DNA of 64,000 bases from Daphnia pulex (Eukaryota; Arthropoda; Branchiopoda; Diplostraca; Daphniidae). The stretch spans positions 4,092,001 through 4,156,000 of the forward strand of contig NC_060020.1 of NCBI RefSeq assembly GCF_021134715.1, in the 5' to 3' direction. A model generated the notes under the pieces. It had not been told where the DNA came from and made no database searches. It saw only the letters and a program-made list of their open reading frames with translations. Both the position numbers and the translations under genes were made by a program. Of the stretch, positions 1-64,000 are shown piece by piece; position 1 is the first letter of the stretch; every line of letters begins with the position of its first letter.

Positions 1-86
1 AAGGCCAAACCAATCTGTAAATAAGAAAAGAGATATTGATTAAGTTCGAGATTTTCATTGTTAATTGTGTTTCTAATCTTACGCAG

Positions 87-262
87 AGGGTCTTTGGCTG
101 AAGGCATCACATATACATCTTGCAAAATCTTGGGCTGGTCTCTTAAAGCATTGCTTTGATAAAGAAAAGTGGGTTAACTTGAATGACCTTCTTGCATTAC
201 AAAGGAAACCAACAACTTACTATTCAGCCAAAATTGAATATTCCATAAAAACAGGTTGGTAA
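87..262 (+). CDS. Partial gene, terminal coding exon, function unknown
   Basis: A single open exon follows a good acceptor (pyrimidine tract then ACGCAG at 81-86). It enters in phase 2 and reads 58 codons to TAA at 260-262. The peptide starts GLWLKASHIHLAKSWAGLL and ends EYSIKTGW. It is basic and rich in Lys, Leu and Trp, with no motif I recognise. The other two frames close early. A donor-like GTAAGT overlaps the stop (259-264), but splicing to the next AG (near 284) also gives an immediate TGA, so the protein ends here either way. The rest of the gene lies left of the window. Confidence 0.45.
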
Positions 263-995
263 GTACCCATTACCTCCTGTGTGTCTTTATCTAGAAAATG
301 GGGTTCTGAAGTAATATTTCGAAATTCCATTTTCAAATCCTTTGGCACTCGAGCAGTTTAAGTTATGCTACTCAATTAATTCTACAAATGAATCCAATTT
401 TATTGAGGAAATGGCATTCCAAGTAAATTACAAAACAAATACGAACTTTGGACGCATAGTGCAGCCATCTGCCATGTTAGTTAGTAAAACAAGAAATATT
501 TCTTTTTACTAAGATTATGTGACGATAATGGTATCACATACATTTTGAAATTTTTTATTCTTTATTTTTTTAATGCATTGCAGTTTTTTAAATGAATAGA
601 ATATTAATATTTCGGTTGTAAAAAAGGAACGTTTTAAAAGTTGACCACCAGGGGTCAGGTTCTGATTCATTCCCTTCCCCTTCTAAAGTTAAAGATGTCC
701 GTCGCCACTATTTGAAACGAGCCAGCCTAGAATCGGTTTGTGTGAATTACAATTAACAATTTTTGTCCGTTTAGCTGGCCCGGAACTTGCAATTCATTTG
801 CGTGTCCTATCCGGTAACTTCATCAGGTGTTTATTGTTGCTAAAGTTTCGTGAAACAACTAAAAATCGCATCCTAGTTTCGAGAAGGGTTTGACTGGACT
901 GGGGAAGGGAAACGGTGTTTCGAATGCGCATAGGGACATAAGTTTCCCCGCTGATTGTTGTTCGTTTGGTGTTTGCTGATCTTTTAGTGATAAAA
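263..995. other. Intergenic and presumed 5'UTR of the MBT gene
   Basis: AT-rich, no convincing coding exon. It holds the presumed 3'UTR of the left-edge gene and the promoter and 5'UTR of the L(3)mbt-like gene. A CTCF-like element sits at 645-658. Short antisense open frames over 794-1234 mirror the MBT exon and are not credible. Confidence 0.5.
645..658 (+). promoter_or_regulatory. CTCF-like motif upstream of the MBT gene
   Basis: CCACCAGGGGTCAG differs by one base from the vertebrate-type consensus CCASYAGRKGGCRS. It lies about 340 bp upstream of the start codon. The match is by eye only and binding is untested. Confidence 0.3.
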
Positions 996-3900
996 ATGGA
1001 TTCCGAAATGGAAGTTCCTGATTCGACTTGTCCGACAACAGAAGCGATAATTGCACCAACCATCGAAAACGCAGCACCGGTGACTGGTGCTGGTGAAACC
1101 ACCGTGATCGTTAATCTAATGGAAACAGACACTACATCGGCCGCACCGCCTAGCATTAGTAGTACCGTGGAAGGAGATTCGGCTGCAGTCGTTTCAGCAG
1201 CTAATGTGACTTCTATTAGCAGCAAATATCCCAAACTAAATGCAAGTTGTTTACTATTTACATTTATCTTTTTAAAATGATGGCATTTGCGTCATTTTTA
1301 ACAATTTTTTGTCGTCTGCAATCAGCAGCTCCGGGTGAATGAGTTTGGGATTTACGAACTGGTTCCTGGGGAAGAATCCACGGCCGAAAAGCCTATCGAG
1401 GCCACACCAATGGCAGACGCTGTATCTGCACCAGCAGAGACGAAAGAATCAGTAACCTCAGAACCAATTACTACAACAGCAACGTCCGATAGCGAAGCCA
1501 TTTCCCAACCATCAAAGCCAGGTTTGCCCTTGAGTCGACGTACATTTGTGAAGCATTGGTTTGTCTGACGGGTCCTTTGTTTGCAAACACCAGTAGAGAC
1601 GACTGCTGCCAATGTTGTGACCAACAATAATGGAAGCAGTACGACCAGCAGTAATAATAACGGAGATCGAGAGCGATGGAAGCAAAGATTCCCATCCAAT
1701 ACCAAAGAGAAAGTCGACATCGTCTGCTGCAAACAGTGTGACGGTATATAACCAGAGTTATAATCTATTTTATTTTGGGCGCCAAAATTTCTAGAATATT
1801 GTATTTCCCCTCAGGTTATGGAATTGCAGACGAATTTGTCGATCAAAACTTTTGTTCGGAAAAATGCCGCAAACTCGGCCTTTCGCAGCCGACAAAAACA
1901 AAGGCTGCTGGTAAAGTGGCGGTCAAAAGAAAGTCCACTTCTTCCAACTCTTCTTCCCAGGCAGGAGACGCGGCTAGCAGCGCCGTCGTTGAGTCTTCAC
2001 TAGAAACGTGCAACGAGCAAAACATAAAAGATGAATCAAAGGTAAAATTTAACTATTTCCTTGGACGACGGAATTTAGTGGGATTTATCATTTTTCTCCT
2101 TGAATGATAGCAGGCGAAAACGCCATCGGCGTGGTCTTGGTCCAAATATTTAGAAAGAAGAAGAGCTCAAGCGGCACCTGAACGACTATTTTCAGATCCA
2201 TTTCCATACGGAAAACACGGATTCCGAACAGGAATGAAACTTGAAGGAATCGATCCTGAGCATCAGTCACTATTTTGCGTTATGACTGTTGCTGAAATTC
2301 AAGGTTGAACTTTTATTTCTTATTTTTATTTATTTTTTAATCCTTATTAAATTTATTTTAAACACAAGGTTATCGCGTACGATTGCATTTTGATGGATAT
2401 TCTGATTCACATGATTTCTGGCTGAACGCCGATTCTGAAAATCTTTTCCATTGTGGATGGTGCGAGAAAAATGGCCAAAAACTGCGACCACCCAAGCATT
2501 ATGATTTGGCTCCGTGCCAATCTACATCGTCGCCCCTTCCACCTAATCAACAACAAGCAAGTTCTCAGGCTTTAACGCATGGACGTACTTTTAGTTGGCC
2601 TCAGTACTTGAAATTTACCAGCAGCGCAGCAGCTCCACGGCATTTATTTATTTCAGCACAGAACGAGGTAAGAAGCCAACGCCAAATGTCAAGCAAATTC
2701 TAATAATATCGTTAACTGATATTCATTTGTTTTTCAGTCCCCCGTACCCAGCGCTTTTCGAGTTAAAATGAAATTAGAAGCGGTCGACCGACGCCATTCA
2801 TCGCATACCCTTTGTGTGGCTACGGTTGCGAATGTGATCGGCTCTCGCTTCCTGGTTCATTTTGACGGATGGGATAGCATCTACGATTACTGGGCCGATC
2901 CCTCATGTCCTTATGTTCATCCGGTCGGATGGGCCCAAGAACACAACACGACGCTCACCCCGCCCTGTGGTAAGAAACAAAAAAAGATATTTTCATCATT
3001 CTGCGGTGATATGTTACTGATTCTCGGTTTCGACGTTGACAGACTATGACGCTGATGCGAGTGATTTTGTTTGGGATCATTACCTGGCAAAGACAGGGGC
3101 GACGGCCGTACCTCCACGGGCTTTCAAACCTCGTTCACCCGTCGGATTTAAAACAGGCATGAAGCTCGAATGCGTAGATCCGCGCAACCCACAACTCATT
3201 CGCGTCGCTACCGTGGCAGCTGTTAAGGTACTTGTTGCATCACTCTTTTTAAAATGTCCTTGCAAAATTCATTTTAATACATTTAAAAATGTTTTTCCTT
3301 TTTAATAGGGTTATCGACTAAAAATTCATTTTGATGGTTGGTCTTCCGAATATGACTTTTGGACGGATGACGATTGGCCAGACCTGCATCCACCTGGATG
3401 GTGCTTGAAAACGGGACACCCGCTTCAACCGCCTTTTGTGTCCTCAAATGGTCCCGTTTCCAACGAAGGCGAATGCGCTACTCCTGGTTGTACCGGTGTT
3501 GGGCACATAGAGGGTGCACGATATGCCACTCATACCAGCACCGATCACTGCCCCTATTCCAATGCCAACTTGCATCGTGAGAATCCAGCATTTCCCGATC
3601 GTCTAACAGGCGAGGAGATTGATCCAGTTGTACAGCGTTCGGCTTCCCCGGCAGCTGCTGTGGCCTCGGCGGAAGAACAACCTGTGAAAGAAGAGCCCAG
3701 TAAAAGTGGGAAAACCAAAGCAGTTAACATTAAAGCTGAGCCGGGAGATTCTAGCAGTAATGCCACGTCAACTGCAGAAGCGTCTTCGCCACCTCCACAA
3801 CCTTCGTCGAACGCTAGCAAAATGGAAAAGTCTAAAGCTTCGCAGAGTATTGACCTACCAGTCAAGAGCGAATCAGAAGCCGAGCTCAATAACCGACTTA

Positions 3901-4690
3901 TCCAAGTTGATCTCAGACCTGAAAGTCCTCCACTAGAACAGCAATACGACTCTTTGGAGGCCCTTACACCACCACCACCCAAGAAAATGTAAGTACAAGT
4001 TGAAAAGAAATTCAAATAGTGACACAATTCATTTATTTGCCTTTTTCCTTTTAGGAGAATTTCCTTTTTTACGGGTAAAACAGCAGCTAGTGAGATTGTT
4101 CGGCGGAAATCTGCTCCAATAGAAGGCAATGGTGATGTGACAAACGATCAAAGCCTTCCAGTTGCCGAACGCAAACAACAGGAAGAGTCGAGCCGTAACT
4201 CTTTGGGAGGTCCTAATGACCAACTTGACGCCTCAATGAGCGGTTCCGTGCCAACGAAAAAATCGGTGCATTCAGGCTATTCAATGATGAACTTCCCTGC
4301 CAATTCCAATCTGACAACGCCAATGTGTTGGTCCAAACATGCCGCACTCCTCGGCGATGTTGTTGGGATCGATACATCTAATCAAGTGACTCGCTGGTCT
4401 TGCGATCAAGTTATGGATTTCTTGGCCAAATTCGGTGTCAATAAAGTCATGTTGGAGAAATTCAAACAAGAGGTCTGTTCAACTGCTAAATTTTTTGGTT
4501 TATACGGTATTTATTTTAATTGTTTTGATTACAGGAAATTGATGGAGAGGCGCTCCTGTTTTTGTCTCAAAGCGATCTTACCGATTTGCTTGGTGTCAAG
4601 TTGGGACCGGCCATTAAGATTCGCAACGCTCTTCTTTTGATGAAAGAAAAGGCCAAATCTGCAATGCCCGCCAACGAGTCGCATTCTTAG
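996..4690 (+). CDS. L3MBTL: L(3)mbt-like MBT-domain chromatin protein
   Basis: Eleven coding exons: 996-1241, 1326-1521, 1594-1743, 1815-2041, 2114-2303, 2369-2667, 2738-2969, 3043-3227, 3309-3988, 4055-4472, 4535-4690; about 992 aa. Domains in order: FCS-type zinc finger (CCKQC...FCSEKC) at the exon 3/4 join; three MBT repeats (about residues 277-617), each with the FDGW/FDGY...YDYW/HDFW core; a C2HC finger (C-x4-C...GH...H...C) near 630-665; acidic and Ser/Pro-rich linker; C-terminal SAM domain from VTRWSCDQVMDFLAKFG to the end. This order matches Drosophila l(3)mbt. The family reads mono- and dimethyl-lysine on histones and represses germline and Hippo-type target genes. Start: first ATG of exon 1; a second in-frame ATG lies four codons on. 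Exon 1 appears to end at a GC donor. AATAAA at 4697-4702 is only 7 bp past the stop, so the 3'UTR is very short. Confidence 0.93.
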
Positions 4691-5681
4691 ACTAATAATA
4701 AAATTTAAATTTAATTATATGGTTGTCTCATCCTGTTTGTTTGTTCTATGCGATGTACCATGAACGAATCGAGATAACCTCTAGCTCGAATGATTCTCAA
4801 TCCCGACTGCACACAATTTACTTTTTTTGTGTATTAAAATTCAGTTTTCCAGTTCTTTCTATCTCTCTCCTTTTTTTTACATTTTTCGTGTCAAGTCCAA
4901 TAAAAACACTGATATGTGTCTTTGTTTTTGCAAGAAGCCACTCGTTTTTTCCCCCCACATACTTGATCCAAAAGCGCGTCTCATTGATTTTGTTTTCAGA
5001 CAGACGTCAACCAGATGGTAGTGATTGCATATTTTTTAAAATAGTTTGCATCATTAAGACTGAACGAAAAGTTAAACGAAACGGAAAAAATTGTCACCAA
5101 CTGTTCAAAAAAGGGAGTAAAAAAAAGACATTGATGACCCCTCGATATAGCCTCTGGCGATAACAAACCTGATGACTTTAACAGAAGAGGACAGGACAAA
5201 AGAACCAAACACGACACCAGCAGTAGGGAAAAAAAGGGGGTGGTGCTCTGGCGGAGAAAAGAGCAACTTCTTTAAGAAGCTAGCTCTTTTTGTGGCTGGT
5301 GCTTTGGTGTGGCTTTTCAGTGTTCAAGGTGGAGTGCTGAGACATTTGACGTTGGTTTGCGTTTAGTGGCATGTTTGATGTTTTACAGGGAAATAGATTG
5401 AGAAAAACGAGCAAACTCTGCATTTTAGCAGAAAGTATACACAGTATTGGTTGTTTCAATGGCAAAATGAAGAAAGTGTAGTGGTATTTATTGTTGAGAA
5501 GAGCTCTTAAGAAGAGGTCAGTCATCTTGGTTGGCCCCTTCGAATAAAAAAAGTGCGTCTGTTGCTCGAGGGGTTGAAAAGTCGTCTCTCCCTACAAGGA
5601 ACCTATACTGCTGGGCAGGCTAAACCAGCATTTGACTAAATCAAGATACCGATTGTTCCGTCCGAAAATCTCAATCAGAAA
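4691..5681. other. Intergenic, Frizzled promoter and 5'UTR
   Basis: Poly(A) signal for the MBT gene at 4697-4702, then T-rich sequence. Small open frames (4723-5163, 5172-5366, 5280-5525) have low-complexity translations and no domain. The rest is presumed promoter and leader of the Frizzled gene. Confidence 0.5.
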
Positions 5682-8122
5682 ATGTCTCTTTACAAAAGTG
5701 TTATTTTCGCCTCCATCCTGGCTTTGTTGCTAACTGTTGTAACTGTTAGCTCCACCATTTCTGATCGAGACAGTTTGCCTCACCATGGCAGGTGTGAAGC
5801 CATCACAATTCCCTTGTGTAAAGATATTCTTTATAATGAGACTATCTTCCCAAACCTGCTTAACCACCAAAAACAAGAAGATGCTGGACTGGAAGTCCAC
5901 CAGTTTTATCCACTGGTGAAGGTCAAATGCAGCCCAGACTTGCAGATCTTCCTTTGCTCTGTCTACGCTCCTGTGTGCACGGTTCTGGACAAGCCCATCC
6001 CTCCTTGTCGTTCCCTCTGCTTGTCAGCTCGCAGTGGCTGTGAGGGACTCATGAACAAGTTTGGTTTTCAGTGGCCGGAAAGCTTAGAATGCAGCAGATA
6101 TCCTGAAGGTGGTGCAGCTGGAGAACTATGTGTTGGAGAAAACAATACAAGCTCAGGGACTAGCCACGGTGGAAATGATGGCTACAGGCCTCCTTACAAA
6201 GTTTCAGGTAAGCTACTTTTATTTCTAAATTTTCAATTAAAAAAATTATTGGAACAAACAACTTTTTGTGGTATAGGTGGACTAGGTGGAGTACCCAACT
6301 ATCCCAGAAATCCTCTAAATGAATTAGGCAATTACCCTGGTGTCTATCCTGGAGGACCAGGCGGATCTGTTGTTGGTGGTAGTCCTCCAGGCTATGGCGC
6401 AGGCTCCAATTGGTACGGGGGACCAAGTGGCATCCGATCAGGATTCACCTCAGTCAATAGCAACTACTCTCGCGATCATGGATTTATTTGCCCTGCTCAG
6501 TTCCGGGTGCCAAAAGGTCTTGACTATGTCGTTCGGGTCGGAGGGAAAGTCTATCCGGATTGCGGTGCCCCCTGTAAGGGCATGTTCTTCAACGAAAGCG
6601 AAGTTCGTTTTTCACGTGTTTGGATCGTGGTCTGGGGTGCCATCTGCATGGCATCTTGTCTCTTCACTGTAATTATTCCAGCTATTTTATCAATGTTTTA
6701 CATGCAGGTGGTAATTAATGCTCTTTTTTTTTGAAAAATTCAGGTTCTGACTTTCTTGTTGGACGTACGCCGATTCCGCTACCCTGAGCGGCCCGTCGTC
6801 TTCCTTTCAGTGTGCTATTTTATGGTGGCACTGGCCTACGTCATAGGATACGCCATGGGGGATTCTGTATCGTGTAATGCGCCATTTGATCCGCCACAAG
6901 ATTTTTCAGTCGATAAAGCCGACATGGTTGAAACCATCACCCAGGTGCAGTATATAAAAATCTTAAAAATAGCCACACATTCAGTTTTCATCATCTCAAC
7001 TTTTCCATAGGGAACGAAACGCGAATCTTGCACAATCCTCTTCATGTTGCTCTACTATTTTGAAATGGCTGCCAATCTCTGGTGGGTCGTCTTGACGCTT
7101 ACTTGGTTCCTCGCAGCCGGTCTCAAGTGGGGTCACGAACCTATCGAAGCCAAGTCTCATTATTTCCATCTGGTGACGTGGGCCCTCCCTGCTGCTCTGA
7201 CCATCGCCATTTTAGCCATGGGCAAAGTCGAAGGTGTGTGTGTTGCTTACAAATAGACTCGTTTGTATTTTTCTTTCTAAATCCGTTTTGCTGTTCTACT
7301 GGTATCGTACCCTTAGGCGACGTGTTGAGCGGTGTGTGTTCGGTTGGCATTTGGGATATGTCTGCCTTAAGACTCTTCGTACTGGCGCCTCTATTCCTTT
7401 TCCTCATCGTCGGCACCATTTTCTTATTGGGCGGATTCATCTCTCTATTTCGGGTACGTGTGTCTTGTTGAATTCTTTTCCATAACAAAGTTGTTATTTT
7501 CTTTATGTGAATTTTTTATAGGTGAGAACGTTGATGAAGAGCGGAGGAACCAAAACGGATAAGCTAGAAAAGTTCATGCTGCGCATTGGAATCTATTCCT
7601 TTTTATACACAGTACCGGCCATCATTGTTATCGCATGCCTTCTTCACGAACAGGTCAGTCGTGAGTTTCCCTTTCGGCGAAATTCTTCTCACGTCAACCA
7701 CCTATAAATATTCTAACATGTATTTTTATCTATATAAAGGCTTTCTTCGATTCCTGGATGTTGAGATGGCAAGAGGACAAATGCCGTGACCCACAGTGGA
7801 TCAAATTTGTTTTTGCCTGCCCGTCACAGAGTCTAGCTTATGCCAAAGGCGCCGGCGGTTACCCTACGGCTCCTACCTACCCGAAACCGGAATTCGCCGT
7901 TTTTATGATCAAGTATGTGATTGATTTCCTTGAAGACATGCCCGCCGGTATTCCCATAAAAATAACTCGTTTCGGTTTTTCCCCCATAGGTATCTGATGA
8001 TGTTGATTGTCGGAATCAGCTCCGGCTTTTGGGTCATGTCCTCCAAGACGTTGGCTACGTGGAGCAACTTTTATCGCCGTCTCTTTTGGTTGAAACCGGA
8101 ACCGACGGGAGTTTATGTCTGA
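5682..8122 (+). CDS. fz: Frizzled-1 Wnt receptor
   Basis: Eight exons: 5682-6207, 6277-6668, 6744-6944, 7011-7233, 7317-7453, 7522-7653, 7740-7912, 7990-8122; 638 aa. It begins with a signal peptide (hydrophobic run from about residue 5 to 25). The cysteine-rich domain follows ([15 protein letters not shown]... to SLECSRYP), with family hallmarks such as [21 protein letters not shown] Gly/Pro/Tyr-rich linker unlike most orthologues comes next, then seven transmembrane segments. The cytoplasmic tail has the Dishevelled-binding KTxxxW (KTLATW) and ends VYV, a PDZ-ligand-like terminus close to the AYV of fly Fz. The CRD wording ([12 protein letters not shown]) places it in the Fz1/2/7 class. Exon 2 ends at ACT|gtaatt (6668) because this restores the conserved CLFTVLTFLLD of TM1. 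It acts at the plasma membrane in Wnt/beta-catenin and planar polarity signalling. Confidence 0.95.
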
Positions 8123-10124
8123 ACTAGCATCACTGACTGGACTTCCTTTTAACCATTTCTCCCTCCAAACATCCACACATTATTAACTCATTTCGGGAGG
8201 TTGCAATTGCCCCTGCCTATTTGTTCTGTCTACCGCGTCTCATCAGCTCAGTTTTTTTTTTCTCCCGCTCTCTCTCGTCTTGGCGTCGTTAACAAACAAA
8301 ATGTAAATAGCCAATTATGAACGACGAACAGCAATTTTCCCCTTTTTTTTTAGTGATGTCTCGTCGCATTGCGATGAAGAACAAAAAGAAAAATGCCTTT
8401 TAATTTGCGTCCCCTTAAGATGGCCCTCGGACCTTTTACTCAATTGCATGACGGTATCACTTCACCATGAACACGCAAGAGCCATCCAGTTGTTTACTCG
8501 TTTCACACCCATTAACAAGTGAAAAAAAATCGTTCTTATTTGATTGACTTTTTAATATTGATAAATTGAGCAGCTCGCGTGTTTCGTTCAGTGCTGCATA
8601 CGATGTTTTGTCTGACGTTATTGTCCTCCCCCAATGTCGTTCTTATCGTTATGTAACCGTTAGCGCATTCTCTTTTGATGGCGACCGTTAAGAGGGGAAA
8701 CAAATCATGCCGAATCACCTGTTTGTTCCGTGCACATTGCGTTAACAACATTTTTTCATCTGGTAGGAAACAACCTTATAACCATCAGAATACACTGCAA
8801 CCTGTTTTCGTAACGAAAAAAAAACATTTAATGGGCTATCTTTCAATCAATTTTCGAGTGTTTTCTTGAAGCGTTTCCTTCTACTATTTAACAATGCCGA
8901 ACGAGATAAAATCGTGAATTCTAACAAATCAGATAACAAAAAACTCGTTCCGCTTGCTAAGCCAGTTGTCATTGGAAACCATTAGTTTGCATCTACACAC
9001 ACGGAACACCTGGAAACAAGAATGCATGGAAAAGAGAAAGTTTGAAGATAGTATTTTGTCCTTGAACATGTCAGATAACTTGATTACGATTAACTAAAAT
9101 ATTGATTAATACTGCATTTGAACATCAGCGGGTTTTATTAAACGTCTAAACTTAATCAAATTTAAAGGACTTCGAATGAAGTTGTTCTCGTCATTAATAA
9201 TGCAAAGTAAATGGTTTTTATCAATTTCTAAAAATTGACAAAAAGGCATTTTCAACTATCAAGATTTTTGCTGTTATGAAGCTTTGCATCTGTGTCATCA
9301 TGTCACGTTTGTGTATCAACGGAGAAGAAGATTAGAATCGTTAAGTCAAGTAGACTGAAATTCTACTTTGCCATGTGTTGAACAAAAAAACTGGAAAAAT
9401 CCATTTAAAGGCGTATTCTAACTGCATGTTGTCTAGTGACAAAATTCACGACAGTAATTTTCAAGTCGTTGGCGTTGTTGAAGTTTCAAGTTTCAATTTG
9501 TAATTTTTTAAAAGTGCGTTCTGCGTTGTGCGCCTTTTGACTTTTCATTAGTCGTGGCACTCTGGCGGTCTAACCATAGATAAAGAAGACTGGTTTCGCA
9601 TGTCCTATCCTTTTAGCCCTATCCCTACTGACCCCGAGTTTCTGTTTTGCTTGTCCTGCCCCAAGCGGATAAACTGCTGTACTGCACCGTGGCTACCAAG
9701 GGTGTTGCAGACGAAAGTTGTTTTCCTTCTGTCTTGGTAAAATTCTTTGCTGGCGTTTAAAAGTTCTAGGTAATTTTTTCATACAAATTTTTACTTAAAA
9801 GTCATTTTGTATTAAATTTTGACGTTTGCCAATTGCAAAAGCAGAGAAATCATTTGAATGATTGCAATGGAATAGATGTAAGCAGAGTGTAGAGAACAAA
9901 ACGTACACTAGAGGGCAGGACAAGCAAAACAGAATCGGGAAAATCGGAGGAAGGGTAGCAAGAATTCTGGCGACAGTTGGCCATGTTAATTTTCTTATGG
10001 ACAGCATCAACCAGTGGTCTTTGTCTATGGTCTAACCGTGTACCTACAGCAGTAGGCAAGCTGTTTATCCTCACCTTCTGCTTTTTTTCTGTTAAATTTG
10101 TAAACTTCCTAAAAATACAAAAAT
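8123..10124. other. Intergenic: Frizzled 3'UTR and CDC23 promoter
   Basis: T/A-rich, with no supported exon on either strand. It begins with the Frizzled 3'UTR and ends with the CDC23 leader. A CTCF-like element lies at 9906-9918. I saw no tRNA or snRNA signatures. Confidence 0.5.
9906..9918 (+). promoter_or_regulatory. CTCF-like motif upstream of CDC23
   Basis: CACTAGAGGGCAG matches the CTCF core from its second base onward and lies about 210 bp upstream of the CDC23 start codon. Sequence similarity only. Confidence 0.35.
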
Positions 10125-12680
10125 ATGGCTGTCGTATTAGACGAATTCAATTTCGAAACTCTAGCTATAGCGCAAGATCTTTTAAATGCTGGCGAAGAAT
10201 GTACTTTGAGAGGTCTAAACTATACTGCCAAATGGTATTCAAATTCATACCTATTTTTGTTATGTTTACTATGTGAACATTGTCTCCTATTGTTTTGCTG
10301 TCATTTTATGCAGGCTTGCTGAATTGGATTTTGCCGTATCACAAAAACTGAATCCAGATGTTGCTGACAGTCTTGAATACCAACAGCCCAAAAGAAAAGG
10401 AAGGGCTCGATATATTTTGGCAAAAAAATATTTTGATGTTAAAGAATACAGCAGGTTGGTTGAATAAATCAGTGAATTGGTCGTTGGCACTAAATTTAAC
10501 TCACACCATTTGTGTTTTGTTTTCCAGATGTGCTCATTACACACAAGAATGCACAGACTCTGTTTCCGTGTTCTTGCATTACTATTCTAGGTACATGGCC
10601 GGTGAGAAGACCATTGTTGAGGATGAAAGTGACAAATCAAGTAAATTAAAATCATTTCTTTTATATTTCTTCAATTTAAAATGTGTAATTTTTTCAGGTG
10701 AAACAAGATTAGCTCATTTGAAACTACTGCATCATGATTTAGGAAGGTTAAGGAATACTCCTAAATGGGATGGTTATCTCTGCTATTTGTATGGTTTAGT
10801 ATTGAGAAAAATGGACCTTCCTCATTCACTTCAAGTTCTTCAAGATTCTGTCAATCTGAATCCACTTAACTGGGCTGCCTGGCTTGAACTTGCAAATTTG
10901 ATTAAAAACAGTGAAATGGTATACGAAAGAGCCATATAGTGTTATTTAAAGCTTTTATTTAATTAATAGCATTTATTATCTTTATTTTTAGCTCAATCAA
11001 CTGAAATTACCTGATTGCTGGATGAAGTTTCTTTTTATGGGGCACATTTTAGGTGAGCTTCATTTAGATGAAGCAGCACTTAACTTGTATGAAAAACTTC
11101 ACCAAGGAGTGTTTGAACATAGTCTATACATCAAGAGTCAAATTGCAAAAATTTACTACAGTTTAAGAGGTTGTGAAACAAGCAAAACATTTAAGTCATA
11201 TTTATCAATTGTTCTGATTTTTCATTTTTTTTTCATTCGTAGATGGAATTCAAGCTGCTACAAAATTCAGTGAAATTCGCGAGGAAGACCCTTATTGCCT
11301 TGACGCCATGGATGTTTACTCTAACGTTCTTTACGTTCAAATTAATCAGCCTGAATTGGCGCAACTAGCCCATCAGGCCTTTGCAGTAGACAAATATCGA
11401 GTAGAGACTTGTTGCATCGTTGGTGAGTTTCTAAACATAGTGTTTGTCGTTTATTTCACTATATTTATATTTTTAAAGGAAATTATTACGGCTTACGGGG
11501 TCAGCACGAGAAGGCTGTTCTCTACCTTCAAAGAGCTTTAAGACTTAATCCTCATTATTCTTACGGTAATATAGTTTAGCGTAAATAAATAAACAAAGTT
11601 TCCTGTTTTAACCATATAAATAAATAATGTAGCTTGGACTATCATGGGCCACGAAAACATTGAAATGAAGAACTCTAACGCAGCTATTGCTTGCTACAGA
11701 AAAGCTACTGGTATTATTTTGTTTAACTTTTTCTTTTTAACACATTGTATTTTACTCATCGATTACTCGACATTTACGCCTGCATTAGAGATGAACATGC
11801 GTGATTTCAGAGCCTGGTATGGACTGGGCCAAGCCTATGAAATCTTAAAAATGCCTCTGTACAGCCTTTATTATTACCGAATGGCACAGTCGCTGAAGCC
11901 TGATGATTCTCGTATGCTGGTGGCTTTGGGTGATGCCTACGACAAACTAGAAAGATTGCATGACGCCAAAAAATGTTACTGGAAAGCCCACTGTGTAGGC
12001 GACTTGGAATGCATTGCTCTATTGCGACTTGCCAAGTAAGTGAAAATCGCACACTAGCTCCTACGTGTTGTTGTTTTTATTCTCTTTTTTTGTAAATCTA
12101 ATTTCAAAGGACTTACGATAAGCTGAAAGAGACTGATCACGCAGCAGCGGCTTACTGCGATTATTTGCGCGATAGCGAAAAACAGGGATCTGGAGAAGGG
12201 GACGACCATCACGGCCAAGCCTACCTCTATCTAGCTAGTTACTAGTAATTTTACAATTATCTCTTACAATAATCTCGTGCTGTTATCTAAATTATCTGTT
12301 GTGTTACAGCCTGTCCAAAGGCCCTCAGTTCCTTGACCTAGCCCGCGAATACGCCCAGAAATGCGTAGAGTATCCAACGGTATTGCCAATGGCTCTCTTA
12401 TCATTTGTCAATTATCTAAATTTTAACTGGGAAACTTTATTTTTTGTAGACGCTTGCTGACGGTAAAGCCTTGTTACGCGAAGTTGTGCAGCGATGTCAG
12501 GAAGAAAACTCTCGAGTAAATTTAACGCTTCCATAAAATTAAAATTGGGTTTCGTTTCTATTTGTGGCTATATGCGTATAATTAAATGATTTCTAGGATC
12601 AAAATTCGATATTCAGTAGCCGGCAACCACTCCGTCGCGTTGGTGGGGAGGATTCGCTCAACTTGGTATTTACGCCTTGA
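10125..12680 (+). CDS. CDC23: Anaphase-promoting complex subunit 8 (CDC23)
   Basis: Thirteen exons: 10125-10234, 10314-10454, 10528-10640, 10698-10918, 10992-11169, 11243-11422, 11479-11565, 11633-11710, 11789-12035, 12110-12244, 12310-12379, 12450-12515, 12597-12680; 569 aa. The N-terminal APC8 region (AKKYFDVKEYSRCAHYTQ) is followed by an array of TPR repeats, e.g. WTIMGHENIEMKNSNAAIAC and WYGLGQAYEILKMPLYSLYY. CDC23 is a TPR-lobe scaffold of the APC/C ubiquitin ligase that drives mitotic exit in the nucleus and cytoplasm. The last exon matters: reading through the donor at 12516 gives a TAA at 12534-12536, whereas splicing to 12597 gives a tail with PLRRVGGEDSLNLVFTP. That resembles the RRV...LNL...TP end of vertebrate CDC23 as I remember it, so I prefer the spliced form. 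Confidence 0.95.
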
Positions 12681-13149
12681 TTTATGTAAATGATACGATG
12701 TCTGGAATCCCAAAATACATAATTGCGTTGCGAACTGCGCAGTAGTAACTGCGTCGTGGTTCGAGTGAGAGAAATTTTTCTGTTCATGTCAAGTGACTGT
12801 GTGTGTAAAACGAGCGCGCAGATTGGTTAGTAACGTTCATTGAGGAATTTGGCACCGCCGCTTTTGCTTTTGTGAATCGATATCAATGAACGAATCGATT
12901 CGATTGAATTTTTCCTGTCTGAAGAGTCACACAACCTATACCTAGTGGTACGATTCCCCGTGAGTCTTATGTATGTGTTTTCGTAATTCGCAAGGATCTC
13001 GGGCGGAGATCCTTAGACTTTGATGACCAAGGCATGGATTATGGACATATCGGTTTAGCAGAGTCTCTGACGAATATCGGAAGTAATAGCAGCCCATTGA
13101 TGAAACGAGCCGATAGTTCGTTGATTTCTTTCAAGGGTCACGGCGCAAC
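12681..13149. other. Short intergenic region and bunched 5' leader
   Basis: Only 469 bp separate the CDC23 stop from the bunched long-form start. The segment holds two upstream ATGs: a 12-codon uORF at 13023-13058 and an overlapping uORF starting at 13100. Confidence 0.55.
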
Positions 13150-13213
13150 ATGGCGGAATATTCGGCTGCTGAACATTTCAACAATCCCAGTAGGCAGCGA
13201 GTACCATTGGTAG
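13100..13213 (+). promoter_or_regulatory. Upstream ORF overlapping the bunched start codon
   Basis: ATG at 13100 opens a 37-codon frame that runs past the main ATG (13150) in a different frame and stops at TAG 13211-13213. If the transcript starts upstream of 13100, ribosomes using this ATG would skip the main start. The transcription start is unknown. Confidence 0.4.
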
Positions 13214-15127
13214 AGTTCACGCTACCTTTGGAGACGACAGCGACACGTCCAACGGGCGGAAACTACATCCACAAAATCACCAGTGAAACTCTTAGGCTGT
13301 CAGATCAGCTTCATCCCAATCAGGTGGGACCATCGTCTACTGTGGACATCAAGAAAACAAGTTCGTTCCAAATAACTAGTGTGAGAGTCTCATCCAGCAT
13401 CAGTAATGATGGGGAGGATGACTCCTGTGGTGAGGTGGATGACACACAGACTGAACTGTCTGAAGTGGGAAGCCACAACCAAATTGATGTGGAAGAGGAT
13501 ATAGAAACTGGTGGGGATAATGGTCCATCAGTGATGTATAATGTGCCAGTATCACTAGCTCAACAACAAGTCAATGATGGAGGTGCCCTCAAGTTAGAGG
13601 ACAAGGATCATGGTTTGCAACGAAGATTTAGGGTTGTCAAGATTGAAAGTGCTGAGCCCTTTAAACGTGGAAGATGGCTCTGCATGGACTTCCTGGATCA
13701 ACCTTCCATCCAGCCCATATTAACCAAGGATGAACCTGGTTCAGGAGCATCAAGTTCGGGCAGTTTGTCAGATCACATATCTGCTGAAGATGTGCAACAT
13801 CATGCAGCATTCTTGCACCAGCCCCACCAAACTATCCAGGTTCCCTTCGTCCAATTCTTTTTGTTTACTTTCTTCATTTATCGTTTTGATTGTCTAATAT
13901 TTATTTTGTTTTTTTCCATTCAACAGAGCCTCGGCAGTGGAGCAGTCTTGAATCCTAGCAGTCAGCAGGCCAGCAGTAGTATTCATGTAGTACCACATTC
14001 CTTGCCCGCCAGTGCGGCTTCCGTCAATTACTCCCCAGCCCAGCAGCAGCAGATGCTTCAGCAGTCCATGTATCAGACACAATCTTCTGTTCCATTAGTC
14101 TACCCACCAGTAGCTTCCGTAACATCTTTGCTGCAGCCAACAGCAGCTACCATAACCACATCCAATGCCACAAGTCTCGCCATCCCACTAATATCTTCGC
14201 AATCTACGTCCTCGGTAACTGCTGGTAGTGCCACGTTGCCCGGCCTATCTTCCAATGTTGCGCAGCCATTTCTTCAGCAACCCGTCCCGCCAGGTCATTG
14301 CGTTTTTATAGATTTCTCAAAGTATTGACTTACAAATAACCCAAGTTTTTTTTTCCATTCTAGGCCTTTTGCAACAACAGCAATCAATGGCTGGCCAATC
14401 GGCTTACACAGCTTCAGCAGTTGCCCCACAGCAACAACAACAGCAACAACAATATGTCACTCCGGCGTCTGGCATCCAACCGGGAATGACAGCGCAGCAT
14501 TTGCCACCTCAGCAGCCTGCCCAGCCAGTTGTCGCACAGATTCCAGTAATGGCTCAACAAAACTTGATTCCCGTGCAAGCCAGCAGTAGCAGTAACATTG
14601 GAGCTCCGGCGCCACACCCTTTGGCGCCGACCTTAATCCAGCCATCGACTAGTATTCCGACGCAATCGAATTCGATGCATCCGGTCGTGCTATTGCCTCC
14701 ATCGGCTCCATTGCAACAACAATCGCAGCCGACACCGGTGGTACCAATTCACGGTCCTCCACCCGGACTCATTCCTCAGCACCCACATCCGCCGATAGGG
14801 CTCCAACCGCAGCAGCAGCAACAACAACAGCAGCCTCAACAACAGCAGCCTCAACAGCAGCAGCAACCTGGTAATCAGGGTCAACCCACGTTTGCAGAGG
14901 TGGTCGCCTCTGCTCCAGTGCAATCCCTACCCAGCACGCAACATCTCCAACAGCATGCTCCTCAGCCGACGACGTCCGTGCCCGTTCAGCCGATTGGAGT
15001 TGTTCCAACTTCCAACATGCAGCCACCTGAAGTGGTTATGCAACAACAATCTGTCCAGCAAATGCAACCAATGCAACAAACACATCTTCAACAAACTGGT
15101 TCTGTACTTATGCAACCTCAACAACAG

Positions 15128-15219
<92 letters not shown>

Positions 15220-18200
15220 TCAGCAGCAGCAACAGCAGCAGCCAACATTAGTCCAACAAACGGCGACTCCACATGCCATTTATGGCAACAGCAACAATCC
15301 AACGATTCCGACGGCAGTTATGTCTGTCGCTTCCAGCATCCAGCCGCAAGTCCAGCTGATCATGGCTGCTCCATCGACCCTAACAACTCCTATCATCAGC
15401 AGCAGCGTAGGCGGAGAGGCGGCTGGGACCATGTCAGCTGCACCCCATGCCGCTGGAGTGCTCAACAAATCGCAGAGCTTGGCAGACGATGGGCACGCCG
15501 GCGGTTCAACCGACGATCATACCAGGTGAGCCATCCGACAGACTAGTAGGAACTCTTGTTATTATACGGATCCTGGCTCGCAGTACGTGCCGGACGACAC
15601 TAGATGACATTTGCAGTCAGGCTGAGTTGGCTGCCGCGCTGTCGTTTAGATGGCGCTGGGTGTGAGCCTGGCGACGAATAATCAATTCGGGAGAAAAGAT
15701 GGATGGTGTTGACGTAATTGCATATTATGCGGTGTGTGTGTCGGCAGTCGGGACGGTGCGTAACACGTGATGCGATGGTTTGAGAGCAGGCAATGCCCTC
15801 GCTTTGTCTCCCTTAACCACATACACGTACACCGTCACCCCGCCTGGGCGAGACACGACTTTTTGTTGTTGTTGCTAGGGCACAGTCCTTTGCCCAGCTC
15901 TTTTTGTCTAGAGTCGTCGAAAGTAGGTCAACGCCGGATTTTTTTGCGGTCGGCCATATTCGCGTGCTGCCTCCCCTTTTAAAAATTGATCATCCATCTT
16001 AACTGGCGGCCGACTTGTTGCGCAAAATAGAGTGTGGGGGGGGGGGGTGGAGGGGGTGGCTGGGCGAAGGAGAAGGTTACTTTGTTATTGTGTTGTCTTC
16101 CCCTTTTATTTTTCGCACGGCTCGCCGCAATAATCTAGGGGAGAGAAAGGCGCCGGCTTGTCTGGTCCGGCCGTATTCATTGAAGGCCGCGGCAAACCCG
16201 TTAGACTCACACACTCTGGTTTTGAGCAGTGGTAGACATTTTGGCGGCTGCCGCTATCCGCCGGCATTCATCCAAAGAGCATGTTGTGAAATTGCACTGA
16301 TTACTTCCATTAAAGAAATATCTATAATTTCTTTTCCATCTCTGATGCAAACATTACAATGCAATTATCTATGGGGCCGCTCCCTTTTTTCGATCGGCTT
16401 TCGACGGCAGCGGGTGAGATCATCCGATGGACCGCCCAAGGCTTGATTGGCTCTCTTGTTTTGAAATTATTCTTGTGCAAAGCAGCAGTAGCAGCAGCAG
16501 CTCCTTGCTCCTAGCGCATCGCACTACACCGAGATTTTCGCTGATGTTGGCAACCGATTTCATGCAAGTCCCTACGTCGTCTAGCCTCAAGATCATTTGT
16601 CGGTCACTGCGAAGAGAGATCAGCAATTTCCAAGAATCACGCCATCGACGAATTTTTTTCTTGTACAATTTCTGTCGATTCCTGCAAAGTAAATTGACTT
16701 AACGGGATTGGGAGCCATTTTTGATCAAACATAGGTGAGGCTAGTGGGAGGGGTGCGCCTTGCAACAACAACAACAACAAAAAAGACTTTTAATCGTCGA
16801 GTAGAAATCGAAAATATCTTTGTCTTAAAAATAAGATGCGGTTGGTGATGTCAGTTGTTTTCGTTTTCTACCCTGTTTTGGTGAAAAGGATAAGAACAAC
16901 CTGCATCCCCCCTCTCTCTCGCTCACGTCATTTACCACTCAATCTTGGATTCGGTTATCGTTGATTGCTCTGTGCTTGCGCAGATGTATAAACATTTAAC
17001 AAGTTTGTGGATAAAAATTGAGCTGAAGGACTTGTCCCTCTGATAAACGTCCAATCCCGAGTCCAATAGGGCATGAGCACATGCATTTCATTATCAGTTT
17101 TGTTGTTGTCTCTTTCGCTCGACCCTTGTTGCATGGGGAGGTGGGAGTGTTGTTAGATCCTTATTAGGTTGAGTGAAACGTCGAGTGGGATGAAGGCGTG
17201 AGCCGTCGTATAAAAAAAAAGGACCACAAAAACACCACTCGATGATGTCATCGAGTTCAAATCAGTCCTCTCGTTACAGGATGTCCAAATGATCCGACCA
17301 CCAGTCCCGAATAACGTAAAATGAATTTAACGAGGAAAAAATTCTGATTATTGCCCAAATGAGAAATTTCATTGAGTTAATAACGCTGACTTGGTTTTCC
17401 ATCTTTTTACGCGCCAATTTTGATTTTTATTGGTGTTGCCATCGGGTATTAAGCTCCCAATCTGGTTGGAACCGGTTTGTTTCAAAGTTCGGTCCAAACG
17501 AGATCGCGGTGGAATTTCTCTTTTTATTTTTTTTTTAATTTTCCTCTCCTGCGTATCTCTCTGCTTCTCTTTCTTTTTCGCTGATAAATCCTCCAGGCGA
17601 TTTTCTTCCTCGCTCAGACGAAAACGTAAACTGTTTTTCACGGAGACTGCTTGGCGCCCTCAATTTTCGCGTTGCGGTCGTGAGTCTCATGACCAACAGC
17701 AGCAACGAGTAAGCCAAAGTAAAACGAAGATGAAAAACATGTCCCCTTGCCTCCTGTTTGTTTGTTCCAGGAGGGCGATCCTTGCCAAAAAATCTATTTC
17801 GAGGAGCTAGCCGAATAAATAGCGCCGAAGAAGTTTTGCGTGCGAATGTTTTATTCGTGAAAGAGAAATGAAAAAAGAAGAGTGAGCGATGTCTTTGGCG
17901 TTGGTCTTGTTTGACGGCCTCCCTCCCCCCACCCCTCCTGCCTAGAAGGCAAAGTGTCAATCCAAATCAACACTAGACACAAGCCGTATCAATATAACTT
18001 TGTGTAGGAAAATATCTAGGCCAATTTTTGATCTCGCCGCCTAGCAACAAAACACTTCTCTCTCACGCAGAGAGAAAAGAAGACAAAGCAGCTGGTGCTA
18101 CCTTTGGAATTTGTTGTTCACGACTTTTATTTTTATTTTGTTGTTGTTTCAACAGATTTATTTGGTTTAGGAGGGTACACCGTTGACTTGTTTTGCTTCG

Positions 18201-21200
18201 GTTATCGCTACTCTCTTGTCGCTTTGCTGTATCTTGTTGCATGGGCTTCTTCGTACACACTTTTCCTTCCTCAAACTTTCTCTTTGATTTCGTTTTCACT
18301 CGAAGGGAAAGAGAAAGGTAACGCGGGGAGGAAGGGTATTAACGTGAGCGGCGATCGTTTTGAGGGGTTTTCTTCTCCCCTTACCCAATTGGTGGAAGCA
18401 AGTTACGTCATGCCTTGGCTCTCGTGAATCATGGCCGAAAAGGCCTTTGGCGCTGAAGGTTGTCAGATCATTTTATAATTTTTTATGACAGAGACTTCTT
18501 TAGAATCGGAGAGTGATGGCCATGGCGAATTTGGGACACTCTTGTTTTTTTTTTCACTTTTATTTCATTCGTTTTGAATAATGAATAATATCGAAATTGG
18601 CAATTTTGACCGACACGAACACGGTGCCGGCCGGTGCAGCCACAATCATATGATCTGACACAAGGTCTTAAATAATTCGCCATTTTTCTTTTGTTGTTGT
18701 TTTTCTTTGCGTGTTTGTTGTTTTGAATCGATTCGGGGGAAGAAAAGAAAAACAGAAGCCAGAAAATGTTAATTCAGTTCGCAGAGCGGCTACCTGATGA
18801 GATTTCATAATAATCAATCCCAAAAAGAAAAGGCACGTAAAATAGTCAACAAGTCGATTTGTTATGTAGACTTTGAGTCTCGTTCTCTGATCCTCCTTGT
18901 AAGGAACGTTTTACCATGTGTGTTCGCAAAACTGGCCATGTGACTGGCCAAGTCCTTGCATCCGTCCATAGGTGACTGAACGTCCCTGGTAGGAGAAAAC
19001 GGAACGGACATCCATCAAGCCGAAATGGTGGGATCCGTCCCGAATCGAATATGGGCTGTTGTTTGTTTGTTTGTTTGTGTATTGTTGTGGATTACGTGAC
19101 CGATCCCAATCCGCTCATTTAATTTATTCGCTGAGTGTGTCAGGTCATGAAGTAGAAATCACCTCTCCTCTTTTTATTCCCGCTGAGTTCCGGCTCATTA
19201 TATCCATCGGCACGGTCGTAGCGCAGCGCCAGTAGTGATCTCATCCCAGTTTTTCTTTTTCTGCCGTGGCGTTTATGTTTGTGTGTGTCGCAAATGCGTT
19301 AATCGACTCGTGAGAGACTCATGAGGTTAAAAAATAAAATTAAAAAATTATATGATCATTCGATCGGAGCGTGATGAACCTGTTTTGGGCACGTGATTAC
19401 CAAGCGCGTTATTTAAGTGCCCTGCGGCTGCGTCTGTATTTGATCAACACGCAGCCAAGCATTTTTAAATAGCACAAATTTGAATATACACGAAACATTC
19501 TTCACTGTGGTGGTCCGATCCGAGAATGAAACAACAAAAACACGGCTGTTGCTGTTGCTGTTGTTGTTGTTTCGTTTCTGAAATAATGCGAAGAGAAAAC
19601 TAGTTATTTGGAACTTCCCTCAGCAACGAATTTAACTGGATGGGACATTGTAGTCATTTCCATTTTTAAATTTAATGGCTGGAATAATTCATTTCCCTTT
19701 TTTCCGATTTTTATAAAACCCTCAGACTATCTTCTGGTTGTGGAAGTTACCCCATCATTAAGTTGACGGTAATTACCCTAGCGTAACGATGCTCTAGGGG
19801 GGGTTTTTCCCACATGTAAGGGCCAATTTTTAGACCAGAGAAAGAAAGAGAGAGAGAGAAAAAAATGGGGAAATAATAAGAAATAGTGGTTGTTATAGTT
19901 GTAGTAGTGGGAGGAGGAGGAGCTCACCTGTTGATGGCTTCCACCGTGTAGTAGAACCACTATGGTTGTAGGTAGTAGTACCTCGGGTAATGAGTTTAAG
20001 CCTACCGGGGATCCCGTGACCTCTATTCCCAGCGAGAGGGTTCTATCTTGTTGTTCTGTTTTAGTCTACTCGAAAATTGTCTGTACACAAGCAAAAAAAA
20101 AAAAAGTCATGATTTGTTTCGAAATTTTGAAATTTCCCCAAATTTTTCGTCATCCACTTCACCACTTGTTACCGATTCCTTGAAATAATTCCGTCGTACG
20201 AGATGAGGGGGGAAACCAAACAAAAAAAAAGTCTTTTCGATTCAAGAGTCCAATTGGTCTCTACTATCATTTTGTTGGGTTTTGTTTTAGTCATTTTCAT
20301 GTGCTGTAGAGAAAGAAAGAAACAAAACTGGTCGGGCTCTGCCATTGGCGTGAGTAGACGTCATGACTCCGCCCACCGGCTGGCACCGTTAACGAAATGT
20401 ACCACCTGAACGGTCGAGGGACCCGAACCAGTCAGTTGGACGCCGACTCTTGTGCACGCTACTAGCCTTTGTTTATTGTTCTCTCTCTCTGTCTCTCGAC
20501 TCTCACTCGTACCTCCCCCCCAACCGCAATCTCTCCCCCCCTCTCTCTCCGCGCAAAAGGGAAAGAAAACAATAAGTTTGAATAACTCCTACAATGGTCG
20601 CAATAGCTTGCATCATTTTCCCGTGGTCGGTCCTCTTTGTCTACGTCATTTTCCTCTACTTGGGCGTCTGACTGTCTCTCATCGTTGAAAACAATTTCGG
20701 GACAAATCACGTGAAGGGAAAACGGGAGACAAAACAAAACATTTTTTTAAAGAGCTCCCAAACGCCTCCTAGCGGGATCGAGCGACTTGTGAGACTCGTG
20801 TGCGTCTTGTGTGTGTGTGTGTCTGTGTGCGAGTTCTTGTGCGTAAGGAGCCATTTCAACACCGACCCCCCTCGGACGGATGTGCATTTGTTTTCGTGTG
20901 ACTACGTCACTGTGACAGGATATTCATTTTGGAAGGGTTTTAATTTCAAGAGAAAAGTAAAATAAGAACTTTAACATTTTACAATGTTCCGTCATGAAGG
21001 CTTTCTATTTTCGTGATCAACTACGTCGAAACTACCGACACTAGTGGACTCGTGTGGGCGTGAGCCAAAACTCTGAAATCAGACATTCGAAAGAAAAGTA
21101 CAAGAACTAAAAAAACGCCAACAACCTCAAATCATGTCGATGACGACATTCTACACAACGGCCAGTTCGGCGGCCGAACTGGCCGAAGCGCTGCTACTGA

Positions 21201-24200
21201 CCTCATCGCCCTGTGAGGGCGCCTCTTCGTCCTCTTCGTCGTCGTCTTCCTTGTCCGTCAGCACAAGCGTCGAAGACGAGGACATGATGATGCTGGACTT
21301 TGACGTGGACGATTCTCCTTTACCTTCTTGTCTGGTCAACTGCCTGGCGTACGATGACGGCCAGGGCGGGTCCTACCCTTTCGACAAGCGGTCGCTCGAT
21401 CTCATTCAAGGCGACTCCCAAGCTGTCACTTCGGCCGTCTTTTGTTTCGTCAAAAAGTTCGTCTGGTAAACATTTGAATTGCAAATTTTTCCACCCCTTG
21501 TTTGGAGAGTCAGAAAATAAATTAAGAAAATAAAAAGAGAGAGAGACGTACGAAGCTTTTGGCAGAGAAAGGCCATGGGTTGTGGGTGAACGGACGAAAG
21601 AGAGCCCAGAGGGCAGAACAGACGATGGCAAGACGGGAATGATTGTTGACATTATCGGGGTCATTTTCCTCCGCTGCCTTTTCTTTTCTCACTTTTATCT
21701 TTTTTGGCGTCTCACGGCCATTTTTAGGCTCAGCTGATTATATCCCGATGAGTTCATGTTCACGGTCTATCAAACTTGACTGATAAAGCCATTCAGATAA
21801 TGAAAATAAGGAACCCTTGACTTTCCACCCTTGACATTATCTCGTTCGCCCCTTTTTCAAGCGTTTGAGAAAAGAAAAAGAAATTATTTCTCTTCCAAAT
21901 TTTAATGGGCGACTTCTGGGTCTTAATGGAGACGGTCACGTGATAATCAGCCGATCACGAAGTCGACCGTAATTTTTGGATGTCCCACATGAATTAAGAA
22001 AATAAAGAAAGCCGCGTTATGATTGTCAAAGAAAAATAAATAACGATGTCAATACATTTTCCCTTGGCCGATGAGGAAACACGAGAGAGAGAGAGCTCTA
22101 TGCCGAACCCCTGAAGGGCTATTGAGAAATGTCAATACCAGCGCAGTCTGGTTTGCTGTGGATATATTTATACATACACAACATAGCGTGAGGGGAAGTT
22201 TCAAATCCTCGGGGCCCCATTTTTTTATATGTTGTGTGTGCTTCACTTTTTTGTTTTGTTTTATATAACGTCTGGAATTTTTATTCACAAAATTACCGTT
22301 CTGGTTTGAACCAGTTTTTTTTTCTTCTTCTTCTTCTTTGTATCTGTCCAGAAATCTAGAATATTCTGGTCTCTTGTTGCCGTCCATTTCCATAATTGAT
22401 TTGAGTCGTTCACATGCGTCGACTTTAATTCCCAGCAGGTGGATGGATTTGTCTTCCGGTAAAAGAGAAAAGAACAAAAATCGTGACGTTGAAACTAGAA
22501 CCGCACAAACAAAAAAATGTGAAAGATTTGTGAGGTCAACCGGTTTCCCTATACGGAAATAGCTCTCGATTGTAGCGTCGAGTTGTACAGTCTACGACGC
22601 CGATAGTCAAAAGAGAGAAAGGGAAGAAAATAGGAAAAACAAAATGAAGGCTACTGCTGTTGTTGTTGTTGTTGCGTTTGGAGACAGCCGGTAGGGATCT
22701 GTCCTTGAAACCTGCACGAACGGACTAGAGATATTGTGCGATTTGGATGCTGCCGTCTCATTTGGGTCAAGGCGATCTGGATTTATCATGCGCCGCGCAG
22801 TCTCAACATCCGGCGCTTTTGGTGATTGTCATCCCATTCCAACGCCGGCAGCTGAGCGAACAAGCCACGAAAAACAATTCTATCTTTCTCTTTCTTTCGC
22901 ATTCTCTCTCCAGCAGCACACAAAGTCCCAAAAAGTGTAGCGCATTGGCAGCCAAGTCTCTCGATTGAGTAGTCGCTAGAACTTCGTTGGAGCAGTGTTC
23001 GCCACTTTTGTGTTTTTCTCTCTCTCTCTCCCACTGCGTGCCTATCTCGTGTGTGTTGTAGTAGAATTTGTTGGACAGCAACGACATGGCGCCCAACAAC
23101 ACGAACGACTCGGTGGCGGTCGTCCCGTGGACGGAAACCCAACAGGGCGATGGAGTTCATCTCTCTGCTTCTGTTTTACTCCATTTGAAATTGACTCGTC
23201 TGGGACTTTGTTCTAATCCACCCTCGGCAGGCCAGCAGGGTACAATCGTCAAACGGAGCGGGTAACGACTTTATGGCCTTATCGACTAAGAGCCAACGAT
23301 CGAAATTTTTATTTTTTTGCTTTATGTTGTGACATTTTTATGAGCGTCGCTGCGAACTCGGTGGAAAATCGAAGAGAGAAAAAGAAAAACTTTGGATTTT
23401 CTTGGTAGAATTCTTAAACATTTGATCGATCTCGTCTCGTCTCGTTCGTGTCCCGTGTGCCAAAGCGGAAGAAATCAATGCCCCCTGTCAATATGTCTTC
23501 ATCGACTTCCTATTGGGCACTTGTCAGTTATAATTTTATGTTTTAATAATCTTCTTTACGGATGCTGGGACGTCCGGTCCCGTTGGATCCGTGACGTCAA
23601 TTCCATATGGAAACTTTGGCCCCTGGCATGGGCAAAGTGCCCATTCCATTTCAGCCGTTTCTTTCTTTTCTTCTTATTCTTCTTTTTCCCCTTTTAATTT
23701 ATTTAATCACCTTGAATTGCGCCGTTGTTTCTTTGGCACTCTGCACTGGAAGCCTCGCTCAAGTCATTCCGCTGGATCCATCACCATGGCGGGATTCATC
23801 CTGACCTTGGCGAGCGAGAAACTCAAACGTACGAAAACCGTTGTTGCATTGCGTCAAAAGTTTTCCTGCGATGGTTAGGGGGGAGAAGTGCAGAAACGTG
23901 ATGGGGGGTTTGCACATTTTCTTCTTTTTTAACTGAAAACTTTGTAGCCGGTGATGGATCACGCAATGTTGTCTCATTTTTTTTCATTTTTATTGTCTCG
24001 CTGCCTTGTTGTTCATAATCATCTGATTAATTGTTCTTTTTACAAAACAATAGCGCTTCGGGTAGCAGCACGGTTGCCATTGACAACAAGATCGAGCAGG
24101 CCATGGATCTGGTCAAGAGTCACCTGATGTTTGCCGTCCGCGAGGAGGTGGAAGTCCTTAAGGAACGAATCGACGTTCTAATGGAGCGAATCGCTTTCCT

Positions 24201-24598
24201 TGAATCTGAGAATCAAATTCTCAGAGCTGCCGCCACTCAGGTAAGAGTAAACACGCAAACAAGAAACGGTTTTGCTCCGTCACTGACCGCCAACAGCCAG
24301 GCGTCCGTCGTCAAGGCTCTTTATGCTTACGTTATTTTACCGTTTGTTTTTTCTTTATCGATTTTTCTCCTTCATAAAACAACAGGAGACCTTGGCGCAG
24401 ATCGCCCAGTTGGAGGCCACATTCCCGGTTAGCGGGAATGACACCATCGGCGGCGGGGGTTCCGTCTCGGTCGTTGGCGTTGCCTCGTCGATCGGAGCCA
24501 TCGTCAACAACACCATCACGTCGACAACGACCACTCCATCGACGACCACTTCTTGCACCTCTTCTCAACTACCGAGTGGAACATCACCTGCTCCTTAG
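13150..24598 (+). CDS. bun: Bunched/TSC22-domain protein, long isoform
   Basis: Exons 13150-13839, 13927-14293, 14364-15525, 24054-24240, 24386-24598; 872 aa. The N-terminus carries the two short motifs of long TSC22 forms: [11 protein letters not shown] and the block [19 protein letters not shown]...CMDF. A long Gln/Pro/Ser/Thr-rich middle follows, including a 40-Gln tract with one His. The last two exons encode the TSC box ([19 protein letters not shown]...[13 protein letters not shown]) and a leucine zipper ([19 protein letters not shown]), then a Ser/Thr-rich tail. Long Bunched dimerises through the zipper and promotes growth with Madm in flies; the family also regulates transcription. 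The 8.5-kb third intron keeps phase 2 across the join ([16 protein letters not shown]) and houses two alternative first exons. Confidence 0.92.
15119..15241 (+). repeat. CAG/CAA trinucleotide tract (polyglutamine)
   Basis: Forty-one codons: 33 Gln, one His (CAT at 15218-15220), 7 Gln. After six CAGs it settles into (CAA)3(CAG)3 repeated four times, an 18-bp higher-order unit. It lies in exon 3 of the long bunched isoform. Related shorter Q tracts occur at about 14810-14870. Antisense leucine or alanine frames here are shadows. Confidence 0.95.
15648..15656 (+). promoter_or_regulatory. CTCF/YY1-like core in bunched intron
   Basis: AGATGGCGC fits the AGRKGGCRS half of the CTCF motif and also resembles the YY1/Pho ATGGCG core. 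It is 120 bp inside the long intron. Sequence similarity only. Confidence 0.25.
20809..20822 (+). repeat. (GT)n microsatellite
   Basis: Seven GT dinucleotides, followed by a further interrupted GT-rich stretch. It lies upstream of the first alternative bunched exon. Confidence 0.85.
21134..21465 (+). CDS. bun: Alternative first coding exon of bunched, short isoform 1
   Basis: ATG at 21134 opens 110 codons plus 2 bases, ending in donor CTG|gtaaac. The peptide begins [20 protein letters not shown], has a run of nine serines, an acidic patch [14 protein letters not shown], and ends near KKFV. Phase 2 matches the TSC-box exon acceptor at 24054, giving a 243-aa protein. TSC22 genes typically use intronic promoters to make short zipper isoforms, which supports the reading. 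Codon choice is GC-richer than the intron around it. I know no homologue of this N-terminus; transcript evidence would settle it. Confidence 0.55.
21466..23085. other. Bunched intron, middle part
   Basis: Non-coding by my reading. A 142-codon minus-strand frame (22049-22477) and several others are low-complexity. The stretch just before 23086 would be promoter and leader for the second short isoform. Confidence 0.5.
23086..23261 (+). CDS. bun: Alternative first coding exon of bunched, short isoform 2
   Basis: ATG at 23086 (GACATGGCGCCC context) opens 58 codons plus 2 bases, ending at CGG|gtaacg. The peptide starts [15 protein letters not shown] and ends [11 protein letters not shown]. Phase 2 again fits the common exon at 24054, giving [16 protein letters not shown] and a 191-aa zipper protein. 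That is the size range of short TSC22/GILZ-type proteins. The in-frame stop immediately after the donor is consistent with a true exon end. Confidence 0.55.
23262..24053. other. Last part of bunched intron before the TSC-box exon
   Basis: No coding support. It ends in a pyrimidine-rich stretch and acceptor AATAG at 24049-24053. Confidence 0.6.
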
Positions 24599-24621
24599 CA
24601 CTCGCCCCCCGGTGCTCCTCT

Positions 24622-24637
24622 CCCCCCCCCCCCCCCC
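24622..24637 (+). repeat. Poly-C run
   Basis: About sixteen consecutive C residues just after the bunched stop, G-rich on the minus strand. Confidence 0.9.
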
Positions 24638-25568
24638 ACCTTTACACAATATCTTTCTTTCCCATTCGCTTCTTCTATTTTCCCCCCCTCTTACTTCCTT
24701 TCCCTTTATGACTCCACACCATATATATAATTGAATTATTTTTCTTTTCTCTATTTGATTTTTCCAAATTGTTTTCCTCGTCATTTTGATGTCACTTTTT
24801 CGGGTCGACGATCACTCCCGACAGATCGGGATTTCATGGGTGAAAGGGTAAAAAAAAAAGACAAACATTCAAAGACAAAGGAGTAAACGGCCGGATGGGG
24901 TATCCGAAAATGTTGTCTTTTTTTCTGACACCAAATCTGTAAAAAATGTTAAAAACACAAAAATAGGGAAGACATGTATTCATTTTGTATAGACCAGAAA
25001 TGAGAGAGAGAGAAAGAAAAAAGGAGAGGGAGACGAAGAATGAGAGAAACAAAAATTACCTTTTGTTGTGCAAAAGAGTAAAACAAAAAAGTTGGTGCGG
25101 GAGTGACGTGTCTCAGCTTATTTTTGTCATGTAAAAGGCGCGTAAAAGAAAAAAAAAGCTCACTTTCATAGGAAAACTAGTCTACCTATCATTTCTCCTC
25201 CCCATTTATTCTATTTCCTCCCAGTTTCTAGTATTTTTTTTTTCTTTTTTTACTTCCCTCCTTTTTATTGATTATTAATAATTATTATTTACCAAATGTT
25301 TTATAAGTAAAAAAAAAAAAAATAAGAGCATGTCTCTCCTTTCTTCGTCTAAACTCCTTTTTTTTTTTACACGAAAGAGAGAAAGAGAGAGAGAAGCGGG
25401 TCGTTCCGGGGTGCTATGATGATAATCTCTTGTGTTCCCCCCTCACCCCACATCTTCCTTTTCACTTTTTTGTGCATCTTTTCACCTGTGATGATGATGA
25501 TGATACGACAGCGAGAGAAGCCAACACGGAATTTGAAGTGGATCGAACATGTCGACCATAATGTTATA

Positions 25569-25576
25569 TGTAAATA
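25569..25576 (+). promoter_or_regulatory. Pumilio response element in presumed bunched 3'UTR
   Basis: TGTAAATA fits the PUF consensus UGUANAUA. A second match, TGTACATA, lies at 27005-27012. Function depends on both lying in the mature 3'UTR, which is inferred from distal AATAAA signals. Confidence 0.35.
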
Positions 25577-26520
25577 TCACGTATGTGACCACACACCACC
25601 ACCACTTTACTCCTCTTCCCCCCACTACTCTATTACAACTACCACATTAAAGATAAAATGAGGAATTTTGAAAAGAAAAAAGCTAAAAAAGTATGTCTCG
25701 CCTTTTCATCGGGGCGAATCATGTCTCTTGTGTTTGTTTGTTTAATTGTTTAATTTTTTTTTTCCTTTCATTCTTCTTCTTTTGGTCTTGTTGTTCACCG
25801 GTCGACAGCCTTAATAACGAAGCCACGGGAAAAAAATACAGACTTGTCAAAGTTGATTCATGAAACAAAAAATTAAGAGAAAAGAAGCGAGATATTCAAG
25901 TCATTCGTCCTCCAGACCCGATTCCCTCTTTTATTTGTTTTGTCCTTCCAGACAAGATTAAACATCCAATTAAATTTTGATACGTGGGTTTCACAGAGGG
26001 CCTCCCTTGCCTGCCATTTACAAGTCATCCGTATCGGACACAACAATTGGTTGATTATTGAATTGTTTTTTTTTTCTTTTTTCGACCTTGCCTTGTCAAT
26101 GGAAAAATTGTTTTTCTCATTTTTTTTTCTGTTGTTTCCTCATTGGCGAGATGTGTAGCCATTTCCGGTTTGTGATGAATGCCAACTTTGAAGAAGAAGG
26201 AGAGAAGAAGAATGTGACGAGTTGAGTGAAAAGGGGGGGAGGGAGTTTGATCAAAAGAAATTGGAACGGCCATTCATCAAATTGGCCTTGTTGGATTCTT
26301 TTTCGTTCGTTCGTTCCCTTTTTGCTCTTTCGCGCCCGCACATACACACAACAACAACACTAGGAACTTCTTTTTCAATGGATTCTTGCCTCCTAGCTGC
26401 TACTACTCTCCTACCACTTGTATCGTTAGAGAATTTCACCGCTATACGATTCTTATTACAATCACCTCGGCTCCTCAAACATTTTTGTTTTGCGTTCTCT
26501 CCTCTTTTATTGATTATTAT

Positions 26521-26536
26521 TCTCTCTCTCTCTCTC
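26521..26536 (+). repeat. (TC)n microsatellite
   Basis: Eight TC dinucleotides in the bunched-COG3 interval. Confidence 0.85.
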
Positions 26537-27686
26537 TTTATCTGCCCCCACCTCTCCCCTTATATTTCTTGCATAAAAACTCTGTTGGAATTTTGTTGGA
26601 TATATTCTACTTGTGTATACGGCCGCGTGTCGGGTGCCTTCCATGTGCGAAAACATTACATAAAAGGTTGAAAACAACAAAGTCGTTTGCTGCGTTTCAT
26701 TTCTTTTCGCTCGATAATTCTATTTTGTTTTTCACAGATTCGAATAACGTCCTCGATATTATGTTGCAATCATCAATCAAGAGCCTTGGCGTGATGAGCT
26801 TTGGAGGTGTGTTGTATATCACAAATGATTTGAAACCAGTCATGTCTTCACGCGACTCGGCGGTTGCGGTTCGGATGTCGTAACACGCGCTACTCGTCGC
26901 TCACAACTTCCACTGGATTCTCTCACGTCCGCCGATGATGAGAGATAAAAGAGTCGGTTTTCGGTACCCAAGGCAAAGGAGATTGTATTCAAACTGTTCG
27001 TCCCTGTACATACTCCCTGAGCTCAGCGGATGTTACCGGAATCGAAAGATCTATGAATAGATTGAAGACAGGAAGCGAAACTTCCAAGGGGAAATCTTCT
27101 TCCTTTTTTTTCCCCCTCTCCATTGAAAATAAATAATAATAAAAAATAGAAACTGCTGCAAAGATGAAAAAGGCACTTGCCGTGACCGTCTAAAAATGGA
27201 TACTTACTTTTAATTTAGGTGTCATTGAATTCGGTTTCGCGGACAACCATTCATCGCTCTGATAATTTTACGGGGAAGCTTCCGGGGACGACAAATTGAC
27301 AATTTTTTTTTTTTATTTTTAAATCTTGTTAACGATGTACACGGCAATAAAAAAGTGTAGTAAACAAAAAAGATGATCTGGCGTCCGGCACAAGCGCCTT
27401 GGCGTGCGAACAAAGCGGATGTTTTCGTCCTTTCGACGCATCTTATTATTGCTTTTTGTTTCAATGCAATGCAGTAAGACAAGGAATGAAGAAAGAGAAA
27501 TGAGAAGGATTCTCTTACGCGTAACCAGAACCGCAATTTCCGACTCCACAAGTCACAAGAACCCACAACATTTTCAGCACCGGCATGTCTCTGCGCCCAT
27601 GACGTTTACGAACGCACCCTACCGGCTCTTGTTGACGTCTGCAAAAATTTTGACACGAGAACAAAAAATAAACTTCACGAATCACA

Positions 27687-30600
27687 ATGGAGACGGAAGA
27701 ACGCGAAGTTTGGGAAAATCTGGCAGAATGGGACAATTTGGAAAATCCATTGGCACCACTTACAGAAGAGCAGCAGAAAACGATTATCGAATTGGCGGCC
27801 TTGTGCGATCATAAGCTAACCGCCCAAGATGTAAGTCTTTTACAATTTCCCCATGCCGTTTTATTCAACGTATTTCATGTCACCAATGTATCATAACACA
27901 GGAAATAACAGAGACGAAAGCCCCTACCCCTCTATATGTTAAAGATAAGAAACATAGTGACACTACGATTCTGGATAGCTTTGCCTCTTTGAAGAGCGGT
28001 GAAAAGACTATTGATTCATCACAACAGGTTATTAGTTAATGAAGTTGTCGTAGCTAAGTTCTGTGGTTAATGTTAGTTTTACTTTCAGTTTTACCAATGG
28101 TACTCTGAACTGGAGTGGGAAATGCTGCAGGAGGAAGATGCAGAGTATCGAGCTTACTTAGCCCAGTTGGAGAAACATCAAGGAGATTGTCAAGAATTAT
28201 TGAGTCAAGTGACAGGAACACTAGACAAACTGTCCAAACTCAACAGTCAGTATGGCTTTGTCTCAAATAAAACCACCTCCTTGCATGAAGCATGTGAGCA
28301 AATGCTAATAGACCAGACCAAGCTGTCAAACCTGGCTGACGAGTTGGAGAATAAAGTTTCATACTTCCTTGAGTATGAAAAAATACAATCCCAACTTAGC
28401 TCACCTACTCTGTCCGTTCATGGGGAACTTTTTCGCAACATTTTGGATCGCCTTGATAAATGCATCGACTACATGCAATCTCACGTAAGCAACATCCGAT
28501 CGCGGTGTCATTTCTTCGCCATTTATACTCAATCACGTTTTCTACAGCCTCAATACAGGGAATCGTCGACTTACGTAACCAAATACAGGGTTTGCCTTAA
28601 CACTGCTTTGTCATCTGTACGAGGTTGGGTTCTGCAAGCCCTGGAGCAGTGTGTGCAACAAGCAAAAAAGTCGGACGGCAGTACTCCAACAACAGGTATA
28701 AAGTACCAAGCTGACCCCCTTAACCGTTCCTGACTTGCTCGTCTTTCTCGAATGCAGGTGAAAGTTACGCATTTACTTTGTTGTACGGTAAATTCCGACT
28801 ACATGCCGATAAGATGAAACAGCTTATGACCGATATCGAACAGCGCCATGAAAAAGGACCTGAGTAGGTTTCGCATACATATTTCATTCCAGAAACTTGA
28901 GAACAGGCATTCTGGAGCATCCATTTTCTTTCTTCTTTCTTTGATAAAGATACGAGCAATTGTTAAGTGATTGTCATGCGGCGTACTTCAACCAGCGCTT
29001 GTTGTTGTTGCGACCCAGCGTCGTGGCCTCTCTAACGGACCTTTCAACCACCTACCTGCGCGACCACTGCGCCCTAACTCGCTGTTCATGCACGTTTCTC
29101 TTGCGTATATGCCATGACGAATGGCAACTTTATCACCAGTTTTTCGGCCTACAATCCCCATTACTTGAGTAAGCACCGTTCCGCTACGAGTTGATTGAAG
29201 CGTGAACGTTTCCTTTTCTTTTTATTAATTGATTTTCACTCATTCTCTAGTGATTATATGGACCAGCTGTGTGCACTGTTGTACGACCTCCTCCGCCCGC
29301 ACATTATTCATTCTAATCACTTGGAAACTTTGGCTGAGCTTTGTTTTATTCTTCGCGTGGAAATGATTGACGAACACATCAACAACAACCGTAAATGATG
29401 TCATGGCACCCTTATGGCACTAAACCGGTTTTTCATTCATTTATTTTTTTCTTTCTTTCAACTTTTCTAGCCGAACAACTCGCTGCGTTTCACCGCACCG
29501 TTTTGCAACTCCTTTCTGATGTGCAAGAGAGGTTGGTTTATCGGGCCCACATCTACGTTCAAAATGATATCATCGGATACAAGCCCGTTTCCGGAGATTT
29601 GGCGTACCCGGAGAAATTGGAAATGATGGAGGTAATGCATATACTAGATATCATGTGTAGCCTCGAATTCAATTCTGATATCGTTATTTTCCCATTGACA
29701 TTGCCGTTTTCGGCTTTACATAGAGTATCGCGGAAGGACTGCAAAATCAGGCTTCACAAAGTCTCGGGCGCTCCGTTTCCGTCTCGTCTATCTCGTCCCA
29801 GGATACAGTTCGTTCCCACACTGGAAGTAATGCTACACGACAAATTTATTCCCAACCACGTAGTAACCCCAATGACGCGTACCGGATGATTATTGTGATT
29901 TATTTTTGCCTCACCCCTCTGGGCTTTGTATCCGCGAAACGATGCCGATGATTCAGCCCACCACCCCCATAGCTGGCCTTGGCCGATTTTTGCGACTCCC
30001 GAGTCTAGACTCTCGGGTTTCGTGTTTTCCTTTTCCCTTTTCGATTGTGGTTTCACCTTGCTCAAATGCTCACGCCTTTATGATCTCATCGACACCTCAA
30101 GATCAATTGCTTTTATTCCTAGTTTAACAGATATAAATTCTCATTATAATTTACTCTTTTTGTTCTTTTCAGATTCGCCGGCCGATTTGCACGGCATGTG
30201 GTATCCCCCTTTGAGGAGAGCCTTGTTGTGCCTATCCAAACTTTACCGCTCTGTCGATCGTTCGACATTCCAAGGTCTTTCCCAGGTAAAGTTGAAAATT
30301 TAAGTAATTCAAAAACTTCTGGATTTATTGTTACGTTTCCTGTGCATGCTAAAAGGAAGTTTTAGCGGCGGCTTGTGCGGCCTTGGCAAATGCTGCGTCC
30401 CAGATTATGACAAACAAAACCACCCTAGACGCCCATTTGTTCCACATCAAACATCTCCTAATCCTTCGTGAGCAGGTGATAACCCTGTCATATTTCCTTA
30501 TTTAAAAGCGCTCGTCATGATTGATCATTCTCTTGTTGATTGTCAGATCGCTCCTTTTCAAGTCGACTTTGCTGTCAAAGAAATGAGTCTGGATTTCAGT

Positions 30601-31581
30601 TCTGTGAAAACTGCCGGTAAGATATTTTTACTTTGCGAAAAAGAATTAAAACAGCCATGAATTAGCACAGCTGTGTTTGTTGCCTTTAGCGTTGGGATTG
30701 TTCCAGAAGAAAGGCCGACTATTTTCGCTCTCAGCTAGCAATGCGTTGCTTGAGTTTCTTCTTGAAGGAGCCCCGCAAGTCAGGGAACATTTGAAGGGTA
30801 TCATAGTTAATGTGCCTCTAATACGTTCGCCATTGATAACATTATCGGACATTTATTCGCAGATTCTAGGCGCTTGGCCGACCGCCAACTCAAGTCGACA
30901 TGTGAAGCTTTTATCGATTATTGCGGCGACTTTTTGATCGGACCTATTCGTGTTTACCTTGCGAAAGTAATAGAAATTCATCTCCTTTCTTCTTTTCCTA
31001 TTTCTAAATTTTGTAAATATTTTCAACAGATGACGGCTTATTTGAAAAATAATGCTGCCGACTTGTCTGGGCTAACGAAACAATCATTTGCGCAACCTGA
31101 TGTTGTGCAAAATTACTCTAGCGAATCGCAAAAGTATCTCCGGACTCGTTTGCCCGTCGTTCAACGAAGCTTGCAACTTTACTTGGCCAATAGAGAAACC
31201 GAATTTATCTTGTTCAGGTATGAATTTCGATCAAATTTTCCTTGTTCGTCACACGTCAAACCTCGTGCCTTTCTTTCCTCGTGTCACAGACCTGTTAAGA
31301 ATTTAATAGTCGCTAGCTATCAACAACTGCACCAAATCCTGATAACGCATTACAGCGAAGAAGAGCAAGGATTGATCGCAGCTCCTTCGCCGGAGCACAT
31401 ATCGATTCTACTTTCGGCTATGCTATTAAAGAGACCCGAGTCTGTGTTCACAGACATAGAGAAGTTCGACTGTCTTAAATTCGTTTCACAAATGAAAGAA
31501 TTACTAATGCTTGCTTTTACTCGTTATAGGATACCGGACTCTCCAAGTCCAGCTCAAGAGCTAAAAAATGACATTTCATAG
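27687..31581 (+). CDS. COG3: Conserved oligomeric Golgi complex subunit 3
   Basis: Sixteen exons: 27687-27830, 27902-28027, 28089-28484, 28548-28695, 28758-28863, 28950-29168, 29251-29390, 29471-29631, 29724 to about 29826 or 29862, 30173-30285, 30356-30475, 30547-30616, 30690-30797, 30863-30966, 31030-31217, 31290-31581; 845-857 aa (human about 828). The Sec34-like N-terminus contains [20 protein letters not shown] and the coiled [12 protein letters not shown] region. The C-terminal half contains [30 protein letters not shown] and [20 protein letters not shown]3 is a lobe-A subunit of the tethering complex for retrograde intra-Golgi vesicles. The exon 9 donor is unresolved between two phase-1 GT sites. 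Exon 14 starts at 30863, not at the nearer AG (30870), because that restores [12 protein letters not shown]. Confidence 0.94.
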
Positions 31582-31841
31582 TTATCCCGAATTATTATAG
31601 AGAGAAAGCTGATTAATCCCTATATTTCCAATACATTTATGCGCGTGTTGAACGAAGATAGGTATGGTATCTAAGTGTATTAATCTGAACAGTACAATCA
31701 TTAGGTTCAGCTGGGTTCTTAATTGTCAAGTTTGCAGAAACAAGAAGTTTTGACACTAAAACACAAACACTTTAAACGAAACATTAATTTTAAGCTTGGT
31801 TAGAATTGACTTAAATCGGTGAGATATCTTCGAGATTACCA
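31582..31841. other. Convergent 3' ends of COG3 and Drosha
   Basis: A 260-bp AT-rich gap between two tail-to-tail genes, so both 3'UTRs must be short or overlap in antisense. I see no canonical AATAAA on the plus strand here. Confidence 0.6.
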
Positions 31842-32268
31842 TTACAAAGTTTTATCCTCGATATCACTTTGTCCAGAAGAACTCAGTTCTCCACTGCTCT
31901 TCCGAGCGCGAATTTTCCGGACAACATCTAAATTATTAGATCTCCCACCAGTTTGAATACTGGAGCAGATGTTAGCAACAGTGTTTTCAGGCACAGCAGC
32001 AACAAAACTGCCGCTTCTATTACTTGTGTTGCTGGCACTATTGCTTGTGCTGTTGCTTCGGCTCCTACTTGGACTTGGACTGTAACTTCTCCTTCTCCTT
32101 GAACTGTAACTTCCATTTCTCCTTGGACTGTAACTTCCATTTCTCCTTGAACTGCGACTACGACTTCTCACAGGACTGCGGCTTCGGGTTCTCCTAGGAC
32201 TGCGACTACGGCTTCTTGAACTGCTGCTTCGGCTCCTTCGATTGCTTCGACTCCTTGAATCTTTGGAA
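31842..32268 (-). other. drosha: Arg/Ser-rich C-terminal tail exon of Drosha
   Basis: This exon encodes roughly residues 1187-1328. It begins HSKDSRSRSNRRSRSSSSRS, passes through imperfect RRNGSYSPRRNGSYSSRRR repeats and a Ser/Asn-rich stretch, and ends SSSGQSDIEDKTL. RS regions are phosphorylated by SR-type kinases and act in nuclear localisation. In human Drosha the RS-rich region lies near the N-terminus, before the catalytic core. Confidence 0.85.
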
Positions 32269-35200
32269 CTACGGGAATAATAATTTACTATTAGAACAAT
32301 AGCTACAAAACATTGGCTGATTCGTCTCAGTTGTTTTCATCGATCACTCAAACAATTTTTAAATACTAAAAAATATTAGACTTACTGCATTGTATCTCGT
32401 TTGCTGGAACTCGATCTACGTAGATACCAATCGGGATGATAAGTATCACTTGAAGTCGATGCACCACCTTCTTTCTCTTCAAATTTAATTGCTCCGTTCC
32501 CTTCAACATGAGGATACCCAGAGCCCGTTTTTCGATTTGGCATAGTAACACTAGTGTTGGCAATCACTTTTTTCTGGTGATTCAATTGCGGAAAGAGATC
32601 TTTAGACTTTTCTAAGGCTTCTTTAGCTGCGTTCATTTCAGCTTGTTGAATGCTATGCCCAGAAGCACTGGCTAAACGAATTCCACGAAAATAAACAGCA
32701 ACAGAATAAACGCGCGTATTGGTTGGGCCTTTGCACTCGATCACTTTGTACACGGGAATATCCGGTTCTCCGCCATCCATTGTACGTAACGTAAGGCAGC
32801 ATTGTTGAAGCTTGGATTTGGGATCATTCCAGTCTTGATGAAGGATAAAGTCTTGCAGGCGAGGAAAGAAACACACCTGGCAAAATGTTTGACAGTCTTC
32901 CAATCCTTTATCGACGTACAGTGCACCTAAAAAGGCTTCTAGAAGATCAGCTCTGTCTTTTGTCTTCAATTCCGCTTTAGGGCTCGAATAAAGGGCGTAA
33001 TTGGTCATTCCTAAATCATCACACACAACTGCCTGGGTCCGGTTGTTGACGAGGGAACTTCGCAGCAAAGACAAATGCCCCTCGTGATGCTCCGGAAAGA
33101 ATTTGTATAGATACTCGGATGCTATCAGCTGAAGAACTGTGTCACCAAGAAACTCCAAACGCTGATTAGATCCCAAAGTTAAATTATTAAAACCAATACT
33201 GCGGTCAGTGAAAGCTCGGGCAAGAAGTCGAATATGGGTAAACTTGATTCCAATCGACTCTTCAAATTCAACCATCTTTTGCAAAAGAGGAAAAGATGCG
33301 ATCCATTTACGATCACCGCCCAATTCTTGTTCTTGCAATGGATGGGGTGGATAATTGACCCACACGTCCAAAAGGTCTTTTTCGTTCATAAAGAGTGTGT
33401 TGGAAAAAACCCCATCAGCCACATTTATTCCACCATCCAAGAAGAGTGCTCCCATCAGTGCTTCAAAACAGTTGGCCATCTGTTCAATCAAGAAATAAAG
33501 ACACTAATTAGTATGCCGATGTGAGAAATAAAAACCAAAAAAAGGGAGGGATGAGGAAAAAAATAAATATTTTAAGACACCATGTGTCTCCGATCTCGAC
33601 AAAAATATCCAGTAAATAAATTCCACTGCGTGATTTCCATACCGCATGTCGCAATTCCAGGTCGTGGCACAGATCCGATCCATGAGCGTATAACATAAAC
33701 TGGTCAAGTTGAAGGTTTTTGGCTAATTGGGCAAGATGTTGATTCTGGACAATTGCAGCTCGGTAGGTTGCCAAACCACCCTCCTCCAAATCAGGAAACA
33801 TGTGATACAGATGGATGGAAGCCAAAAACTCAACTACAGCATCACCCAAGAATTCCAGTCGCTCATTGTGAGTGATACTAGATTCTGTCTCCTGCTTCTT
33901 GCCAAGGCTGTTAACGAAATCAAATTTAGTTACAGAGATGAATGGAAAGCATTTAAAACTGTTAACATCTCATACCGGGACATGATGTTGATTAATGTGT
34001 TGATTCCTCGTTTTCGTGTGTTCATGTAGTGAATGCGTCTATCACCATATTCCGGCTGACGTATTCCACAATTGGTTAAAGAGTTGCGGGCATGGTCCGG
34101 GTTAGTTCCAAAATTTTCACGATACGAAGGATGGGTAAGAGCCAATTGAAGCAAATATCGATTCTTGAAACGATATTTGATCCTGTCTTCCAGAACATCG
34201 AGTGACTTGTGGAAGCGTAAGTGCGTAATCAGCACTGGGAGTAACATTCTAAAGGAATAGGTAAAAAATAAAAATACATATAAATAAAGAGTTAAAAAGT
34301 AAGTGGAGAATTTGTTCTACCCGTGTTGGACGACATCACACATAATTCCGGTTCGGTAAAATCCTTCACTAGAAACAGCGACCGTTACATCGCGCTTCAT
34401 ATTATTCTGGAGTCGCATTTCCTGGAGTCTGTTCTCCTTTGCCTCTAATTTGCGCTTGTCTTCAAATGACGGCTTCGGCATATTGGCTAGCAGGTGGCGA
34501 AATTTAACGTAGTCTCGCCATGCTTTTTGATACTCGGGATTGCCTGCGTAGCTGAGTTGAGGTGGCCTTATGCCAAAATGGACAATCTCCGGGTAGCTGA
34601 TGACATCCATCCGGAGTTGGTCGCGATCAAGCTGGTCAACCCTGAGGGAACACGGCTTGGAACCTGGCTTCGTGACAATCATTCCTTTTGTAAAATCAGC
34701 CATATTCTGCCAATCATGCTAGAAACCGTAAAAAATAGGAAACAGTTAGAACATTTATTTCAACCAATGTAAAAATGTCAACACACAAAACTAGGGCAGT
34801 ATAAAACCGTACCTGGGGTAGTTTAAGTTGATAACCCAATTCTGTTTCGTCAATCACTGGAACGTTCTGTTGGATTAGATACTGTAGCACTTGGTTCATC
34901 GACAACATCTCTTTGCCGTGGTCAGGTAAGTCTCTCACAAAACGCGGTAGGATATGAAATTGCGGACAACCGTTCGTATCTCCAGCTGCATGGAGGTTAA
35001 AGTCGACCAACTCAAGTAACTCGTGGAATAGATAGTGACTAAACAATTCAAGTTCTTGAATTGTAAAGTTATCGGGAACTTTTTCTTCAATGTAGACGAT
35101 TCTATACCGAAAATTAAATATTACCATGATGTCTGTTGGATCGAAATGAAAAATATGGGACACTTACGTATATTCAATGTTGAATCGAATGACTTTGCAG

Positions 35201-36477
35201 GTAGGCACTTTATCTAGTGGGTAGTGAGACAAAAGCGAGAAACCTTCAAAAATGAACTCGTGTCCATCATGATGAATAACGGTCGGTCTCTTTAAGAGAA
35301 AATTTGTCGGTGGGGAAATGGTCACTCGGTAGTGATGCAAAATGTCACCGTTGTTAGAATTCCGGTCACATATCATAGACGATTTTTCTCCTGCGTAGAT
35401 ACCATGTCGAATACCAGTCCGACGTGCTTTGAAACTACAGAGAAACAAGATTTTTATTTTATTATGAAAATAAATAGAAATAAAATGGAAATGTTTTCTT
35501 TACCTGCAGCGGCACAAAGGACCGTCATTCATTTCTCCTGGATCATTGAACCACAGTTCAGGGTGAAGTCTTGACGGATGTTGTTTCTTTCGTTCCAGTT
35601 CTTGAAGAACTAGATCAACTTCGTCTTCCTCCTCTGAAGAAGAATCAGAAGTACTTGAATCGGACTCGCAAGTCTTTTTGGATTTATCCTTGCAAGAACC
35701 GCCACACTGCGTACTGTGTCTCCTTGTTTTACGGGGAGGGTAATCAAATTTGGGCTGCATTGTACGAGCTTTGTCGCCACGCTCTAGCAGCTTAATGCGA
35801 AATTGATCAATAGTAGCTTTCAATTTGTCGGTGCCACGCATCAATTTAGGATTGTCCAGATCCCGAGCATAGAACAGATCTGCAGGCGCACAACGAGTCC
35901 ATGTTTTCTTCTCATTTTCAATAATTTCTTCAGGAGTTAGGCTAGAATATTCGTCCGGTGGGGTGATAGGTTCATCCTCATGAGCAGAATGTTGATGTGA
36001 CTTCTTATACTCTGTTCTTGTAGAAGATGAAGAACTGGAGTGAGGCTTTTGGCTTGATTTAATAGGTAAAGGTCTTTTCGATGTGGAATTATGACTTGAA
36101 TATGATCCTGAAACTTTATTAGTTTGTGGGTGAGTGTTACTTGTGGGCATAGAACTGCAAGCTGATGGACGTTGCTGGGCTGAGAGATACGGGGCAGCCT
36201 GGGGATACTGATTCAATGGAGGATAGTTTGGCACAAAAGAATGGGAAATTGCTGGTGGGTAACTTGTTTGTTGTGCATGTGGGCCAATTGCAAATGGTTG
36301 TGGTGGTGGTGGTGGGTATATCCCATAAGGTATAGGGGGTGGAAAATTCATTTCATGGAATGGGGGAGGAGGAAAACTATATTGCATTGCATGAGGGAAA
36401 TTGTTGGGCTGAGGCTGAGCATATTGGTATCCATAATACAATGGAAACGGTGGTTGCTGGTTATTGTGACCATCCAT
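31842..36477 (-). CDS. drosha: Drosha, nuclear RNase III of the Microprocessor
   Basis: Eight exons, in order of the minus strand: 35504-36477, 35168-35434, 34813-35101, 34321-34718, 33976-34248, 33643-33907, 32386-33479, 31842-32268; 1328 aa. The Pro-rich N-terminus (runs of PPPP) and a Ser/acidic stretch are followed by the central domain (CRC...KARRTGIRHGIY zinc-site segment, PTVIHHDGHEFIFEGFSLL, PRFVRDLPDHGKEMLSM). RNase IIIa (NERLEFLGDAVVEFL) and IIIb (NQRLEFLGDTVLQLI...ADLLEAFLGALYVD) carry the catalytic Glu/Asp signature. A dsRNA-binding domain (DPKSKLQQCCLTLRT...) comes next. With DGCR8/Pasha it cuts pri-miRNAs in the nucleus. Unusually, the last exon adds about 140 residues rich in Arg-Ser (SRSRSPRRTRSRSPVRSRSR). 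The exon joins in frame (ATG CA|T TCC) with consensus splice sites. Confidence 0.96.
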
Positions 36478-39288
36478 CTATAAGAAGAAAGAAGGGCATT
36501 CAAAATCAAATAAAAAATAACATTGATTGCTGAAAACTCACATTAAAAATCTTTTTGTTTTGTTGGTCAAACAACAATGAGACTGTCACGTTTGTTGGGT
36601 CTGACAACCCCTGACAACCTTTACAAAGTAAAAGCTGGATGTAAGTTAGCGAGAATTTCTACAGGCTTCATTTCTAAAACATCGACGTATTATTAATAGG
36701 ATTAATAGGAGAATCGAAACAAATTGCTGATTCTGTTGGACTTCTTGAATTCTAGCTTTTGTACCGTTAGCTTGTATACCGAGTTAAGTTAATACTAGGT
36801 GACACACGTTGAAAGAAAAAAAAACATTCAAGAAATGTGTTTCACAAATTTAGAAAATGAGGCCGGTTAACTTACTCCAAATTCCGCCTCGACTTTCGCT
36901 GAGATACAATTAAAGGCCCTAACACTGATCCACAACTCCTAAGAGTACAGACATACAGCGCTCCTTGTGGTGTGTCTGAATACTACAGTGAGGCTGTGTG
37001 AGCTAAATTGAAAGAAAGAGTGAAAGACCCATCAACAATCGAGCGTGAGGCTATTCTTTTTAATACTATTTTAAATCCTAAGAAAACTCAAAGGTCAGTT
37101 ATGTTACGCTCGTTTATTTAAAAAAAAGGTTGCGCCATAGTACCAAATTTCCTCACAAGCAAATTGCACTTATTTGTCGTTGGTCGTTTAATTAAGATTA
37201 AGATTACCTATAACGCTCCAGAACATATAGTAGTCGTAATTACACTTGTTTTTTTTTAGGGGAATCCCTTGATAATTCGATATGTTATTGCCTTATTGGT
37301 CATCAGTGCGCTCATGTGCGTTTGCAACTGATCGCTGATATACAGTAACTATATTATATTTCTTCATCATATTGATTATTGGAATTCTCTGTCGCGAGTG
37401 TCTCTTGTAGTTTCATCAACTGGATGATCAAATTTCACATGCTCTGCTCAGACGGAAGCGGACGGAAGCATTATCTAAAATCGTCATTTCCCTTTGATCC
37501 AATAGACATCGATCCAATAGGAACCATGCGTTTCGATTATATTGACTGAATGTATTGTCCTTTGCTCTCGTCGATCTCCCAATCGATGATGCTGTATCAT
37601 TCATGTATTGTTTAGACTCAATGTATGTAGAATGGATAGTATTGGGGACACACTCTCCTCCAAACTATTGGTATTGTACGAACTTGCCGCACGCCATCGA
37701 TTTTGCAAACCCAAGATCAAAAGTTGAGGGTGATGAAGCAAAATAAGGCCAGCTCTTCTCGGTCCTTATCCGACCACACTGAGTTGTATTGATTGCTTGG
37801 GAGAAGGCAAGTATCTTTTTTTTCTAGAAACGTCCAACTTTTTAAGCAAACAAGGATTTGTGTAAAGTTGCTAAGGACGACGTTCACAGCAAGATAAGGG
37901 AAATATGGCGTCGGAATCGACCTCTCCTTGCAAAGAAACCATTTTGATTTTTTTGTTACCAAACTTCTCATTTGAGTCATTTCTATCTAGAGCAATTAGC
38001 TTAATGGTATACCTCATTAATTACCTACAATTAATTTCTAGACACTAATCTTCTTGTGATGCAAACTGGGAAATTGCTAATATCTCACGTTAACATCGCC
38101 ATTTTCCAGGAAATCTACTGAGATGCATGTAAACCATATCAAATCATTTTAAAAGGATGGTGGCGACTGGTGGCCACTTTATCACATTTGAAAGAAGAAT
38201 TCTTTATTTTTTATCTTCCCCTAGGGTGAGTCGTGTTCAAACAATTATTCCAACAGTGTTCTCCCATTCATTGTGAGTACAGTGACAGGAATAATGTCCC
38301 TCGAGCGATATACCATGAAGATAAGCGAAGCTAGTATTCGGAAAACGTATATACTTAATATCTGCATTGTCACATAACTGTGAAATATTGTCGGTCAACT
38401 CTTTTAAATTTTAAGTAGTTTACTGAAATCAATCTTAATATTTTTTCGTTCAACAACTTGATTATGCAGTGAATAAAGCCTTACTACGCTCCACTAATCC
38501 TGTTGGAATAGCGTGAGATATTTTGCTGAGAGATGAATTTGGTGAAGCGGTGCAAATTTTTTGAAAAAGCTTTTAGAATAAACCCCCAAAATTCCGTTCG
38601 TCTTTCTCCTTTAATGCTCTAAGGAATAAGTGAACTTGATTGTTGAATAGATGCGCGCGCGCTGCTGTGTTGTGCAACTAGAATTTCCAGCTTCTTTTTC
38701 GCATGACAGATTATTTCCATGAATTCTGAAACTGAAAATGCCCCGCTCCCGCTCCGCTCTGCCCGCCCCAGTCACAGTCCGTCAGGCCACTAAGCCAGAT
38801 GAGAAGAGAGTTCGCCGTCTCCTCTGAAAATCCACTCGCATAAACGTCAAAGCAATTACAAAGGAGAAGGAAGGTTGCTGTGATTTCTTCAGCAGGTGAC
38901 AATTAGCCAACAATTTGTGATAGTTATATTTCGTTGGGAAGCCACTACGTTTCTGCTGGATTTGACGTCTTTGAGGAAAATGTGAGTGGAATATTTCTGT
39001 TATCTCGTTCAGAACACGTCATTATGCTATCGTCACGATATTGAGATTAGTTCGAGGTTTTATGGTGATGCATTAAGGCCGGCTCTTTCTTCTTTAATCG
39101 AGTGAAACATTCCTTTGTAAGTTAGCAGCTTGGGCGGCTACCAAAATATTATTCCTCGTAGAATTTTAATTTCACAACATTTTTTCTTATTAGAGTTGTA
39201 AAATGGAGTTTTATAACTTATTGTTTTGATTTTTTTGTACATTTCAGTGTTGTTCTAAGTGAAACACAACAAATAAATCTGCTTGGAA
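36478..39288. other. Divergent promoter region of Drosha and Abp1
   Basis: The 2.8-kb gap between divergent genes has no supported exon apart from presumed leader sequence. A 5'UTR intron of the Abp1 gene is likely: donor AAAAT|gtgagt at 38981/38982 and acceptor ATTTCAG at 39241-39247. Small open frames (37555-37746, 37717-37980, 38711-38902) look random. Confidence 0.5.
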
Positions 39289-41361
39289 ATGGCACTTAAC
39301 CTAGTCAAGTATCAGGATGAAATGCTTAAAGCCTGGAAAGAAGTTGTTGACGATAAGAATCCAACAGATTGGGCATTATTTACCTACGAAGGACAGTCTT
39401 ATGACCTGAAACTTGTTGGAAAAGGAGGTAATGTGCAGTTATGATCACCATTTATTATTTTTCTATGCATAGAATTAACATGTTTGAATCCTATTGGAAC
39501 TTTAATCAGCATACTTATAATTATAATAATTTATTTAGATGGTGGTATCACAGAACTGGCAGAAGACTTGAACAGCTGTAAAATAATGTATGCATTCTGC
39601 AGGGTGAAAGACCCAAAAACAAGTCTTCCCAAATATGTCCTCATCAACTGGGTATTTCTTGTTTATACTTGTCTTTTCACTATAACTCCATTTTGCCATT
39701 GTTTAACTATCTCGGTTTTTTTTTTTTGTATTTTTTAGCAAGGTGAGAGTGCTCCTGGTATCCGTAAAGGAACTTGCACCAATCATTTAGGACCCATTCA
39801 AAAGTTCTTTAAAGGAATTCACATCACGGTAAATGCGCGAACTGAAGACGAGGTTGATGAAGAAGCAATCGTAGACAAAGTGGCCAAATCTACAGGGTCG
39901 ATTTATAATTTTAGTCGTTTGGATTCCAGAGAGGATGAACCAACTGGCCCTGTGGTATGTCAAGATTATAATTAAATATTTTTTTAGTTGATGAATGACA
40001 TTTTTTCATTACAAATATTCAGGGAACTATTTACAAAAGAGTAAATCCCACACAAGAGATAGATGCAAAAGCTCGTGATAGCTTTTGGGCACAGGAAGAA
40101 GAAGAAGAGAAAAAACGCCAATTGGAGGAACAGCGACGAAAAGAGGAAGAGTCTAAGCGTCGTGAAGAAGAATTAAAGAAAAGAGAAGTATGTCACACAT
40201 TAGACGTCTTTTTTTGCATACTCGAAGACAAATTTGATTTAAATATTTCTGCAATCCAGATGGAAGGTAGTCGTGCTCGAGAGAATCAGGTGTTAGCTCG
40301 AATGCGAAGTATTTCCGAGCTACGACAGGCGGAAGAAAAAGCCAGTATTTCCTCAGAGGAGGCTGAAAAAGCTAAATGGGCCAAACAGAAACAAGATGAC
40401 GATAAAGATGATGAAGAAAGACGAATGCGTAGTGAAATTCTACGCCGACAGAGAAATAACGAGGCTCAGTCTCTGATTAAACAGCGCAGCATTGACGCAA
40501 AAGCTATCTTTGAACAAAATACTTCTGCTGGTCAGCTTTCAATATCAAGAAGAAGCAGCAGTTCCAATGTGTCATCCCCAAGCCCAACCCCGAGTGCTCC
40601 GAACAAAGTTGGTGCTAAATGGCCACCATCCCCTAATTCTGTATCTCCGTCTCCTGTTTCCCCATCACCCGCCTCTCCTACCCCTAATGTTGTCCGCCAA
40701 ACTTCGATTCAAACTAACTTTTATGCTAATAATTCCTCGAATGGCCATTCTTCTTCCATATCGTCACCACCGCCACCAATGAAGAACGAATGGATCTTTG
40801 AAACGCCTACACCAGCCGTTATTGTCCCACCAGCACCCGAATTTGCCGATGCTCCCCCTGAATTACCCTCATCACCTCCGCCCACTGAGCAGCTCGAAAC
40901 GGCCCCTATTTCACCTATTGCAGCTATGCTTGACGATGCCAATCAAGATTACGAAGATGTTAATGACGAAGAAGAACAAGAATGGGAATCGCCTCCTCAA
41001 GAGATTGTGAAACAAGTTCAGGCAGATAATTTCATTGATAATGAAGTCAATGGTTTCGGTATAAGAGCCCGGGCCCTTTACGATTATCAAGCAGGTAATA
41101 TCATTGTAAAGTACGTGCTCTTTAGGAATGTATAATGATTTAATATTTGTAACTGATAGGTGAGCCTGGAGAAATATCTTTTGACCCTGGAGATATTATA
41201 ACCAATATTGATCAAATTGATGAAGGTAAGCATTACTGGATTTCATTTAAACGTTTCTCCAGTTAATTAATTTTTCTTGTGTTGTAGGTTGGTGGCAAGG
41301 AGTTGGTCCGGACGGGACCTATGGTCTTTTTCCAGCTAATTATGTAGAATTGATTGAATGA
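39289..41361 (+). CDS. Dbnl: Drebrin-like actin-binding protein (Abp1)
   Basis: Seven coding exons: 39289-39427, 39539-39651, 39739-39954, 40023-40187, 40260-41094, 41160-41225, 41288-41361; 535 aa. An N-terminal ADF-homology domain (about 1-135: [55 protein letters not shown]) is followed by a charged Glu/Arg/Lys helix (about 175-280), a Ser/Pro-rich linker with [15 protein letters not shown], and a C-terminal SH3 domain ([20 protein letters not shown]...[12 protein letters not shown]). The ADF-H to SH3 architecture matches Abp1/DBNL, which links F-actin to endocytosis and dynamin-type partners at the cell cortex. The start is the first ATG after the 5'UTR acceptor. Confidence 0.95.
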
Positions 41362-42106
41362 AAAAACTTGGGAGCATGTCAATATTTTTTGTTGATTTCG
41401 ATCCCCCGAATTTTCCTTCACTTGGGACAGCACAAAAAAAAAATCTATATCCTTTAAAACTGAAACATTCTCTATCCATCCTACTATGGTTAACACGCAC
41501 AGACATTTCCGCGCTGACTAACTTAGCGAACCCTAATCGTCCTTTTTTTTCTTGAATTTTTACTTGCTTTTTAAAATGTTTACTTACACAAAAAGCTCAA
41601 CTACTTACGAATGCCTGGATCTTCCGACTTTCCACCTATTTCATCCATTATTAAAACGAGCAAACTGTGCAATACAAGGTACTTACATGAAGTTAATATA
41701 GTTGTTTAATTTATTTATTTTTACGAATTTCTTTTTATCACAAAGATTTCTTTTTATCTCAAAGATCGATTTTATTTGTGCTTTACCTCCCCCTACCCGT
41801 ATAAGTTTCAGGAGTTTTACTCGCGGATTAACTATTTACTTACCCTCTCCCCCACGTAGACCTATTTGGGTTGGACAACAAACTCGCAACAGGTCCCCAT
41901 TTTATGAGTTTGAACAAAAAAAAACCCAAAAAAACGTGCCAGTAGGGGGCGAAAACGTTGCGGACAAAGGGGTATAGCAGCCGACAAAATGGCGATTTTC
42001 TTATGGTCTCCGAGCGCCTTTTGCGAGTTTTAGTTATGCTCTTCTAGTTGTGTGTTTATGAGGCGTCATGAATAGCCACGTATAAACATTTATTAGTGTT
42101 TTAAAA
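41362..42106. other. Intergenic between Abp1 and the CCCH gene
   Basis: Presumed Abp1 3'UTR, then promoter of the CCCH gene. It contains a CTCF-like element at 41939-41952 and a YY1-like AAAATGGCG near 41985-41993, both within 170 bp of the next start codon. Confidence 0.5.
41939..41952 (+). promoter_or_regulatory. CTCF-like motif upstream of the CCCH gene
   Basis: CCAGTAGGGGGCGA fits 13 of 14 positions of CCASYAGRKGGCRS. It lies 155 bp before the start codon and is the best such match in the window. Confidence 0.4.
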
Positions 42107-45100
42107 ATGGAGTCATCAGCCTCTAACAGCTATCGGCGTCCCGATTCCCGTGCCAGCTTAAATTCAAATAATGAAACTCTTTTGACAAATGAATTTCCTG
42201 GATGGGGGGAAATGCCAGATGAAGTGGTCGAACGCTTTGAATCCTCACTACCAATGGTTCATATTGACTTGAGTGCGATTCCCGAGAAATTCCACGCAAA
42301 GGCGAAAGAACAAGTACTTGGCAACTGCTATGTGAAAATTCGTGACCTAGCAATCCTAGTAAATAGTAGTAAAGACACTAATGAGCGCAAGGCTGTGAAG
42401 CGTCCAAGGGATGACAGCTTATCAAGAAACAACGAAAGATTTACAACTGCAAGAATTTCAACTCAAGGACAACATTGGAAATTACCAAAAAAGAAATCCA
42501 AGGCATTAAAAACCCCCGAAAGTTATAATGTTAGGAATGTTAGTGAAACAAGGCTTGTTGTTCAAAAAAAATTAATTCAATATGAGTTGCCACAATGCAC
42601 TCCACTTCGCCCTGATGTGGAGTACGAGGAGACTGACACAGATCCTATTGCTGGACCTTCTCATATCTACCACAACCATTATGTTACCAGCAGTGTTCCA
42701 ACAGTCTTTCCAAGGAAGAACCACCCAATTCTACAGAATGTTTCAAAAGTTCATGGTGAATCAGTCATGCAACCTGAGTTGAATACCAAATCCAAGAGTG
42801 TTAAGCATTCCAAACGGTGTGTGAATGTTGGCACTCAGACTGAGCCTCAACCTCAACCTGCCTCAACTCAACCTCAAATCGAGTTCTTACATCGACGCAT
42901 CAGTGAGCTGGAATTGATGATGGCTTCAAACCGTTCATTCCAAACTCCATCGCCACTTTCGCAAAAGTAATGCGAAAAATTTATTTTAAAACCAGTTTTT
43001 TTAAATAAAATTTTATTTCTTTGTTTTTAGAAATCAAGATGACGCTGCCTCAGCTTTATCAACCCCACCAAACTCCGACTCTGGTTCTTGTAATGGTCGC
43101 GTCGAAAAGATATCCGAGAGTTCAAGTTCCAAACGAAACACGACACCTACCAAGTCAGCATTCATAGTAGTAAATCGCTTGACTGACAGTGATTTACGTC
43201 AATATGGTGTTGGTCGTAATTCCTCGGTATCGCCCACTGAAGAAACACGACCTAAGAAAAGACGTCGTCTAAGCTCATCAGTTTCTGATTTCGAGCGACA
43301 CTCTTCCAAGAAACCAGAAAAAAGGAGTGAAAAATTAAGCGAAAAGGATTTATTTGGTGAAGAGAGCGACGAAGACATGGTTCCTCATCCGAAAAAAGTA
43401 TTAGAAAAGCCACAACCATTGGACATGGATGAGCTTAATTACGACTTTGATGAAGAAGAAGAGGTTGAGGAGTCGCGCCCGGCAAGTATTGACAAGCAGA
43501 AGAAAAGTAATGAAAGTAATCACCGTGACAAGTCTTCCAAAAGTGACAAAAAGGAGAAAACTTCCGAAAAAGACAGGAGGAAGGAGAAAGAGAAGAAACA
43601 GAAAGATAGCGAGAAAACGAAAGCTGGCGAGCATTCAAAATCATCGAAGAAAAAAAGTGGCAAGGAGTCAATCAGCAAATCTGGGAAGAACCCTGTGGCT
43701 GCGGGGAATGTCGCGAAATACAAAATTCCAAAGAAATCGGCTCCGCCAACAGTCGGGTTGCCGCCAGGCTTGCAACAGAACCTTGATCAATTTACGAAAG
43801 GATATACACAATCTCCAGCCCAGCAAACTGTATCTTTAGGAACGTCTGATTCTGTGCTCCGCAAGAATACGGTTGTTAAACCAAACGATCTCGCAAATGT
43901 GTCGTCAACATCAAAGAATGCTGTTAAACAGCCTGTGGCTCCCGAATCTTTTGAATTCTGTGACAAAACAGCTACCCCTATTCTTTGCAATCCTCGTGAA
44001 AGTGTTAAAGGACGAATCACCAAATCTGTAAATTTTCGCAAGGAAAATCTTGAAAGTGTTCGTACCATAAGTCCACTTTCTCCCTTTCAGCAGGCTGAGA
44101 GGGCTATTGAAGTTCCATCTGTCCGTGAGAAGTATATCCCTCTTATAATTAACGATTTGACTTATGAACCTAAATCGTCACCAAGAAAGCCCGTAGTTGG
44201 GATTAGGCCGTTGTAAGTTTATATTTAACAATAATATTAATGCAACAATTTTATTTGCCCTTTTTTTTTAAATGTGTTAACAGCCGCCCGCCTACCCGTC
44301 GGATCGGAGACGAGCGAGGAGGAAGACGGTTCGACGCTAGTTCAAGCAGTTCGTCGTCTGATTCCGCGAGCGAAATGTCCGAAAACGAATCAAGTGACAA
44401 GATCAAAACAAATGAGCATTCCGGGGAAACAATTAGCGCCTTATTTCCGCCAAACGATATCCGCTTAAGTGTTGAGAATCAATCAATTTCCAATGGCTCC
44501 TCCGTTATTCCAGAGGAGTCGAGTGGTGATCCAACTGCACAAGAAATGGAGGAAACCACAACGCATTTGTCTTCCACCGCCTCGGATGAATTATGCACAC
44601 CGAGTTCGGCCGTTGAACCTGTATCCATGATAAATAATGCTGCAACAGGAGATTCCACGAAGGAAGGTAGTAGCTCCGTTGTTCCCAAAGAGAACGCACA
44701 GGCAGTCACCCCGAAAAAACTTCCTATTCCCTCACTGGCAGTTCCTCCTTCTCCTCGGCGTCAGACTCCTGAACCAATATCTCAAGTTTCTTCTACTCTG
44801 GTTAAAGGTAAGAGATTGAAACATGAGAATTCTTTATGTGTACACTGCTGAATTATTGATTGAATTCGCTACTATTTTGATTGTAGTAAAAAGCTCAATC
44901 CCGATGGAAGACGACGACTCTGAAGAAGAAGATGATGTACTCGACATCGGCCTCAACGAGAGTTTCGGTTACGAAGAAGAAGAACTGCCTCCACCCAAGC
45001 TGCCTTCCAATACGATCAATAACGCACCGGCCAAGATAGTTTTTGATCGACCATCGCCTGCTAAAATCGTGGCACCATTGAACAAAGCAAACGATCCAGC

Positions 45101-48100
45101 TGTGACAGTCAAGCCGCCAATCATTCAAAGGACCGTAATGGCAAATCCCCCATATCCTCAAGGTGAGTTTGAGATGTCGTATCCTGAACTTTTTCTGTAA
45201 ACAATTCGAATTCGAATCTTTTCAGATGATGTAGCGAGCACCCGAGGGTTATGTTTCGATTTGGTTCGCTCAGGAGGGTGTAAATTAAGCGACACTCCCA
45301 ATAAGAAGTGCGATTTCAGCCACGATTTAAACTCGGCTCTTGATTTCGTTAATTATTTGTGCAACAAGAAAGGCAGTATAACATTAGCCTATAGATTGGT
45401 ATGTTGCATGACCAACATCGATTCGCCGCTGAATAAAACTTTGAGTGAACCCCTTGGAGTTAGGATAGTCGGAACCGTAATCAAAGCTATTGTGATGGTA
45501 AGATCTGCTGTTACAGCGAAATAATTTCTTATTTCACAAGTTTTTTTTTTTTTTTTTTTTTTTATATATATCAGGGAAACCGGCAGGAATATATGTCAAT
45601 TGCCTTGGAAATGTTGTGTGATAAAAAGTTGCCGTTGATTCCAGAGTTCGTGGATGGAGTTATAAAACAAACACCAGTTTCTTCGGCGTCTGTGAATCAC
45701 CTAGTGAGTCTTTATGAACGATGTCAATCCGTCGATTCTTATTATAAGGTAATTCCTTAATTTTTCTTTTATACATTTTTTGAAAACCAATTAACCTTCT
45801 TTTCCCGCCCCTTCAAAGATGTCACTAGTCTCATTTTACAAAGTCACGGCAGTTCTCGTTGATCATTGGGAACCACCGTTGAAAAAATGGGAATTTATTT
45901 GCAATATAGTCGAGTTAGCATCATCAAACTACCCACAATCCTTTCGGCCGTCATATGAGGTAGTTTAAAAATTGCATCTCATTATTCACTTTCTAAACCG
46001 ATTTGTATTACTCTTTAAGGTGCTGTGTTTCCTATTTGGCGAAGCACATGATCAATTAAGACTTGAACGACTGTGTATTTTATTTAATGGGATTGAGCCA
46101 CCTGTCATTGCGCTACTAGGACCAGAGAAACGTCATGAAATACTCAATAGGTTAAGGAACTTTGGTTTGGTGCACTGGTACGACAGATACGCGGGGATTC
46201 GCCGCCCTGTGGAGGTCGAGATGCATGCGATGCCTAATTCGATTCGACCAACGTAAATAAATAACTATTAGGTCCACTATAAATTAAAGAACTTGTTTTT
46301 ATGACTATTTTTTATGTCTTAGGCAATCACAACTTATTGGGGCTCAACAATATTTGCCAAATGGAATGGCCAATCATCCTCCTCGTGGTGCTATGCAACC
46401 AGTACTTAGGGCCCCACATCCTAGCATGCCACTGGCTCATCAAATGCCTTCACTGAGGCAACCCAACTATGGATCTCAGTTTCCGCTCATGCCACCAGTA
46501 GGTTTACAACGACCTTCGGTTCCTACATTTCCATCACCAAGCTTACATCGACCGCAGCCTCCAATTGTACCAGCAGTTGGCGTACATCGTCCACAACCTC
46601 CAAATGTACCAGCAGTTGGCGTACATCGTCAACAGCCTCCAACTGTACCAGCAGTTGGCGTACATCGTCCACAACCTCCTGCGATTCCAATGGGCCACCC
46701 TATTGTAAACGTACTTCACCCACAAGCACCACCTTCGGTCCCAAATTCCATATTTGATTTAAGGGAAAAAGTAAACAGACCAGTGCCTTATGAAAACGGA
46801 AGTGGCCCAGTTCCTTCATCATCAGATTCACTTGCAGCATCAAATCCCGCATCGCCCCCAAAGGAAGTTTACCCTGATGAAACGTAAAAACTCATTTTTG
46901 ATATTATTTTTTCGATTTCTATTGAACCCTTTATTTTTCTTGCTCTAGGAAAAAGACTACACCTATCATTGCACTGGAAGTCCCTAAACCCGCCCATTCA
47001 CTGGATCTTAATTTGTTTGAACCGGAATCGCCGGAGGTGGAGCCTGTTTTTCTAGAGGAAAGTGAGGAAGAAAAGGAACCTCAGGAACCTCGTGTTGTGG
47101 TCGAGCTTTCTCATGCAGGAGAGGATGAACTTCTGACAGAGTTCAATAAGCAGAATTTTAAAGCCGTCACTTCTTGGTATCTTCAGCACTATACAGGGGA
47201 CAGGAAATGTAGGATGCTCGCACAACTCGTGCATTTAATCAAAACAAACCCGATTTACGATAGTGAAGGCAGTAATCAAGCAATGTCACCTGGGCATATT
47301 GCCTTCAAGATATTACACACCGCGTTCGTTGATGAAGAAGGTACGGTGTCAACACGACAGCCACCTTAAAGAAATGTTATTAGTTGTTTAATATATAATT
47401 AATTCATTTCTTCTTTCAGGCAATCCTACTGTGCTCGATCCTCGGCAACGACAGGCCTTATGTGACCTGATTTTTTTCGTTTTGTATCATTTTTTGGAAA
47501 TGTCCATGACTGACGACGAGGATGAAAGAATGGTTCAAGCAGAATTGGCAAAAAACTTTCTGGAACTGCTTATGGTTTTCCAAGAACTAGTGCCTTTGGA
47601 GGATTTTATAAAACATCCAGGATTACTCCAGTTTGTTGCCAAGTGCTCACTAGAAGTGTACTTGTCCAAAGAAGAAGATGAAGAAGACTTCTTAGGTGTG
47701 GTCGTACCTCACATTGAACGCGCAATAATGTTGTTAACTGGTCAGTTATTGTATCTTTATTATATTGGTTCCTAACATTTTAAATAACCCAAAATCTCGT
47801 CGATTTTAGAATTCCACAAAATTATTAAGAAAATTCCGTCATACGTGAATTTTGATCTGGTACGCCAAGATATGGATATAGCAGACCAGTTACTCCAAAC
47901 ACTTGGTGATTTCCATCAACGTGAAGGAGCAGATAGGTTTTCTGCTGGAATTGCTGGGTTGTATGATGATTACAATAATGCAGCCTTGTGCAATAAATCT
48001 CGTAAGTATTAAACTGTTATTACCTATTCTCCTAAGTACTTAAAATTCACGCTTATTTCATGCTCTTCGCGGAAATTTTATTATGTCTATATTTTTTTTA

Positions 48101-48137
48101 TTTACCAGTATTCCAAGCATTGCTGCCATCCGGCTAA
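42107..48137 (+). CDS. Large CCCH zinc-finger protein, family not recognised
   Basis: Thirteen exons: 42107-42966, 43031-44212, 44284-44807, 44887-45162, 45226-45497, 45575-45748, 45819-45959, 46020-46252, 46323-46883, 46949-47340, 47420-47740, 47810-48001, 48109-48137; 1718 aa, all phases consistent. The N-terminus contains EFPGWGEMPDEVVERFE and is then Ser-rich with a Lys/Glu-rich helix (DRRKEKEKKQKDSEK). An acidic patch (EDDDSEEEDD) precedes one CCCH finger, C-x8-C-x9-C-x3-H (CFDLVRSGGC...CDFSH). A helical domain follows (LDFVNYLCNKKGSITLAYRL... to about 46250), then a Pro-rich segment with a 13-residue tandem repeat, and a second helical, acidic C-terminal domain. The single finger plus charged regions suggest RNA binding in the nucleus; that is inference. 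Without the last splice the protein would end RKY at 48010-48012. Confidence 0.8.
45541..45563 (+). repeat. Poly-T run in intron 5 of the CCCH gene
   Basis: Twenty-three consecutive T form an extreme polypyrimidine tract, followed by TATATATATCAG at the acceptor. Confidence 0.9.
46558..46674 (+). repeat. 39-bp coding tandem repeat, three copies
   Basis: Units at 46558-46596, 46597-46635 and 46636-46674 encode PPxVPAVGVHRPQ-like 13-mers (x = I, N or T). They differ at only a few bases. A degenerate copy, VGLQRPSVPTF, precedes them. The repeat lies in the Pro-rich exon 9 of the CCCH gene. Confidence 0.92.
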
Positions 48138-48836
48138 TAGTAGGCGCGGTCATTTATCAAACTGAATATTGAATCATTCGCATCAATTTTGTTTCAGACC
48201 CGCCTGTTAAGTTCTCATCTTATAATATGGATGACTCGGTGTGTGCGAATACGACCCGGGACATTTCGATCAAATTAAAAATTGCCGTCTCTCTTTACCC
48301 TCATATTTTCAATTTTCGCTAAATCAAAAAAACGTAACTCACCGTATCAACATTCTCATTAATGACGTTCATTTTGTCAAGCCAAGATATAGTTTGTTTG
48401 TAAACACAGAATAATGAAAATACACTTTTGTGCTTTGAAATATATACATTTCTTTCACAATAACCGGAAGAAAGTGAATATAAAATTGAAGCTAATAGCT
48501 AGTTAACAATTTTTTTAGAAAGTGTTTTTTGCTATGGAAAGTTTGTAGCCTACTCGTTACACGAACAATAAAACATGGACGGAACACGGAAAGTTGTGGG
48601 CCGGGGAAACGAAAATGAACGAGCGAAAGAAAACAAGTAAATTATAATTACTGCATTTGCCTCCAGAGGGCTAGAGAGGACTAGAGTTCCATACTGTACG
48701 GATTTAGAACTACTGGCAACTCTTTCTGGAATAGTCTTTCCTTACACTCGCAGGCTCGTAAGTTCTTCAGTTATCAGTTACCACGTGTTTTGCCGGCACC
48801 TACTTCTGCTCACTCGACGAACGTTTTAACAAAAAA
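48138..48836. other. Intergenic: CCCH 3'UTR and mortalin promoter
   Basis: AT-rich, no exon support. A weak CTCF-like element, TCCAGAGGGCTA, lies near 48661-48673, about 170 bp before the next start. Confidence 0.5.
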
Positions 48837-51257
<2,421 letters not shown>

Positions 51258-52762
51258 ATAGGTCGTGTTACAATTATTTTCAAAAGTAAAACTTATGTTA
51301 CAATAAACAATTAAAACCTGTACGCGCGTTTAGAATAGACTGTCGGCGGAAAATGAACTTATTTTCGTGCGATGACTCGACATTTATGCTATTTCGTCGG
51401 CGGCCATGACCGGGTAGAAAATGCACGCAACATTTTTAAAAACGGGAAATCCAATAAATGGGGAGACGCTGTCGTTGGCCGCACGAAAATTAGTTCATTT
51501 TCTTTCGAATAGTCTACTGTCAGTACAATTTAAAAGATTTTTTCATATGGAACAGATTTTTTTTTAAACGAACTTTCGTGATATTCATTAATGTTCCGTA
51601 AACATCACTTGACATTTTTCACCTTGGAAGACATTGATCATGTTCAGTGTTCACACATGAACCATTTTGATGTTTTTTTGTGTTGAAAAAGTATCAGTGG
51701 ATGGAATTTAAAGAAATTAAGTTTGATCCATTTTAAACATCTTTTTCGTTATATTGACAAGTATTCGGGTTACCGTTTGAGCGAAATTTCTCTGTATCGC
51801 TCTACGCGTTGATCGTCTAGAATTGCAAAGTTAAGATGATATTTTTCACAAGTGCTCATTCATTGTGTTGTTCTTCGTTCCCGCGGAGATTTGTTACGAA
51901 CTCTTTTGTGGTCGTCAGCAAGCACTTGTGGATAATTTCAACTTCTCACAAATATATTGTAACCAATCAGTCAACTGAGTGTAGTCATAATCTGGTACCA
52001 TGCCGTAGTTCCAACCAACCGTCAACCGATAAATAGACCAAATTTTTTTGTATATTTTCAAATTTATTTCAAAACGTCGTCTACTTAACCTTCCTCGATT
52101 TCTGTCTACTAATCCTGAATTCCTGATTATTTCTCTTAGTTGGATAAATTAGTCAAGTCTAGGAATGAGATACAGAATCCAAAGTCAGGAAGCGAAAAGC
52201 ATTTAAAATGCATCCGTATCCTTCTGAAATGGGCCAGACATGTCCTACTGATTAACGATTGGAAGTCATATTCTGATTCTGGAAAGCGACAAGTGCTAAT
52301 GGACTGGATAAATATTAGCAATGTAGAATTCGAATTAAATTCTTCCAGTTCATAAAACCACCCGTTAGAACTACAACTTTAGCCGATTAACTTTGGGACT
52401 CAAGTTTTGCTGTCCTCAGCGTAAGGTTCGAAGGTAAAAATAATACACTGGCCAAGGCTTTCATTACGTAAGTCAACGTTTTCCGTCGGTTGGTAACACC
52501 TCGTAATAGCGTATACATCCAGGATCCAGCAATGCATCCATCGGTGTTTGAATTTGATTCGTAATTTAGAAAGCAACTGCTCATCTAGCGGTTCAATTCA
52601 ATACTACGAACTTCATGCACTTTTATTGCAGACTAAATTTTAACTCAACAGAGTTTTGTGATTAGCCACAAGTTCATAACTTCATATAATTTATTTCTAT
52701 TCTCAAGAAGTAATAATCTTAATTTGACGGAAAATTGCCTTTGCTTTCGGTTTGATTAAACA
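51258..52762. other. Intergenic between mortalin and CNOT10, one possible small gene
   Basis: Starts with the short mortalin 3'UTR. The rest is AT-rich. A possible small two-exon gene (51836 to 52355) is listed separately; otherwise I see nothing. Confidence 0.5.
51836..52355 (+). CDS. Possible small orphan gene
   Basis: A 71-codon frame (52140-52355) follows a good pyrimidine tract and acceptor (TTTCTCTTAG ending at 52139). It reads LDKLVKSRNEIQNPKSGSEK through RILLKWARHVLLINDWKSY to TAA, a balanced, helical-looking composition. Upstream, ATG 51836 opens a frame starting MIFFTSAHSLCCSSFPRRFV, which could be a targeting-type N-terminus and has a candidate phase-0 donor (CTG|gtacca near 51994). 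The pairing of the two is a guess, and I know no homologue. Confidence 0.2.
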
Positions 52763-55384
52763 ATGGCAGATACTGAAAATTACGATGCGGGTTCCGAAAA
52801 TTCATCACAAGCATCTGAGCAAGAAAAAGCCTTGGCGTTAGGCGCCCAAGCCGAATTCGAAAAGAAAAACTATGCAGCCGCCATCCAGCTTCTTTCAAAG
52901 TTGGAATCCTCTCGTCCACAGGATCCAAAAGTTATTCACAACAAAGCCATAGTGAACTGTTTTAAAGCTGGCTTGACGAACATTTCCCAGCTCCGTAAAG
53001 CTCTCACCTCAATTGCCAAACAATTGCAGTGCAATCTTGAGGACCCGAAAACCCTGGTGGATGTTGATCAATGTTATGTGTTTTACAATGAAGCTGTCAC
53101 ACTATATTTTCTAAGACAATATCCAAAAACATTGCAAATATTAACTAAAATATTCTCCCTCGTTGAGCAATTGGATGAGAGCCTAGCCCGCCAAGTTTGT
53201 TTTTTGCTAGCTGAAGTCTATCTGCGTTTGAATTTCCCCATCAAAACTTTGAAGATGGTTCACTTCATGGAAACAAGTTTGTTGAGTCATGGGGCAAAAC
53301 TCAAGTCTACTCTACCTCTAGAGAGGGAACGTGACAAGGAAAAGGATTGTGAAGGGAAGGAAGACCTCAAGAGTAGTTTCGGTGATGAGTTACTTATCCC
53401 ACCTGGAGTAAGGATACGTCTGCAGCGTTTGAAAATTCGAGCAAATCTTTCACTTTCTAAAAGGGAAGAAGCTGAAAGAGAGTTGGCTCTCTTATCCGAA
53501 ATTGATCCCGAGAACGCCGCCACTCTGTTTCTAAAAAGTAAAACTCTTTTCGTTAAAGCCAACTATGCCGAATCGTTGAAGCAGTTCAAACTACCCGAAG
53601 ATGACGGCCTTTTTAAGGAGCGAGGTGAATCTGATGTTGTTATGTATCACAACAACACTGGTTGCGTATATCACGCCATGGGAAAATACCACCTGGCATG
53701 TCTTCACTTTCACAAATCTCTCAACAAAAGTAGCGAACTACTTGCCGAGTTTCCCAAACCCGTGTCAGGTAATTATATTATTCTTGCATTTTTTATAAAT
53801 GATTTATTTAATGTTTATTGTTTCTTTCATATTAGGGGATCCAATCTCTAATCGGCCTTTGGTGACTATCGGCAGTAACTATAAATACGAGCTTCTTTAC
53901 AATATGGGTGTCAGTTTATTATACGCTCGTAAACCGGCCGATGCCTTCGATTGTCTCATTGAAACTGTGCAACTCCACCACAGGGATCCGTTGATCTGGT
54001 TGCGATTAGCGGAATGCTGTATTCAAGTGCACAAACCTGTAATTATCTTTTATCTCGTTATTTTCTTATTCACGTCGTATCTGATAACCCTTTTGTTTTC
54101 TGTAGGAAAATAGAAAAGATTTTCGGTTGACCGAGAGACAGCGGGAAATTGTTAAGGCAACAGCTGGATTCGGTTCTCACAGAAAAGTGATCCTGTCTTC
54201 CAGAATATCCAATGACAACTGTAAAAGGTACACAATTCTACTTTTAAGTAGTTTTTCCATCTTTAACTGTACTATTAAAAATGTTAACGTGTTGTTGTCA
54301 GTTCGGAGAACGCTGCCATTCCGGTGCCAACACTAGAATTTGGCACCTTAGCTCTGCGAAATGCAGAACTATTGCTCAACAAATTAACAATACCAAATAG
54401 CACTGAAGGTATTTGCTTAATCAATTTGCTGTCAAGTTTCTCGATTGAATTTTTTCTATTCCGATTATTTCAGATGTTGGTAATAAAGATGAATCCGATT
54501 CGAAAGGGAAACCGGATTTAAATGTGACACTCAGTGAAGTGTCAACCTTGTCAAAATTACGCAAACCGGAATTCTACCGGAACTTGAAGAATACCATCAT
54601 CGCCGACAGTTCGTATGCAGCTCTCTGTTTGGGTGATTACCTAACTTCTCTCTACAAAGCAGAAGAATTATTAACACAGCCACATTTATCAGGCAATCAC
54701 AAGTATGTTTTATATCTTGCATAATTTTATCCCAATAAATGTTATCGAAATCATTTACATTCGCAGGTTGCTGGGTCACTTGTATGCGGCTGAATCGCTA
54801 GTACTTTTGAATCGAATCAATGAAGCAGTTCCACATCTTCATCCAGAAAATGTGACAAAACTTTCAAATTTCTCTCCCTCTGAGAGTGAAATAACCCAAC
54901 ACTTGCCTCATACCTCAGGTGAGCTTGATATTTAATTTCCAACCGACAATTTTATTTAATTTCCTGTGCTTTTTTTTTTGTGGGGAGAAAAGATTGGTTT
55001 CCGCTGTCTACACAAACCGCCAAGGTGGTGCTCCAGTACAATCTGAGCACCGTGTACGCCATGAGAGGCGAGTACGACAAGGCAGGAGAATTAGTCCGCC
55101 AGGTACTGCACGAAAATGATTTACAGTATCGTCATCCTGGGACTATTTTAATGAATCATTCTTCATTTTTGCAGTTGTGGAATGCCAGCAAGAGTCACGG
55201 TATCGACGTCCCAATCCAAGTGGTTACACTGGCCTTGTACGTCGAACTACAATTAGGTAACATTGTCTATTCGATTATTAGTAGATTCTCCATGAACAAG
55301 AAAGGTTCAAACTGTTTACTCTCTGCAGGGCGGACAGAAATTGCTCGCAACATCATCAAGCAGCATTGCCCGCAGTATCGATGA
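52763..55384 (+). CDS. CNOT10: CCR4-NOT complex subunit 10
   Basis: Nine exons: 52763-53768, 53836-54038, 54106-54227, 54302-54408, 54474-54702, 54767-54918, 54993-55102, 55175-55256, 55329-55384; 688 aa (human 744). It is a TPR-type helical repeat protein: [93 protein letters not shown] at the end. The start follows the family N-terminus (acidic, then the first TPR). CNOT10 pairs with CNOT11 on the CNOT1 N-terminus and supports cytoplasmic mRNA deadenylation and decay, including decay triggered by miRNAs. The acidic linker after exon 4 ([13 protein letters not shown]) is poorly conserved, which may account for the shorter length. Confidence 0.94.
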
Positions 55385-57007
55385 GTCACAAATTTAGGTC
55401 TGACACGCTGCAGTTGGGAAAGACATAGACTTTCTGCTTGTTCGTGAAGGTTAATAAGTCTGGTCACTAATTAACAGTGAAATCAGTGATGATATACTCT
55501 TCCCTTGATGTCTTCTGTCTTTGCTACGCCACTTGAAAAAGACTTCTTTATAAACATTCTGAATAACAGATTTTTTAAAAAATCTTGTCCGCCCATGTGG
55601 GACACTCTTTACATGGCAAATGTTAATAATAATAATAATAAAACATCTGGTCGTTACAACCAGACGACATGTCACAATATTAGGTTAAGCTGGCCAAACA
55701 GTTTTTATTCTTGTTTTTCCCAATTTCCAGATCTCGTGCAACAACAAGGGATGAGGAGGAGGGTGAGAACCTGATGAGGTCAGGCCTATGTGGACGAGTG
55801 CTCACGCACGAGAAACTTTTTCGGCACGTGTAGCTGCTGCTCTCACCCCCTCGGTGCTTCACCCCGCTCTCTCTGTAACTCATTTGTTAGTCCGTTGCCG
55901 AGTTATCGGTGAGGAGCGCACACACACACAGTACGGAGCCACATCTTTTTTCTCGCGAGACTTTCTCCCCCCTCTCCCTTTCTTTTATTTTCCCCATTGC
56001 ACTTCATCTATGTCACCCTAGGCCTCTGCACGCATGGGAGGAGCTGGTGGAGCTAGGGAGAAGAATGTTGTTTGTTCGGATAGTCGGGGAGATGACTCCA
56101 CGTGCCGGTTTTACCCCCGAAAGTAATTTGAATGGTTGAAGGCTGGTTACGTCTCCCGACCGCTGCTCGTGAAGGTCAATTCCACTGGGGGCGGTTCCGT
56201 CGCAGTGAAAGTGGGTTTGTATTTGGCGCCATCTAGATACTTGTAGCTCTGGTAGGCCTTGTTACACCAATTTGAAAAATTTATTCCGCTTGGTGCCGCT
56301 GCTAGACGTCCTGGCAATTTGGGCTGAAGGGAAAGTGAATGTACCGGCCTTCCAAGCAGTATGAAGCCAAGAACGGGCGGGTAGGCCGATGAACGGTCGG
56401 GCTATCGCGAAACATTGAAGGGGGCCTAACTAGAAAGAGGGGTGGGCCTATTCTCTTATTTCCCCCATCGATGGGGGGGGGGGGACGAGAGCCCATTGGA
56501 GATGATTTAGCCCGAGGGGGCCTACGGGTAAAAAAAAAAGAAAAAGTTGGGTGGGTAAGTTCTTTTGCTGTTTGCTGGGCCCAACTAGTTCGCCACTTCT
56601 TCTCCAAAGCAATGGAAGCCTAAAAACACGTTTGGCTCCGTTTTTCTGTCCTTTTTTTCCCCCCTCTTTCTTCTTTCTTTTTTTTTTCCTTCTTAAATTG
56701 CAATTTCGTCGCCGTGTGGTTTTGTGGTTGTTACGCTGTTACAAAAATAACTTGACCGAATGTGATCAACTGAAATTTTCAGCATTTGGGGAATACCATG
56801 GGCAAATGACAGTGTTGAAGTGTTTTGTGTCCGAAGATTGTTTCAAACGAAAGAAAAGTTTTTTTTTAGTGGCAGCAGCGGCTTCCGGTCGGTAATCAAA
56901 CGCCCGAACAAGAGTAGCCAGTGTCGAGTTATCTTCCAGCAGCTTCCGTCAGACTCATTTTGCAACAACGAAGAAGAGGACCGCTTCCGGTATTTTCGGC
57001 GAATGCC
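55385..57007. other. Intergenic: CNOT10 3'UTR and TRIM71 promoter
   Basis: No supported exon. A G run near 56467-56479 and a CTCF/YY1-like GCGCCATCTAG (minus-strand core) near 56225-56235 are present. The last part probably contains the TRIM71 transcription start. Confidence 0.45.
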
Positions 57008-57982
57008 ATGCAACGCACCAAGGTAAACAACTTTCATTTGAAATGGCAAACAAACAATCAAGAGTATGTCTTTCTAAATATATCTATCTATAAATTCGCT
57101 GTATGTATGTATGCCACACCAGTATTGTTCTTCCTTCTTCTCACGGGCCTTGTAGTACGGAACCCCCTTTTTTGTTCATCCCCACATCAACAGCCCCCTT
57201 GTACCCTCTTTCCCACACTTCCTATAGACCGACATTTTCTGTATGTATTTATTCCATCTGAAGAAAAAGGCCGAGCGAAACCAAAAACTTTTTTTTTTCT
57301 TTTTGTCTACCATTTATAATGTATTCTATTTCTCCGTGTTTAGGCCTATTTTAGCCCCCTTCTTCTTTCTGCTGCACCAGCGGCTTCTCCAGGCGACCTC
57401 CTGGGTGGAGTGATGGTGTCTTCTTCCTCGCCATCTCCACCCGATGCTGCGCTCTTGCTCGGGTAAGAAACCAACAACTCACACATTCTACCCAACACAC
57501 ACACACACACTAGAGTTTCTCTCTGTCAGAGGTTTTTGGTAAACAACTTTTTTGAGGGAGAACGCCCTTGGATATTTATAAGGGAGAAGAAAGAGAGAGA
57601 GAGGGTCACGGAACCGTGGAAACAAACAACATGAACCCCCCCTAAAAACCAGAAACCCTCTTCTTCTTTTCCCTTCTTTGGCACAAACACGTAGACCTCT
57701 CTCTCTCTCTACTGCAGAGTCTCTTTCTTCTTTCCTTCTTCTTTTACGATGATGACAATTGATAGACACAAGGGCACGGCCTCTCTCTCTGTGTGTGTCG
57801 TCATACCTCTATAAGGCTGGGGGTCTAGAGACAAATGGGTGGAACTGTCGTTACACATTTGACAATGGATTCAGCCAACCTATAAGTAGTAGGTAGAAAA
57901 AAAGAAATATAAAGAGGATTATTGTGTATGTTGTAGGCCAGATTTCCACGGGCGAAATGCTAATCGCATTGATCAACGGAGA
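57008..57982 (+). other. TRIM71 5' exons, leader or N-terminal extension
   Basis: Three exon-like segments join in frame to the main start: ATG 57008 to 57022 (donor AAG|gtaaac), 57344-57462 (donor CGG|gtaaga), and 57937-57982 running into ATG 57983. Together they would add 60 residues (MQRTKAYFSPLLLSAAPAA...). No stop interrupts them. The vertebrate start, MASFP-type, matches MASVFP at 57983, so these may simply be untranslated exons. Confidence 0.4.
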
Positions 57983-60469
57983 ATGGCTTCCGTCTTCCCG
58001 GATCCAGACGCTCCGACCGAGAGCCAACATTGCCCCATCTGCTTGAACCGTTACGACGATCCTCGAGTCTTACCTTGCTTCCATACCTATTGCCGTCGAT
58101 GCCTGGATGCTCACGTGGCCGGCCGGCTCCGCTTCCCCTGTCCGTCCTGCCGGGAAGAAGTCTACCTGGGCGAGGGAGGCACCATCGACACTCTGCCCAC
58201 CAATTCCTTCATCGGTGATATCCTCAAAGTGGTCAGCGACGTTCCAGAATATGATTCGCCTTCCGTCCTGGATCAACGCGGCAGCGGCAGCGGAAGCGGT
58301 TACGAAACCGCAGTAGGAGCCGCCGCCAAAATGGTGCCCAGTAGGGCCTACATTTGTTCAAATTGCGACGAAGGAGCCGTGGCATCTTCGCGCTGCCGCG
58401 ACTGCAACGAAGTCCTCTGCGACAGCTGCGTTCGAGCTCATCAGCGCGTCCGTCTCACCAAAGATCATTACATTGTCCGATTCACCGAGGATTTGTCCAA
58501 AACCGTTGGATTGCCCGTCGGTTTGTCGCTCTTCTCCAGTCCCTCATTCTCCTACTGCGACATCCATCCGGCCGAAGTCCTCCGTCTATTCTGCGACATG
58601 TGCTCGGTGGCCATTTGCTCCGAGTGCACTCTGCGCGATCATCGCGGACACTCGTTCATCTACCTCAAGGATGCCGTGGAGAACTCCAAAACGATAAGCC
58701 TCAAATTGCTGGCGGATGCAAAGGCCGGAATGCGGGCTGTGGAAGAGAGTATGGAGATGACCAGCAAAATGGCCGAGCGGATTGAATTGAGAGCTCAAGC
58801 CATCGCCACCGAAATACGGACGGCCACTCGCCGTCACATGGCCGCGCTGGAGGAAAGAGAGCGGGAATTGTTGCAGCGGGTCGAGAAAATCCGACAAGTG
58901 AAAGGCAAATCGCTTCACTTGCAATTGGATGAATTGCGGATGGCTTTGCTCCGTCTCGGATCCACAGCCGAACTGTTGAAAACGGCCCTCGAATCCGGCT
59001 CCGACGTGGAGATCCTTCACACTAAAGACAAGGCTTTGATCGAGTTCCAGCATCTTCGACAAATTCGTAGCAGTTTACAACCTCAAGAAGATGACATTAT
59101 CCAATTCAATCCGCCCGATGGCGCACTACTCCAGGCCATTTGCTCTCTGGGTCTCATTTCCAGTTCCGGATTCGGTCCAACTTCCGTTGCATTCGGGGAT
59201 GGCATTAAACGAGCCCTGTGTAATCACGTGGCTTGCATGACAGTCCACGTCAAAGACCATCAAGGGGATGCCCGTCTGGTAGGAGGAGATCCCATTGTGG
59301 CCATTGTCGAAGGACCCAATGGAGTCTCTTACCGTGCGGATGTCGAGGACCGACAGAACGGCACTTACGTCATGACTTATCGACCTCAAGTGGAGGGTCG
59401 GCACATCATCACCGTGTTGATCCGCGGCCGTCACATCCACGGATCGCCTTTCACTGTCAAAGTCCGCAGCGGACGGGATTACTCGACCGTCGGTCAGCCT
59501 TTGTTGGCCTTCGGGAAAGAGGGCGAATCGGAAGGCGACTTGTGTCGTCCGTGGGGCGTGGCCTGCGACAAGGATGGATACATCATCATCGCGGATCGCA
59601 GCAACAACCGCGTCCAGATTTTCAATTCGGCTGGTGTCTTCCATCATCGATTCGGATCGCCTGGCACCCGCCCGGGTCAATTCGATCGTCCAGCTGGCGT
59701 CGCCTCCGATCATCTTGGCCGTATCATCGGTTTGTATTTACACTACGAAATGTCTTAACTTTGACTCGTTTCATTAGGTTAATTGGATGTTGTTGATTTT
59801 AGTGGCCGATAAGGACAACCATCGCATCCAAGTGTTCACGTTTGACGGGACGTTTCTCTTCAAGTTTGGTGAGAAAGGAACCAAGAACGGCCAGTTCAAT
59901 TACCCGTGGGATCTGGCCGTCAATGCGGAGGGTCACATTTTGGTGTCTGACACTCGAAACCACCGCATCCAGCTCTTTGCAGCCGACGGCACGTTCATCA
60001 ACAAGTACGGCTTCGAGGGAACACTCTGGAAACACTTCGACTCGCCGCGCGGTGTGTGTTTCAATCACGAGGGCCATATCGTCGTCACGGACTTTAACAA
60101 TCATCGCTTGTTGGTCATCAATCCCGATTTCCAGTCGGCTCGATTCTTGGGGTCGGAAGGCTCGGGCAACGGCCAGTTCTTGCGCCCGCAAGGTGTGGCT
60201 GTCGACTCCGAGGGTCACATCATTGGTACAGGCATTTTTAAACGGTGAAATCTTGGAAATTTTCAATCATTTCTTTGTTTTGTTAAATAGTGGCCGATTC
60301 GCGTAACCATCGCGTTCAAATTTTCCAACCCAACGGGAACTTTTTGACTAAATTCGGGACTCAAGGAGCGGGACCCGGACAGATGGATCGACCCAGTGGC
60401 GTCTGCATTTCACCTGAAGGCTACATCATCATCGTAGATTTTGGTAACAACCGAGTGCAGATTTTTTGA
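57983..60469 (+). CDS. TRIM71: TRIM71/LIN-41, TRIM-NHL RNA-binding ubiquitin ligase
   Basis: Three exons: 57983-59729, 59803-60225, 60291-60469; 782 aa (human 868). Domains in order: RING ([20 protein letters not shown], about 17-56); B-box 1 ([17 protein letters not shown], about 120-160); B-box 2 ([16 protein letters not shown]...HRGH, about 192-232); coiled coil to about 350; filamin-type Ig (about 400-495); six NHL blades (VADRSNNR-like cores) to the final FGNNRVQIF. Blade wording such as [20 protein letters not shown] is nearly identical to vertebrate TRIM71 and nematode LIN-41. The NHL propeller binds stem-loops in target mRNAs and represses them; the RING is an E3 ligase. The gene keeps stem or juvenile states and is repressed by let-7 in worms and vertebrates. 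The RING is intact here; fly Wech lacks one, to my knowledge. Confidence 0.96.
58660..58667 (+). promoter_or_regulatory. let-7 8-mer seed match inside TRIM71 coding sequence
   Basis: CTACCTCA within the B-box 2 region, where it encodes part of FIYLK. The amino acids are conserved, so the match may be incidental. Confidence 0.3.
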
Positions 60470-60846
60470 GGCTCAAAAACTCCAAGCTCTTTTTTTTTTT
60501 TTTTCAAAAGTTCCCACCCTCCTTTTTCTCTCCACCCCTCTTCCTATATGATATAAGATATGTTCTTATAGATTTCCTCTTTTCATTCTTCTTTTTTTTA
60601 CCCCCCAGCGATTGACCCCCTTTTTTTTATTTGTTAAAAAAGAGAGGCCCAGAAACTCTCGCTTGCCACCACCACCACCAATGTTCCTGCATAGTAGAAA
60701 TAATCTCGCCGAACAGAAAGAAAAAAAAAATTAAATAGGAAAAAAAAAACGACCGAGTCTCTTCCCCCCTCCCAACTTCCCTAGGAAACGAAAAAATAGG
60801 GAGCGAGCCCTCGCGTCGTGTGGAGATAAAAATATATTATATAGGC

Positions 60847-60864
60847 GAGAGAGAGAGAGAGAGA
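60847..60864 (+). repeat. (GA)n microsatellite
   Basis: Nine GA dinucleotides in the TRIM71 3'UTR. Confidence 0.9.
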
Positions 60865-61108
60865 AATTTTTGTAGAGAAACCCAAAACGCGAATTCCTCT
60901 TGAAAGTACAAAAGCATTTTCAAACGCAAGAGAACTAATTTTTTTACATTCAGATAGGTTTTTTCTTTCTTTCTAAGTTCAGTTTTGTATTCTTCGGTCG
61001 GAAACCGTACAACCCCCCCCCCCTCATACATGTTTGCTATGATGAAATTGAAAGGGAAAACCACCGTAAAATTTTTCATTAAATTGTCGTCTCAATTGTG
61101 TCGCCTGA

Positions 61109-61116
61109 CTCAGGGA
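61109..61116 (+). promoter_or_regulatory. miR-125/lin-4 8-mer site in TRIM71 3'UTR
   Basis: CTCAGGGA pairs with positions 2-8 of the lin-4/miR-125 seed (CCCUGAG) with A opposite position 1. It is 640 nt past the stop codon. Confidence 0.6.
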
Positions 61117-61195
61117 AGCACCACGCAGGACTTGTCCCAGTTTTCCAAAACTTTCGCACTGTTGATGGCCATCGTTGATTTTTTGATCGAGGCAG

Positions 61196-61202
61196 CTCAG
61201 GG
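61196..61202 (+). promoter_or_regulatory. Second miR-125/lin-4 seed match in TRIM71 3'UTR
   Basis: CTCAGGG, a 7-mer match 87 nt after the first site. Confidence 0.5.
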
Positions 61203-61970
61203 TGTGCGAAATGTTTTTGTGTTTTTGATACTTTAGTGCATGGACTCGGCGGAAAGAGAATTTTTTTTTAAAAAAGGGAAAACAAAACGCGAGTTTTTCT
61301 TATATGTTTTGTAGACTTTAAAAAATAAGCAAAATGGATCACCACGAAAGGATATATAATTAGATTCGTATGCTCCAGTACTACTCCTCAGAAAATCGAA
61401 CCGAATTCAGTACGATGACCAATTTACAATTAAAATGAAGCAGTGCAAAAACTATTATGTACGTAAAATCGTCTCCGATTGAAAGGAAGCTTCTTTTATT
61501 CGTTTTGTTTCATACGTAAAATCTAATTGTGATGAAGACAGGGATAAATACGTATATGACTTTTCGTTCAATTTGCCTCAATTCAGCCTCCCAACGTAAA
61601 ATCTCTTTTTTTTTAAATGGCGAGAAAAAAACATCTACAAAACCATACGTACCACAGTTTAACTGATTAGAACTTGTTTTTTCTTTTAATTTTGTTTTCT
61701 AAAAAAAAAAGAATGCGGGAAAAGAAAGAGTTGAAGAAAATTCAAAATTTTGAAAGCGAACTTGCTTGGCTACCAAGTGGTTCCAGAAGCAATCATGACG
61801 CTCGTTTAAGTAAAAAAGCGCATACTATTTGTAGTTCCTTATGAAGGTTTGGTGCTTGTTTTCGTTCCTTTGAATTAAACAAACTTAAAAAAATCGACAC
61901 AAAAACTAAAAAAAAAAAAAAAAACTAAAAGATAAAAATTCTTTTAAAAAATTTAACCATTTCCATGGAT

Positions 61971-61978
61971 CTACCTCA
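61971..61978 (+). promoter_or_regulatory. let-7 8-mer site in TRIM71 3'UTR
   Basis: CTACCTCA is the full 8-mer complement to the let-7 seed (GAGGUAG) plus the A opposite position 1. It lies about 1.5 kb past the stop. Confidence 0.6.
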
Positions 61979-62138
61979 TCCGATTTATTTCTCTTTTTAC
62001 TAAAAAACCAGGCATTTGTTATTTTGTTTCCCTTATATAGCGTGTATCCTTTTTTTTTCTCGAAATATTTGTGTATGTGTTTTATGTTAATCGAAATCCT
62101 CCTTTCGATGCAACGGCAGTTCCTCACGATAAACAAAA

Positions 62139-62145
62139 CTACCTC
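62139..62145 (+). promoter_or_regulatory. Second let-7 seed match in TRIM71 3'UTR
   Basis: CTACCTC, a 7-mer. The A/C-rich bases upstream (GATAAACAAAA) could give partial pairing to the let-7 3' half. Confidence 0.5.
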
Positions 62146-63680
62146 TCTCGTGGTATATCGCCAGAAAATTTCAATATTTTTCAACCGCGTACAACCAGTG
62201 TGTCTCTCCTATTTTTCGACTTATGTTTGTTGGTAGTTGTTTACGACTATAAATGTAGAGGGTGTCAGTTGCCCAGTTTTTTAGCGTTGAAAGTGATGCG
62301 GATATTTTTGAGCCAATTATCCTCTCAGGAAAAGTAAACTGCAACTTGGTTGCATTTGTCGGGGTTCATTTCTTTTTAGTAGATTAGATTAATTTTGTTT
62401 GTGTCCTGGAATTTTAACCTTTTTCAAATATGGCGCTTCAAAAATGTTCATGTCCCAAATGGTTTAGACCAAACAAAAGTTTCGCCCTACCATTTTCTTC
62501 CTCTAACACGTATGTTGTCGTCTGTGTCGTCGATTTACGTAAAAAAAAAACATGTTCGTGATTTGATTTCTTACTTCAATTAACAAAAAGTTCCTAAACC
62601 ATTTTCCTCATGCATTTCTCTCAATCCTAATTTTCCAAAATGATTAACAATTAATGCAAACTCCAATGTTCCTATGCGTTTCTTCTCGATCCTTTTTTGT
62701 TTGTTTTAATTCTTACCCCAGGAATTGATTTAAATTTGTGGATTCAAAATTGTCCCTCATTGTGTTTCTCCCAGAATTGTTTATTTTTTTTTGGCTGTCG
62801 GGTCAGAGCTTATTTACGAACTCGTAGAGGTAATCTGCTAACAAACAGAAAAACTGCACACCCACTAAGAAAAGGAGGTGACAAAGTCGACGGATAAGAT
62901 CCGTATCGAAAGAAGGGCTGCACCGGATGCTGGAATCTTTCTCGTACAACTTTGAATTCCGGCCGGTTTATGACCGAGAAAAATACTAAGCCCAACACTA
63001 AATATAAACCCACCCAACTCGCGCATCGGGCTCAACAGCCTCCTCCCCTTTCACTACTTAAAACACAAAAGATCAAACCATTTGGTTCCTAACTAAAATT
63101 TAATTTGCATTCTCTCTCTTATTTTTTCCTTTTCTTCTCCTCTTTTACGACAAAAAAAGACAAAAATTTAGAAATCGATATCTTTGTGAGCTTGGCTTAT
63201 CAATGGATAATATGTTTTTAAGTTTCACTGTTTTTGAGTAAAAACCAGTTAGTGTACTGTTTTTGTTAGTAGTGTTTTAAACGCCACCCAATTTTCTTCA
63301 CAGCCCCCACCAGCTAAAAAAAAAATATATAGCGACTGTCAATTGTTCGCTTTAAAACAACGCTATTCCGGTGGTTTTGGTGAATCCATCATTTCCTACA
63401 CAAAAAAAAATTCAGTTCATTTCTTTTTTGAGAGAAAGAGAGTTAATAGCAAGGCTCTAATTTTTGTCTTTCTTTCTCTTTTTTCCCCCCGGAGTTTGTA
63501 TCCTCTCTGGTGTCTGTCCTTTTTTTTTCTTAAATTCTATCCACATGATTTTGTTTGACCAATTCACAACTCTTAAAAGTATCACTGCCACTTGTGAAAC
63601 TAGCTTTGTAGAAGAAGCAGCTTGCGGAGATTTTTCTTCTTTCAATCCCGATTGTACGACTGTCTTCTATTCATTTGGGA

Positions 63681-63707
63681 AATAAACGTCTTGAAAAAAT
63701 AAATAAA
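63681..63707 (+). terminator. Poly(A) signals ending TRIM71
   Basis: AATAAA at 63681-63686 and at 63702-63707. On the opposite strand an AATAAA (TTTATT at 63717-63722) faces them, which suggests a convergent gene entering from the right edge. Confidence 0.5.
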
Positions 63708-63710
63708 ACT

Positions 63711-64000
63711 TTGCTTTTTATTTATAGCCTTGGTCGAAGATACGCATGCACTAGACCCTTTTGGATGACGTCTGAAACATATCGACTTTGATCGCACTTG
63801 TTGGGGTTTCATCCGGTCCTCGTGCCCCAATAGTTCATAGTGCGTGTCATAGCCCATCCTTGGCAAGTTAGAGCTTGAAACGTTTGGTCATGTGCGGAAA
63901 GATAATTAGCAGTCTAAGGCTTCTGTGTGCTTCGCCATCTAATCTTGTCAACTTCGACGTCAACAAACCTTTTTTTGTTCTTGCTGACTTGTTTTCAAGT
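63711..64000 (-). other. Right edge: possible 3' end of a convergent gene or RNA
   Basis: Less AT-biased than the preceding UTR. A minus-strand frame (63642-63866, PRMGYDTHYELLGHEDRM...) runs across the minus-strand poly(A) signal, so it is probably not a complete CDS. The segment contains an inverted repeat TTGGGG...CCCCAA separated by 18 nt (about 63802-63831). Identity unknown. Confidence 0.25.

Follow-up and report, generated by a model that had tools for sequence, protein, structure and literature searches.

Is LIN-41 under the control of let-7 in a crustacean? The question is raised by a locus of Daphnia pulex, where an earlier note on this DNA pointed to let-7 seed words downstream of a gene that it took for TRIM71/LIN-41. 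According to a passage of PMC4979967, let-7 and miR-125 co-target lin-41 in worm and mouse, and a passage of PMC4382986 says the same for bilaterians generally. The window, that is, the whole stretch of DNA that was analysed, covers 64 kb (contig C4, 4092001-4156000) of a genome of 133.19 Mb in 13 contigs. The gene and its presumed 3' untranslated region (UTR) are laid out as follows.

57983..59729, + strand: first coding exon of TRIM71/LIN-41, likely start ATG at 57983, encoding the RING finger, two B-boxes, the filamin repeat and the start of the NHL propeller (Pfam, reading frame); splicing placed by eye (GT-AG, frame)
59803..60225, + strand: coding exon of TRIM71/LIN-41 with NHL repeats (Pfam, structure-sequence comparison)
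60291..60469, + strand: last coding exon of TRIM71/LIN-41, stop TGA at 60467-60469
60470..63720, + strand: presumed LIN-41 3'UTR, about 3.2 kb, its first AATAAA at 63681
63681..63707, + strand: three AATAAA (63681, 63698, 63702) ahead of a T-rich stretch, probably polyadenylation signals

The three coding exons, joined at splice sites chosen by eye, give a protein of 782 residues, and an in-frame stop at 57890 lies upstream of the candidate start. RING, B-boxes, filamin repeat and six NHL stretches all fall within this one predicted protein (Pfam). Against solved sequences, the top four matches are all TRIM71 (513-623 bits), and the weaker relatives are Thin (241), TRIM3 (187), Brat (147) and Mei-P26 (97 bits), all among the best 60 of 121 matches. 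The subfamily assignment consists of these bit scores against solved structures, with Wech absent from the best 60 of 121. Elsewhere in the same genome, matches to the protein reach at most 58.5 bits. Judged by domain make-up and bit scores, the gene is the LIN-41/TRIM71 orthologue, as the earlier note had supposed. Upstream of it, open frames at 49484-51257 and 52763-53851 resemble HSP70 and SRP72 by eye.

Whether the seed words can act on LIN-41 depends on where its mRNA ends. Because the first AATAAA after the stop falls at 63681, both let-7 sites probably lie within a 3'UTR of about 3.2 kb. Four ATTAAA precede them, at 60730, 61078, 61429 and 61874, and any of these could end the mRNA early. 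If the mRNA mostly ended at such an upstream ATTAAA, the let-7 sites would belong to a long isoform only, or would never be used. That is improbable in our view: four is the number expected by chance (4.03), whereas AATAAA is missing for 3210 nt after the stop, an absence found in 89 of 5000 shuffles and thus a hint that early ends are avoided. Same-strand open frames also begin within the next kilobase downstream, with a methionine at about 64320 in window numbering. The next same-strand gene may therefore start near there, which leaves room for a long LIN-41 3' end. Further frames there look like portions of a protein kinase, with scores under the Pfam cut-offs.

Along this presumed 3'UTR, and once within the coding sequence, the following words match the seeds of let-7 and miR-125.

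58660..58667, + strand: let-7 8mer CTACCTCA in the coding sequence, reading Ile-Tyr-Leu-Lys
61109..61116, + strand: miR-125 site 1, 8mer CTCAGGGA, seed match in the LIN-41 UTR
61196..61202, + strand: miR-125 site 2, 7mer-m8 CTCAGGG, seed match in the LIN-41 UTR
61971..61978, + (sense) strand: let-7 site 1, 8mer CTACCTCA, duplex -17.9 kcal/mol
62139..62145, + (sense) strand: let-7 site 2, 7mer-m8 CTACCTC, duplex -16.2 kcal/mol, in the context CTACCTCT (62139-62146)

The two let-7 words in the UTR had been described as lying about 1.5-1.7 kb past the stop, and both are indeed at these places, in the sense direction, starting 1501 and 1669 nt beyond the TGA. Each matches let-7 positions 2-8, with an added A making the site at 61971 an 8mer. 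Seed matches of 7-8 nt, as a canonical let-7 target has in its 3'UTR, are present in what appears to be the 3'UTR here. The two sites are mid-UTR and 168 nt apart, too distant for the close-spacing effect, which needs 15-35 nt according to a passage of PMC4979967. The 8mer in the coding sequence is probably weak or incidental.

The second pair of words escaped the earlier note. The sites at 61109 and 61196 match positions 2-8 of miR-125/lin-4, with duplex energies of -15.0 and -16.2. No match to miR-100 (TACGGGT) occurs in the LIN-41 UTR.

How many such words would be found by chance was estimated by dinucleotide shuffling of the presumed UTR (60470-63720, 3251 nt), in runs of 4000 and 5000. 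CTACCTC is seen twice against 0.095 expected, and at least two copies arise with P=0.004 in the 4000 shuffles and in 15 of 5000 in the second run. The claim that two would be unlikely by chance therefore stands, with a shuffled value about half the expectation of 0.2 given for it. CTCAGGG is likewise seen twice, against 0.042 expected (at least two: P=0.001 in 4000 shuffles; 7/5000 in the second run). The let-7 pair and the miR-125 pair occur jointly in 0/4000 and 0/5000 shuffles, that is, 0/9000. Counted together with the miR-125 pair, the sites exceed chance.

The let-7 pair taken alone is less striking, being unusual at roughly the 0.3-3% level. Among the 7-mers with four G/C, 36 of 4480 occur at least twice in the UTR, and among the anagrams of CTACCTC, 3 of 105 (itself included) do so in this pyrimidine-rich sequence. 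Over the 64 kb and both strands, CTACCTC is found 6 times against 3.18 expected, a number reached by 8 of 100 shuffles and not significant. For CTCAGGG, the anagram control returns 1 of 420, the word itself alone being present twice. On the antisense strand of the LIN-41 UTR, both words are absent. When stretches of 3251 nt were stepped along the window, 37 of 1215 on the + strand held two of each word, all of them around the LIN-41 UTR; on the - strand of the window, 0 of 1215 did.

A panel of 54 conserved microRNA seeds sets these words among others. Twelve seeds of the panel are matched in the UTR, with miR-125 ranking first (P=0.0008), let-7 second (P=0.0040) and miR-276, with three matches, third (P=0.0070). 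Summed over all its seeds, the panel gives 17 matches against 10.3 expected, while the antisense strand gives 5. Since both the panel total and the miR-276 trio are above expectation, part of the seed excess is not specific. There is thus some general excess of seed words, at the head of which stand the two predicted by the known circuit. Correcting for 54 seeds leaves let-7 by itself short of significance (0.004 x 54 = 0.22), and it counts only as a seed named in advance. The three copies of AGTTCCT, which we take to be the miR-276 seed, lie at 61833, 62118 and 62589 (P=0.007 for one test).

Could every seed match simply be a chance word in a long, pyrimidine-rich 3'UTR? The anagrams of CTACCTC that recur and the somewhat raised panel total, with miR-276 in third place, are what such an account would lead one to expect. 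The joint excess of both seeds named by the circuit, found in none of the 9000 shuffles, and their ranks of 1 and 2 among 54 speak against it, and we regard it as quite unlikely.

On both strands of the 133.19 Mb there are 1887 matches to CTACCTCA and 1641 to CTCAGGGA, rates that lead to about 0.023 and 0.020 expected, respectively, per strand in 3251 nt. Their reversed control words have 4128 and 1670 genome matches. Elsewhere, at C1:291893-293120, six copies of CTACCTCA recur at an exact spacing of 244 bases, in a tandem repeat that bears the let-7 seed word.

An origin of the sites from a transposon or other repeat is ruled out by their single-copy surroundings and dissimilar flanks. The stretch 60950-62300 has itself as its sole match in the genome, and flank identity within the pairs is 32% and 20%, so that pair members are not local duplicates. 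In viral_contigs, an exact scan for the first let-7 site gave no match, and a scan with the LIN-41 protein found no relative. Two other TRIM-NHL loci, on C6 and C2, served as a paralogue control, with 10 kb taken around each. The C6 stretch has no CTACCTC and the C2 stretch a single copy, upstream of an 851-codon frame. One CTCAGGG lies in the C6 stretch, about 3.2 kb beyond the last NHL match and ahead of the next AATAAA; the 3'UTR of this paralogue may hold one miR-125 match.

Predicted accessibility separates the two pairs of sites. In RNAplfold (settings 150/100, 8 nt), the let-7 sites at 61971 and 62139 have predicted unpaired probabilities of 0.48 and 0.59, the 90th and 93rd percentiles of the LIN-41 UTR, and the let-7 8mer at 58660 in the coding sequence has 0.090, the 59th percentile. 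The miR-125 sites at 61109 and 61196 are predicted at 0.000 and 0.001, the 2nd and 4th percentiles; as far as prediction goes, they are not the accessible sites of a miR-125/lin-4 target. Accordingly, the let-7 sites could be real targets while RNA structure buries the miR-125 matches, which would then be silent and incidental. The near-zero accessibility of those matches is what this account draws on, but shuffled sequence folds just as stably as the region around them (z -0.23), so the burial prediction is soft. Against it also speaks that CTCAGGG shows the greatest excess among the 54 seeds of the panel and is the only one of its 420 anagrams to occur twice. We hold it to be unlikely, though worth keeping in mind.

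Elsewhere in the UTR, the folding segments 61870-61989 (z -2.5), overlapping the first let-7 site, and 61990-62109 (z -2.2), just after it, are among the lowest of 79, with weak folding energies of -9.4 and -13.7 kcal/mol. The lowest z of the 79 UTR segments is -2.9, at 60550-60669, just past the stop codon. Rfam returned nothing at gathering thresholds over the window, and two chance-level matches only over 60400-64000. Taken with the z scores of -0.23 around the miR-125 sites and -2.9 at the lowest, these searches leave a structured RNA element or a hidden microRNA hairpin in the UTR unsupported.

Control by let-7 further calls for the microRNA itself, and the same genome encodes it. A let-7 pattern (seed plus 20-nt pattern) has one exact match, on the minus strand of contig C2, where the mature let-7 reads UGAGGUAGUAGGUUGUAUGGUU within a long hairpin, with a folding energy of -79.5 kcal/mol over 200 nt. 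Against Rfam let-7 it reaches 44.2 bits where 53.5 is the gathering score, a shortfall that a long loop would lead one to expect. The identification comes from pattern and hairpin. The 3' end reads UAUGGUU here and UAUAGU in the honey bee primer in a passage of PMC4932443. A miR-100 lies 205 nt upstream of let-7 (Rfam mir-10, 50.5 bits, above gathering). About 1.1 kb downstream of let-7 is miR-125, UCCCUGAGACCCUAACUUGUGA, in a hairpin of -30.6 kcal/mol that scores 25.1 bits against Rfam mir-10, under the gathering score of 47.5. Given this weak score, the mir-125 call is based on the mature sequence together with the hairpin and the position within the cluster. All three microRNAs lie on one strand within 1.3 kb. 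For miR-125/lin-4, then, both seed matches in the apparent 3'UTR and a candidate microRNA gene in the genome are found.

The same let-7/miR-125/miR-100 cluster is reported for Daphnia magna in a passage of PMC6828783. Read counts in juvenile, subadult and adult animals are given there as 424752, 667761 and 855758 for let-7, 4795, 6321 and 9744 for mir-125, and 3037, 5280 and 5761 for mir-100. The precursor seen here is about as long as the 179 nt that the same passage gives for the let-7 precursor of D. pulex.

LIN-41 is probably a target of let-7, and possibly of miR-125, in this animal, as an ordinary conserved control operating in a crustacean. The genome contains the LIN-41 gene, the microRNA genes and the sites, the latter in greater number than shuffles give. 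The microRNAs of the let-7 complex would rise towards adulthood, and Argonaute loaded with let-7, perhaps also with miR-125, would pair with the sites in the LIN-41 3'UTR. Such pairing would lower LIN-41 protein, which in turn would release the mRNA targets of LIN-41 itself. What we infer is where the mRNA ends, that Argonaute binds and represses it, when this happens, and that the circuit descends from one shared by bilaterians; the persistence of the ancestral circuit is suggested by the seed matches and the gene content of a single genome.

Known systems differ from the Daphnia arrangement in various ways. The C. elegans lin-41 carries two imperfect, closely spaced let-7 sites, and imperfect let-7 sites are named in the title of a 2004 paper by Vella. 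Daphnia shares with C. elegans the microRNA family, the 3'UTR location of the sites and an orthologous RING/B-box/filamin/NHL target; in contrast, its seed matches are perfect and 168 nt apart, and its UTR is longer. Drosophila dappled/wech is likewise an arthropod homologue of lin-41 and, going by the title of a 2008 paper by O'Farrell et al. (cited in PMC5834285), is said to be regulated by let-7. The arthropod case is therefore not new, and the part of the earlier note that called it less clear finds no support; the let-7:lin-41 circuit that it proposed here is favoured by the TRIM71 gene, the let-7 gene, the sites on the sense strand, predicted to be open, and the miR-125 co-sites. Drosophila Wech is not known to have a RING finger, whereas the LIN-41 of Daphnia has one.

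A passage of PMC5908797 describes the NHL of the Wech subfamily as diverged from TRIM71 and LIN-41. Drosophila chinmo offers a further parallel, since let-7 and miR-125 from one transcript co-target one mRNA there (a passage of PMC4979967); two microRNAs of one transcript share an mRNA, but the target gene differs. The mouse lin-41 3'UTR responds to both let-7 and miR-125 according to the same passage. Daphnia resembles mouse and vertebrate Lin41/TRIM71 in its canonical seed sites for both microRNAs, whereas its circuit is proposed from sequence, with miR-125 sites that prediction places in closed structure. In the brain of the honey bee, higher light-induced Trim71 accompanies lower let-7, a correlation only (a passage of PMC4932443). 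The part of PMC1976426 consulted contains nothing on insect lin-41 sites. No paper on lin-41, let-7 and Daphnia together was found, which carries little weight as most subscription literature lay outside the search.

The let-7:lin-41 pair is among the oldest microRNA-target pairs known and the circuit itself is already known, so that Daphnia is plausibly a further example of it rather than a new type of system. A bolder proposal, for which the chances seem to us a little under even, is that this crustacean keeps the whole ancestral module: a RING-bearing LIN-41 under let-7 and miR-125, a clustered let-7 complex, and lin-28 under let-7. Drosophila has reportedly lost that module in part. If the proposal were true, Daphnia would be a genetically tractable arthropod with a worm- and vertebrate-like timing circuit, and developmental timing would become testable in it, outside worms and mammals.

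The lin-28 part of this proposal draws on a cold-shock exon on C10, which scores 48.0 bits, over the Pfam cut-off. The frames after it read, by eye, as the rest of the LIN-28 cold-shock domain and two zinc knuckles; a zinc-knuckle family search was too unspecific to aid the identification. The likely stop overlaps GTAAGT, a possible splice donor, which makes the likely 3'UTR uncertain. From that stop to the next AATAAA, about 727 nt, there is no CTCAGGG and one CTACCTC, against 0.012 expected.

C10:12566511-12576510 (locus L029), base 2215 from the reverse-complement start, minus strand: let-7 match CTACCTC in the likely lin-28 3'UTR
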